DNA of 64,000 bases from Mixia osmundae IAM 14324 (Eukaryota; Basidiomycota; Mixiomycetes; Mixiales; Mixiaceae). Numbering within the stretch: position 1 is the first letter of the stretch; every line of letters starts with the position of its first letter. A program made the position numbers and the translations under genes. The stretch spans positions 2,122,068 through 2,186,067 of the forward strand of contig NW_014575563.1 of assembly GCF_000708205.1 (NCBI RefSeq), given 5' to 3'. Below the pieces are notes generated by a model. That model had not been told where the DNA came from and did not search any database. It saw only the letters and a list, made by a program, of their open reading frames with translations. Positions 1-64,000 of this stretch are shown one piece after another.

Positions 1-45
1 GATCATCGCGGAGCAATTTCTACAAGGCCTTGCGCAGCGTGCAAG

Positions 46-1036
46 ATGCGTCTCAGCTGGTCCACAGCGCAGGCGCCAGTAGCGAGCACCAGTGCTCTGC
101 ACGTTGACGAGACAGCCTCACGCATGCCTTCCTCTCCCGCCAATGGAAGGCGTCCTCAGCCAATACGAAGTCATACCGACAGTGAGTCAATTTGGATATT
201 GTTCTCGCAGCTGATCCTGATCAATCGCGCATATAGGCGTAAAGGCGTCCGCAAGCAAGTCAACGAGCACTGCCTCGCCTCGATCCAAGATTGCTCAAAC
301 ACGCGAATGGCAGAAGGAGCTCGACGCATTCGAAAACATGTCGATCGAAGAAGCGTCGGCGCCAGTCTTGCTGCGCCGGAGCACAGAACCGCTTAAACTC
401 AGCAAACGGCGACTTTTGGCAGCCCCAAACACTAGACAGCGCGATGCTTCCTCCGATGGCGAGCTCGTCCTCGATGCCATCTGGGAAAGCTTTCTCGAAG
501 ATGTCATGCAGACTAGCTCGTCTCCGTTTGATGGTGCGGTAGACGCGCCCAAGCGAGCGGAACGCAAGAAGCATCGTCCACCGCCATTGCAGCTGGCAGC
601 GAGACATGTCACATTCCAGGACACAGCGATTCCACTGACAGCGCCGTTGCCTGCTCGAAGCCAGTGGATCTCATCTGAAGATCTGCACTCGCGGCAGTAT
701 AGCCATCGCAATAATTCTGGTTCGACAAGCTCAGTCTCTTCCCTGGCACCTTCGCTCGCTCAATCGGGCTATGCCAGCACAAGCAGCTTTTTGACCAGTC
801 CGTCCTCTGAGATCTGGAGCAGAAGCTCGTCAGCCTCGACAATGGACTCCAGCATAGCGTCGCCCAGCGCTAGCGAGACCTGGTGTGCCTCACCGATAGA
901 CACCGTGTCAGAAGAGAGCAAGCATCGCCTCAAACCAAAAAGAAGCTTCTACATCGAGGAGGCAGAGCACGAAGACGACTGGCAGAACCAGTCCGCCACT
1001 GACCAAGTACTGGAAGTCTATGGCTTCGCAATCTGA
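46..1036 (+). CDS. hypothetical Ser-rich protein, possibly 5'-incomplete
   Basis: I recognise no family. Two exons, 46-181 and 237-1036, join across a 55-nt GTGAGT...ATAG intron in phase 1 and give about 311 residues. The reading frame is also open from base 1 to the ATG at 46, so the true start may lie outside the window. After the junction comes a short charged stretch (WQKELDAF), then a long Ser/Thr-rich region of low complexity, and an acidic C-terminus ending EVYGFAI. No signal peptide or membrane segment is visible. The gene converges on the minus-strand coiled-coil gene, whose stop is 88 bp away. The 3' end is firm; the start and function are not. Confidence 0.6.
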
Positions 1037-1124
1037 CGGATGGCTTCCGAGTCTCACGGCATTGACGATCACGACACACTGATGACACACTGATGAACGA
1101 TATGGGTTGTTGTGTTTCTATGCC

Positions 1125-3201
1125 TCAGTTGCAATCATGACTGGACACGATGTAGGGCAGACCCTGCAGCGAGGATCTACGCGACGATGCGCAATATGCT
1201 GGCCGTGCCTGAAGCATGAAGGGCGCTTTCTCAGGCGCGTAAGGCGAGCGCGGTGCGTCAACGAGATGCTCGTTGTCATGCGTCAAAGTCGCGTCTTCTT
1301 CGACGTCATCACTGTTCTCGCCCTGTCCGTTGACTTGGCACGGACTTTCGTCCTGCGAGGATGCAAGAGACTCTGACAAAGGGCTTTGTGTGTTGTAGAC
1401 GAGCGACGAGTGATCAGCTTCACTTCGATCTCGTAGCTGCCGAGTCAAGTCTGCGATTCGCGAATCCTGCGAGAGGCGTCAGCGGGACGTGGAGCTACAG
1501 GGATGCCATCTAACCTGCGCACTGACACGGCGTAAGATGACGGCAATGTGCGATTCGGAGGCCCTCGAATGGCCAGCATGGGCATCGGAATGACCGTTGC
1601 ACTGGATAGCCTGCATTTGCTGATTCAGATGCTGAAGCTGGACCAACTTCGCTCGCAGCTCTTGTATCTCTGTTTCCGAGTGGGTAAAGCTGTGCTGCAG
1701 CGTCTTCATAGTGGCCGTGGCATTGGCGATATCAGAGGTCAGCAGAGAGTTGCGCGAGTCGAGGATGCTGATCTGCTGGCGCAGCTCACGCTCGACGGCG
1801 GTCTTCACTTGCAGCTTGTGCTGCAGATCGATGATGGTCCGCTGACTAGCTTCGAGACGTCCTTGTGTGTCTGGAGGTGCTTCGTGCGAGATCGCTTGAG
1901 GTTGGAGACATCTCGAGAGTCGAGCGAGGAAGTTCTCGCCCGCATCATCTGACACTGTTCTCGTTCTCGCGCGAGTATGAATAGGCAAGCTGACAGGAAC
2001 ACCCTCATCCGCTTGATGAAGCTGGTGAAAGCTTTCGATGAGCGATTTGACATGAGGCGAGGTTCTAGTACTGTGCTCAGTGTTGGCACGCGGGCGTAGT
2101 CCACTGTCGCGAGACGGTTCGCGCGGCGAGTTGACTGGGCGCAAATCAGCTTGCGTGCGCGACGGCCAAGGCATCGGCCCTCTTGCCGGAACAGTGGAGG
2201 ATGCGGCAGGCAAAGCTGAGCTGGCCGTTCGTGAGTACGGTGCGTCGCAGCTTGCTTGCGGCTTTGAGCCTGACCGCGGTTCAGCCGACTGTGTGACCGG
2301 ACAACAGGGTTGCTCGGACTGAGCTGCAGGTGCAAAGGCAGGAGCATCAGCTCTCAACTGACTGCCTGCGAGGACGATCGCATGAGCAGCACCGTCGTCA
2401 GCTTGACGCCAACAAGGCGTCATGAGGTCGATGAATTCCTCCTTTTCTGTGAGTGGCGTGAGCTGCGTGCCACGCCAGGCCTCGGAGCTGATGTTGGGCG
2501 CCGCTGAGACGGAATGACCTCGACGACCACCTCTGCGTCGTGTCGCACGATGAGATACGTCGGAAGCGCTGCGTGGTCTGAGTTTATTGTGTCGCTCGGA
2601 CGAGAGGTGCAGGTTGGCAGTGTTTTCGCATCGAGGTAGAGAACTACATGCACATTCGTTCAGTCAAGTCATGCCACAAGCGTAGCACTTGCACTTGAGC
2701 TGGTGTCTCGGGCGATACATGGCCCGGCGCAGGCGAGCGTGTGCGAACGAGCGCGAGCTCCATCTCGGCCGTATTGTCATTCTCCTGAGTATCATCCGAA
2801 GATGAGACGGATCGATCAGACAAGCTCGCGTGAGTCGATGCGGATGGTGGGGAAGAAAATGAAGGCAGCTTGATGACGATAGCGCTTGAGGGTCTACGCA
2901 TGCCCAATGCAGCCAGTGCCTTGGCCTCTTGCTGCTGTTTTGGCGTGAGCGGCTCCAGTTGTACGACTGTGACAGGCCTATGATGAGGCAAGGTGCCTGT
3001 ACACAAGCTCAAGGCAGTACTTGGCTCCGTCTGGGACTCGAGCAGATCGGCAGCCACCATGCTTGCGAGCGAACGCACAGGAGGAGTACGAAACAATGCC
3101 GATTCTCGCAGAGCCTGAGTGCGCAATGCGATGAAAAGTCGTTTGATCGCAACTTGGCTGCAACTCGCACCGTACTCGCGAGACGGCCGCTCTCGTTGCA
3201 T
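1125..3201 (-). CDS. coiled-coil protein, or C-terminal part of the gelsolin-like gene
   Basis: Exons 2654-3201, 1515-2577 and 1125-1466 are joined by introns of 76 and 48 nt with matching phases (about 650 residues if it starts at 3201). The middle holds Ser/Pro-rich sequence. Around 1550-1900 there is a clear heptad-type coiled coil (RTIIDLQHKLQVK and following), and the C-terminus is acidic. The frame stays open upstream of 3201. It can be reached from the gelsolin-like gene by a phase-matched 63-nt intron (3230-3292) with a good pyrimidine tract, which would make one protein of 1213 residues. If separate, only about 87 bp lie between that gene's stop and this ATG; spacing this tight also occurs upstream of HEM4 in this window. 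I recognise no domain and assign no function. Confidence 0.5.
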
Positions 3202-3288
3202 CAATTCCGGAGCTGAGACTATGCGATGGCTTGCAATGAAAAAAGGCTTTCGGGCGACGGCGCTTCAGGGCAACGCGTCCTCGACCGA

Positions 3289-5108
3289 TCACGCAAACGC
3301 CTGCATCGCTTCCTCATGCGTGAGGATATTCATCTCTCTTGGCTCATCTGACCCATTCTGCTCGGGTGTCAGCAAGCAGAAGGGGTAAAGTCAAGCGTCA
3401 GCTTACTAATTGTCGAAGGCTGCCACTGTAGTCGACAGCGGCCAATTCCATCGGTACAAGTGTGGGGAAGACGAGCGCATGCACAGGAGGCAGGTAGGGC
3501 CAGTGTTGCTTGGACTGACGTGCTTGCGCTAAATGAGATGCCTGCTGAAGTGCGCTACGTATGTCTTGCACTTTCGCTGGCGACTTTGCAATGCTCGTAG
3601 GAACGATGACAAACAGCTCGAAAGCGAGATCAATGACGCTGACGGTCGCAGTAGAGATGTGTGACAGTTCGTCACCGGATCCCTCGTCAACTTTCGCGAG
3701 CGAGCTTCTGCTCATGTGGTAGACTGCATGCTGAGTCGACATGCCCGGTCGCTTCGCGCGCCAATACTGCCAGTGCATGCAAAGTCAGTTGTTGCTCATG
3801 GCCCGATGATGACGACACACATGAGCCGAAGCGAGCTTGCCAGCTTGTTTTGACCACCAGCGCTTGTTCTCGTCTGAATGCAGTTCGCGCAGCTCCTCCA
3901 CTTCACTGTCCTTGCTGAAAGCGGTCGCTTCCCTTGAGGACGCGCGTTGCTCATCGAGCATCGTTCCGCGACCATGCCAGAGCAGTATCTGACCATCCGA
4001 ACTTAGGATGTAAGAGTATCCCGAGCTAATGATTGGCCGGGGCTAAACAAGCAAGCAAATCAGTGCGCCCTTCTGAAGCACGTGGGTGACGAACATCAGT
4101 GATCTTCTTGCGCATGACGCGTCCTCCTTTCGTGTGTCGGATGCAGAAGCAGCAAGGCGCCGAACTCGTCGTCGATTTTGACGGCTGAGCCACCTCACTC
4201 GAGCGAGCGATGGGCAGATCAGTAGGTCTCCCTGCAGGAACTTGCTCGAGCACTTTGTAAGATGACGACGGCGATGCTGAGCCTTGTACTGGTGCCGAGA
4301 CGCCGTAGCTTGCTTTGTAAGCGGCCTTTCGCGCTGCTGCCTCGTCCTCTTCGGCCTGCGTCGGTTTGCCCCAGGATCTGATCGAATCTTTGACTGAAGA
4401 CAGTGTGGGAGACGCTGGCTTGGCGTCGACGGACGTCTGAGGAGGTGCGACCCGCTGAGTGGTAGGCTCTTCAGGCGCATCATCTTCTTCACTGTCGCTT
4501 GGCGGCAAGCCTTCGAGCTGCTTCTGCATCCACCAGTCGAGATCGTCAGCCTGCTCTTGATTCAACGATGGCTCTTCGTATGCTTGTGGAGCTTCTGCGG
4601 CTTTGACGGGTTCATCGTGTACCCAACGGTCTCTCACAAAGGCTCGAGCAGCTGATGGCTTTGGCGCGTCGAGCGTAGCATTCGATGGCAAGGAAGTCGA
4701 CTTGATGGGCGTCTCTGGCTTGCCCGCTGCAAGATCCGCGACTGACGCTCGGCCGTCGTTGCTTATCGCGGATGATGTGCCTGGGACAGTCATCGAGCGC
4801 GCTGGTACCATGCCGGGTAAGGCCACACCTCTATACTTGCGCGAATTGGGATCAGCCGCGGCAGATTCGTGCAGATCATTCATAACGCCCGGCCGCTGCG
4901 ACAGAAAGGTCGGGACCCGAGCTTGCTCGACCAGATCAGACGGAACATCATGCACGACCGGACGGTTGAGTCGAGGACCAGAGGATTTGCCGCCCATGAA
5001 CGCTGCGAGTGACTGATGAGTAGGCGAAGCGCTCGCTTGTCGGGCTTGCTCGATCTTGTGTGCAGCGAGCTCTGCGCCGCCCAACGTCGGCTGATCCCAG
5101 CGGTTCAT
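3289..5108 (-). CDS. gelsolin-repeat actin-binding protein (fungal DUF4045/gelsolin type)
   Basis: Exons 4095-5108, 3821-4042, 3407-3766 and 3289-3357 give about 554 residues; introns are 52, 54 and 49 nt. The N-terminal 330 residues are disordered and carry the motif SGPRLNRP and a charged segment RSWGKPTQAEEDEAAARKAA, as I recall from fungal proteins of this type. The C-terminal part reads as gelsolin repeats: GYSYILSSDGQILLWHGRG, then DEQRASS..., then YWRAKRPG. A second repeat has IDLAFELFVIV and PPVHALVFPTLVPMEL, followed by MNILTHEEAMQAF. The family binds or severs actin. The stop at 3289 follows that last motif directly, which supports ending here, but splicing into the downstream coiled-coil exons is equally possible from the sequence. 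The start at 5108 is the first ATG of the conserved N-terminus. Confidence 0.72.
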
Positions 5109-5283
5109 CGTGCCGAGTCTACTTGGAGTGCGTGCTGGGTACTTGATGCTGCAGCAGCATGCCACGTCGACAACATCGTCGTCGCGTACTTTTGCCGGAA
5201 AGTTGCCGCAAAGAATCCGAGACCATCGCATTTGCCCATCACAACCGGTCGCAGCGTCGCTTCACAGTAGTTCTATCATCAGT

Positions 5284-6506
5284 ATGGCACCCGCAGCAAA
5301 GATCACCACGAAGGCGACAAAGCAACTCAAGATCGCCCATCCGATCATGTTGGCCGGCATGAATCAGGCTGCCGGACCTGCTTTGGCGGCAGCAGTCACC
5401 AACGCTGGCGGTCTCGGCGTCATCGGTGGTGTCGGATACACGCCAGAGTTCCTCAGGGACATGATCCAGGAACTCAAGGACGATCTGACGGACAAGAACG
5501 CTCCATTTGGCGTTGATCTCCTGCTACCCGCGGTCGGCGGCAACGCAAGAAAGACGAACACTGACTACACCGGTGAGTCCTCGGGTCACTCGTGGAGTGC
5601 GATAGATCTAACGTTGAGCCATGATCATCAGGCGGTAAGCTGTTCGAGCTGATCGATGTCATCATCGACGAAAAGGCATCGCTGTTTGTCTGCGCCGTCG
5701 GCGTGCCACCCAAAGAGGTCGTTGACAAGCTGCACAAGGCGGGCATTCCCGTCATGAACATGATCGGTCACCCCAAGCATGTCGAGAAGGCGCTTGCCCA
5801 GGGTGTTGACATGATCTGCGCTCAAGGTGGTGAAGGGTACGTCTCATTGTCTGCGATGGTGTCCATCTCGCATTCGCTGACGATGTGGTATCGTTGTATC
5901 AGTGGCGGTCACACGGGCGATGTGCCTTTCTCGGTCCTGATCCCGGCTTGTGTCGATCTGTGCAAGGGTCGCAAATCGCCACTCACCGGTGAAGACGTCC
6001 TCGTCATCGCTGCCGGTGGCATCTCTGACGGTCGCGGTCTCGCCTCATCGCTTGCTTACGGTGCATCTGCTGTCTGGGTCGGCACGCGATTTGTCGCGTC
6101 AGAGGGTATGTCTCACGCTCATCAAGGTCGAGCCGTGCTGAGTCAGAGCATTGCAGAGTCTGGCGCGCCCAAGGCACACAAGGATGCCGTCGTCGCTGCT
6201 GGCTACTCGGACACGCTCCGTTCGGAGATCTACACCGGACGGCCGCTTCGTATCATCAAGAATAAGGATGCCGTCGACTGGGAGCAAAACCGTTCGACCG
6301 AGCTGCGCAAGATGCTCTCTGAAGGCAAGATCCCAATGTACATGCGCGATGACGGCGTAGAGCGACCTCATCTCTGCGGTGCCGTGGCTGGCATCATCAA
6401 GGACATCAAGCCAGCCAAGGCCATCGTTGACGAGATGGTTGCCGAGGCAGTCTCTGTCATCCGCGAATCGCAAAAGTACATTGGTGCCGAGCAGGCTAAG
6501 CTCTAA
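5284..6506 (+). CDS. nitronate monooxygenase (2-nitropropane dioxygenase family)
   Basis: An FMN-dependent TIM-barrel enzyme that oxidises alkyl nitronates such as propionate 3-nitronate. Four exons (5284-5572, 5632-5836, 5903-6105, 6157-6506) give 348 residues, normal for the family. Family features seen are the N-terminal HPIMLAGM, the Gly-rich TNAGGLGVIGG, the spliced motif QGGEGGGHTGD that holds the catalytic-region His, VIAAGGISDGRG with WVGTRF for phosphate binding, and the spliced ASEESGAPKAHK. Introns are 59, 66 and 51 nt, all in phase. It is divergent from the gelsolin-like gene with 175 bp between starts and converges on HEM4. No targeting signal is evident. Confidence 0.9.
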
Positions 6507-6565
6507 AGCCGTCACGATGTTTGTGACACGCGTCTGTACCTCCTTGATTGCATCACAACAACATT

Positions 6566-7390
6566 TTATGACTCGTAGCGCTGCATGGCCTCTAATAAGC
6601 TTTCTGGCTCTGGTTGGTCCGCGATCGCATGGACTTCGAAGAGGTCTGTCTTGCGCAGCGCTTCCTCCGTCGTAGGACCGATAGCGGCCACTCTCAGACT
6701 CGCCTGGTCCACTGCTGTCCGAGGACTACATTCTAATGTTGCTCGCACAGCTCTGACGCCCGATGGGCTGAAGAAGGCAAGCCAAGTCTGCTCGTCCTTG
6801 CCGAGCTCACGTAGAGCAGCTGCAAGCTCGTCTTGGAATCTCGGCGAGTCTGTCGTTTGATAGACTTGCATCTGCTCGAGGGCCAAGTCGGCAGCAGCGA
6901 GCTTGATCGGTAACGTATCGCGAGTCTTGTCGCCGGTAAGGAACAGCAGTGGTCGTTCTGTGCCTTTGAGCTCTGTGGCGTGCTCTCGGATGATCAAGTC
7001 TGCGAGCAGCGCGCCTGTGCCTGATCGCTGACTGCCTATGATCCTCGTTGGCCTGCCGTTGCAATGAACCGAGGCCAGCATCTCGCCGGTCGACGGCCCG
7101 ACGACGAAGAAGGGTACCTCACTCCAGCGCGAGGTCGGAGGGCATGGCAGAGTGCTTGCGGCATCGTTCCATGCCGAGACTGCTCGCTTGCTGGTGAAGA
7201 TGACGCCAGAGAAGCGAGTCGCTGGTCCCTTGGCGATCAATTCTTGCAGACGGGTCTGTTCGACAGCCGTCGCACACAGAGGAGCTACGAATCGGGTCTC
7301 GTAGCCGGCGTTGGCGAAGAGCAGCATGTAAGGATCCTCGTCTTCATCGTTGCGAGGCTCTTTGAGCAAGATGACCCGGCTCACTTTCAT
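6566..7390 (-). CDS. HEM4: uroporphyrinogen-III synthase
   Basis: Closes and isomerises the linear tetrapyrrole hydroxymethylbilane to uroporphyrinogen III in cytosolic haem and sirohaem synthesis. It is a single exon of 274 residues. The family is poorly conserved, but the two-lobe pattern is visible: VILLKEPR at the start, FSGVIFTSKRAVSAW in the first lobe, FFVVGPSTGEML, a central LLFLTGDKTRDTLP, then WLAFFSPSGVRAV and VAAIGPTTEEALRK in the second lobe. I chose the ATG at 7390 (MKVSRVILLKEP) because it begins just before the first strand; the open frame extends 22 codons further. The next minus-strand gene, an MFS transporter, ends only 91 bp upstream, so the promoter must be very short. 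Confidence 0.88.
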   Translation of the reverse strand: MKVSRVILLKEPRNDEDEDPYMLLFANAGYETRFVAPLCATAVEQTRLQELIAKGPATRFSGVIFTSKRAVSAWNDAASTLPCPPTSRWSEVPFFVVGPSTGEMLASVHCNGRPTRIIGSQRSGTGALLADLIIREHATELKGTERPLLFLTGDKTRDTLPIKLAAADLALEQMQVYQTTDSPRFQDELAAALRELGKDEQTWLAFFSPSGVRAVRATLECSPRTAVDQASLRVAAIGPTTEEALRKTDLFEVHAIADQPEPESLLEAMQRYES

Positions 7391-7481
7391 GCAAGACGAG
7401 GCCGTGGAACGCGATCGGCGCGACACGTAGAAATCTACTTTGATACAGACAAGCAACAGTGTCTCTAGTGAGTGCGATGGT

Positions 7482-9355
7482 CTAGAGGTGCTCAGCCTCC
7501 TTGGCCTTCTTGCGCTCCTCTCGCGCTCCCTCTCTTATCCGCCAGGCTGCGCCTTTCCAGAGGATCAGTAGGAGCGCTGCCTCGCCGAGAGCGAGACAGA
7601 CGGCAATGATGGTATAATACCAGCCATTGCCGATGCGGTCAGTGATGGGCGTCGCTATTTCGGACAGTAGGAAGCCAAAGGTGCCCCTGCAGACGCTGTT
7701 GCATGCCACAGCAGAAGCAGCGCGACCTTTGTTGTTATCGACAGCATAAGCGAGTACTGAGGAGTAGATCCAGATGCAAGCGACGCCCTGTATGAAAAGA
7801 ATGACGACGCAGCCGGCCAGGCTACGGTGATATTGGACCGCCCAAGCGTATGCAAGGAACGAGATGGGCAGGATGGGCATTGCGATGAGCGTCGAGCGAA
7901 TACGCATCTCAGGTACGCCCTTGCCGCCGGCTTTGTCCTTGAGCCGTCTGAGTACATAGTCTGAGTAGCGGCCACCACCGACAGAGCCAACGATGTTGCC
8001 CACGCCGAATGCGAGCAAGACGAGGCCGATCTGGATGGCCGACAGACTGTATGGCGCGGCACTGAAGCTTTTGGCAGCAGTATAAGACAGCGAATACTGT
8101 GCGCCGAAGAGCAGACCGGAGAAGATCAACGCGATGGCGTTGCTTGGCCTCCTCATCACTTCGCCCACTGCCGAGAGCGGATTGACGTCGCGCAGGCCTA
8201 ATCGGATCGGCTGATCCGTGCTGGCCTCAATGTCCTCTTTGGTGATTACCTCCTCATGTACGGTGGTCGAAGAAGTCTCGGAGGCAGATCTCGCTTCTGG
8301 CGGCGTCATGATCGCCTTTACGTCTGTCTCTGACAAGACCGGATTGGCTTGTCGGACAGCCGATGGCGGACGAGGCAAGTCGATGCTCGTGGCAGGCGTT
8401 GTTCTTGCCGAGCGCTTTTGGGCATGCTTCTGTGCTTGTTTCCTGCAAACGACTTGAGCGGGGATTCTGTCAGATGCAGAGACACTGACATTGCAGTGAG
8501 CCAGGCGAGACTGCGCTCCTTACGATACGTCTCTGGAAAAAAAGCCAGCACGATGAGAGAGACGCCAGCGTAGCCGATGAGGAAGTAAAAGGTCGCCCGC
8601 CAGCTCGAAGCGCTCGTGAGTGCGCCTCCGATGAGACTTCCTAGCGATGGGCCGATAAGAGGCGCCATATAGTAGATCCCAAGCTTTCGTCCGCGTACTT
8701 CCGATTCAAATACGTCTGCGAGTGAGCCTGCACCGAGCGCAAGCACGCTTGACGAGCCAGATGCTGCCACGATACGCATGATGAGAAATTCGACATCATT
8801 CGTCGCGAGGGCGCAGACGATGCTGCCGGCGATGAAAATGCCAAAGCTGATGAGATAGATGGGTTTTCGTCCGAAGATCTCTGCCAGGGCACTCCAGAGA
8901 ATCGGTATCGAGCCCTGAAAGAAGATGTAGAGCGACACGGTGAGCGAGAGCATCTGATTGGACATATCGAGCTCCGCTTGGATCTGTGCGATCGCGGGGA
9001 AATAGATGTTGGCTGCTAGCGAGGAGCATATCGAGGCGAGCGAGATGACGAAGAGGACCCAATGCTTCTTGCGCCATGACCATTTGCGAGGATCATTGGC
9101 GACGAGGACGTGCTCAATGTCGAGCTCCGGTTCGCCCTGCTTGCCCAACTCTCGCTCGAAGAAAACATGCTTGCTAGCACCGTCTGCGACTTTATCTCCT
9201 CCTTCGTCGTCTCCGTCGTGGTGGTGAGGATGATAGACGTCTGCCGAGACGGTCCGACAGACGGAGTCACTCTTGCTTGAACGAGCTGCTATAGCGCCTG
9301 TGCTGGCGCTGCGCTTCCCTTGTGGACGGCCTGGTCTCGGTTGCGCCGTCGACAT
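7482..9355 (-). CDS. MFS drug/proton antiporter (DHA1 type)
   Basis: A 12-helix major facilitator of the fungal multidrug and polyamine exporter group. Exons 8490-9355 and 7482-8442 join across a 47-nt intron with donor GTCAGT and give 608 residues. The N-terminal 95 residues are hydrophilic with a His/Asp-rich patch. Then come ANDPRKWSWRKKHWV, typical of this group just before helix 1, and the first six helices including AEIFGRKPIYL (motif A) and a loop ending FFPETYRKERS. After a long cytosolic loop of about 130 residues come the second six helices, with GGRYSDYVLRR as the second motif A. The substrate cannot be read from sequence. The gene is divergent from RPS24. Confidence 0.88.
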
Positions 9356-9548
9356 TGCCCTCTGCGCATAACGTAGCTTGACTGTGACTCTTGTGCGTTG
9401 CGTGCAGGGGTCTGACTCGAAGGCGCGGCGCCAGTGGCAACTCGGCAATTCGGATCGCGTCAAACGCAAAGGTGAAATCCAAAGTAAATCTCGATCAAAA
9501 GTTCCTCACACCAGCCTTTGCGGTAGGCGAGCGTTGCAGCAAGCAAAG

Positions 9549-10273
9549 ATGGTGAGTACACAGCCTGCTGTGGCAGCAGTGTTGGCAGCAGCTAGCGGCA
9601 TCATACGATCCCGCATGTTGGCTTCGTCTGGCGCTGTCTGAACGATCCTAGCAGCATCTGCGGAGAGTGCATGGAGCGTTGCACAGACACAGCGAGCTGC
9701 TGCCACTCTGCTCGAAGCGTCGTGCCCCTGCCAGAGCTGACATGGAATGCACAGGACCCGACAGGAGCAGTGACAGTGCGAACGCGCAAGTTCCTCACCA
9801 ACCGACCACTGCAACGCAAGCAGATGGTCGTCGATGTCCTCCACCCGACTCGTGCCAACGTCTCAAAGGACGAACTGAGGGACAAGCTAGCAAAGATCTA
9901 CAAGTCGCCCAAGGAGCAAGTCATCGTCTACGGCTTCAGGACCCAGTTCGGTGGTGGTCGTTCGACTGGCTATGCGCTCATCTACGACTCCAAGGATGCA
10001 CTCAAATTTGAGCCAAAGTACCGTTTGATCCGAGTGAGTCGACTGCTGCCTCGAAAGCCGACACACCTGACAATCGCCCTTTCTCCAGTTCGGACTCGCA
10101 GAGAAGAAGGAGAGGACAGCCCGCAAGCTGCGCAAGGAGCGTAAGAACCGTGCAAAGAGTATGTTCCTCGCCCTCACACGAACCGCCTGCCCGCCCGAGC
10201 TCACCTTGTGTCCGCAGAGTTCAGAGGCACGCAGAAGATCAAGGGCTCAGAGGCGACAAAGGGCAAGAAGTAG
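9549..10273 (+). CDS. RPS24: 40S ribosomal protein S24 (eS24)
   Basis: A component of the small cytosolic ribosomal subunit. Exons 9549-9551, 9755-10033, 10089-10158 and 10218-10273 give 135 residues, the normal length. The first exon is only the ATG and is followed by a 203-nt intron starting GTGAGT. The mature sequence begins [18 protein letters not shown] and contains [32 protein letters not shown] (here YGFRT...) and the basic KERKNRAKK tail. The other introns are 55 and 59 nt. A long first intron right at the start codon is common in fungal ribosomal protein genes and often carries regulatory sequence. I saw no clear C/D snoRNA boxes in it. Confidence 0.93.
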
Positions 10274-10387
10274 ACAGCCTGCCCGGTCTTGCTGTGTCAT
10301 TGCATTGTTCAACAGTCGCAGATCCGAGACAGCGGGCAAACAGGCAGGACTGCATAAGAAAGGAGCAAACGACAACGTCTCAAATTC

Positions 10388-13300
10388 TCAAGTCGAATAA
10401 GTGTCTTTGATTGAGCCGACCAGCTTGCTGATCTTTGCCCGATCACCGTGCATAACGTCGGCAGGACTGATGTCCTTGACATCGACACCGCTCGCAATGA
10501 GCAGGTCGAAGATGTCCAGCCAGAGGTCAAGATCCATCTCGTTGTTCGCAGCATGGAAGCGAGCTTCGTCAATATGAAGCGATTTGCCAGAGAGCGTTTC
10601 CATGAGTCGTGTGAGAAGCTGACCGGATTGGAAAGAGGATCCCAGATTGACCGCCAGGGGAGAATCTGCAGGCAGATGCGAATTGGCCCAGTCGATGAGC
10701 CCTTCATCTGCATTGGCGGGCGAGTGTAACGAGGATAGTCGTCGCTGTACAATGGGCGATTCGCTCTGCTGACTCGGTCTCCGCCGTGTCGGCCGGCCCG
10801 GCTGGCCGCCCTGTTGCTCTGCGACTTGCGAAATGCCAAACGTCGAGCTCTGGGGTGAGATGACTGATCCAGCTTGGCTCTGTCGCTTGCGCGACGCATT
10901 CTTGATCGGCGGCGCGGGCGTTGGCTTGCTGAGCGACATCAGTATCTCTGCATCCTTTGGCGTCAGCGTATTCGGATTCGTCGTATAGTGAGCCTTCTGG
11001 ATCTGTGCACGCTGGCTAGGAGAGGGCGGCCTGATCGGCGGGTTCATCGCTTGCGCCTCTGCCAGCGACATCGTAGCAATGTGTGAGGAGGTAATGATGG
11101 GCTCTGTGACAGGATGAGCTCAATCCCGACAAGTATGCAGAGAAAAGCTCACGGGAGAAATCGCGAGAGATGGTGGCCTTCATGAGCGCCTTCATCCATG
11201 TACGGATCACGCTCGGGTCGTCAGATCCAAAGTGGTGTGCAGGCTTGCTTTCGTGCAGAATCTTGAAGCCGAACCGTCCGCCAGAAAAGTCGCTATCCGA
11301 CAAGACTTTGTAGCCGACAAGATGTATCCAGCCCTTGATCTTCCGCTCTTGATCGGATTTGAGGTAATATAGGTCCTGGCCTTTGAGGACAAAGTAGCGC
11401 AATTTGGCCATATTGTACTGACGCCCTCGTTTCAGCATCCAGCCAGAGTGATCTGGCACGCCGATCTGCTTTAACGCATTCGCGGACCGGAAGATGCTAG
11501 TGTCCGAGTTCGTCTTAGGCGGCGGTGCTGGCGCTGGCGAAAGTGGCTTGGTGGCGGGCGGGCTACGAGGTGTTGAGCTGGGCTCGCCGTCTTCGCCGAC
11601 AGATGCAAGGCCGTTATTAGCCTCTAACGGATTCGATATCATCGGTCGAGCCCGTTCCGGCTCGGCAGGTATCGGCTGTTGACCAAAGCCGAACAAGCGG
11701 GTGGAACGTTTCGGCGGCCTGATTCCCTTGCTCGTTGGCGAGCCGCTCGTCGCGCTGACAGTGTCAGGCTGCACGCCTTCGAGCGAGCTGATACTGCCGG
11801 CAGCAGGCGGTGCTTTTCGACCTGGCCGCAAGACTGTACCCAAGAATCCCTTGGTGCTCGACGAAGATCTCTTGAGGTCATTCGTGGGTGTTCCGGATCG
11901 CTCGCTCGCATTGTCTGTCGTGACACGAGGGTCTGATTTGACATGCCTCAGAGTCGAAGCTGTCGCAGCTGCCGTGTCCGTCGTGGTTGTCGACGGTATC
12001 GACCTTGGCGAAAGCTCCGTCGGCTGCTCGTCTGCGGTATCGAATGTATCCACCGATCCTCCCGGTGTCTTGTGATGTAGCGCAGGCGAAGCCAGCGCCG
12101 AGCTCAACGCTTGACCCGTAGAGACAGGCCGTGATGCAGGTTGCTGGACGAAAGGATTAGCTCAAGTAAGCCATCAATGGGAGACTGCTTACCGAAGCGG
12201 GCTCTGTAGCGCGTACCGAAGGCTCTCGAGAGTGCGTGGGTTCTCGCGTCCGGAGATCTTGGGGCGAAGGCACGATATAGAGCTCGCTGTTGCCGGCAGT
12301 GGTGCTAGGGGCCATACTGGGGGCGGCATAGCCGCCATTGAGCTGACGCTGGGTATCAATAGAGTGTCCTGCCGTCATGTTCGAGCCTAGTGACTGCATA
12401 TGCGTCGATGCAAGGCCCCCGCTGTCCGATCGACCCTGAGAGGCCATGAAGAGAGACGCATTGGGCGATGCGAGAGCCTCTTTGAGCTCTTGGATGCCTC
12501 TCGAAAGTCTCATGCGTGGTCCCAATGCGCGCAGGTCCATCTGTACAAGTGTATCTTTGTCGAGTTCAAGCAGTACGTCTCCAGTGATCTCGTGTTCCCG
12601 CAGCTTTTCGAGCGTGAAAGCGTCCAGTCGTTTCGAGGCGCCCCATTCGACAACTTGGTCGACCGTCCAGTCTCGAGGGTCATCTGGGCGGTGTTGTCCC
12701 TGCATCTTCGACATCCCGTTCTGCGAAGATGCGCCGCCGACTTGCATACCGCCTGATGCGGCCATGCCGGATGCCTGACCATTGCCGAATGCTCCTGGCT
12801 GAGAATCTCGCCTACTGTCTTCTGATGTCATAGCAGACATGGTCCCGTTGCCGACGGCGTGAACCAAACTCGAGCCGCCCGTGGTGCCCGCCAAACCTAG
12901 CGCATGTGTCTGATTGGCGGTGCCGTACGGCTTTGCCGGCATAGATGCTGACAAGTGTTGCGGCATGCCTTGCTCGGCATATGTAGGCTGAGCCCTTTCG
13001 GAGTAAGAGATGGCACGTGAGCCGGCTTGAGCTCTTGCTGCCGCGTCTGATGTGCCTGAAGCAGCATTGTCTTGTGTGGGCTTGGTCGTGTCCGCGGGCT
13101 CAGCAGTCTGCCCGGCGACATATGCACCAGCTCCTATGGCAGCCGCGCCCAGGACAGCCGCGCCAGAGGTCGCTGCCAGTAGGCCTGCTGCGCCTGCAGC
13201 TGCGAGGCCGTAGCCCGTGTGCTCACTACCTGGCGCTGCCGAGGCTGGCACTGGTCGAGGGATGACAGGCGACTCATCACCCTCGTCACCAGAATCATCG

Positions 13301-14301
13301 CTAAGCTGCAGGCCTTCAATTGGCAAGACGGCTTGACCTTCTCGCCTCTTGTTGGCCGCTTGAGCACGTATTGCTTCGTCCTCGCGGTCCTTTGCGGCCT
13401 GCCGCTCTCGTGCGATTTCCTCTTGTCGCCGTAGATCAGCCTGAGCACGCTCGGCTAGCTTGGCGCGGTTACGTGGTCCCGCTTCATACTCTGAGTCTGC
13501 GTCACTAGCATCTTCGTCGCGGCTGGATATAACGCTGCTCTCTGTCGTCTCATTGGTGCCTTTGCGCGGCCGGCCGGGCCCGTTTGCGGCTGAAGCGGGA
13601 GGTGAGCGCAGCTCAGCAATGGCCTTTTGAACTTCTGTCATCGTGCCCTGCATGATAGGCGAGTCGACGTGATCTGCCGAGCGTGGCAATTCGCTTCCTG
13701 ACCTGGCAGACAGAGCTTCGGCTTCCGTCTTCTCCTTCGCCGGCGGGGTATCGTTGGCATAATCTGTCGGCAGAGGGAAGCCGAGTTTGGCGCTTGATTT
13801 TGGGATTGGTGTCGCCTCTGAACTCGTTCGAGGACCGCTACGATCAAGCGCACCAGTGCTACTCGCCAGGGCGGGCAATGACTCTTCCGTCGAGCTGACT
13901 GACATCGGGAAAGAGTCAGCCGAGGGTACAGGAAGCGGCTTGTTTGAGCTCAGCGCTTGCGCATTGAGCGGTGCCGGCAGGCCCGCTGGCGACCGCTCGA
14001 CAGCGTCAGACTTGCGAGGCGACGCCGTCGTTGCCGCTGCCGGCGCCGGTGTAGGAGCGTCTACTGTTGTATAGGAGAATGGGAATAGGCCGACTTGACC
14101 GGCGGCGTTGCGACCCTAACGACGATCGCTCGCTCCAGTCAACTCAGTCCCGACTGGTAGCGAGCTCGAGCCTACCTGCCACCAGCCATCATTGTACTGG
14201 TCGTCTCGCTCGACCACGTCTATCCTCTCCCCCGCGATGAATGATATCTCGTCTGGGTTCTCTGCATCGAATGCATGCAGTCCGTAGACGACGGTAGCCA
14301 T
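10388..14301 (-). CDS. BOI-family polarity scaffold (SH3-SAM-PH-CH)
   Basis: Homologue of budding-yeast Boi1/Boi2 and fission-yeast Pob1, scaffolds linking Cdc42, Bem1 and formins to exocytosis at growth sites. Exons 14176-14301, 12193-14115, 11153-12143 and 10388-11103 give 1251 residues; introns are 60, 49 and 49 nt. An SH3 domain fills residues 1-60 (YGLHAFDAENPDEISF, WWQ|GRN across the first junction, GLFPFSY). A disordered 450-residue linker follows, then a SAM domain near 505-575 (DWTVDQVVEWGASKRLDAF). A PH domain lies near 910-1010 (HSGWMLKRGRQYNMAKLRYF). At the C-terminus there is a calponin-homology-like domain near 1145-1240 (LIDWANSHLPADS, FQSGQLLTRLMETL). SH3-SAM-PH is family-typical; the CH-like end is not known from yeast Boi proteins. 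Confidence 0.88.
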
Positions 14302-14505
14302 GCTGGATGTTCGCTGCGAGTACGGCGACGCTGCCGGTTTGGCGAGGCGAATATTCAAGCGAGAATGGCAAGTCGGCGCGCGTCGCTGGGACAGTTAACC
14401 CCTGCCCGGATGTGCCGCACATGCTTATGCCTAGCGGAGCTCTCTGTCAGATGCAGCATGCAATGAGTGTCTTATGGTGACAATGCTACGTATACAGAAG
14501 TGAGA

Positions 14506-17500
14506 TTATGATGAATGTCCGTGACCAGGGGAGCGAAGCTCGTCTTGTGATTTGGTGAGCGGCGTCATGCGCACCAAGCTGCCAAACCGGCTCCTGCTGC
14601 GATGCAAGGTGGGCTTCTGTGAGGAAGTCGGTGATGAAGTGGAATCATCTTCGAGTTTGGCCGAGCCCTCGACAGAAATCTGGAGAGCGTCAGCTTTGGG
14701 TTGCAGAGGTCTGTTCTGACTTCTGACGAATGGTCGCCAAGTAGGGCGAGGCGATGGCTTGACGGTGGCGGGGCTGCCGAGCAGAAATTTCTGTGCCGCG
14801 ACAGATTGTGCGTCTGCGAAGTCGGGACTGATGACCGGTGTGAGCGGCGCTGTTGCGATAGTCTCGCGGAGGAGTGAGGACTTTCGACGAGTCAGAGACC
14901 CAAGAGCTTGCTTGACACCATGCCAGTGCGAGGACTCGCTCTCGACCGATGTCGGCAGCGAGGAAGCTTGTGCGGCACAATCGCAGCTCGAAGGCATAGA
15001 TGAAACATCAGACAAGCAGTTCGATCCCGATCGAGACGATGATGTCGTGGAAGTCGAGAGATTGCGCTCGACATCGCGTGAGAGCTGTCGAGCTAGCTCT
15101 TCGTGCGAAAGCTGGCTCGAATGGGTCTCGTCGTAGACTGATACCAAGCCACGGCCGCTTTCTTGTATTGGCATTGGCGTCGAGGCCTGCGATACATCGG
15201 GCGGAGATGCGCTGGGCACGATCAGAAGATCGGCATCACTCGTCGTATCTTCAGAGATACGCAAGTATGCCGCGCGCAACGTGCTATCATCTTCGTACTC
15301 GTGCAGCCTAGCTGAGCTCGCGAGAAGCGGCGATACGTCTGATAATGCTCGGCTAGAAGACTGCAGCGGACTAGATGGCGCGCTTGGGTATCGCTCGAGT
15401 GACAGAACGCTGACGTTGGAGCTCGACATGGCAGCTGAATAGAGCACAGAGGTGGTATTGTCGGGAGACAAGCTGTGCACATCGCTAGATCGCTCAATAG
15501 CCGAGGTACTGATTGCGTCTTCACCCAGCGCAAACATGGAATGTCTCGGCGAGCTCGCTGCGGAAGACTCCCTTGTTGCAGAGATCGACCTCGAAGGTGG
15601 CAACGAAGTCAGTTCTAGCGTGCTCTTGCGTCGAAGCTTGCGATTTCTGTAGAGCGATTGGGCACTGCTCAAAGAGGATCCCGCGTACGAATACCGACGA
15701 GGCGGCTCTCTGACTTCGAGGCAGCCAATGCGACGAGCGGTCTGCAGCTCATCTGAAAACACATCTTCGAGAGCAGCATCTACGTCTGCTCGGTCGGTCG
15801 AAGGTGACCTTCCGAGCAGTAGCGTAGCTGCTGTCTGGCTGATGCGCGATCGTGGCAGATCTGTCGCTGATTGGGCTCGGACATGACGCAGCTGTGGGCG
15901 CCCTTGGTCCAAATCGTCTCGGAGTATGCTAGCACGTGAGTTGGCGACTAGCGTGTCGTCCTTGCTTTCTGGCTTGCCAGCGTACAGGCTGTAAATGAGC
16001 GCATCGTCGATTTTGTTGGTGTGACTATCTGCAGCAGTGTCCCAGTTGCTTTGGGCTCCATCTATGGCAGCCTGGAGACGCCTGAGCCAGACTGCCTTCT
16101 CTTGACGGCATGTCGCGCCGAGGTAGAACGTCGCTGCCATTGCATCTGAATTGTTGTCGAGCTGGCACTGGACTTGGATGGCGCAAGGCACTGCGACTAC
16201 GACTGAAATGAGCCGAAGCCCACGCAATATGTCAGGGAAAGGACGTACTGTCTGATAAGTCGTCGTCTTTTATATCGCGTATGCAAAGTGCGCGCAGAGG
16301 CAACCAGATGCGAGCTTCGTAAGAGCGCTTGTGAACCTTTGCGAGGACGAGGTGCGTTTTGTAGAGCATGGCTGCCATGTAGCGGACCTTCGCAGGCCCG
16401 GACACAGCGTGCAGTTGCGTCTGATGGTATAGTGCCCCGACGCATTGCACGATGCCCAAATAGTCGGATACGAGGCGGTCGCGTGGGGCCTGCCGATTGT
16501 CATTGAGCCTGTGCCCGACCATGCTAAAACAAGCAGGATCTTACTTGTGCGAAATGCATGCGCTGCGCGATGAGCGCGCTCCTCTTTTCTGCTTGCTTGA
16601 CTTGTCTGGCTTCATCGACAGCTTCGGCTGCACCCGCCAAGACCGAACGCGCATGCTGAAGTAATGTCAATAAGTCAGAGTCCGGCAGCCGTGTCGAGTC
16701 TGGCATATCGCGTGTTTGGCTATACAACTTGATCAGTCCGGAGATGAGCATAGGGTAACGACAGATGCGCTGTATGGGCTTGATAGCATAGTCTGAAAAA
16801 GAGAGCGCAGCAGAGGTTTGTTGAGGCGTCGACGCCTGATCAGCTTGAGCTGCGCCATAGGTGCTGAACGTGATCGCTGACGTCGGCCGGTGGAGCGTGC
16901 TCGAGCTGCTTTGGCTTGGAGCGAGCAGAACTGCCAATCGACATTGCCGCTCATATAGTTCCCACTCTGCCTTGTGCGTGAGGCGAAATTGTCGAATCAG
17001 ATCCATTGCGTCAGAGTGCCGAGCGCAAAAGTCCTGGTAGATCGCTAGATTGGGACCTTCGTCGATCAGTACTTGTATGATATGCCGTGCGTCAGAATTC
17101 AGAAGAAAGCGAGCGGTTATGCGTCTGTGCAAGTCCAATAGCTTGCGAGCGTCTCTAGTGATGAGCTCTCGAGCAGCCTCTGGCAAGAACATCGGCAGAT
17201 CAGCCAGATAGACCTGCTGGCGCCTTCAGTCCCACGCAGATCTCTCAGAGAAGGAGCCCACATCGCAAAAGACGGTCAAATCTCTGAGATAGCCCTCCTC
17301 TGACTCGACGAGCTCGTCGAGTGCCAGCCTCCTTCGCTCATCCTGATGCGCGCTCCAAACAGCATTTGATCCGTCGTCGTCGCCGACATAGAATGCAGGT
17401 CGCTTGCCAGCCGAGACACTGATCTGATCTCCCGCACCAGCTGAACAGATCGCTGGATTACTACCAGAGCGAGGATCGCAGAAATAATCTGTGCGAAGCG

Positions 17501-17582
17501 ATAACGTCCGGATGCCAATCTCGGGTCTATCCAGCCCTTTGGTCAAGATCTTGGCTACTGATGGCCTCGACATGACACTCAT
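14506..17582 (-). CDS. Rho guanine nucleotide exchange factor (DH-PH)
   Basis: Activates a Rho-type GTPase, probably at the plasma membrane. Exons 17262-17582, 16545-17213, 16249-16489 and 14506-16202 give 975 residues; introns are 48, 55 and 46 nt and all phases agree. The DH domain runs from about residue 85 to 320. It has ELVESEEGYLRDLTVFCDV joined to YLADLPMFL (CR1), and DYAIKPIQRICRYPMLISGL, the QR.xRYPLLL signature helix. A PH domain follows (MAAMLYKTHLVLAKV, and a C-terminal helix with QEKAVWLRRLQAAI). The last 470 residues are Ser-rich and disordered. The start at 17582 is preceded by an acceptor-like CTCAG, so a further 5' exon is possible. It lies in tandem with the BOI-like gene, 204 bp apart. 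Confidence 0.85.
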
Positions 17583-18422
17583 CCTGAGTGTGAGTACAGT
17601 CAGATCAAACAGAATCCGGGCCGATGATCTCCGTTGAGATGTACATCGATGCTACGTCTGCTGCGTCGGCAAAGAACTCGTGCTTGGCTATGTCGCGAGG
17701 GAAGACGTCTGTGCGCTACTGGACACGATCCGTGCGCTCGAGCAGACTATGGTCTCCTAGACGGAATAAACCTCCACATCGCCAAGATCCAACTAGCGTT
17801 TCGCTGTGCAAATGGCAACATGGCCGGCCTCGCGCGCCCACTTTGCAATTGTCTATTTGTCGATCGTCGCAAATTCGCGATTCCGGACAAGACAGAATTT
17901 CGATTTCACCAACCGGCATCTGATGCTGGCTCCATCAAGACCAAGTATTTGTTCATACGACATCGACCGGGGTATGCACTTTTGTGGCTTAGTCCTCGCA
18001 ATGCTGTTGACGGCCCGACGAATATGTTCTGTCGAGGCCTCTGCCTAGGCTCAGCATTTTTTTCATGATCGGATTTGAGCTGCGGCACGCGGAGATACTA
18101 GCCTCGCGTGAGTGGAATGGCAAAGACAGACATGTACTTTCACACTGCACGGGTGTCACCCTTCGCATGGTCTGTTCTGTCATCGTCTCCCGTCTCGACC
18201 GGGCAGGTATGATTTCAGCATGTTCAGATCATGATCTCCTGCATCCTCTCGTCTCAAGATGCTGCACGCCTATGAGGTGCATACAAGTCTAACAATGTGT
18301 ACGCATAAAAGTGAATAAACTCGTTGAACTCCAATCAGCAGCGACGGAGCGAGGAGAGTCAAAAATCAGCAACGCAACCGCTCTATCCACGCAAGGCGGC
18401 AAGTCGCGCAAAAAATGAGGTG
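17583..18422. other. 840-bp region without a confident gene
   Basis: This lies between the RhoGEF start and the tRNA-Pro locus. It is AT-richer than its neighbours. No long frame here has convincing family similarity. On the minus strand, 17610-17716 reads as a protein-like stretch (TDVFPRDIAKHEFFADAADVA), and an upstream minus-strand segment has a short WRCGGLFRLGD. I could not link them into a gene with consistent splice phases. They may be 5' exons of the RhoGEF or of a small unrecognised gene. A possible D-arm-like segment near 18370-18390 on the minus strand has no matching acceptor stem. Confidence 0.4.
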
Positions 18423-18443
18423 GGTCACTTCAGGGAGTCGAAC

Positions 18444-18492
18444 CTATCGTCTGATGAGCAAAGTTGATTAGAGAGATTGCGAACATGCTCAC
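18444..18492 (-). other. 49-nt insert in the tRNA-Pro T stem with GT...AG ends
   Basis: On the minus strand the insert starts GTGAGC, contains a branch-like CTCTAATC and ends GATAG. It has the length and border sequences of the spliceosomal introns in neighbouring genes. It also holds a six-base inverted repeat, TGAGCA and TGCTCA. It splits the 5' strand of the T stem (CAGG|G), a non-canonical place for a nuclear tRNA intron. The exact borders can slide by two bases because GG occurs on both sides. Whether it is removed is unknown. Confidence 0.5.
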
Positions 18493-18507
18493 CCTGTACC
18501 TCGCCCA

Positions 18508-18519
18508 GGTTACCGAAGG
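18508..18519 (-). other. tRNA-Pro intron 1 (12 nt, after position 37)
   Basis: The sequence CCTTCGGTAACC lies one base 3' of the anticodon, the canonical position for eukaryotic nuclear tRNA introns. Its first three bases can pair with the AGG anticodon, as expected for such introns. Removal gives the standard tRNA-Pro anticodon loop TTAGGGT. In Fungi these introns are cut by the tRNA endonuclease and sealed by the tRNA ligase, whose gene is also in this window. Confidence 0.55.
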
Positions 18520-18641
18520 CCCTAAGAGCAAATCATACCGGTAGACCAAAGCGACACATTTGGCGCGTCAGGAAAATGGATAAATAAACTTTGTGCAGCG
18601 AGCTAAATGATCAAGCTTGGCCATCGCCGCTTCTCGATCGA

Positions 18642-20710
18642 ATGCACAAGGCTCGAGCTTGCCTACCAATTGAAGAGCGCAGCTGTCAGCGAATCTTGCA
18701 GAGTCGGTATAAACGCATCCTGCCTCTTTATACCCGTACCTTTGTCAAACTGTCGTCGCCTGACAAGCAGCAGGGCACACTAGACGGGTTCTTTGGCCGA
18801 TCGCCGGCGCAGCCCCGCCCAAACATGGCACCGAAGCGTCCAGCGTCATCTACGAGTAGTCCTAGCTCAGCGAAGAAGCCCAGGGCGAGTACCAGCTCTG
18901 GCAGCAAGAATGCTCGCGGCGATCTCGGGGACAAGGCAACGGCCGCAGAGCTGTCTGAGGGTCAAGCCCCTATTTTGCCAGAGCTTCTGGATGTGATGAA
19001 GGAGAAGCAAGTCGATCCCAAAGGGGACGTGATAGTGTATAGCATGCGCATGAAAGATCTGCGCCTGCGCGATTCGCGAGGTCTCAGCCAGGCCAGTGCG
19101 CTTGCCCAGGAGACCAAGAAGCATCTCGTCGTGCTCTTCGTCATAGCGCCTGGCGATTACAAAGCTCACGATCGCTCTGCACGTCGCATCGACTTTGTCT
19201 TGCGTAATTTGCGAGCTCTCAGAGTAAGATTGCTGAATGCCAACGAGCATAATATTGACAAACTATCGAGCAGAAAGACCTTAAGGACCTGCACATACCA
19301 CTCTACACTTTCACAGTCGACCAGCGGAAGGAGGTGCCTCAACGGATCATCAAATGGTGTAGCACAATTCGCGCTTCGCATCTGTTCGGCAACATAGAGC
19401 ACGAGGTAGACGAGCTCAGACGCGACATTGCAACTGTCAAAGAGGGCGCCAATGCCAACATCGACGTCTCGTTCGTTCATGATCTCTGTGTCGTGCCGCC
19501 TGGTACAATCAGGACTCAGCAAGGCAAGCCTTACTCTGTCTTTTCGCCTTGGGCGCGCAATTGGACTGCTACAGTAAAGCAAAATCAATCGAAATACCTT
19601 GATGAGTCGCCCGAGCCTGCGGCGAACGACGAAAGCATCTACAAACACGACAGTACGCTGTATCTCGATTCTGACTGATCCGAGCTAATATCCGCTCAAG
19701 CCTGCGCTGATCTCTTCAAGACGGGCGAGATTCCCGACTACGTAGAAGGCTTCAAGCTCGACGAGGAGGACGCCAAGCGGATGCAGACAATGTGGCCAGA
19801 ATCCGAGAAGACTGCACACGAAGTGCTTGACCGCTTCGTTGCGTACAAGACCCGCGAGCATGGTTTCGAGTTCGAGCCAATGGCCAAGGGCTCAGAGCAG
19901 GCTTCTGGGCCTGGCGCCAAAGATAGTCGCCTTGGCCAATACGCAGAGAATCGCAATCGCCCTGACATTGATGGGACGTCTCGACTATCGCCCTACATTG
20001 CTGCTGGCGTCATCTCTGCGCGCGCTTGCATCCGAATGACCTTGCCATTCAATAAAGGCAAGCTCGATGCAGAGCGAGGCAGCAACATTGGCATGTGGGT
20101 TCAGGAGATCTCCTGGCGAGATTTCTACCAAGATGTTCTGGTCGCTTGGCCACGCATCTGCATGAATCAATTCTTTCTGCGTAGGTATGAAGCCGTCAAG
20201 TGGGAACACGACGAGGAGCTTTTCACGGCATGGAAGGAGGGACGTACCGGCTATCCTCTCGTTGATGCTGGTATGCGTCAAGTCAAGCAGCAAGGCTATA
20301 TGCACAACCGCGTACGCATGAACGTCGCCTCCTTCCTCGCAAAACACCTCATGATGGACTGGCGACATGGCGAACGCTGGTTCATGCAGAATCTGATCGA
20401 TGGCGACTTTGCCGCCAACAATGGCGGCTGGGGATGGTCAAGTTCATGCGGAACAGATCCCCAACCTTACTTTCGCATCTTCAATCCCACTTCGCAATCC
20501 GAAAAGGCGGATCCAACGGGCGATTACATTCGCTTCTTCGTGCCTGAGCTCAAATCGCTCAAAGGCAAAGAGCTGTACGATCCCCATGGCAAGCTGAGCG
20601 ATGGTCGCTTCCGTGCGCTCAAGTATCCTGCACCAATCGTGGAGCACACCAAGGCACGCGCTCGTGCCTTGGCCCGCTTCAAGGAGCCTGGCTCTGCTGC
20701 CGACGCTTAG
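18642..20710 (+). CDS. PHR1: CPD photolyase (class I cryptochrome/photolyase family)
   Basis: A light-driven flavoenzyme that splits cyclobutane pyrimidine dimers. Exons 18642-19223, 19274-19652 and 19701-20710 give about 656 residues; introns are 50 and 48 nt. The antenna-binding alpha/beta domain starts near VIVYSMRMKDLRLRDSRGL. The FAD domain has TSRLSPYIAAGVISAR, EISWRDFYQ, GRTGYPLVDAGMRQ, HNRVRMNVASFLAKHL and NNGGWGWSSSCGTDPQPYFR, the class I signature. The N-terminal 110 residues include a PCNA-binding-like QGTLDGFF and a Lys-rich, nuclear-import-like stretch. The start is uncertain: a TATA-like element at 18706 would favour the later ATG at 18825 and leave the PIP-like motif untranslated. 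It converges on RIB7, 16 bp away. Confidence 0.9.
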
Positions 20711-20726
20711 ACCGACCTTGTAGCCA

Positions 20727-21587
20727 TCAGATTGGCTTGTAAAATGAGATGGTGTCCACTCCGAGTGCCAAATCAGATCTTGATCTTTCGTAGGCTCCGT
20801 TGCAGGAGATATCTTCGACTTCTATGCCTTGCCCCACGATTGAAGGCGAAACTGTGACGATAATGCGATCGAGCAGGTTGGGTGCAGCGAGACAGCTTGC
20901 GATGATCTTTGCGCCGCCTTCGATCATGACGCTGTGGTAGCCTCGTTGGTCGAGGTCGTCCAGAACGGCGTGCATCGAGATGTGACCATCTTCTCGGGCA
21001 TGAGCTCACACGAGCATTGAAATGAGCCACGTACTTAGCAAAGGCATCGCTACCATTTCCGCGCCTGCCGCTGACAAAGCTTCACGTCTGTCGTCCGGAG
21101 CATCTTTCGAGTGATAGAACAGGGGTTGTCGGCCTGCCGAGGTGCGATAATTGAGCAGCAGCCGGCATCCAGTCGAAGTGACAAGCAAAGTATCTAACAC
21201 GACAGGTCGCGGTGATCGTTGCTTGTCTGACGTCAATGGTAAGTGACGAGCTGTGCGAGGGCATCTCAGACGGGTTGACATGCGTCCCCAGCGGCAACGC
21301 ACTGTTGAGCTGAGGATCATCGGCCGAGACGGTACCAACGCCCACGAGGATGGCGTCGTGCATATACCGCATCCTATACGACTGAATGGTCAAGAGGAGC
21401 CAATCGACGTCATCGTCACCTACCAGTGAGTCATGCGCATACTCTCCGGACAGCTGAGAGGTAGCATCTGCCCGCCTGGGCCGGCAATCTTGTTATCGCG
21501 AGACTGAGCATACGTCAGCGTGGCGGAACGATGGCGAGTGGCGAGTGCATCGATGAGGTACTCAGGCTGTGATTCGTCTGGCGTCAT
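20727..21587 (-). CDS. RIB7: 2,5-diamino-6-ribosylamino-pyrimidinone 5'-phosphate reductase
   Basis: An NADPH-dependent reductase of riboflavin synthesis that reduces the ribosyl side chain of the GTP-cyclohydrolase product. It has four short exons: 21424-21587, about 21303-21373, about 21035-21226 and 20727-20992. The product is 230-236 residues, the fungal norm. Family motifs are LTYAQSRDNKIAG, the spliced MTHWMRYMHDAILVGVGTV, DDPQLN, RPVVLD, and HSVMIEGGAKII with a C-terminal FYKP. The second intron can be placed as 21227-21302 or 21222-21279; both keep frame. The intron at 20993-21034 is only 42 nt. It is divergent from the polyQ gene with a 228-bp shared promoter, and tail-to-tail with the flavin enzyme photolyase. 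Confidence 0.86.
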
Positions 21588-21815
21588 CGAGCCGATCCTG
21601 TCAAGACTCGAGACGGGGGCGCTCTGACTGGGATTGGGGCCATTGGTGCCACAAGGGGGCAGGCCGGGACCGCGCAGCTTGTTTTCTACCGAGGCGGCAA
21701 CGGTCAGTGAACGGTCCTGAAGGGTCAACCGAACTCGAGAAGGCCCACAAGCGAGCTCACAGACCTCACTGGACGTCCACAGCAGGCCAGCGAACCCAAG
21801 AAGGCTAAGTGAAGG

Positions 21816-22604
21816 ATGAGCAGGATGGCGGCCAGCCCGAATCAGCCTCAGACGACGTACAGCCTCGTTCTGCCGGACCGCTTCGAGCAGCAAGGCGTCA
21901 AGCTGCTGTTCGAGTATGAGAGCCCGAGAGGCGTGCTGCCCAAGAAGATAGAACACTATGTCAACGGCCAGAAAATGACGTTCGAGGTCTGCAAGCCCGG
22001 TGTTTGCCATCGTCTGTTCGATCACCGCAAGAGCCGCACTCGTTGCGCTCGCTACGGCCACATCACACCCCATCAGCGCTCTCGCATACAGCTGCTCCAG
22101 TTCAGAGGCTTATTGCCTATGAAGCTGCCGCCCGATTGGCCTGCCGTGCTCGAGCTACTGCCGGACCCACTCCGAGGCATGCAGCCCGGGCAAGGCTACA
22201 ACTGGCCTGATCGTATGCTCACACCTACCATGCCTGTACAAGGCGCAGAAGAGACGGAGATCGATCCTGAATTGACAGAGGACGTGCCGGTACCACCTCT
22301 GGCGCCTTTCATCATGGCTGCCACCGCTCACAGTGCGGCTATGCAGCAGCATCAAACTCAGCTGCAGCAGCAGCAGCAGCAGCAACAACAACAACATCAT
22401 CAGCTGCACGAGTTCAACGAGTCTGAATATAAATCTGAGTATCTCGGCGAAGTGCCGACCGACCCTGCGCTCAGCCTTTCCGTCCCAGGCCCATCTGGCG
22501 CTCTGCTCGATACACCGGAGAAGTCGAAAGTCAAAGACGAAGGTCCTCTATCGACTGATGAGATGCAAGTCATCGAAGCGCTCAGTCAGCTCAGTCGCGG
22601 CTGA
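21816..22604 (+). CDS. conserved-looking protein with basic N-terminal domain and polyQ tract
   Basis: I do not recognise the family. It is a single exon of 262 residues. The first 115 residues look folded and conserved in style: TYSLVLPDRFEQQGVKLLF, then KKIEHYVNGQKMTFEV, then a Cys/His/Arg-rich CHRLFDHRKSRTRCARYGHI and RSRIQLLQF. The second half is Pro-rich and disordered, with ten consecutive Gln at 22365-22394 and an acidic tail. The Cys/His cluster could bind metal or nucleic acid, but this is a guess. There is no signal peptide or membrane segment. A transcriptional cofactor role would fit polyQ plus acidic tail, with low confidence. Confidence 0.75.
   Translation: MSRMAASPNQPQTTYSLVLPDRFEQQGVKLLFEYESPRGVLPKKIEHYVNGQKMTFEVCKPGVCHRLFDHRKSRTRCARYGHITPHQRSRIQLLQFRGLLPMKLPPDWPAVLELLPDPLRGMQPGQGYNWPDRMLTPTMPVQGAEETEIDPELTEDVPVPPLAPFIMAATAHSAAMQQHQTQLQQQQQQQQQQHHQLHEFNESEYKSEYLGEVPTDPALSLSVPGPSGALLDTPEKSKVKDEGPLSTDEMQVIEALSQLSRG
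22365..22394 (+). repeat. CAG/CAA tract coding for Gln10
   Basis: Ten glutamine codons in a row, CAG in the first part and CAA in the last four, inside the polyQ gene. The mix of codons would slow replication slippage compared with pure CAG. Confidence 0.9.
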
Positions 22605-23319
22605 GCAGCTCACACTGCCACCTCCCGGCGGCTGATTCACACGTCTCGCGATGTTTGCCTCGATCTGACGACCGTCCCTCTTCCTTCTAGCGCTCTCTGA
22701 CGCAAGTACATATACATCCTGCCGCCAACGCTCTTGGGCCTCGCTCGATGCTGCAAAGGTCTGTCGTCTGATACACGCCACGCTGCGCATACGCTCATCG
22801 CTCTGAGCACGCAGCAACAAGCGAGGTGAGGAGCCTTTGCATCGTCCCTCGAATTGTGATACTGTTCCATCTCTGTTGTCAGAAAGAGGCTGGCCGTCGC
22901 TCTTCATCACTATCGTCATTTAATCGAGCGTGGCCAGCGTTGATCGTCGCAGCCACGCGCGTGGGTTTTTTGTGTCTCAGCCGAGCCACGCCCGGGGATG
23001 TCTCGATTAGGGTCGAACAATTGTGTCAGAGCTGCTGCTGCGAACGAGACTGGCAGGCAAGCAAAGGCTGCACTCGCTCATCATCAGGAGTGAGCAGACA
23101 CATCAGTCGAGATGGTAAGCATGATTGCGAACTCGGCCCGGCACCGCCATCAGGCCAACCTTGATGCGGGGTTGAGGCTTGATCCAAGTCTGTGCAGCGC
23201 TGACGTTGATTGATGCACGAACAGGGTCAAGGCTTCTCGCTCATGTAAGTCTAGCTGTACGAGCAGCATCTACTTCTGCTGACGGTCAAGACAGTCGGGC
23301 CTTCTTCCGGCTCAATGCC
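22605..23319. other. 715-bp region, probable promoter and 5' exon of the next gene
   Basis: No independent gene is supported here. An ATG near 23111 is followed at once by a GTAAGC donor. The frame of the following membrane-protein gene is open upstream of its first good ATG (RAFFRLNA precedes it), so a short 5' coding exon probably lies here. I could not match the phases. Confidence 0.35.
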
Positions 23320-24422
23320 ATGGGAGCGTTGACGGGCGCGGCCATTCTTTTGCTCATCACCACCATCGGAACGCCCATCTTCAACAAGTTCTCCTTCTCG
23401 ACGACGACCTTTGGTGATGGCGGCGTACTCAGACTTGGCATGTGGTGAGTCGCACTCTGTCTCTCTGCAGAACGCCAGGGCTGATGCGTAGAAAGGGGAT
23501 ATTGCTATACAAATGCTGCGGGGGTGCAGACGTGCCCAAAGACCAACGTCGGCTACTCTCTCAGTAGGTGCCTAGAGATGTCCCGGAGCTCGTGACTGAT
23601 GCAAGTTTTGCAGCACTGGAGAACTTCCCAGGCTATGCAGCCAATCCAGGCGTGGCGCCCCAAGTCGTCTTTGCGCCCATCACGGCCAGTCTGATTTTCT
23701 ATCCGCTCGCCGGTACGCACTCGTGGCCACTTCAGCATAGAGCGAGGCTGATGCTTTCAATACCAGTCGGCTCGACATTGCTCGCTCTGCTCTTCTCGCT
23801 CTTGCCGTTCCGCATTGTCACTTTCTTGGCCATTGGCATGACATTCCTCTCCATTGGCGCGACTGGCATCAGCTTCGGCCTCGCCCTCAATGCCTTCACA
23901 CAAGCTAACTCTCGCATCGGCTTGCTCTTCACACCACTAGGCTTTGCATCGCCCAAGCTCGACCTCAATCTCTGGTTCACCATCGCCGCCGTCGTTGTGG
24001 AGGTCGGCGCGTTCCTCTTCTTGATGATCGCCATGCCGCCCAAGCGAGAGAAGCCTGCCAACGAAGACATGTACAACACCATGCTCGATCGTGAGAAGGA
24101 CGTCGGCACAGACTATTCCATGCGCCATCCTGCCGATTACAGCGGCAGTCGCACCCGTCACTCTGGCGATTATTCGAGATCGGGCGACTATTCGAGACGG
24201 TCCCATCGCTCATCGCGTCGTTCGCATCGCTCATCACGCAGCAGACCACACTCGTCCGGAAGATCACGTCACTCGCGCCGAACTCACGACGATGACGAGA
24301 GCCGGTACTCCAAGCGTCGGTCCCACAGAGATCCAGAGAGCGAGGAGGAACCATCAGAGGAAGAAGAGGAGGAGGAAGAGGAGCGTTCCGAGCTGGGCAC
24401 CGAGCGAACCGAATCAGACTAG
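23320..24422 (+). CDS. Sur7/PalI (Rim9)-type four-helix membrane protein
   Basis: Probably a plasma-membrane protein of the Sur7/PalI family, which acts in eisosome domains or ambient-pH signalling. Exons 23320-23444, 23496-23563 and 23614-24422 give 333 residues; introns are 51 and 50 nt. Helix 1 is GALTGAAILLLITTIGTPIF. The extracellular loop has the family GxxxC...C pattern, spliced as LGMWGYCYTNAAGVQTC. Helices 2-4 follow: SIPVGSTLLALLFSLLPF, FLAIGMTFLSIGATGIS and LWFTIAAVVVEVGAFLF. The cytosolic tail is extremely Ser/Arg/His-rich (RRSHRSSRRSHRSSRSR) and ends in a Glu run. The N-terminus may be incomplete, because the frame continues upstream as RAFFRLNA. The choice between Sur7 and PalI is not resolved. 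Confidence 0.75.
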
Positions 24423-24550
24423 GCCAATCGCAAACAGTAGCGCTAGACTTTTTTCGAGCGCTCTTCCACCAGAGGCTCACTGTGTCATACAACAACAACA
24501 CACAAATCATGTTCCTATTATCTATTTAATTGCATCGGGATGTTTGCATA

Positions 24551-25748
24551 CTAGCTATGCCGCGCCGTCTCCCTGATGGGAACGGGCAGACGAGAAGTCC
24601 GTCTGGGTTGCCGCAGCTGTGGAGTCGGCTCTGTTGCGATTCTTGCGACTCGCTTACGAGGCGAGGATCGTGTTGGTAGATGCGGCTCCCGCACACGCTT
24701 TACTCGAGCCGGCGATTGTGTAGACACCTTTTTGAATGATGACCGGCTAGCGGAGGGAATCGCTGAAGGCATCATGATCTCTTCTGCCGATGTTATGGTG
24801 CCAAATTCTAACGGACGAGGTCGATGCGATGCCGCTATATCGATCGATAGGTTCGTGTCTGGCTCCAATGAGCGAAGCGTACTTGTAGCTGACAAAGGCG
24901 TCGCGAGCTGCATGTCACTCTCCTGAGGCAGACCTAAGAGTGAGAATGCGGATTCCTGGACCCAAGAGGCGCGTTTCTTGATCCGTCGTGCCGGTCGGGC
25001 AGTCAGGGGCAGCGCTCCAGGTACGGGAGCTGGCGTGGCGATATAGCGACGAAGCGGCTGCTTCTCTGGCGTTCTTGGCCCGGACAAGCTATCCAGTCGC
25101 GTGCCAAGCTGGAGTATGACGGCATTGACGGGTACTTCTTCTCGGTTCACTCGTTCTGCATGCCATGACGTTGCACGCCTGAAGCGATCGACTGAACGAT
25201 ACATCAGATCCATCGGAGCGGTCGCAAGCGCGCTGACACTGTCTGAAAGGGCCTGTGAGACGTGAAGGAGGCCGTCGATTGCTCTCTCGTATGGCGCGAG
25301 TGTCCGCCTGAGAAAGCGCGTGTGGATCCACAACGACAGCTGCGGTGAGTTCAGCCGTCCGTCCAGCGGAGAAGGAGCGCTAGCTCACACTGATACGGTT
25401 GGATGCGAGACAGATGAGTGAAAGGCAGAGTAGCTCATCGTAGAAAGGGATCGCCCAGGAAAGCGTGTCTGAGACTGGCAAGACAAAGTTGAGCAGCAGC
25501 ATCTGCCTGGCTGCATGAGCATCGCACACGCTCCCTGTAGCCGGTCTATATACCCAACATAGCCAGAAATTGGCTTCCTCCCGTATCCTGCGCCGTCTCA
25601 ATTTCTCATTCAGAGGGCCTGTTGTTCGCCTCTGCCGCGTGATCTGCTGCCTCTGGGGCTGATGTTTGCGCAGGACTTTGAAGCTCGAGTGTATGCTGGA
25701 CAGTGTGATGGCCATCTTGAGCAGCCATGTGACCAGCGACAGGCCCAT
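24551..25748 (-). CDS. TB2/DP1/HVA22 (REEP, Yop1-like) membrane protein
   Basis: Family members insert hairpins that curve tubular ER or link ER to microtubules. Exons 25554-25748, 25389-25502 and 24551-25339 give 365 residues; introns are 51 and 49 nt. The N-terminal part starts MGLSLVTWLLKMAITL. The spliced core NFWLCW|MLLLNFVLPVSD and SWAIPFYDELLCLSLICL matches the HVA22 pattern of a hydrophobic hairpin followed by a FYxE motif. Then comes HTRFLRRTLAPYERAIDGLL, like the post-hairpin amphipathic helix. The last 240 residues are disordered and basic, with a Pro/Arg-rich end, longer than in REEP5/Yop1 and more like REEP1-4. The start at 25748 was chosen as the first ATG before the hydrophobic region. 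Confidence 0.72.
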
Positions 25749-26032
25749 GCGAGACCGCTCTCCGGCTGGCCAAACACACAGCGCGGCGCGTTTGCCTGGC
25801 AGTTTGGCGGAATTTGACAAAGTCGATTTCACTGCGCCGTCGAGCTCGGTTGAGTCAGGTCGAAGATGCCGGCAAGCGAAGTGTGGATCCCCTGTTCGAT
25901 GTGCTGATCATCTTCATCTCGGGCGTGCAGGTCCCCTGGGAGGCCCTCATCCCGTTTGGTAGATCACCCTGCCCTCAGCAACTCATCCTTGTGCTGAGAG
26001 AGTGTGAGCGTCTCGCAGGTCTGCTGACGACC

Positions 26033-26367
26033 ATGTTCGCCATCACGGGCACCGGCTTTTCTGCAGCCAGGAGGATCACCAACGGTGGCAAGGCAAGCTC
26101 ACAGCGAGTCGTCATCGTGCGTCACGGGCTAAAGACAGCACTGAGGATTGCAGCCGCCTCGCTACAAGCTGGACGAATGGGAGGAGATGATGATGGCCAG
26201 AGACGAGCGGCTGACGGGCAAGTTCAGAGGACAGACGGTCAGTCTGCACTGGACACGGTCAGCCTCATCCGTAGCTCACCTGGCATGGCCCTCTACAGAT
26301 CGCACCTGATGCGCCGCCGGAATTCGAGACGAATTCGGTCTGGCAGACGGAGAAGATCAACTACTGA
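26033..26367 (+). CDS. small conserved-looking protein with mitochondrial presequence
   Basis: Three tiny exons (26033-26107, 26154-26237, 26299-26367) encode 75 residues; introns are 46 and 61 nt and all junctions are phase 0. The N-terminus MFAITGTGFSAARRITNGGK is basic and hydroxylated with no acidic residue, like a mitochondrial targeting peptide. The rest is charged: PPRYKLDEWEEMMMARDERL, TGKFRGQT, and the tail APPEFETNSVWQTEKINY. The style resembles small accessory subunits of respiratory complexes, but I cannot name one. It starts 284 bp from the divergent HVA22 gene and converges on the deoxyribosyltransferase. The gene lies inside a long misleading open frame (25814-26821) that crosses another gene. 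Confidence 0.68.
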
Positions 26368-26452
26368 TCTCACTCGCAATGCTGACTCGCATGAGCTTGT
26401 ACCAATGCAACAACAGCCATTCCCAAACCTCTATGCGATCCTTGCGCGCCAA

Positions 26453-27057
26453 TCAATGCGAGCGCGCGATGAGCTCCCCTCGAGCGGCCAGCTGACCGAC
26501 ATGCTGAGCTGCTTCCTCCAAGGATGCGAACACAGGCATGCCCGCTCTGGCAATCATGAGATTCTCTGTCGCGCCAAAGTCTTCCACGACGGTCCACTTG
26601 CCCGAGTCAGGTGTGCGATCTTTGAGTGTCGTTTGAGCTTGTTCGCTGTAGAGAAAGACGGGCATGCCCAGAGCGATGCCGTAACCTATCTCCCACGCAG
26701 TGCCTGGATCCTCCAGCCACGCGGGATGAGCTTCGTCAGCCCATCAACGGCGACGCTTACCATGTTCGGCCCTCTGAACGGTGTGATGTCCGCAACCATG
26801 ACATCGCTTGCGTCTGTTTGAGACCCATGAGCAACTCATCACCTGCCCTCAGGGAACTGACTGAGGAGTGCGACATTGCCGACATAGATGTCCTGTGCTG
26901 ACGGGGGAGTCGGGCCAGCCGCGAGCTCAGGGTCAATGGGCGTCATGGCCTGTAGACCGTGCTGAGCGCATAGCGTGCGCGCCCGTCTGGCTTCTCCTAT
27001 CGCATCGCTCAAGAAGACCCCTGGTCCGGCCGTGTAGACTTTGAGGGCTGCTTTCAT
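26453..27057 (-). CDS. nucleoside 2-deoxyribosyltransferase family protein
   Basis: Family enzymes exchange or hydrolyse the base of 2'-deoxynucleosides through a covalent deoxyribosyl-Glu intermediate. Exons 26862-27057, 26761-26813 and 26453-26710 give 168 residues, the usual size; introns are 48 and 50 nt. Motifs are KVYTAGPGVFLSDAI at the start, DIYVGNVALLN|ASDVMVADITPFRGPNM, and the spliced catalytic motif DPGTAWEIGYGIALGMPVF with the conserved Glu. The intron at 26711-26760 ends exactly so that GPNM joins DPGTAWEIG, as in intronless bacterial homologues. The C-terminal half, with a Trp and an EEAAQHV helix, is less conserved. The cellular role in fungi is unclear. Confidence 0.87.
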
Positions 27058-27168
27058 TGGACCGCCTGCCTACTCGTCACGAGGGGAAGGAACGCGATCC
27101 GGTCGCGTGCTCGCCGCTTTCTGGCTCGTGATCCGTCGTCGGCGGCCAGACTGGCCCCTTAACCCTCT

Positions 27169-30100
27169 ATGAGCCAGTCCTACGACGATGAGGACATCAT
27201 ACCCCCCTCACCTGGCAACGCGAGAGAATGGCTCGAGTTCTTGGCCCAGCAGCAAGACCGGCCAACGCGAATGCATCCAATCGCCTCTTCAGAGACTTTC
27301 TGTCACGGACACTCGCCCTTGCCGCTCACACATGGGTATGGCAGTGCAGGGGAAGCTACACCGTACGATGACTGTCTCCTTGCTCGGACTACGCAGCAGT
27401 CGAGAAGAAGTGCCTCTCAAGCCAGCACGATCGCCTCCAGCTCCAAGATGACTTTGGACGACGAGCTGCCTGCTGGTGTCCTCGACTCCCCAATCGCTGC
27501 TGATAGGGAGACTTTGTCACAGCCGCTGCCTTCCATCGCTCCGCTCACACAGGAAGAGCTCGAGATTGCAGGAGTAGTCCGATACGATATAGCTGCAGTC
27601 CTTTCGGACACGCCGCAACGGTCAAGCTCGCGATGTTCTGCTGGCCCGCGCTCAGGCAGAGGGACTCCCGTTGGCGACCAAGAGATTCCGCCAGCCTCTT
27701 CGCCTCTCACGCCAGTGTCTGCTCTGAGCCCGATTACAAGTCCAAGGAGGAGCACTCCGAGGCGGGCAGGAATGGATGACGATCATACCGTCATGCTCGA
27801 TCAGGCTGCAGCGTTACTCGTGCACCAACAGGAGGAGGAGCGCGGTCCTTATGCACATGCTCTCCGCAAACGCACAGCCATGCAAAAGAATCCATATTCG
27901 CTCGAGCAACTCAAATACAAGGCCAGCCTGAAACGATACAACTGGAGTGATGCTGTCGTTACTCTGCCCCGGATACGTGATGTACTCCCTGAAGGCGCCT
28001 CAATACCAGACTCGACGCAGGATCAGACGGTTCGTACTCGTGTCGCGCCCGAGCTGCAGGACTTCATCGTCCGCGAGAGCCAAGAATCTGTCGTCATCAC
28101 GCCGGAAATGCAGGCGCAGCGAAAAGCCGCGCTCGTACGTCGACGCGAAGCTCGTGCTTGGCGCAAGGCAGAAGCCAAACGGAAACAAGAGGCACTTCGC
28201 AAGGCAGCCGAAGACGCGGGCGGTCTCATTACTTCGGACAGCGATGACGATTGCGGCCTCGCAGCACCTGTGCTCGCTAGACGCAAGCCGCGTACGCGTC
28301 CTCATCATGTAGAACCCCTTCGTCCTGCTGATGCTGAGAGCAGCGCAAGCTCGAGCAAGCACACAGCCAGCCAGGAAGAGGCCAAGGCCGAGACCTGTTC
28401 TGCGAACTGAGCAAGAAGCACCGTCCACTGAGCCACTACTGAATGGAGTATCATCGCCACATGTGCCGAGCCCGGCTCGCCCAGCGATCGTCCCTTTGTC
28501 GAGCGATCATGAGTCGGATGACGAAGCTACTCACGCAGAGCGCCGGCTCCAGCGCAGACAGACCTCGCCACAATCGGCGGTCAGCTTGTCAGACTCCGAT
28601 CTAGAGGCAAAAGAAGTGAACATGCGGGTCGGCGGCAGAGCGTCACGATTTGAGCTCAAAGGCAGCAAGGGCAGAGCGCTTCGCGGTATGATGCCCGCTA
28701 CTTTCTTCAGATCAGCTCAGAACGACCTCAAGCGGATGGCCGATGAGCGACGACAGAAACATGCTCACCTTTCCACGAATCACGATCTCGACGGTGCCGA
28801 CGGCCTGCAGCGGGCTGTGATCATCAGGAAACGCAAACCTGCCCAGGGAGCACGGCCTATCATATTAGACGGCGCGGCCTTCACGGACGATTCTGACAGT
28901 GACGAACGACCACCACGAGCGCTATCAACCGATAGTGGCAGCAGTAACGACGAGCGATTCGCCGAACAAGATGACATGGCCTGGATCACCCGATTTGCCC
29001 AAGGTAGACCTGAGCCAAGGCAAGCGCCGCCCCAATCCAGCCGCAAACGAAAGCGTCATAGACCTCGTCAGTATCATCATCGTTCCCCTCTCGCTGCGCG
29101 CGACATCAATCTTGACACAAGCCCGAGGCAGCCCAATAGAGCGACTGTGCGTAAAGTCATCCGGCACGATCACAAGCGACCGCCATTGCGTCTCGATACC
29201 CAAGAGAGTCTGTTCGGACATTTCTCAATTCGTCCGCGGTCTGCAAAGACACGCAGGCAGCGTGGATCCGCACACCGCGAGCGGCAGTCCCCTGCGGATT
29301 TCGACGGAGCCGAGGCTCATGATGACCACCGGCTGGAAACATCGCTTCCGTCGGTCACCCCACGAACCAGCAATGGCTTGCTGGAGCTTGACACGCTTCA
29401 TAACAATACGCCAGCGCGGCCATTAGACGAGTCACCTTCTCAGGACTGGCTCAGCGTGACCGGGTTCACATATGATTTCGGGCTCGAGCGCATATCAGCG
29501 CACTGCGCCTTTTCGGCGAGCACATATCTCGGTAAAGGCTCGCTGCAGGAGGTGCTCGACGCCTCGCAAAGTATCGGTATGCGTCATCTGTTCGCGTTCG
29601 ATACGTTCTTCGACATATCGATGGACAGTCGCGCATTGCTGAGCGCATTGCCAGCTATGTTCGATGCAGTCTTTGACCGTGTACAACTGGCGAGTGCAAT
29701 CAATGGCATGTCTTCGAATGACTGTGCGATAGCGGCTTCTAGCATCCTCGACGTACTGCATTTCTTCGGCCTCGCCATTGGATCTCATACCAGTGTAAGC
29801 TATCGGCACATCGCCCTGATCGATGCAGTCCTGGGCAGCCTCGAGCATCTTGAAGAGCGGCAAAGTCTTCTGCCCGAATCCACGCCGCAGCTTGTCCAGC
29901 TGCTTGCCGGCCTCGAGTGGGCAACGATCGATTTCAGCTTGCAGGCCGTGCGCGCACTGACGGATCTGCAATCCCAAGACGGTGTTCTATTGCTCGCTAG
30001 GCTGGAAGCAACAGTCACCAATGCGCTATCGCGTTTGCTGCGACAGCTTTTTGGTATCGGCCTTACAAAGCTGGCTGCGTTCGTCAAAGGTTTGCACCAG

Positions 30101-32576
30101 ATGGAGGCAAACAGCAAGACATCGCTCGAAGACTACACGACGCAGCTTTGGATTTGTTTGATCAATTTTGCGCTCGATGCACCACCCAGCACTCGTCAAC
30201 TGTGCGATCCGCAGAAGTTCTGGCTCATGGTCGAGGACGAACTGGAATGGCATCTGGCAGAATCGAGTATGCAGCAAGATACGCTCGCGGCGCGCATCGC
30301 GGCTAATGAAGCTCGTGCTTGCACTGCTATGTTACTCTGCGCATTATCGCAATTTGACAGGTGGGGCATGTCAGACTCTCCGCCGCGCCTGCCAGCGCGC
30401 TGGGCCGCCATCAATGTGGCCTTCACAAGCATCGACATCAAAGATCTCGAGACAAGCTCGTCAATGCTCAGCCATTCAGCCTTATCCCGACGCGATGGCT
30501 ACATATGGACGCTCTGCGCACGATGCCTGATCTGCTCAGAGCGCTGGGGCTGGTCTATGGAGATGCAGACGGGCATTATCCAACAAGTCTACGATATGCT
30601 CAACGCTCGCAAGCTTGCACCACTGGCGACTGATCGAGGACACGATCTGCCAGTGCTTGTGCAGAGCCTACCCTGCAAATCAGTGCCTGGACTTGATCCT
30701 GATCGCGACTCTGCCTTGCACATATTACTCAAGCTGCTACTAAAGACAGCAGAGGATCTTGAGGTGCTCTCGCCGTCTCGGAAGGCGAAGACTCTTACAC
30801 CATTGCTCATGCGTATTTCGCCCATGAGGACGATCAGCTCAGCATCGACGACGGACCAACTCAACCATAAACAGCTCTCAATGCTTGTCAATCATTACTG
30901 TCTCTTCTTGACCATCATGAGCCTCAAGCTTGGTAGCCCAAACAGCCACCTAAGACGCTTTTGGGCCGTCTCTGCGTTCCCTAAAGCCGATCAGGCGGCG
31001 CGCAAGCTTCAGCTGCGCGCAATTCTCTTACTTGCTGGCACCTTCCATCGTATGACACTCTCACTCGAACCTATACTCGCCGTTGTTTTTGCCAATATGC
31101 GTACCCTACTTCATGAGCACGAGACGGCCTCAAGAGATTTCGAAAACTTGCACCGTGATCTGATTAGCACCGACAGATTTGCAACTGGCAAGCTCGGTAA
31201 CGATGAAGCTCGCCTCTACGCAAAGCTATCGACGCGATCAGCCGATGCTGCGAGGATGTTTGCTATCGTGCAACACCTGATTGGATCAATACTGCAAATC
31301 GCCTGCAACTCATCGGGCCAAGATGCAGCCTATCCTCCCGAAGCTTTATTTGACGAATGTAAGCAACCCTGCTAGAGGTGGGTCTGTTCTGATGGTCTTC
31401 GGCAGGCTGGACATCCTCGCCCCTGAACAGGCCAGCGCTCGTCTTTCATCGCTCTGCGGGCCCTGTCATCATTGGCGCGCTACAAAGCGTTCTTGATCTC
31501 CGACGCGCCGCAATCTGCAAGCAACTTTCCCAGGCTGAACGCAGCCAGGACGAATATGGCTCTCTTGACATAGATTTCGATGATCCAGCTCTTGCTGAAT
31601 TGCTCGGTGCGCCCGGCTCACAGCGCGCTCCGATGCCAAGCCAGGAGACAGCAGCACAGCGCTTGCACACACAAGACAACAGACTGATAGAGTTTGCCAC
31701 TCGAATGATCTTGCCCGGTCTGGCGTCGAACGTGGTAAACTTTGTTCCCCAATCGAGACACTGGTCGGCCGAAACTGTGATGACTGTCTTCAACGATGAC
31801 CATGTGGCGCGAGCTCATCTCGAGGCGCTCGTCAAGTGCTGGGTTGGATACTGTCACCTCGCTGTGGCACACAATTCTCGACAGTGGTCAGACTATGTCC
31901 GGCCTGGTCCTCATTCGCTGCATCGTATCGTTCAGCAGAGCCATCGTCGGGAAGTTGCAGTGCTTTTCATCAACGAGATGGTATGTCTGGAGCCAGTCAC
32001 ATTACAACACTTTGGCAACGAGATCATCCTTGCTTGGCTGCAAGCAATATCTCGGCCGACGCTCACGCAGGCCCATCGCAATCTCACGAGAATGATCTTT
32101 GGGCGTCTGCGCATGCACGCCCTTCTCCTCGATGCAGTGCCTGCTGCTGAGGGCGAAAGCTCAAGCGAGCGCGAAGACATGGACATGCTTGCCGATAATC
32201 TCGAATACGCTCGTGTACCTCTTCTATCAGGTTTGCGTCCATACTTTACCAGATCCTTCGCTGAGCTCTGAACTTAGGCATCTTCAAGAACATCAACAGG
32301 GAGCTTACAGAAGGACGTCCGAGTGTGCCTGCCGGTCAGCTCTTCGCTTGCATGCACGGTCTGTTGCAGTCGATGAATGACTATCGCAAGGTGCGCCAGC
32401 CTCACGAATGAGATCATGCCTTACTTATGCCATCGTCGCAGGACCTAAAGACGACGGTTAGTACAGAACGGCAGGCCAATTACGAGCTTTTTTGTCGCGC
32501 GGTGATTGGCCTGCTCCAGGAACGCATTCCAAGCGTGGACGAGCACAGCGTCTCTTCGCTCAAGTTGTTCGTCTAA
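27169..32576 (+). CDS. MMS22: MMS22/Mus7-family replication-fork repair protein
   Basis: Mms22 is the substrate adaptor of the Rtt101/Cul4-Mms1 ubiquitin ligase and acts in recovery of stalled replication forks. Five exons (27169-28308, 28367-31358, 31406-32230, 32278-32390, 32442-32576) give 1734 residues; introns are 58, 47, 47 and 51 nt. The N-terminal 650 residues are disordered and hold the family motif LRKRTAMQKNPYSLEQLKYK near residue 225. The C-terminal 1000 residues are helical, from YDFGLERISAHCAFSASTYLGKGSL onwards, like the Mus7/MMS22 domain. The protein ends RAVIGLLQER...LKLFV. The first junction (HH to PARKRP) is the least certain. The gene converges on the RasGEF gene with 36 bp between stops. 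Confidence 0.85.
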
Positions 32577-32612
32577 GGCATAATATTGGCACAACAGTCG
32601 TTGATTTCACGT

Positions 32613-35600
32613 CTACGGTTCACAAGCTAGCGATCGTTTTGCGAGGGTTTTGCGGTCGACCGCAGTGACAGTTAGGCAGCGCCTGAATAGCTGCGCTTCA
32701 GGATCGAAGGGATAAAGAGCGGCGAGCTCCTGTGCAAGGAGGGTCTGCTGGATCAAATTGGCTTGCTGACGCGCCTTTTGAACATTCAGCAATGGCGAGA
32801 GAGTCAGAGAAGCCGCGACATCTGAGCAGCCAGGAGGTAATGGCTCGACCGATGGAGCTATCATGGCGTCTGGAGCTGTGCACCGCGTCACAGTGTTCTC
32901 TTGCTCAGCGAGAGAGGCAAGATCGCGCAAAGCCACGCCTAGCCCGTAAAAATCAGCATCAGCTGACACATGCCTAGGCAACGCACCCATGAAGGGTATG
33001 CAAGCTGTGCTCGGACTCCGTAAAGCGCTCTTCAAGGATTGCTTCGTCATCGCTGCCGGTTGCGAGGACCTCAAGAGCTCGCCGTGCTTAAGGCGAAGGA
33101 GGCGAAAGTCATGCGATGACGATGCCAGGATCTTGAGGTTGTTGAAGAGCTTAGTTTCCCAGCCTGGTAATCTGTGCCACGTCCTGCGCAGGCGAATGAC
33201 AGGATCTGTCTGCAGTCCGTGTATGATCTGCGTCATCGTCTGCAGATTTGATAACTGGTACGATTTCTGCGCCTTGAATGTGAGCACGCGGCGACAGATT
33301 TCGGTAAAGCAACTTACCCATGCCAGTCTGATCAATTTGGACAGGACGGCTGTTCTGCTCTCGAGATTGACGACATTTGTGACCCTACATCAGGTGTCAG
33401 TGCCAGAAGCAGCTAGCAAGCAGACCTACTCGGATGCTGTCCAGTTGGCAATTAGATTGAATCGCGCTATGATGGCAGCAACCGCGCTGTCTTGTATATT
33501 GCCCTGGGCTTTCGCCCGTGCACGTTCTTTGAGGTAACTCGCCCAGTCCAAGACACGAGGAGTGGCACTCTTCCAGTCACCTCCGAGCAGATCTTGATAC
33601 GTGACGGCTTGTAGTAAGTCGGCCTCGATGAGCGCGAATTGCTCAGCGAGGACAGAAGTCTTGCAAGCGAGTATGTGGAGCCGCGCAATAGTCCTACGCT
33701 GTTGAAAGGGTGCGTCGAGCCGAGGAATAATGCTCTGACTGGGCAGATCGACTGAGGCGGATCTGGACTGGCTTGATGTGAGACTCTGCGATGAAGGCGT
33801 TGCGGGAGTCGCGTCGGTAACACTTGCGCGTCGAGGCGTAAAGCCAATTGCGCTGTCGGCTCGGTTGGGGTCTGCATCAGACGTAATGTCGTCACCTTGC
33901 GGCGTACCTTCCACAGTCTCGTCGTACTCGTCGTCGTCGTCGTCATCGCCATCGTCATCAGAGCTGGGCATGGCAGCACCGCGAGCCTGTGCATTAGGCA
34001 ACAGGGCATCTTGAGACTTTTGCATTTGTGCTTCCACGCGCAAAGCTTTCTGCTCTTGTGCAGAAGGGTCTATGTCGCCCTCAAGTCGCCGCAGAGCTGC
34101 CTGCACGTCTCCTTCTTCTTCCTCGTCGGAATCCCATAGGCCTTCGGAAACAAAATTGGGAATTATTGGGGCTTGTGGCTTTGGCAATCCTTGCGAGCTG
34201 TCCGCTTTGCTGCTGATGCTAGCATCGTCTGCGCTTTCGGACCTGCTCGTCGCTATATCCTGCTCAAAAGCTGCGTCGAGTCGCCGAAGCTTTAAGCCTT
34301 GCATGCCTGGCTTGCGACGTACTTTTGACTCTTCCAAGATAGCGGAATCAATGTCTGAATCGTCGGACAGGTCTAGATCATCTAGTTGCACAATCCTGCT
34401 GTCAGTCTGCCGAGTCGTCTTCCATCGCGAGGCGGCAAAAAGGCCTGGCAATTCTACGCTGCCTCGCGTTTCAACGTTGTTGCTTCCTACCGACTCTGGG
34501 GCACCGCAGATCTCGTTGGGTCTATCGTTGTCGGAGGAGAAGCGCTCACTCTCCGAAGTAGCGGGCGTGTTATGCTCGCTAAAAGATTTACCCTTGTCTG
34601 ACGAGCTCCAGCGCACTTCTACCGCTGTCGATGCGAGCCTGCTTTGGTTGGGCAAGTCTGACGGACGAAAGATGTCTGTGTAGCTATTCGTTGATTGCGA
34701 GTCGACGCTCGGCCTGCTGAGCGGCGACGTCTGAGTAGACGAGGCCTGGTCTACTTCAATACCGATAAGAGTGACATACGGCTGTATTTGGAAGCATCAG
34801 CAACGCTACAGCCGAGGATGAACCGCCTACTATTCGACCAGCATTGATAGTCGGTTGCTCGGAAATCATGTCGAAGTCTAGATCTGCCGAGGCCTCTTCT
34901 TCGAGCGTGGACAAGTCCGGAGCATTGTTCGATGCTTTTGCTGAGCCAGCAGAGGATGCAGAGCGCATCCCGGCCGCATCTATACTATACTGCAAGCCGG
35001 CAAAGGCTTCGCGCAGACGTCTTATGATTTTCTTGAGGTTCTTGATCAGACTATGGTCTTTCGCAGATTCTCGGATCTTCGGATTTTGCGCAATGTCGTT
35101 GATCCAGGCTGCTAAAGTTAGGCGTAAATATCGGTTCGGCAGATAGTCCTCGCGGAAATAGTTGAGCAGCCAGAAGCGAAGCGCAACGAAGGTGCGAATA
35201 CGAACGATAGTGTGAGCGCTGGAGTCATGCTCGTGTAGCAATGTACAATCGAAGCGAGCGAGCAACATATCCAGACACGTCTCTGGGGTGGAAAATTGGC
35301 GATAAGTAAGGAAGAACGTAGCGAGCGTGTCGGGATGAGACCTGCTAGTCACCTCTGCGATCCATCGTTCGATAGTTGCAGCTGCGAGCAAACTTGTGTC
35401 ACTAGTCATCATAGCGACTCTGTCGCGCGTTCGATGATTCGAACGTGCTTGAGCATAGAGGGCAAGCATGGCGCTCCAGCGTCGCGAGGGCGCAATAGCT
35501 GCCGCCTCTTCGCTCGAGATGCGAGTATCGTTCTCTTGATTGAGGGCGTAGACCGCGAAGCGTCCGTCTTCCGCCCATATGCGCGCAGGACCCGAAGGAT

Positions 35601-37023
35601 CAGCTGCGCCAAGGTCCGAGAAGAGGCGAAAAGCCTGATAAGTGGACTCGGATACACCTGCAGGAGCATCTGGATCTGCCTTGGCGGTGCGCATTGAGTC
35701 TGACGAAACCGCCGGCTTGACTTGATGACAGGCAGCCAACGGATTATGGGGCCCGTCCGGTTCAGTCGCTGTCGCTTGTACATCCGATTGCTGCCAGCCT
35801 AGCAGTGCACCGAAGACATCGCACGTAGTCGTATCACTGCGTCGACGGTGCAACCTATAAGCAGGCGTGAGCATGCCGGTAGCAGGGGCATATGCTTCAT
35901 CGATAGGCTGTGGCGAGCCTGGCTCTGAAGCGTCAGCATGTTGGCATGGCCTAAAGTAGCCGGCAGCATCCGGCATGATGCGCGGCACTGTCCTAAATTG
36001 TGTGCTGCCGGTAGATTCGTCGCTCGCGCGCTCGCGGCCAACCTTGTCGCGCGAAGCTTGACCACGAAGGCCTGGAATGGATCTATAGATGCGTAGTGGC
36101 TTGCGCAGAGCTGCAGCTGCCGCGAGACCGTTGCTCGTCCGTCTAGGACGGACGTATGGCTCAGAGGAGTGGCCAAGTATCGAGCGCGTCGTCTCGCTGC
36201 CTTTAAGGAAAGTGTCTGGACGAAGTGGAGATACATCGCCAGGGAGTGCGGTCACGCTTGTCGGTGGGGATCGAGGTCTACGCTCAAGGTTAGCGTATGT
36301 TGTCTGGCAATATCAAGATGTGTACCTGATGCGATAGACGGGTCTGCCGCCGTCGATGCTGCGGACAGAGACGATGTACGAAGCGCCGCTGTCGAGGACC
36401 TCCCTCGACGCATTGGAAGCATTGAGCTCTGGGGTAGATGGCTGCGGAGGCGAGACTGGTCGTGAAGGGTGCTGGGCGGTGTCGATGTGCGAATTGTAGT
36501 AAGCTGCGAGCGCTTTTGCCGCAGCCAGACTGGTAGTCTCTACAAAGTCGACAGACTGACTTGAACTCTCCGGTGACATGGCCACAGATGAAGCGTTAGT
36601 ATCGAGCGCGCGAGAGGGCTTGCTTCTGACGGATAAGCTTGACGGTAAACGAGTTGTAGACAAAGAGTTGAGTATGGCCGTCATGCTTGTATGTCGGGAA
36701 GAACTGGGTCGATCGCTACTTGGCTGAGGATGCTCCCCAGCCGAGTACAGATCTATGTCTGCTCTAGGCGCAGCTTTCGCGATATGCTTGTTGGACAGCG
36801 AGACCGACAGGCTCCTGAAGACCCTGGGACGGCTGCTCTGAGTTGAAGAAGAACCTTCGCGATTGACAGCCTTAGCTGATGAGTCTTTGAGCGTCGTGCT
36901 GTCTCTGCTGAGCCTTTCAGGGCTTCGAGACAGGAGGCGCTGGCTGGATGGCGATGACGCGCTAGGAGCTGAGCCTGTGCTGCTCGCCGTGGTATTCATT
37001 GGCGCAGACACGCTTGAAGTCAT
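32613..37023 (-). CDS. Ras-family guanine nucleotide exchange factor (CDC25 type)
   Basis: Activates a small GTPase of the Ras/Rap/Rsr type. Exons 36326-37023, 34780-36277, 33430-34730, 33318-33384 and 32613-33272 give 1407 residues; introns are 48, 49, 45 and 45 nt. After about 530 disordered residues comes the REM/RasGEF-N domain (LATFFLTYRQFSTPETCLD, ALRFWLLNYF). A 400-residue acidic, low-complexity linker follows. The catalytic domain starts near residue 1085 (EQFALIEADLLQAVTYQDLL). It continues through RFNLIANWTASE|VTNVV and RTAVLSKLIRLAW|AQKSY to QTMTQIIHGLQTDPVIRL and TWHRLPGW. Only splicing of two 45-nt introns keeps the catalytic core intact. Which GTPase it serves is not evident. 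Confidence 0.87.
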
Positions 37024-37567
37024 TTTGGTCTGATCGGCCAGCCTGCGACGACCGGCTCAGCTCTGGGTGTCGATGAAGTTTTGAAGCCGTCGCTGCACGC
37101 TAGCTTTACGCGGGCATTTGAGATGCGCACGGTCTCCTGAGGCCTGCTCAGGCCCGTCTCTATTCTTATGCTGGAGCGAGGGCGCGACAGTGGCTCATGC
37201 GATGCAGGTCATCGTCAGGCTGCGCCTTGTGAGCTGTCGATGTCGTCCAGTAGGTCGCGCGACGAAATGACCAAGCGTCTCGAGGCTGCTAACGGACAGC
37301 ACTTGGGCTATGATGCCTCGGCACCGTACAAAAGTCTGTGGGGGCGCCTATCGCTTGCAGCCTGAAGCCTCTGAGGTTCTTTGGGTACCGTTCAAGCACT
37401 CGAGCAAGGAGGTGAATGATACGCGAATTGATCGAGCCACGAGCGGACGAGACACGCGATATGATCGACGATGATACATTGAACAACGCAGACTCGTGAG
37501 GGAAGAACTGCGATAGATAAGCTTTCCCCTGTGTCATGCTCTTGGGTATCTTTTCTCGCGGCGGAGT
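37024..37567. other. 544-bp region, RasGEF promoter with an uncertain small frame
   Basis: The region lies between the RasGEF start and the end of the wax-synthase-like gene. A plus-strand frame at 37168-37365 (from MLERGRDSG, ending SLWGRLSLAA) and a following open stretch in another frame (EASEVLWVPFKHSSKEVND) look mildly protein-like. The only joining introns would be 27-35 nt, shorter than any other here. I do not call a gene. Confidence 0.35.
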
Positions 37568-39261
37568 TCATCTAGACGTGTTCGGACCAGTGGGCTGTTC
37601 AGGCTTTGCCGCCAAAGATCTGCAGCCAGGAGTCAGACGCGAAGGCTGTGAGGACAAGAAGAAGCTCACGGGATGTTCATAGAGATGGATGAAACCGCGG
37701 ACCGGTCCGAAGATACCGATTGCTTTGAGATCTTCGAAGAAGCCTGCGCGAATGAAAGGCATGCAGAAGAGTGGCGCCGATGACCAGACGAGAGCATTGG
37801 TCACGATGATCGCAACGGGTGAGGGGATCATGTTGTTTGCTGACGGGAAAGTGCGACTGAAGTAAGTATAGACGACGGTGGCGACGCCGTGGACGAGGAA
37901 GAAAGTGACGTTCTCGCCTGTTGCGCCACCAAAGGCAAGCGCATTCATATATCTGTATGCAGTCAGAGCTGTGCTAAGCATGCAAGACAGAGGGATGAGC
38001 TCACTCGTGGAACAGGCCAGAGGCGAGGAAAGTGATGATGGCCATGAAAGCTTTCTTTGCGAACGAGGAGCGCTTCTTCGCTGCCTTGGCTTCCTTTTGC
38101 TCAGAGCGCTTCTTCTCCACCGCTTGACGCTTAGCAGCTTGCATCTTGTCCATACCAGCTTCGTCTGCGCTCGCCTCGGTCTCTGACAGCATGTCGCGGT
38201 GGTGTCGGATCGCTTTGCCGTTCTTGCCCGATCCATTGGCAGCTCCGTTGGCAGGCTTCTTGGAAATTGCAGTGCCGCCTTGTTTCTGAGCTTGCTTGAA
38301 GTGGAAGATCACACGATGCAGCGCAACCTTGATGGCCAGATTCCCTGCGCTAAGCAGTCAGTCCGTGTGCAATACATTCTCATCTGACTGACATCGGCCC
38401 CAGAAGTCACGAATGTTCGTGGCGCCAAGAGGGTTGTGGAACATCTCGTGTTGCTCGACGCCCCAGATGAGACCTTGCAGTCTGAGGATGCCTTCGATGA
38501 GGAAGCCGAGCGTGCCGAGAACGCAGAGGCCTAGGATAGAGTTGTAACCGATAAACGCAAATTTGCTGTCAACTTGGGCCATGATCTCGGGAGGAGGCGC
38601 TGCATAGAGCAGGATGTTGACCATGAGGAACTTGAGACCGCAGCCGCCGAGCGCCTTGAGGTTCTCCCATCGCGGATTGGGTGACAGGTTCTCTTCTCGC
38701 GGGAATGTAAAGATGGTGGTATAAAATTTGCCTGCCCTCCTCTCATCAGCGCCCGTCATGGACAGCTCGAGGTCAGCGCTGACGGAAAGACCAGCTTTCG
38801 AGCTCCTTTGGGTTTCTGAGCAGGAAGACTTCGACGATATGGAGCGAGCCGAGGAAGCCGTAAGCGGGCATGCCGAAATCGATGACGCCGAGGCCCGTCT
38901 TGCCGTAGAAGAGCGGCCAGAGGAGGACTGATCCTACGCCGACAGCGCAGACAAACTGTCTAGAGAGCGCATTGGGTGTAGCGCGCTGGCTGTACATGAA
39001 AGCGACGAGGATCTGGACATTGGCTCGGTCAGGTCATGCATCCACTCAAAAGATGAACAGCCGGCGTACGGATAGAAAGATCTGCTGGTGTAAGGCAGCC
39101 GTGAAGAAGTTGCCCCATGGCGCAGGTCGAGGCGTGTAGAGCGTGATCTTGAAGCCAAGTTTCTTGGCTCCGACCAGCATGGGATCATGTGTGCGCTGCA
39201 CCGTCAAGTTGTTGACGGAGCTCTTGATGACCGAGGTGTAGTAGTCGAGCGAGTAGGCCAT
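37568..39261 (-). CDS. wax-synthase-like MBOAT acyltransferase
   Basis: An integral ER-type O-acyltransferase related to wax synthases and fungal sterol or terpene acetyltransferases. Exons 39070-39261, 38784-39012, 38393-38731, 38005-38344 and 37568-37952 give about 494 residues; introns are 57, 52, 48 and 52 nt with consistent phases. Several membrane helices are visible. The conserved NPLGATNIRDFWGR is completed by splicing to WNLAIKVALHRVIF, the FWGRRWH-type motif. The putative catalytic His lies in the spliced SGLFHEYMNALAFG. A Lys/Glu-rich cytosolic loop of 80 residues sits between. A further intron near 37620-37670 would give a slightly shorter C-terminus (stop at 37599). The substrate is unknown. 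Confidence 0.8.
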
Positions 39262-39848
39262 CTTGTCCGGCTCGCTCCTCAGCAGGTCCTGTCAGAAAGA
39301 CGGTGAGCGGCAAGGCAAAGGCGGAGAATTAAGTTACGTCAGTCAGACGAATTTGCCGCAAAGTCGAAGAAACCCCGCGCTGATCGGCAAACGCGGCTGC
39401 CCGTTTTGGTTGCAAGACATTTTGGACTGAAGCCTGGCACAGCTGCTAGCTTTGTTAGGGCGCCTGCCACACAGACACAGGACAGCAGGAAGGGAAGCCG
39501 ACAGTCTCACGCTGCTCAGGTAGTCTATCGCTAAGGCCAGTCTACCTGGCTTGGCGCAGCATCTGTCCGGGGGTGCTGTCTAGATTCTGTATCTCGCTGG
39601 TTGCCGCTCGACTGGGGTTTGCCGATCTACTCCTCACGGGCCACCAAAACCACGTCGACCTCTCGTGCGCCGACTCACGAGCGAAGCCTATCTATCGATT
39701 GCCATTGTCTCTCTTCAAGCCTGCGCCTGCTTGTGAATCGTCGTCTTCGAAGCCTGCTCGCCTGACCATCTATCATCCCATTGAGCGGATCCAAAAGACT
39801 TTATTGCTAGCGATTTGAACATCCCAAAACGCTCGATTCCCATTCACA
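39262..39848. other. 587-bp divergent promoter region
   Basis: This lies between the starts of the wax-synthase-like and lipase genes, which are transcribed away from each other. I see no coding frame with family similarity. Both are lipid enzymes, so shared control is possible. No motif stands out. Confidence 0.4.
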
Positions 39849-41973
39849 ATGGCAGACGGAGGTTATATCGACTATGCCAAGCATGCTTCCCAGGCATCAC
39901 AAGACTCATCCCGGCTGGAGTACCTCGCAGACTCGAATCATCTAGACCAGGAGGCTGCATCAACACGGTCACGCAGTTCGGCTGCCTCGTGGGTCTCCAC
40001 AGGCCTCTACGGAGGCACGAGCTGAGCATCACAAGCAGATCTGATCGCAGACCGAGAGAGAAGAGAGGAACTGCAGGCGCATCAAAACTGAGCCGATCAT
40101 CTGTCGCGAGCGATGGCGGCTCGGACGTGTCCTCTGCTCTGTCGCCCTATCCAGAGGACAAGAAGGTCAGACCACCTCCGACAGTGTCCGACAGGTCGTC
40201 TGTCATGTCCGGCACGGGCACGGGCACAGGCACACAAAGCGAATATACTGGCACGGGCACCAGCTTCACCGGGACGAGGACCGGCACTTCCTTCACTGGC
40301 GCTTCCCGCCGCACATTCGGCGGTCCAGAGTGCGTTCCTGTCCGCGGTGGTATCGCTGGGCTAATGCATAGCTTCTCCAGAGAGGCAGAGAGGCGAGAGC
40401 GAGGACTGCAGTACGTCGACAATGGCGTCAATTTCTTGAACGACCACGATCCTCCGACTTATGATGGCTACAATGGCTTCTGGCGGATCATCCTTGAAAT
40501 GAAGCAGGCCTTGTCTTTCCTCATCACCGCACAATCGTTCGCCGTCATGGCTTTCATCGCCTATCCAGCCTATATCACTTCCCTTCTCTCACCATACCAT
40601 GTCCGTCCGCCTTACGGCAAGCGAGACAAGTCTTGGGAGAACCGTATTCCTGGCGAACGCTTCTCGGCTCGTGCAGAGTACTACGCAGAATTTTGGGGCT
40701 ACAACTATGAGTATCACGATGTCGAGACCGAGGATGGCTTCATCCTCAAGGTCGTCCGGCTCACCTCGAAGAAGCATCGTCGCAGTGCGTAGTATGTTGC
40801 AATCTCCAGTGATGCGCTGACACCGGCTCGGCTACAGCTGGTCACCCCGTCTTGCTGCAGCACGGTATCTTGTCAAACGGCGCCACGTTCGTAGTCAACG
40901 AAGAGCGCTCGCTTGCTTTCTGGCTCATGGAGCGCGGTTACGATGTCTGGCTAGGCAACATTCGCACGAATTACAAGATGCCACACAAGAACATTCCTCG
41001 CTGGCATCCCAAGTACTGGGCCTGGGCCGTCAAGGAGATTGGCATATACGATTGCACGGCAACCGTCGAGTATATTTATCAGCGAACACGCTCTAAAGTG
41101 GCGTACGTCGGTCATTCCCAAGGTTCGTGCTCTGCCTTTGAGTTACTCGACACAGCTAATGACCGGATGCAGGTACCGGGTCGATGTTCCTCGCGCTGTC
41201 AAAGGGTATGCGCCCGGAACTCGGGCGGAAAATGTCTTGCTTCTGCGCGCTCGGTCCGTCGGTCTACGTCGGTCCTGTCTTGCAAACGTTCCCCTTCTCG
41301 CTCATGCGCAAGTTCACTAATCGCCAAGTGTGGTCGCTCATTTTCGGCGTGCGCGAGTTCATTCCCATCATTGGCTTGCTTCAAGAGTATTTGCCATCTT
41401 GGCTCTTCGGACATCTCGCCTTCCCAGTCTTTTACTTCCTCTTCGGCTTCCATGATCACAATTGGGTGCCGCGTCAGATTCCTAAGTTCTTCCGAACAGT
41501 CGGTCAGTGCATTCACCATCGAGCGTCTACGTTGCTGACGTTTGTTTTCTGCAGGCGTTCCGAACCCCAGCGAATTGCGTAGGTCTCTCATCGGAGAAGC
41601 ATGGGTCGAGCTAATAAAAGAGGCGCAGTGTACTTCTATATGGCCAATCAGAGCTATACAGGCTGCATCTTCGACCAACAAAGCCCCGAGCCCTGGTTCC
41701 CGCCGACAATCCCGCCTGTTGCCATCTGGTGCGTCTCCCGCACTCATTGTGCATGGTCGCGCTGACTCCCAGCGTAGGTGGGGTGATATCGATACGCTCG
41801 TGTCTGGCAAGCCGCTGCTAGATCGTATCAAAGCAAGCGAGCCAGACGTCAACCTGGTCTACGAGTGCATGCTGCCGAATTACGAGCATCTGGACATGCT
41901 GTGGTCCGTCAACGCGCCTCAGGATTGCTATGCCGGGATCAGAGAGGTCATCGAGATGACTCGATACTCATAA
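39849..41973 (+). CDS. AB-hydrolase lipase, sterol-ester/triacylglycerol type (Tgl1/Yeh-like)
   Basis: A membrane-anchored acid-lipase-family esterase that hydrolyses sterol esters or triacylglycerol on lipid droplets or at the plasma membrane. Seven exons (39849-39988, 40039-40784, 40838-41122, 41173-41502, 41555-41578, 41623-41728, 41778-41973) give 608 residues. A membrane segment lies near FLITAQSFAVMAFIAYPAYI, before the catalytic part. Motifs are VETEDGFILKVVRL, GHPVLLQHGILSNG, ERGYDVWLGN, the nucleophile elbow GHSQG|TGSMF, which is restored only by splicing, and a late DTLV and YEHLDML carrying the likely Asp and His. The fifth exon is only 24 nt and its downstream intron 44 nt. A Gly/Thr repeat (TGTGTGTQ, TGTGTS) lies near residue 125. 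Confidence 0.88.
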
Positions 41974-42123
41974 TGCGGGTCTTTCGTTCGCTCGAGTGTG
42001 ACACACATTTGCGCACACATCGCATCTGTGCTATTTTGACTTATTGTACACGGTTCGCTCTGCTTGCACATGCATAATCTGTAGCTTGAAGATCGCAAGT
42101 CGACAAGAGCGTATATGGACAGC

Positions 42124-43107
42124 CTATAGATCCAGTACTGGACCGGCAGGCACGATGGGACGATCAGTCTGAGTGTCCCAGCCTCCTTTGGCGGCAGCCA
42201 TGGTATAGCCGACCTTGATCTGATCAAAGTGGGTGGCAGATCTGAATTCGTGTTGCGCATACAACCGCTTGAACCATGCCTGAAGGGCGGGATAGTCTGA
42301 AACCTTGCGCAAATTACAGCGAAAAGCATAGTGATAGGATATATCGAATCTCGCAATCGTGGGATAGAGCCGTACGTCGGCCTCTGTGAGCTCGGAACCG
42401 AGCAGGTATTGCCTGCCGTCGGAAGAGAGCAAGGCTTCAAGTCGATCGAGCGCGCGAAAGAGGGTACGGACGTGCTCATCGTAGACTGCCTGACTGGCAG
42501 CAAAGCCAGTCTTGTAGCTGCGCGGGCATCAGACTGAGGCGCGGGCCAGGTGTATCTCGACTTACACGCCGTTGTTGATGTCGTTGTAGATCCATTCGTT
42601 GAGGGCGTCGATGTCGGATCTCATGGCAAGCGGATACAGGTCCAGCTTGCTGTCCGCACTGGGGAAAGTGTAAAGCATCCTGATGATCTCTGATGACTCA
42701 TTGCTGACGATACGTTTAGTCTGCTTGTCAAGTAAGACAGGCACAGTGTAGCGGAGGTCGTAGCTTGGTTCGACGGAGTGGTAGACGTCTCTGATGAGGT
42801 GATGACCCCAGATGGGATCTCGTTCATCCGCGCCGTCCTTGCCGTCCCAGTACCAGCCATCCGGAGAGAGGATGGGCGCGAGATAGGTGATGTCAACGTG
42901 ATCCTGGAGCTTGAGCAAGTTGCGAACGAGGATGGTCCGGTTGGCCCAGGGGCATCCTGTGTTGACGTAGAGCAAGTATCTGCCCGAGTCAGGCTTGAAG
43001 ACCGGATGATCAGCCGAGATGGTGTCCCGGAAGAAGGCGTTCTGACGTCGGAACTGGCCGTCCTTGTCTGCCTGTGTGTAGATGCGGGCCTCCTTGGCGG
43101 ATGTCAT
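42124..43107 (-). CDS. ECM4: omega-class glutathione transferase / glutathionyl-hydroquinone reductase
   Basis: Reduces glutathionyl-hydroquinones and related conjugates with a catalytic Cys, as in yeast Ecm4/Gto2. Exons 42566-43107 and 42124-42517 join across a 48-nt intron (donor GTAAGT) and give 311 residues. The signature is NTGCPWANRTILVR with catalytic Cys-Pro-Trp-Ala. Other family motifs are GWYWDGKDGADERDPIWG, RYTVPVLLDKQTKRIVSNES, and the C-terminal helical domain spliced as NDINNGV|YKTGFA with LGSELTEADVRLYPT and RFDISYHYAF. The ATG at 43107 gives the usual N-terminus; an upstream extension in frame would overlap the divergent Ima1 gene. Confidence 0.9.
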
Positions 43108-43204
43108 CGCAGCTGCTCGGCCTGACTGGCGCCCTCGTCCAGCTTGGCAGGCAATGTCAATCGCGTCGAATGACATCGTGCTCGGCCTCAGGTCGCCGTG
43201 GCTC

Positions 43205-44562
43205 ATGGGCTTGCTCAGCTTGCGACGCCCGATCATAGAGTGCTACTACTGTGGTACGCCGGCAGGACAGCTGACGGCGGCTTCACAGACGGCTTCCTTC
43301 GTCTGCAACTCGTGCCAGGCACCCAATAAGCTCTTTCGCGGCAAGCCAGTCGACACCGACCCGGCCTGGTACGATGCCGTTCTCAATGAAGCTGCCTTTG
43401 CGCACAGGGCTTCACCCGCGAGCACAAGTCTGCAGACGCAGCCAAGCACCGGCTTGTTCTGCAGAGAATGCCTGTCGCATCAAGCGTTGCACTTGCATCT
43501 CCTGTCAAGCTATGTCCCTGCCGACTGTACGCCTGCGGAGGAAGCACGGCTACTTGATCAGCTAGACGATTACAAAGTCTCCCTGTCGAGGCGATACCCC
43601 CTCGTCTGCGGGTCTTGCCTGCCTGCAGTGCAAGACTTGCTCGACAAGCGAGACTACAAAGTCAAAGCAGCATCACTAGGCGCACGGCTTTCCCAATCTC
43701 GTCTGCCAAGGGCTCGAGAGCCTGCGCTCAGAAGCACGGCATACGATCCGTCGACAGTGGTGCACACACTCTGCCAGATGCTGGCGCTAGCAGGATTTGC
43801 CGTGCTTGCTTTCGATCCTGAGATCATCGCGCGGTTGTCAGCCTTGGAGCGGAACGCCCCGATCGCCTCGCTGCTATGTACGACCATCAGCTGCTTCTTC
43901 TGGGATCCCGAGTACGCCCGTCTACAGATGTTCCGCGCAAAAGGCATACACTTTGTCAGACTCAGCCCTACAACGCTGCTCGTATGCGTCCTCAAGGTTT
44001 CTCGGTCTGAATGGAAGCTGAGCATGCCGGACAGACAATGCGATGGCTCCAAGTCGTCATGCATCTATGTCTCGCTGGGCTAGTAGCTCGGCTCGGAGCA
44101 ATAGACCACCTGTCAGGCGTGCATACTCGCTTGCTTGCCAATCTCGGCATGATGCTGACGTTTTGCTTGACGACGTTCGAGAGATATCTCGCTCCGCGCG
44201 CGATCAGACCAGTGCGTATGCGGTTCAGTGTCGGCCATAGTTCGCTTGCTGCCCCAGAGCGCCGGGAGCCAAGACCTGCAGCGAGAGACTTGCCTGCTGA
44301 CACGCCAAGACCGCAAGCCATATTTGGCGAGTCGTCAATGCTGCCGTCTGCTGCAGAGAGCTTGGCTCATGATGTTGTCATGGAATCTGCCGATCCGATA
44401 CAAGCCAGGGAGCAATCTGAACTCATTCTCGCCCAGCAGACGTTCTTCCCTCCCGCTCGCTCGACCGGCCTCGAAGATCTGCTTGGCGACCAGCTCCGCA
44501 TCAGAGAGCCACATCCCGTCGACGTAAACTCAACTTGGCTCTCTTGGCTCAAAAAGTCGTGA
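43205..44562 (+). CDS. Ima1-type inner nuclear membrane protein
   Basis: Homologue of fission-yeast Ima1 and animal Samp1/NET5, which link heterochromatin and the LINC complex at the inner nuclear membrane. Exons 43205-43996 and 44035-44562 are separated by a 38-nt intron and give 439 residues. The N-terminal Cys-rich domain has CYYCGTPAG and FVCNSCQAPNKLF, then CRECLSHQ and a YPLVCGSCLPAVQ motif, a multi-zinc pattern. The second half holds hydrophobic helices (LCQMLALAGFAVLAF, the spliced LLVCVLK|TMRWLQVVMHLCLAG, LGMMLTFCLTTF) and a hydrophilic tail. The start is uncertain: an upstream ATG at 43154 is also in frame. Confidence 0.78.
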
Positions 44563-44767
44563 TACAAATCGACGCGTCGCGTGGATTATCAAAATAACGC
44601 GCTAAGCTCTGTGAGTCCGGCTGCCGAGCGCCGAATTAGCAGCTCTCTGTCACCCACTCGCAAGAGACGACTGTGTCGAAGCCAGGGGCGTATTGTGCAC
44701 TAGACCGACCTTCGTACGCCCACCGGCACCCACGCACCTGTCGTCCGCAGGCATCCAGGTTTCTGAC

Positions 44768-44775
44768 TATATAAA
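44768..44775 (+). promoter_or_regulatory. TATA box of the PL14-like lyase gene
   Basis: TATATAAA lies 57 bp upstream of the ATG at 44833. Its spacing suits a short 5' UTR. Strong TATA boxes are typical of regulated secreted-enzyme genes. Confidence 0.6.
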
Positions 44776-44832
44776 CTTGTCAGCTCGCCGGTCGAGCTTG
44801 TATCTGCTCCTTGTCAACACACCGTCTAGACC

Positions 44833-47390
44833 ATGCAATTGCGTCTCCTCTTGGGCGCATCTGCGTTCGTCGCAAGTGCGCTCGCTGTAGCGCCCCAAGC
44901 TGCATCAGCTCTGCCGCCTGCGGTGACAGAGATCGCTATCTTCGATGGCGCGCAGTGGACACTCATGCCGCGCAAAGAGTATGACAGCAATGTACAGAGG
45001 AAGCTAGCTCGACGTGACGCTCCTCAGCCATTCAAGCTGTCAGACCTTCACAAGAGAGCCACAAGCTCGAGCTCGTCGACTACAAGCGCGCCTACTGTCT
45101 CTCCCTCGAGCAGCGTAATGACCAATGCTTCGTCGTCCAGTGTCACGACGTCTTCATCTACGACATCTCCCGATCCGGTACCTACCACTACGCTCACCCT
45201 GCCGTCACCGCCGATGCCTACAGGCGTTCTTGCCAATGTGACCGTACCCGCAAACCTCTCGACTCTGAACGATTTTGTCAACGCTTTCAAGATTGTGGCA
45301 TGGGGCTTTGGACAAGCTCTTACCACGCTGGTCCAAAGCGTGCCTACCACCGTCTATTCGGCTGTGGGGCTCAATTATGCCGGCTCAAACAATCACTCTG
45401 CCATTCGCGCATTTTATCCCGCTGGCTCCTTCTCGCCCGGTAATCAGCCCATAGGCGGATTTGGCATGTATGCACAGCCACTCAATCTCGCTTCAGCGAA
45501 GAACGTCAGCTTCAGCTATTCTGTGCTGTTTCCGAAGGACTTCAACTTCGTGATGGGAGGAAAGCTGCCGGGCTTGATGGGCACAGGCACGAAGAGTCAT
45601 TCTTGCAGCGGTGGATACGTTGCGGAAGACTGTTGGAGCACGCGGATGATGTGGCGTGGCAAAGGTAACGGCGAGCTGTACTTCTACGGCCCTCGTGGCA
45701 AGCAGCAAGCCGGCTTCTGCGCAATGACGCCCAACAATATCTGCAATACGACAGACGGGATGAGCATCGGCAGAGGATCCTGGCAACTTACGCCCGGGGC
45801 ATGGACCAATATAAGACAAGACATCTGGCTCAATACTCCCGGCATCGCAAACGGCGGCTTCAACATCTGGTGAGCGTCCGCCGGCCGGAGCCGACAAGAG
45901 CTGATTCCCGCCTGCAGGATCAATGGAAGACTTGCGACGCACTCCGATCAGGTTTACTACCAGAACCCTGACAACAGATCTACTTGGAACCAGACTCCGA
46001 TACCCATCTCGACCTACACCGTTCCGGCATCGACTGTAACGATCACCTACCCGCCTTCGACATTGGCAAGCTCCACAGCAACGAGCACCATCACGCCCGC
46101 TCCAAACAGCAATGCGCTGCTCGCTGGACTCTCTGGCAAGATTGTGCGCATCGCACATGCCGTCCAGTCCTCTGCTGCAGCTGCCGAGTCTGTCGCACCT
46201 GCTGCGCTGTCGCTCGTGCCCGTGACACTTGATCAGTGGGGTCAAGCACACCCTGTCGGCATCGACGTCTACGACCGCCGTCGTCGCTCGCTTGATGAGG
46301 AAAGCCAATTTCATCACAAGCGCGCCGCGCACCACCATCACAGAGTCGCTCGCAAGGCTTCGCACGCCAAGAAGTCCAAATCGAGTAAGAAGAGCACCAA
46401 AAAGAGCTCGAAGACGACCAAGAAAGCTTCAAAGCCAAAGACGACGACTGCCAAAGGCAGGACGACAACGAAGACTCGCACGAGCACGATCTACGCGATC
46501 GCTACTCAGACGACTTATGTCGACGTCACAGCTACAAGCACAGCTTTGGTCACGCAAACGTCCACTACCAAGCCGACGACGACAACGGTTATGAGAACAG
46601 CCTTTTCTACAACAAGTGAGTGACTAAGTGAGTTCTATTGTAAGGTACTCATGCTTTCACAGCCCTGGTCAAGCGTGCGGTCGCGACCTCAAGTCCGACT
46701 TCGAGCCCGGCTAAGGTCACGAAGTACAAGACAATCACTGTGACCAGCACGAGCACGACGATGCTTACAGTCACCCGGCCTCACGTGCAGACTTTGACGA
46801 ACATCATTAAAGCTGTCGTCACGCCTAGAGCGACCGTGCTGGCTACCACGACTGTGGTCCGTACAAGCACAACATCCTCGTCGTCTTCGATTTCTGTTCG
46901 TTCGTCCTTCTCCTCCTCAAGCAGCCGATCATCAAGCAGCAGCTCGTCGTCATCGACCGCCAAGAGCTCATCGTCAACAACATCGTCCCGGAGCTCATCC
47001 TCATCTTCGACCACAAAGAGCTCATCGTCGACGTCGACATCAACGAGTTCATTATCGTCGTCACAATCGAGCAAGAGCTCGATTTCATCTTCATCGTCGA
47101 GCAGCAAGTCAAGTTCCTCGTCCTCGACAACTTCTGCGAGCAGCTCGTCTTCGTCGACGAGCAGCTCCCCCAGCATCACGCCTACACCCACGCCAAGCGC
47201 GAGCTATTCGACTTCGACCATCCCAGCGTCAACAGTGACGCTTTACTCAGCGCCGCCCGCCAGGACTGCATTGGCACCTTTCAAGGGCGCGATGTTGGAT
47301 ACGTTCTATGGCGGAAGCTCAATCAGTTGGGCGCCCACTGTCGATGAAGAAGCTTGGTTCGACAACTGGTCCATGTGGATCAATGCTTAA
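44833..47390 (+). CDS. secreted polysaccharide-lyase-family-14-like protein with large S/T/K-rich insert
   Basis: PL14 enzymes cleave glucuronan, alginate or similar uronic-acid polymers. Exons 44833-45869, 45918-46615 and 46663-47390 give 820 residues; introns are 48 and 47 nt. A signal peptide is clear (LRLLLGASAFVASALAVA), followed by a possible Kex2 site (KLARRD). After a Ser/Thr linker the lyase-like domain begins near residue 140: NVSFSYSVLFPKDFNFVMGGKLPGL, CSGG, CWSTRMMWRGKGNGELYFYG, DGMSIGRGSWQLTPGAWTNI. About 390 residues of His/Lys-rich and Ser-rich low-complexity sequence follow. Then the sequence FKGAMLDTFYGGSSISWAPTVDE resembles the domain's final strands. Several KR sites flank the insert. 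It is presumably cell-wall associated or processed. Confidence 0.8.
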
Positions 47391-47656
47391 GCTACAGGAC
47401 GAGATGATATCATGAACTTGGGCCAGACTTGTTGTGCATTCGCATTGTACGCTCCGCGCAGGCGTGCGAGCCTCGTGGGCATTTACTTTTCCCTAGGATC
47501 TGATTGTCTTCCTGTTTTGCCTATGGCGCGCGAACTTGCGAACTCTTAGCGAGTCTTGTTCGTTGCTTTGCCCGTCATCCGGGCGAAATAGATCTCTGAC
47601 ATGCCATGTAACATCGACATGATCGCAAGTCAGCTTGCCGTCAACTGTGATCCGCG

Positions 47657-48593
47657 TCAATGCCCTTTCCAAGCAGAACGACGCGAGGAGGTGACGCACG
47701 AGGCAGCTCCGGAATCAGCTCGGTGGGACTGCAAGTGCTCAGAGATCTTGCTCGTGGATGGGGCCAGCAGATGAACTCGACGTGGGTCGAACGGATGCTG
47801 TACGAGACTGTTGCCAAATGTCAGACTGTCACGATGGCGAGATCCGGGGAACGAGCATTCATAAGCTTTAGCAAGCACATTAGCGCTGACTATTGCGTGA
47901 CAGCAATCATGATAGCCTGGATTCAGGGGCCTGGCGATGAATTCGACCTCCAGCGTTGCCGAGCGCTCACGAGGGGCGACGCGAACTTGGCGCAGCAGCT
48001 CAAAGCTGTCAATCTGAGCATGCATCGTCAGCACGAGCCTGCATACTGCTAGGTGCGCTTGCTGTCTCGATTGTGTAGCTCTGAAACGTGGGCGTGATAA
48101 GTAGATTGGCGAATGGCGGTCGAGATTGGGACGTCTCAAAGAACAGATCGTACGATTCCGAGAGATCACAATAGGCCTCCAGATGAGTATGAATGTGGTA
48201 TCCGACAAGACACAGGGCCTGACCCAGCAGCGCAAGCGTCGCGAATAGACACAGGAACATCTCTCGATCAATTGGCAGCCTCTCGACGGAGGAGCACGTG
48301 TGGAGGGGAGTGACGACACGATAACGATGGCAGAATGGTGCAAAGAGGGACAGTGAGGGGCCATAGGGCTCCTGGTCGTTCGTCTTCGATGCACTGCTTA
48401 GACATGCGGAGTCGAGAGACTTGTGTCCACATACAACGCATAAGAGCATGATGAGTGTGCATGTCAGGATGGAATAGACCGTCGCGAATATGGAGCTTAG
48501 GGCAAGCCTGTCATAGACCAGAGAGTGCTGCGCTTCAAGAAGGCTGACCTTCATCTGTCTCGATTCTTGCTGCAATAGAGCGAGACATGGCAC
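47657..48593 (-). CDS. predicted membrane protein of unknown family
   Basis: I do not recognise it. Exons 48133-48593 and 47657-48080 join across a 52-nt intron whose donor GTCCCA is weak but whose phases match, giving about 294 residues. Two hydrophobic helices are visible, ALSSIFATVYSILTCTLIMLL and MFLCLFATLALLGQALCLVG, separated by a 55-residue loop. After them a soluble domain contains LLRQVRVAPRERSATLEVEF and RPLNPGYHDC. The two-helix layout with a basic soluble tail is loosely like Spo7/NEP1R1 proteins, but I cannot support that name. A plus-strand frame over the same DNA (47660-48052) looks like a shadow. Confidence 0.5.
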
Positions 48594-48770
48594 AGAAAGA
48601 CTGCAGAGGCAGTGAAAGGGGGGTCAGCGACGTCAGCGCGAGGGCGCCTGTCAACGATATCATCGTCGTTGTGGCAGCACGCGACTCGATCTCGGCTAAT
48701 GCGATTTGAACTTCCCGGCATCCGTTCCTGCAGCCTCGCTCAGGTCTAGCTCGGGCCTACTCGCCCAGTC

Positions 48771-49731
48771 ATGAGCTTGTCTCGTCCACGAGCCGCCTTG
48801 GCACCGGCACCTATTGATCCCGGGTCAGCGAAGCCCGTCGAAGGACATCAGCTCGGCACGAAATTAATGCTCGCGGCTCTTTCTAACATGGGCGCCGCTT
48901 GGTCAGTCATCTGCAGACTTCCCACTGGGCAAGCTTACATCATTATGCAGCGTCACCAATCCGTCGGATCTGCTCAAGGTCCGGCAGCAACTCTCGACAT
49001 CGACATCAGAAAGTTTCGTCACGGTGGCTGCGCGAATGTTTCGTACAGAAGGCTTTCTCAGCTTCTACAAAGGTCTCTCAGCCTCTTTGCTACGCGAAGC
49101 GTCATATGGTGCTATTCGGTTCTCGACCTATGACGTTTGCAAGTCGACGATTCTCCGTGTGACACAACGAGAGCCAGACGCGATGCTGGTCAAGCTGGGC
49201 GCTGGCATGATGTCCGGCATGCTTGGCGCAGGCCTCGCCAATCCTGCTGACCTGCTCAAGATCAGAACGCAAAGCCTATCAGCTACTGGCACGCTCAGAG
49301 ACCATGCGAGAGCTGTCATTGCTCAGCGTGGAGTCGCTGGCTTATACAAGGCCGTCTGGCCTACGACGCTACGTGCCGGCGTGTTGACCGCTTCCCAGCT
49401 GGGCTCGTATGACATCATCAAGCGAAGTCTCGTCAAGCATCTCGACTTTAAAGAAGGCATCAAGACTCACTTAGCAAGCTCTGCCGCTGCCGGATTCATC
49501 TGTTCAGCAGCCACAAACGGGCTCGATGTCGTCAAGGTCAGACTCATGAATGATAGTCACAACCGATACAGTGGCGCCTTTGCGTGTGCCGCCATCACGT
49601 TCCGCGAAGAGGGATTGCTCGCATTCAGCAAAGGCTTCACCATGTGTTTCCTGCGACTTTGGCCCCATTCTGTCGTCTCGCTGATGCTCTATGAGCAATT
49701 GCGCAAGGCGTTTGCAATCAGCCCCATCTGA
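48771..49731 (+). CDS. mitochondrial carrier (SLC25), dicarboxylate/oxaloacetate-like
   Basis: An inner-membrane solute exchanger. Exons 48771-48901 and 48951-49731 join across a 49-nt intron (GTCAGT donor) and give 303 residues. The three repeats carry PSDLLKVRQQ (split just upstream by the intron), PADLLKIRTQ and GLDVVKVRLM. The third replaces the usual Pro with Gly, a change seen in some dicarboxylate-group carriers. Matching second-half motifs are EGFLSFYKGLSASLLREASYG, RGVAGLYKAVWPTTLRAGV and EGLLAFSKGFTMCFLRLWPHS. The pattern suggests the UCP/dicarboxylate/oxaloacetate branch. The substrate is not fixed by sequence. It converges on MSS1, 6 bp between stops. Confidence 0.85.
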
Positions 49732-49737
49732 TGAAGT

Positions 49738-51465
49738 CTACTTGCCTATACAAAAGCTGCTGAAGATTTGACCCAGCACCTCTTCTGCCTCGACACGACC
49801 TGTGATCCGTCCTATCGCTTGAGCAGCATAGCGAAGTTCTTCCGCTGCGAGTACGATGCCCTCTTCGTTGCAAGAGGCTATGGCCCAATCAGCAGCATAC
49901 ACATAAGGCTCGGAGAGCATGCGCACCTTCGAATGCAGCAAGGCAGGCGAGGCAGTCCTCGAGATGATGCCGATGCCGGGCTTGCGTCACCAGAGGCGCC
50001 TCTGGTTGATGCTGTCCGAAGCGGGATTCGCAACATCTCTGGAGAAATTGTGACAGATCGAAGAGTCCGTCGCCGGTCTTGACGCTCACGACACAGTGCG
50101 AGCCCCGGATATCGTAGAGAGCGCAGTAGCGCGCCACTTGTGATGCCGCCGAAGTACTATCGACCAAGTCGCTTTTGGTGAAGACAACGAGCGCATCTTC
50201 CGTCGAGCTTGATACAAGGCGGGGAATGGCAGTGGGCTGGTCGAGAGGTAGTACGCAAAGCTTCAGATCGGCCGAGCTTGCCCTATGCATGTATGGTTAA
50301 GAGCAATGCAAGTCATCTGCATGGCGGAAGGACTGACGCCTCTAGAGCGCGAGTAATGCCGATCTGTTCGACTTCGTGCACGTCTTGACCTTGTCGCAGC
50401 CCAGCAGTGTCGAGGAGGACGAGCGGGTAGCCGTGGAAGTCGAGTGAAGTCTGTATGATGTCGCGCGTTGTGCCAGGATGAGCTGTGACGATGGAGGCTT
50501 CCCTCTGGACTGCGGTTCCAATGAATTTGATTCTGCAGGATTCCAGCGGCAAAAAGCAGACCTAGCCAATTGAACAGCGTCGATTTGCCAGCATTGGGCG
50601 GACCCAGTATAGCCACACGGATGCCTTGACGAACGATCTCGCTGCTTCTCGACCGGGTCAAGCGAGCTTGTAGGGTTTCGCGCAAAGAGGCGACCTTGGC
50701 GCGCGCCAGATCGATGACGCCATCCTCTATGTTCTCGTCCTCGCCAAAGTCGATGATAGCTTCGATGAGCGCCATTGCCTCTATCAGTTGCTGTCGTATG
50801 AGCTCGTACTGCTTGTGCAGACTGCCCTGCGCGCTGGTGGATCAGTCGCGCCCATATCGACGAGAGGAGGCATACAGTCGCCTGTGCAAGTGCGAGCTGT
50901 CGCTGTGCTTCGGTCTCGCTCTCTATGAGATCACGTAAGCCTTCGACTGCCGTCAGATCCATCTTGCCAGACTCGTATGCTCTCTGAGTGAACTCCCCTG
51001 GCTCTGCAGGCCGAAAGTGATCGGAGAGCTTGGACAGGGCCTCGAGCACTGCTCGCGTGACTGCACGACTGCCATGGAGATGCAGCTCGACAAGATCTTG
51101 ACCCGTCAGAGCCACGCTGCCTGCTCGCTTGGCATGAGATGAAGACGACGCTCAAGAATCGCTGAGAACGGACGAGGGAAGTAGAGCACGAGCGCCTCAT
51201 CAAGTGGATCTTGCGTGACTGGATCAACCACTTGCCTCAGGCTTGCTCTTCTCGGTACAGGTGGTCGCACGGGGGGCGCTCGATGAGCCTTAGGGGAGCG
51301 AGTCATCTGATGCCAGACTTGGAGAGCATCACTGCCCGAGATGCGGACGATAGCGATGGCCGCTTTGCCCGGCGCAGTCGAGCTCGCATAGATGGTGTCT
51401 CGCTGGCTGTGCGCTAGTCTCAGAGTGTGCTGTTGTCGCTTTCCGAGGCAGGAGGCAAGGCGCAT
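49738..51465 (-). CDS. MSS1: mitochondrial tRNA-modification GTPase (MnmE/GTPBP3 family)
   Basis: With MTO1 it installs the carboxymethylaminomethyl group on wobble uridine of mitochondrial tRNAs. Six exons (51174-51465, 50876-51120, 50562-50826, 50338-50509, 49927-50282, 49738-49877) give 489 residues; introns are 53, 49, 52, 55 and 49 nt. The N-terminal folate-binding domain has [21 protein letters not shown] and [12 protein letters not shown]. The inserted G domain has [14 protein letters not shown] (P-loop), the spliced [24 protein letters not shown] and FTKSDLVD. The C-terminus is the diagnostic FCIGK, in which Cys is required for modification. The N-terminus [18 protein letters not shown] fits a mitochondrial presequence. 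Confidence 0.92.
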
Positions 51466-51585
51466 GCAGCTGGCAGTGACGGAGCCGACCCGGGGCACTC
51501 GCTGCTGCTTTGGCCTTGAAGCGACGACACGCCAAGGAGGACAAGCCCATCTAGGCTGGCTCAGCCCCTGCAGTGTCCCTCCTGT

Positions 51586-52476
51586 ATGTCCTACTTTGAT
51601 GCAAGCCCGTCCAAGACGGAGCGCAGGCCAGTGCACACATCAGCAGGTCAAGGCTTTGCACTCGGTCCCGACTCAGGCAAGTCACCGTTGCACAGCCCGA
51701 CTCACGAACGACTTGACTCCCATGAGGTCCTGGCCCGCTGGGAAGAGAGTCGAGCACTCGTCTATGGTCGAGACACGCCGAGCGGCATGTCACGAGGACG
51801 AAGTCAGGACAGCTTGTTCAGTATCGTCAGCCTTTCCCCTCTGCCCACGCCGTCGGGCATCAAGTCGATTGACGACGAGGTTCTCCTGCCATATGCCGAA
51901 CGACAGGCGGAGGTCGCAGAGCTGCTTGCGCTGCCGCAGCATAGGTTGTGCTTAGATACACTCAGAGCCAGCTTGACCACAGACACGCGCTCAAGCCTTG
52001 AGCAACTACTTGCAATGACACGCGACGAGCTTCCTGATCGAGCGTGGAGTATCAGGTTGGCAAGCCTCCTATGCGAGCAACGACAATGGCCGCAGCTTGC
52101 TCTGATCTTGGGCATCGACCGACATGCCCAGACCTCGCCGCACATGTCAGATAAGAGGGCGATGTCACGTAGCAGATCGCGCTCTGACGGGTCAGTTCGC
52201 GAGGTCCGCGCTGTCGTCTGCTCGCCTCGCTCGGGCAAGATCGAGCTGTCCTCACGCTCTCCACGAAGCAGAGCGGTCAGCTTGGGCGAAGGCGAGAGAC
52301 AGGAGGCCGAGCTCGAAATAGCTTCCCATGATCCCGCGCCGGTCATTACCCCAGACGAGCTGGGTCTACATCGCCGGGCGCTCTCGACCGGCCCAATGCC
52401 ACCCATCTCTGAGAACGCCGATGATGACGTTCTCGCAAATTCGATGCTCGGTCTCCGTATGCCCACTCTCAGTTGA
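51586..52476 (+). CDS. hypothetical Ser/Arg-rich protein
   Basis: No family is recognised. It is a single exon of 296 residues, divergent from MSS1 with 120 bp between starts. Residues 1-95 are disordered and Ser-rich. A helical segment follows (LLPYAERQAEVAELLALPQ, then LRASLTTDTRSSLEQLLAM, then AWSIRLASLLCEQRQWPQLALILG), which may be one small helical domain. The C-terminal 120 residues are again disordered with many SPR and RSRS motifs, suggesting phosphorylation. There are no membrane segments. Confidence 0.65.
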   Translation: MSYFDASPSKTERRPVHTSAGQGFALGPDSGKSPLHSPTHERLDSHEVLARWEESRALVYGRDTPSGMSRGRSQDSLFSIVSLSPLPTPSGIKSIDDEVLLPYAERQAEVAELLALPQHRLCLDTLRASLTTDTRSSLEQLLAMTRDELPDRAWSIRLASLLCEQRQWPQLALILGIDRHAQTSPHMSDKRAMSRSRSRSDGSVREVRAVVCSPRSGKIELSSRSPRSRAVSLGEGERQEAELEIASHDPAPVITPDELGLHRRALSTGPMPPISENADDDVLANSMLGLRMPTLS

Positions 52477-52672
52477 TCAATGAAAACTGATCGCGCAGCA
52501 AGTGGCAAGAATGCGGGTCAACGCGTGTCTGTAATATAAATCAAACGAGCGCGTCGATCCCGCGGTCCAGTCCAGCCTAGTCAACACGCAATATCAAATC
52601 CGCCTTTGCTAGCCGGACTAGTTGCGCAAAACCACGCTTGCCACCAATCTAGTTGCGCTGGCGCAGAACGAG

Positions 52673-52678
52673 TATATA
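52673..52678 (+). promoter_or_regulatory. TATA box of the aspartic protease gene
   Basis: TATATA lies 42 bp before the ATG at 52720. As with the PL14-like gene, a close TATA box precedes a secreted hydrolase. Confidence 0.5.
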
Positions 52679-52719
52679 GTCGGCATCTGGGGTCATCTTC
52701 TTATCAGTACCGTTGCAAC

Positions 52720-54101
52720 ATGAAGACCGTTGGATTTGCATTCGTAGCGGCAACACTTCTCAATGGCATCACCGCCGCACCGACCCTTGAGCGCAGGACG
52801 CCAAAGGTGACTCGCCTCTTCGATCTGTATTGCCTCTATGAGCTAAAAGCGCTGTGCTAGGTCTTCACATCCACACTTGTACAGGATGCTTTGTCCAATG
52901 TCAGCCTGAGCGATCTCATCGTAACGGATCGTAGCCGACACGAGCAGCTCTTCGGCAGGATCAAGCTCGACAAGCGTGCCACACCGAGCAAGCAAGTTAC
53001 AAATGCACAATCGTCTTACTACATCTCGCTCGGTCTCGGCAGCCCAGCGACGACCTACCCAAAGATGATTATCGATACTGGCAGCTCGAACACGTTCTTC
53101 ATCGGTTACAAAACATCGTCCACCACCGTCAACACCGGCGAGACCGTCTCTGTCAACTATGGCTCCGGCAGCTACTCCGGTAGGGAGTACATGGACAGCG
53201 TCAACCTTGCATCAGGTTTGACCGTCACGAAGCAAGGCGTATCGAGCGCGACGAGATCGACTGGCTTCACCGGTGTCAATGGCATCATGGGTACGTGCCA
53301 TACCTGTCCCCTGCTATGCCATAGCTCATCTCCAGAACAACTCGATAGGCGTCGGACCAGTTGACCTTACGCAAGGTACCACGTCTCGAGGCGAGCAGAT
53401 CCCCACCGTCATCGACACAGCATACACCGAAGGTTTCATACCCGCGCGCATTCTGTCCCTCTACTTTGCACCCACCACAGCCCAGACTTCTGCTAATGGA
53501 GAGGCAACTTTCGGCGGTGTCGACACCAGCAAGACGACGACCGCCATCCGATACACACCCGTGACGAGCGTCACGCCTGCTGCTTACTACTGGGGTGTCA
53601 CCACGACGATCGCGACAACCAAGGGTGTTACCATCGAGGGCACCACTAGCGGCATTGTCGACAGGTCAGCTCAGATTTCTATATTTGATAGTATGTGCGT
53701 GAACTGACGCGCGCAATCGCAGTGGCACGACGCTGGTCTATCTGTCCAGCACAGGCTTTTCGAACTACCAAGCTCAGATTCCGGGCGCCGCTATCGACAG
53801 CACGTCTGGCCTGCTCCGATTCCCAAAGAGCTCAACCGCTAGCGTACCGGCACTGAACATCAACTTTGGCAACGGTCTTGTTCTCACGTTGACCGCCAAT
53901 GCTCAGCTTGTTCCCGCTGCCGACTATGCCTACTTCGGTCTGTCGACTGCATATTCTTATTCATATGTCAACAACTACGGCAGCACCGGCACGGGTCTAG
54001 ACTTTATCCTTGGTCAAAAGTTCATCGAGCGCTATTACACCGTCTTTGACACCACGAACCACCGAATTGGATTCGCAAACACGACATACACGTTGCAGTA
54101 A
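52720..54101 (+). CDS. secreted aspartic protease (polyporopepsin-like, family A1)
   Basis: A pepsin-fold endopeptidase exported from the cell. Exons 52720-52806, 52861-53290, 53349-53664 and 53723-54101 give 403 residues; introns are 54, 58 and 58 nt. A signal peptide (KTVGFAFVAATLLNGITA) is followed by a propeptide ending at a KR site (LDKRATPS). The first catalytic motif is IDTGSSNTFF. The flap Tyr is in VNYGSGSYSG. The spliced VNGIM|GVGPVDLTQGT matches basidiomycete polyporopepsins closely, and the second catalytic motif is the spliced IVD|SGTTLVYL. The C-terminal GLDFILGQKFIERYYTVFDTTNHRIGFA is canonical. A longer alternative first intron (to 52884) is also possible. Confidence 0.92.
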
Positions 54102-54324
54102 ATTACAAAAGGCGGCCTCTCCGTCGTGAACATGCTTGTATGCATTGCAAATTGATTTATGAACGTCATGCCGAGTGGAGACATGCATTTGCCGCAAAGC
54201 TACAATCCAGGTTCATCATTGGTCGTAGCCACCGCCAATGGTCGCGAGCAGCATTCCATCTGCGTAGATGGACGTCTTTGGCTGAACCTGGTCTGGCGGC
54301 TCGAGAGAACACTAGCTTGCAATT

Positions 54325-54961
54325 TTAATCTCGGTGAGCAAATGGCCCGGTGACACGCACGTCTCCGTATTGCAAGCGGACCTTGACCGACTCGAAGCAC
54401 AAGATAAGGTGGCAGACGATATCGTTCACAGGAGCGGCTCGCTGGAAGTCGTCGTAGAAGAGGTGAAAGCAATGGTTCTGAGCCTTGACTGCGGTGTATC
54501 TGAGGCGTGTGCACGAGAGGTTGCCGCCTACTTACTTATCCTGACTGGCTCGTGAGTCTCGGCATTCGGCCTGACGCCGATCATGCGATCTTCCTGCGCG
54601 GTGGATGAGCAGATTGTCTGAGTCTCGAGATGCGCAACGGTGACATTGTAGTTGTACACAAGGCCAAAGGCGCCTTCACGGAATGGCTCGAGCTAGACGA
54701 GGTGATCAGCGGCGGGTATCGTTTATGAGGACGTTTCGCTTGCTTGCTCTGTATGTTGCGCCACCATGCGGATGATGTGCAGCATGTTCGACGAGAAAGG
54801 GTACGATGACGGCGTGGAGGCGACTGTCGAGGCTCGATTCAATGCAAGCTGCTCATATGGAGCAACGCACTCATTGCAGGAGACTCTTCCGGATTGAGGG
54901 GCACGGCAAACGCACTGAGGCCGAAAGAAGCACAAAGCAGCGCACAACCCACCAACAACAT
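54325..54961 (-). CDS. small secreted protein of unknown family
   Basis: I recognise no family. Four exons, about 54871-54961, 54765-54823 (approximate), 54536-54692 and 54325-54488, give about 156 residues. The third and fourth exons are the best supported; their 47-nt intron has a GTAAGT donor. A signal peptide is clear: MLLVGCALLCASFGLSAFA. The mature part holds one N-glycosylation site in YNYNVTVAHLETQTICSS, three further Cys (NHCFHLFYDDF, VCHLILCF) and ends VTGPFAHRD. Small size, secretion and paired Cys are effector-like or wall-protein-like traits; no role is assigned. Junctions of exons 1-3 are tentative. It sits tail-to-tail with the aspartic protease. Confidence 0.6.
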
Positions 54962-55426
54962 CTTTGTCTTTTGCTGACAGAGCAAGAAAGGGTACAGACA
55001 GGACAGGACAGGACAGGACAGGACAGGAGCGCGGTGGCACTGGCCCTGGCAACGCAGGCAGGGGACATACACTTTCCGCGCTTCAGGGTTGTCACTGCTA
55101 TGGCCTGCACGCGACTTTGACTCAACAGGAGCCAGGCCGAGCCAGGCACGTCCAGGAGCAAACCACGCACGGCAGCAGTGCTATCAGAGGGTCGACTTGA
55201 CCGACAGAGCCATCGCCTCGGTGTGCAAGTAGTCCCTTCCGCGCGCTGAAAAGAGTCAAAGTCGATAAAGATTGTCACCTCGTCCAGTCCGCATCACGGC
55301 GACCAAAGCTCGACTCCGGGCCTACGCAGGACCGGTCACTGTGCCTTCGAGACATAGTCACAGCTCGATTGTAAAGGTCGACGTGCTTCGAGCAGCAGAT
55401 CGCGACATCGTTTGCGAGTGGGGAAG
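54962..55426. other. 465-bp divergent promoter region with a short tandem repeat
   Basis: This lies between the start of the small secreted protein (minus) and the PP2A gene (plus). Apart from the ACAGG repeat at 54998-55027 I see no gene. Weak GC-rich direct repeats (CCAGGCCGAG, CCAGGCACG) occur near 55130. Confidence 0.4.
54998..55027. repeat. (ACAGG)6 microsatellite
   Basis: Six perfect copies of ACAGG lie 37-66 bp upstream of the small secreted protein's start codon, reading CCTGT on that gene's strand. The position suits a promoter or 5' UTR, where length change could alter expression. Confidence 0.85.
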
Positions 55427-56659
<1,233 letters not shown>

Positions 56660-57027
56660 GCCCCTTCGCAGGAGAGAGATGGGCAGTGACAGCTCAGCAA
56701 GTGTAGATCGACGACAGACAATGAAAAGAACTGCAGTTCAGTGTGCACGATGTGACGCGACAACGTGGATGCGTAGACTTCTTCAATGAAAAAAATGAGT
56801 TGGTACAACTTTTGCTAGTCAGCGAAGCCAATCGATCGGTCTCTTCGTGTCTCGCACCCGTCCGCTCATGATCGCCCGTTCGTTCGTGCTTAGTCTGGCA
56901 TAGAGATAGATCGCAAAGGGAATCCGTCAATTTTGAGGTGTAGGATTGGTGTATAAAAGCGACTGCTTGCAGGCTCACGAGCGGCCGGACCCACTCAGAA
57001 GAAGAGCCTACACCAGAGTGAGCTTGC
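56660..57027. other. 368-bp convergent 3' region
   Basis: The region lies between the stops of PP2A and the VAP gene. It is AT-rich with A/T runs near 56785-56800, suited to 3' ends on both strands. No gene is seen. Confidence 0.4.
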
Positions 57028-58411
57028 TCAGAGGCTCCACGGGATCACGGAAGCGCACCAGGTAAAGAAGAAAGTCAGGAAGGCGACGATACCGAGCGTC
57101 TGGAGGGTGACATGGCCTGGTGGTGGCAGTGAAGCGACATCGCTCGAGCTTGCCGACTCGATGGGACTGCTGCTCGAGGCAACATTGCGTTGTCTGAGCT
57201 CGGAGGATCCGCTGAGCTGACTTTGCAAACGCTGGATCTCTGCCTTGGCCTGCTCGAGCTGAACAGAGAGAGACGCCGGTTCGGCATTACCGCGCGAAGC
57301 GAAAGCGGCAGGCGCAGCAGGCGATGCGGTGGCAGCGTTTGAGCCGCTTGTGAGGGAAGCCAGGCCGCCGCCGAGAGCGCCAGCAGAGAGGACGCCACCT
57401 GCGAGCGCAGCATCGCGAGTCGTGTTGTCAGACCCAGAAGGTCTTGCAGTGTTGTCGAGCGAGCTCGAATAATCCTTGTCTGTCGAATCACTGAAGCCAT
57501 TCGTCGTCACAGGTGGCGACTGAAGAGGCAAGAGATTAGCGCGCGTTTGCCTTGCAAGGGCCAAAGAAACGTACCTGCGAAGGAAGCGTGGTGTTGGCAG
57601 CCATGAGCGAGTCGTTGTGCGTGCTGTCATTCTGGGTCATGTCGGCTGCGTTGGTGTCTTCTGCGCCTGCTCCGTCGATGGAAGCCAGGTAGGCGCATCT
57701 GATCTTTTGTTCGTGAATGGACGCCTTTTCTTCCTTTTCGAGGTGGGACCACTGCAGACCCGTCACAATCAGCAAATGGCAAGCGTGCGAGACACAGGAG
57801 GCCTCACCAGATCGGCCAGAGCCTGCGTCTCCTTATCGGGAGTGACGATGGCGCTTTGGACGAGGAACTTGTCCTTGCACTTTGCGCCCGGGGCGGGATC
57901 CTCCTTCATGGGCTGAAGCAGGACTATGCCGACCGATACATCAGCACGAGGCATGCTCTGTCGACGAAGAAGGTCTGCCCACCCTGGACCTCGACGCGCT
58001 CGCCGGGCTCGATACGACCGCTATTGGGACGGACACAGTACTGCTTGGGCGCCGTCGTCTTGACCTTGAACACCACCGGTTGAGAGTTTGTGTTGGCGAC
58101 GGTGAGGGTGCGCTTGACGAGCTGGGTCAGTGGCCCTGTGGGCGTCGTGTGTGTCGGTTAGCATAGCCGGACCAAAGTGGAAGCAGATGAAAGCAAAGGC
58201 GAGGCATGCAAGGTCAGCTCCTTCCCCTCACTTTGCCGTGGGAAGGGCCATCTACTAGGCTGATAATTCAGGCGCAAGGCCGTCTGGCCGAGCATAAAGC
58301 AGCTGACGGTACGCCGACGACGGGAGGGGCAGGATGAGGGATCAGACGAGACAAGGGATCAGACTGACGATGGAAGCCGAGCTGGCCGTTCGGGCTGAGA
58401 TCGACAGACAT
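57028..58411 (-). CDS. SCS2: VAMP-associated protein (VAP/Scs2), MSP domain with C-terminal anchor
   Basis: An ER tail-anchored receptor for FFAT-motif proteins at membrane contact sites. Exons 58369-58411, 57983-58135, 57808-57923, 57575-57751 and 57028-57519 give 326 residues. The first intron is 233 nt; the others are 59, 56 and 55 nt. The MSP domain (residues 1-125) has MSVDLSPNGQLGFHR|PLTQLVKRTLTV, FKVKTTAPKQYCVRPNSGRIEPG and LLQPMKEDP, the FFAT-binding face. A disordered linker, a coiled coil (LEQAKAEIQRLQSQL) and a hydrophobic anchor (TLGIVAFLTFFFTWCASV) follow. The order is exactly that of Scs2/VAP. The gene is divergent from the tRNA ligase gene. Confidence 0.93.
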
Positions 58412-58741
58412 GCTCGCTTTTGGTTCTATGTGATCCCTCTATGATTCTTCCGACCGGTGCTGAAGGAAGCCTAGCGGGTCTGTCGTCAGGCCGAGAAAGA
58501 TGACGCAAGGAACGGCCAGGCACGTCAGTCAGTCTTTGTTGTCCTGATCTGCCTGATAGCACGTAGGCCTCACCGTGTGTCTGTACACCGCTTTGACTGG
58601 CTCGAGAGCTGCTCCGAAGCACCTCGTCTACGTTGTCACACGCCTTGCTTAGACCTGTCAGCGCACCGCATGTGCCACTTACTGGATCGTCGTCAAGAGC
58701 GGCAGCGCGAATATTGGCGTCAAATCTTTTCCGTCGGAGTG
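58412..58741. other. 330-bp divergent promoter (VAP and tRNA ligase)
   Basis: No coding evidence is seen except that the tRNA ligase frame is open upstream of its chosen ATG. An alternative ATG at 58670 would extend that protein by 24 residues. Confidence 0.4.
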
Positions 58742-61339
58742 ATGCTCAATCCTTGCTTGAGCGATGATGAGCAGTCGGCAGTGCAGGAGCTCGTGCAGAA
58801 GCTCTTGCCGTACGCTGATCTCGATAACAAGCAGCGTGCGCTCCTTCGTCCCACAGCATATCGCGTCAGGTGCATCTCAAAAGGCAAGCAAAAAGAGCAT
58901 CGACTGAGTAGCTGGAAAGTCGCCGAGCATGCCTACCGAAGCGAGAAGCTCGATATCCCTACAAAAGCGAGAGGGTTGTTCACTGAACAGATTGAGTCCG
59001 ACGAGCCTGGGAGGCCTCGTGCGAGTACATCGCAGCATCGCATCGTCCTGAGAGGCTACGACAAGTTCTTCAACGTCGGCGAGCTTCCTTCGACAAAGGT
59101 CAGCCTCGCCTAAGTCAGACTGCTCCGTCACTCATACTGCACGCATGCCAGTGGGATAATCTTCCCGAATATGCCGGAGCACCATTCTACCTGACGCTCA
59201 AATCGAACGGCTGTATCATCTTCATCTCTGCGCTCGACCAAGACAGTCTGATCGTCAGCTCAAAGCATGCCATCGATGACAGCGATGCCAAAGTCGAGAA
59301 GAGCCATGCGCGCGCAGGCGATCGCTGGCTCGACAAAACACTCGCCAAGGTTGGCAAGACGCGTCCAGAACTCGCCAGCCGACTGTGGTCCAGCAATTTG
59401 ACGGCAATTGCGGAATTGTGTGATGACGACTTTGAAGAGCATGTCTTACCGTACCCGCCAGACAAGACGGGACTGCATCTCCATGGCCTCAATCACAACC
59501 TTGCCCATCTGCGTACCCTGCCTCCAGAAGCAGTGCGAGACTTTGCAACCGAGTGGGGCTTCATCCCCACGCCTTTCATCGTTCTACAGTCGCTGTCAGA
59601 AGTCAAAGCCTTTACAGACAAGGCAGCCGAGACCGGTCGCTGGGAAGGGGAGCTGGTCGAAGGTTTCGTTATTCGCGGTCAGGCTCTGAAGCCGGTCGAG
59701 CTACCCGAATCTCATCGCGAGCTCGTGACGTTCATGTGGAAGGTCAAATTCGACCATCCCTATCTCATGTGGCGAGATTGGCGAGAAAAGACCCGGCAGA
59801 TTATCAAAAAGCGCGAAGTGTTGTTGTTAGATTCGGGCAAATCGCCGGAGCAGATCAAGCAAGACTCGCGCGGTGTCATCAACATTGCGAAGATCAAAGA
59901 GCCAGAGACTCGCCTCTACGTTCACTGGACACTGGATATGCTAGACGACCATCCAGACTGGTTCAAGCACTATGCAGAGGGACGTGGCATTATAGCTGTG
60001 CGACAGCGTTTTCTCGACTGGCGAGCTTCTGCGGACGGAAGAAAAGCACAAGAGCCTACCACAGCAAAAGGGAATGCTCACAAGACAGCGAGCGGAGATG
60101 CGCTCGTCAAGACCATCATTGCCCCAATCGCTGTGCAAGGAAGCGGTGCGCTTACAAACGTTGGCATGAATCGCACGAGCTGACGAAGACGTACCAGGCA
60201 AGACATCTCTCGGCGTAGCGCTCTCAGAACTGTACGGCTGGGCGCATGTGCAGAGCGACAATGCGCCAGGCAAAAAGTCGGCCTCGTATTATCAGACTTC
60301 GATTGCGGACGCCCTCAGGACGAATGATGTCGTGTACGCTGATCGCAACAATCACCTGAAGCAGCATCGAGAGGAGATCGTTTCCGTTGCGCGACGGCTA
60401 GAGACACACTTCCATGTCAACATCATCACGGTGCTCTGGAATATCGAGCAATTACCGCGTAACGAAGTCTATCGACTCTGTGCTGACCGCATCGTAGAAA
60501 GAGGCGATCGTCATCAGACGCTTCGAGCGCAAGAGGATAGTGCGCACGAGCATATTCTCTGGCGCATGATGGCTTCCTACGAGCCGTTCGATCCTGTGCT
60601 CAACCCTGCTGATGGACCTGGCGAAGTCATCAACATTGACTTGCGGAATGACCTGTCCGATATGCTCGACCATGCCATAGGTTCACTCCAGCCCCTGCTG
60701 CAGCTGGAACGGCCATCTCCTGAACGAGTTGAGCATGCGTTGAAATCAGCGAGATCGTACCGGCCCGAACTACGCAAAGAGATGAATGTCACTGGACTAG
60801 CCGCGACAGCTTACTACGGACTGCTCTGCGAGGTCGATCTCAAAGCTTTTCTGGAAGCAACGCCTGGCGTGGACCAAGCCATGGTGGCTGCGATTGTCGC
60901 AGGTACAGGTATCACGATCAAACCGCATGTCACGATTGTACATCGTCGCGAGATCGACAAAGCAAGACCGGACCAGGAGGAGAAGCAGCGTCTCTGGAAT
61001 GTGTGCAAGTCGCTCGCTAGCTCTGGAGATCCCACGCAGAACGCATTCACGATAACGCTTGGTCCGCGTGTGATCTGGGATGAGCGCGTCATGGTCATTC
61101 AGGTAGAACATGTGCAGCCGCTCGACAAGCTCGGTCTGACGTCTTTCAAGACATCGCACATCACTGTCGGCCAGATCTCCCGAGAGATCGCCCCGGACGA
61201 AGGTCGACAGCTTGCTGCTGCCTCGCTTGCCAAGCAGCAAACGACCGTGCAGGGAGGACAGATCAACAGTGTTGCCATTACGGCGCACGATGTTCGGGCA
61301 AGCCTGAGAGCACTCTCGATCAACGTCAAGGCTAAGTAG
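58742..61339 (+). CDS. TRL1: fungal tRNA ligase (ligase-kinase-cyclic phosphodiesterase)
   Basis: Joins tRNA exon halves after intron excision; in yeast it also ligates HAC1 mRNA. Exons 58742-59098, 59152-60145 and 60198-61339 give 830 residues; introns are 53 and 52 nt. The adenylyltransferase domain contains PTKARGLFT and the nucleotidyl-Lys motif TLKSNGCIIFI, then EGFVIRG and FMWKVKFDHPYLMWR. The kinase domain has the P-loop VQGSGKTSLG, restored only by splicing at 60146-60197. The cyclic phosphodiesterase domain has paired HxT-like motifs, KPHVTIVHR and TSHITVGQ. The start is either 58742 (MLNPCLSDDEQ) or 58670. The domain order and length match yeast Trl1. Confidence 0.93.
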
Positions 61340-61386
61340 GCAAGGCCACAACAACAATGCATGGCTAGTCTACAAGAGTGCTGGCA

Positions 61387-62096
61387 TTAGCAATGATTGA
61401 GAGCTCCGCCGCACTGTGATGCAGCGAGTAAATAGATGAGCAGCACCACGACAAAAGCCGTGAGAGCCATGAGCTTGGTGTTCTTCCACCACATCTTTCG
61501 TCGCAAAGCCTGTGATCGCTTTCTGAAGGCACGAGCTTGGGTGGACATTGCGTCTGTCTTGTCGACGAGCAGTTCTATGCGCTCGCCCCGACTGAGGATC
61601 TGCTCCACGTTCTGGACCATTATCTTCTTCACGTCTGCAATATCGGCCTGTGCCTGCTTGTAAGGGTCATTGGCCTCCCCGTCGGCGTACTGCTGCATGA
61701 GCTTCTCGATCGAGCTCGACCAGTTGTGCATGCCATGTGAGGCTGCACTTTCGATCTCCTCGCGGGAGTAGGCGGCCGTGAAGCGCTTGTGCAGCTCGGT
61801 CAGGAAAGCAAACGGCAGCTTGCGACCGAGTGTCTCGCCAGCCATGACGAGGCAGACGACGTGGTTCTGCTTGATGTAGTGGAACAGAACATCATCGGCA
61901 GCTGTGTCCACATAGCCGGCCGGTCAGCACGTAGCCGGGCAGCTGACGAGGCCTGCTGACCATAAGTGAGCTTGCTGTCATTCGGTGGGATTTTGGAAAG
62001 CACGAGTGAGGCTGCCGAGGAGGAACGACCCTGATCTGTGCTATGCTCTGCTAGGATCACGTCGTCCCGTGCTACCAGGGCATGGATGAGCGACAT
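61387..62096 (-). CDS. VAMP7-like R-SNARE with longin domain
   Basis: An R-SNARE for endosomal/vacuolar or exocytic fusion. Exons 61961-62096 and 61387-61901 join across a 59-nt intron and give 216 residues. The longin domain covers residues 1-120 (MSLIHALVARDDVILAEHS, KIPPNDSKLTYA|ADDVLFHYI). The SNARE motif follows (ADIADVKKIMVQNVEQILSRGERIELLVDKTDAM) with the zero-layer Arg in SRGER. A C-terminal anchor, LMALTAFVVVLLIYLLAA, precedes a short luminal tail. The layout equals VAMP7 and Nyv1-type proteins. It converges on the tRNA ligase gene with 47 bp between stops. Confidence 0.92.
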
Positions 62097-62286
62097 CTCA
62101 CAAGGCGTCGTCGCTGTCTGCGCCGTGCTCACAACGGCCGCGTCGAATTCTATTGACGCCCAGCCCAGCCAGTTTGGCGGCAATATTCGAAGGGTGCCTC
62201 ACTTCTGTCCAGAGCGAGGCAGGGACGATCTTGCAAGGCCCACGCATCCTCGTTTTCTTTATTCTATGGACAACAGTGTACATTGA

Positions 62287-64000
62287 CTAGCATGGCAGGA
62301 TGCGAAAGGTAGCCTTTGAGCCGAGATCAAGCTTGGTTCGCTGCCAGTCTGCCTCGGTCCGTATGGCCGCCGATCCTTTGACCGGCCCGCGAGAAGCATG
62401 CGAGACAGCAAGAGACCACCCGGATGAAGTCGTCTTGCCCACTTGGGCTGACGAGAGCTGGATGCCCGCGTCGGCAAACTTGAGTTCTGCTCGCGCCTTG
62501 ACATCTCTGAGCCTGCAAGTTCGCGGCACACGCATGACGATGTTGCCAGCATCTTGTAAAATCTTCATCGTCAGATACTCGACCGGAGCTGCTTGCTCAT
62601 CGATCGATAAGGGCAGATTGCAACTCAAGCTGCTCGAAGAAACCATTTGTCGGTGAGCGATGGCCGCTGCAAAGTCTTCTGCGCTTAGCGTTGACATTGT
62701 ATGAGAGACCTGCGTCACAGGCGGAGAGGCAGTGATGGTATCGAGGCTCGGTCGGGCGGCTGAACCAGCACGAGATCTCGTGCCCTTGCTGAGCGGCGCT
62801 GGCGTCAATATGCTACTGATCGGCGGTGTAGGAAAGCAATGGACCGGAACGGTGTTGTTGGCGACCAGCGCACCTGCGTGATCGACATAGTACTTGCTTC
62901 CCATCTGGTCAAAGTAGGACGTCGAGGGCGTGCTCGGCGGGATGAATGAGGTAGTCGAACAAGCTGCAGCCGGACTGCCTATGTCGAGGCTCTGCCTCGC
63001 AAACGGGCGACTACTGCTTGCGATACTGGGACTGCTCTGGGTGGACGATCGAGGCGTATTGACAGCGCTCGAGGAAGAGCTGAAGCGTTGGCTCAGACGG
63101 GCAGAAGACACGGGTGAAGTCGTTGACACATCTGATGCCGTTGAAGGAGGTGGGAATTGACTTTTGCAGCGAGCCTCGTCCGGCGATGCCAGCAGCTTGC
63201 TGACCTCTTCCGGAGGTGGCAGGATAAAGGCTTCACGCCGCAGCGGCACGCTCGAGTAGGACCTAGCTCGTCCGCTCGGTAGTTCGGACGATGGCCTGGA
63301 CGATTGGAATGAAGAGCGACGATCAGAGCTTCCGCGAGGCTCTGGACTGATGCTTCCGAGAGACGTGCGTAGAGGCCGACGGGAGACGGGTGGTGGAGCC
63401 TTGGGAGAGGGCAAAGGTGCCCGCGGTAAGCCTCGTGGGGAAGAGCTTTTCGAGGGCGGCAGCGAGACTGCAATCGCGTTGGGCGGCAAGGCTGGTGGCG
63501 GACTATTGCGCCACGCTCTCCTGACGTCGCCGAAGCTTCTTACTGATCTCAGACCCATCTTCTTCTCTGGTTCTGGCGCGGCCATTGCGTGTGGCGACTG
63601 TCTACTTCTTTCCGACTCGGCACGGTCTCGCCTTGGGGTCGGCGGCCCGCTCGGGCACGGCGTGTGCTGCTCGACGCTTGCTGTAGCCAGAGCAGCCTCG
63701 AAGAGAGCTTGATGAGTGTGTCTGTCATGAGATGCTAGGGAAGGTACAGGGCTGCTGGGCGAGCCTGATGAACCTTCGTCCGATGAAAAGGACGAGATGG
63801 TCGTCTTTCGCGAGTGTCTCGACCAATCGTCTTGGTCGACTTCGATGTCGTTCGGAAGGGGCGGAAGCGTGCGCACTGTGGCAGTTTCGATCGGGCGTAG
63901 GATAGCTCGAGGAGAACTTGCCACGCTGCTGTTGCCAGAGCGCACAGAGCCTGCGAGCGTAGCAGGTGTAGTGCCGATTGATAGCGGCTGATTCGGTTGA
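62287..64000 (-). CDS. Ser/Pro-rich protein with possible PB1-like C-terminus, cut by the window edge
   Basis: The gene runs off the right edge; its frame is open to base 64000 and no ATG start is visible. The visible 570 residues are mostly disordered (Ser/Pro/Arg), with SLGSISPEPR and SSRPFARQSLDIGS repeats of low complexity and PPxxP stretches suitable for SH3 domains. The last 110 residues look folded: VEYLTMKILQDAGNIVMRVP, then CRLRDVKARAELKFADAGI and IRTEADWQ, ending ATFRILPC. This strand-helix order resembles a PB1 domain as in Bem1, Cdc24 or p67phox, but the acidic OPCA motif is not obvious. Identity is uncertain. Confidence 0.65.
   Translation of the reverse strand, partial: QPNQPLSIGTTPATLAGSVRSGNSSVASSPRAILRPIETATVRTLPPLPNDIEVDQDDWSRHSRKTTISSFSSDEGSSGSPSSPVPSLASHDRHTHQALFEAALATASVEQHTPCPSGPPTPRRDRAESERSRQSPHAMAAPEPEKKMGLRSVRSFGDVRRAWRNSPPPALPPNAIAVSLPPSKSSSPRGLPRAPLPSPKAPPPVSRRPLRTSLGSISPEPRGSSDRRSSFQSSRPSSELPSGRARSYSSVPLRREAFILPPPEEVSKLLASPDEARCKSQFPPPSTASDVSTTSPVSSARLSQRFSSSSSAVNTPRSSTQSSPSIASSSRPFARQSLDIGSPAAACSTTSFIPPSTPSTSYFDQMGSKYYVDHAGALVANNTVPVHCFPTPPISSILTPAPLSKGTRSRAGSAARPSLDTITASPPVTQVSHTMSTLSAEDFAAAIAHRQMVSSSSLSCNLPLSIDEQAAPVEYLTMKILQDAGNIVMRVPRTCRLRDVKARAELKFADAGIQLSSAQVGKTTSSGWSLAVSHASRGPVKGSAAIRTEADWQRTKLDLGSKATFRILPC

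Follow-up and report, generated by a model that had tools for sequence, protein, structure and literature searches.

To our knowledge, tRNA splicing is regarded as independent of the spliceosome. Among the closest described counterparts of the genes reported here is the U6 gene of Schizosaccharomyces pombe which, according to PMC10484740, carries an mRNA-type intron in an RNA made by RNA polymerase III (Pol III), this intron being removed by splicing. In Cyanidioschyzon merolae and in nucleomorph genomes, tRNA genes are reported to hold up to three introns per gene, with T-arm and other ectopic introns accompanying one at the canonical site between positions 37 and 38 (37/38); those of C. merolae measure 11–69 bp, and its ectopic ones are ascribed to the tRNA endonuclease together with bulge-helix-bulge (BHB)-like motifs (PMC4090602, PMC3978253, PMC9602550). 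The review among these sources gives the splicing route of ectopic tRNA introns in nucleomorphs as unknown, and places non-canonical introns of archaeal tRNA genes at 53/54, 56/57, 59/60 and other positions (PMC4090602). Canonical 37/38 introns are given for 132 of the 143 tRNA genes of Cryptococcus neoformans (PMC4090602).

The locus analysed here is a tRNA-Pro(AGG) gene of Mixia osmundae IAM 14324, found in a stretch of 64,000 nt from contig NW_014575563.1 (positions 2,122,068 to 2,186,067; the window). It contains a canonical 37/38 intron of 12 nt too, and in addition an insert in the T stem; this insert and those of three further tRNA genes differ from canonical introns by their position, their greater length and their GT or GC start. 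As in the S. pombe U6 gene as described, a short non-coding Pol III gene carries an insert of mRNA-intron type, whose splicing is predicted in the Mixia case. Unlike in S. pombe, the hosts are several tRNAs interrupted at several positions, and Mixia U6 itself is intronless. The U6 of Rhodosporidium, a yeast of the Pucciniomycotina, reportedly contains introns. T-arm introns beside a 37/38 intron are shared with what is described for C. merolae and nucleomorphs; in contrast to the C. merolae introns as reported, the Mixia inserts display GT/GC...branch...AG signals and the length of mRNA introns, with a partial BHB in one of the four. Their T-arm positions are also similar to those listed for archaea, whose introns have BHB-type sites cut by the endonuclease; archaea have, as far as we know, no spliceosome. 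The intron type is already known, and the new part is the host gene class, tRNA. No report of spliceosomal introns in tRNA genes was found among the open-licence papers listed, as judged by their titles and the openings of their abstracts. The reading favoured here, with a probability of roughly 0.7, is that Pro(AGG) is a functional Pol III gene with a 37/38 tRNA intron and a U2-type spliceosomal intron, and that Arg, Lys and possibly Val genes are built similarly.

Anatomy of the tRNA-Pro(AGG) gene

The gene covers 133 nt of the minus strand (18423..18555), as delimited by ARAGORN on the spliced sequence. Exon 1 (18520..18555, 36 nt) comprises the 5' strand of the acceptor, the D arm, the 5' strand of the anticodon stem and the loop up to position 37. 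It is followed by the canonical tRNA intron at 37/38 (18508..18519, 12 nt) and by exon 2 (18493..18507, 15 nt), which holds position 38, the 3' strand of the anticodon stem, the variable loop and the T stem up to position 52. The spliceosomal-type insert GTGAGC...GATAG (18444..18492, 49 nt), defined by ARAGORN runs with the insert kept or removed and by splice-signal scoring, separates positions 52 and 53. Exon 3 (18423..18443, 21 nt) supplies position 53, the T loop, the 3' strands of the T stem and of the acceptor, and the discriminator C; the exon limits are those of ARAGORN. A run of six T, similar to a Pol III terminator, was read 7 nt downstream of the gene (18410..18415). All these features lie on the minus strand, which had been left unstated in the original prediction; its 36 nt at the 5' end agree with exon 1, whereas its 20 nt at the 3' end become 21 when the discriminator is counted.

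The double interruption that had been predicted, 12 nt at 37/38 and 49 nt in the T stem, was confirmed by comparing ARAGORN runs with the inserts kept and removed. The gene was not called in the ARAGORN scan of the window. Removal of both inserts gave tRNA-Pro(agg), and removal of the 49-nt insert alone gave the same tRNA with the 12-nt intron named by the program. With the 49-nt insert kept, no call was made when the anticodon-loop intron was set to none, to at most 150 nt or to at most 3000 nt. The reading in which a longer intron at 37/38 takes the place of the T-stem insert was rejected, ARAGORN finding nothing at either of the two latter limits. The spliced molecule has the 72 nt, the loop TTAGGGT, the variable loop AGGTA and the T stem CAGGG/CCCTG of the predicted cloverleaf, and 20 of its 21 stem pairs are Watson-Crick or G-U, the non-pair being T13-T22. 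Without the second excision, Rfam did not see the gene at the gathering threshold or at E values up to 10 on 601 bases, and the best uninterrupted fit reaches only 7 of the 12 acceptor and T-stem pairs, as against 12/12 with the excision. A 3' half pairing equally well is expected in 90 random nt with P 0.0024. The covariance model R1, made from this genome, puts the gene at exactly 18423-18555 with 27.7 bits, a score that is partly circular since the spliced Pro sequence is among the 16 sequences of R1.

Four placements of the 49-nt insert boundaries are equivalent, and one of them gives the GT...AG ends. Two branch-like motifs were read on its minus strand, CTAAT (18467..18471) and CTCAT (18454..18458); the A of the latter is 11 nt from the insert end, and this motif was picked by the noisier of the two splice profiles described below. 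An AG (in CATCAG) is present between CTAAT and the insert end used, so that the branch would have to be CTCAT unless the first AG is skipped. The B-box-like GGTTCGACTCC, found with a B-box pattern (18434..18444, minus strand), extends across the junction, from the last G of the insert into exon 3, and is kept there because the insert ends in AG and G53 is next. RNA folding of the precursor was uninformative (z -0.42). The predicted structure has the insert paired to the anticodon stem, on its 3' strand. The heptamer TTTGCTC is common to the insert (18444-18492) and to exon 1 (18520-18555) at the anticodon stem, a shared 7-mer being not unlikely by chance.

Interrupted genes among the tRNAs of the genome

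tRNA genes were searched in the whole genome (13,508,641 bases in 19 contigs). Rfam delivered 18 tRNAs at E<=0.001 and one further weak match at E<=10. A total of 27 tRNA genes was reached by adding Lys-TTT, Pro-AGG, Arg-ACG, Val-CAC, Val-AAC, Leu-AAG, Glu-CTC, Glu-TTC and a second Met-like gene. Given directly to Rfam, Arg-ACG, Leu-AAG and Glu-CTC, which had been missed in the genome search, pass the gathering score, and Lys-TTT nearly does so. Glu-TTC, the Met-like gene, Val-AAC and Val-CAC had no Rfam match at E<=1 and were assigned from R1 and reading by eye, as were by eye all anticodons beyond the calls of ARAGORN. Pattern searches contributed as follows. Searching for a Phe/Tyr/Trp-type D arm with three mismatches allowed gave 15 places, two of them with tRNAs (Trp and Tyr) and 13 rejected on reading. 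The D-arm pattern that led to the Val(CAC) gene gave six places, made up of four known tRNAs and two new ones. The B-box pattern gave 34 places, of which 30 were read by eye and four, none of them called, were scanned by script and model only. Finally, the pattern AGTTCRANYC occurs at 236 places, 40 of which were scanned with strict filters, yielding one new tRNA (the Met-like gene, L094). Genes for Phe, His, Cys, Asn, Ile, Gly-GCC and further Pro were not found in these non-exhaustive genome searches; tRNA gene searches favour intact genes, and the genes that escaped the census may be interrupted or strongly diverged.

Canonical introns are frequent. Among the first 18 tRNAs found, 14 were split by ARAGORN with 37/38 introns of 9–28 nt, shorter than the inserts at other positions; in L094 the intron measures about 32 nt by eye. 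None of the 15 listed 37/38 introns begins with GT or GC, although the Val(CAC) intron, which is not on the list, begins with GT. A divergent pair of genes was seen at locus L026, where Val(AAC) (936-1023, minus) and Arg(ACG) (1494-1592, plus) are about 470 bp apart; both have 37/38 introns by eye, and the Val(AAC) gene is not called by ARAGORN.

Inserts outside 37/38 were detected in 4 of the 27 identified genes: Pro (52/53), Arg(TCT) (53/54), Lys(TTT) (60/61) and Val(CAC) (33/34), with position numbers assigned by eye and none of them at the canonical site. A look for similar inserts elsewhere in the genome had been suggested with the original prediction, and it is these three additional genes, Val(CAC) least securely, that lend support to a spliceosomal-like intron in the T stem of Pro.

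Arg(TCT) (locus L016) is one of the 18 Rfam tRNAs. Its insert of 51 nt follows ATGAG, reads GCAAGT...GTTAACC...TCCAG and is succeeded by TTCGAATCTCGT. Rfam's own alignment shows 58 bases in the T loop, versus 7 in the model, and the acceptor and T-stem pairs amount to 12/12 with excision versus 8/12 uninterrupted. Lys(TTT) (locus L019) was the weak Rfam match at E<=10. Its insert of 55 nt, GTACGT...GCTGATC...TGCAG, comes after the T loop TTCGAGT. In the 3' exon, read by eye, CCCAC closes the T stem and ACTCGGT pairs at 6 of 7 positions with the acceptor, in which one A-C pair is present; 11 of the 12 acceptor and T-stem pairs form with excision, versus at best 7/12 uninterrupted. Rfam aligned 71 contiguous bases of this gene with 27.6 bits, below the gathering score of 29, and R1 produced a truncated fit without the downstream CCCAC.

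Val(CAC) (locus L027, 1494-1630) was found with the D-arm pattern search. An insert of 49 nt, GTACGT...CTGATCTAATCTCTCAG, lies between T33 and C34, with a boundary that was picked with GT-AG in mind, and the gene also holds a 12-nt 37/38 intron. The T and acceptor stems are fully paired (12/12 with excision), the T loop is AGCATAA instead of TTCRANY, and the D loop has A instead of G18. R1 gave 11.8 bits only, in an alignment different from the reading by eye. Neither Rfam nor R1 places the 3' exons of Lys and Val as they were read by eye. An alternative reading of Val(CAC), in which a Tyr(GTA)-like tRNA has a single long 37/38 intron, is possible on paper; it would put C at position 37, and the genome has a normal Tyr gene (L004).

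With the inserts removed, Arg has no non-pair among its 21 stem pairs, and Pro, Lys (the acceptor A-C) and Val (T13-T22) have 1 each; of the 13 other aligned genes, 12 have 0–1 and Met has 4. An equally good 3' half in 90 random bases has P values of 0.0011 (Arg), 0.011 (Lys) and 0.0045 (Val). T runs occur downstream of all four genes. A cloverleaf after excision, the invariant T loop and a terminator, as expected of functional tRNA genes, are all present in Pro, Arg and Lys; Val lacks the T loop. Structurally, the strongest cases are Pro and Arg. For Lys, the splice signals are firm and the structure was read by eye, and Val is doubtful, the least secure of the four.

Genome BLAST with the spliced Pro, Lys and Arg sequences matched their own loci only, by a route that is insensitive (a query of 13 tRNAs gave nothing). 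The D arm of Pro, searched with three mismatches, occurs at four places, namely the gene itself and three others, two of which were read and neither of which is a tRNA. Other copies of Pro(AGG) had been named as a check on the prediction, and no intact one appeared in these insensitive searches. Codon use was counted in two genes (3123 codons) and gave 53 CCT and 36 CCC (sum 89), 33 AGA, 36 AAA and 37 GTG. Under standard decoding, AAA and AGA need UUU and UCU tRNAs.

Comparison of the inserts with mRNA introns

The reference set consists of nine mRNA introns of 45–58 nt, all GT...AG, taken from two gene models of the window rather than from cDNA. These models are E5Q_00449, with 100% identity over 99% of the length of one open reading frame of the window, and L969DRAFT_84749, with 97% identity to the joined RasGEF query; both are encoded exactly by the window once the introns are removed. 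A larger set, obtained by joining reading frames, was noisy; the nine-intron set was preferred because only 3/9 known introns were recovered in the joined one. An open reading frame with a SAM domain, considered as a source of further mRNA introns, had no match at E<=1e-20.

The ends of the inserts are GT...AG in Pro, Lys and Val and GC...AG in Arg, so that GT/GC...AG holds for 4/4. Their 5' sites, GTGAGC (Pro), GCAAGT (Arg) and GTACGT (Lys and Val), resemble mRNA sites such as GTACGC, GTAAGC, GTAAGT and GTGCGT, and a branch-like motif is present in all of them, the candidates being TTAAC or CTCAC in Arg and CTGAT in Lys. The lengths of 49 (Pro), 51 (Arg), 55 (Lys) and 49 nt (Val) all fall within the mRNA range (n=9), in line with what the prediction had said of the Pro insert. 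By their ends, their mRNA-like 5', branch and 3' signals and their length, the four inserts resemble introns of the U2 type.

The match was quantified with a splice profile trained on the nine mRNA introns, made of six bases of the 5' site, the best branch-like 5-mer and five bases of the 3' site. Random genomic stretches (60,000 draws per insert, with sliding over 4, 3, 2 and 2 boundaries for Pro, Arg, Lys and Val) reached an equal score with P 4.0e-4 (Pro), 3.1e-3 (Arg), 1.7e-5 (Lys; 0/60,000) and 3.3e-5 (Val; 1/60,000). The second, noisier profile, from the reading-frame-joining search, gave 9.5e-4 (Pro), 2.5e-3 (Arg), 1.7e-5 (Lys) and 6.7e-5 (Val). With the plain condition of G[TC], G at +5 and AG, the values are 0.0128 (Pro), 0.0104 (Arg), 0.0062 (Lys) and 0.0061 (Val). 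A chance origin of the pattern is unlikely because of its recurrence, these splice scores and the pairing probabilities of the 3' halves.

Proposed splicing route and alternative explanations

The anatomy of the genes, its recurrence and its match to the nine mRNA introns are direct observations, from which we infer transcription, splicing, the splicing machine and the origin of the inserts. In the proposed scheme, the Sen endonuclease would remove the 12-nt intron of Pro, and tRNA ligase would seal the exons. U1 would bind the pre-tRNA at GTGAGC, branching would occur at CTCAT or CTAAT, and splicing would follow at GATAG; the T arm would be able to form only after removal of the 49-nt intron. 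The inserts may have arisen when mRNA introns were reverse-spliced into tRNA, a route that has been proposed for the U6 intron of S. pombe. Production of several tRNAs in M. osmundae probably requires the spliceosome. On balance, we also lean towards a wider picture in which spliceosomal introns occupy several nuclear tRNA genes at various positions, including the anticodon loop, decoding of the Pro, Arg(AGA) and Lys(AAA) codons would depend on the spliceosome, two splicing machines would act on one pre-tRNA, and the isoacceptors that were not found may be likewise interrupted. A caution applies to Arg, whose insert begins with GC and not GT.

The same inserts could be ectopic tRNA introns comparable to those of C. 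merolae or nucleomorphs and cut by a relaxed tRNA splicing endonuclease, their GT/GC...AG look being coincidental. The endonuclease is expected in Mixia because the genome has many 37/38 introns, and T-arm and D-arm introns of that kind are described in eukaryotes (PMC4090602, PMC3978253, PMC9602550). Arg(TCT) can form a partial BHB (P 0.073), whereas none was seen at Pro, Lys and Val, by a test that has little power because only 3/12 control 37/38 introns beat shuffles at P<0.02. Eukaryotic 37/38 sites are described as being without clear local motifs and as measured from the tRNA body (PMC4090602); for this reason, we infer that T-arm sites would be poor substrates for a normal endonuclease. 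With mRNA-type signals and length in 4/4 inserts, cutting by the endonuclease is considered unlikely.

The splice signals of the four inserts also weigh against decayed pseudogenes with chance insertions, whose mature counterparts would come from intact copies elsewhere, as random insertion is not expected to produce splice signals four times over. Short insertions in the T or D arm of eukaryotic tRNA genes are, according to PMC4090602, usually ascribed to pseudogenes; the T loop of Val is degenerate, the acceptor of Lys contains a mismatch, and intact copies could exist, given that the searches miss tRNAs. However, the stems are near-perfect after excision, a T run stands downstream of each gene, and no second Pro, Lys or Arg copy turned up in the insensitive searches, which makes decay quite improbable. 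Recent, repeat-like introner insertions, spliceosomal in nature, still damaging and only partly spliced, would account for GTACGT and CTGATCT being shared by the Lys and Val inserts, the best pair of which scores 21 against a 95% null of 20. This excess is marginal, and the null omitted the splice-site letters common to the observed pairs; such an origin is very improbable.

If spliceosomal introns do reside in these genes, they would form an exception to the spliceosome independence of tRNA splicing, in a small-genome, fern-associated basidiomycete. The spliceosome could then act on Pol III pre-tRNAs, with two machines on one precursor, and it would become testable in which order the machines act, where splicing takes place and how it is linked to modification of the T loop. 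A route would be given for the spread of spliceosomal introns into non-coding RNA genes, and a reason for tRNA finders missing genes in such genomes.

Inserts outside 37/38 are not general to Pol III RNAs in Mixia, because the U6 gene and two 5S rRNA genes are uninterrupted. U6 is the sole match in the genome search (L022, G000:C14:256502-256610) and lies about 1.5 kb from a Leu(TAG) tRNA gene. The 5S genes, with 79.2 bits each, are found at locus L069 (512-631, plus strand, and 2346-2465, minus strand), where they flank the Glu(CTC) tRNA gene.
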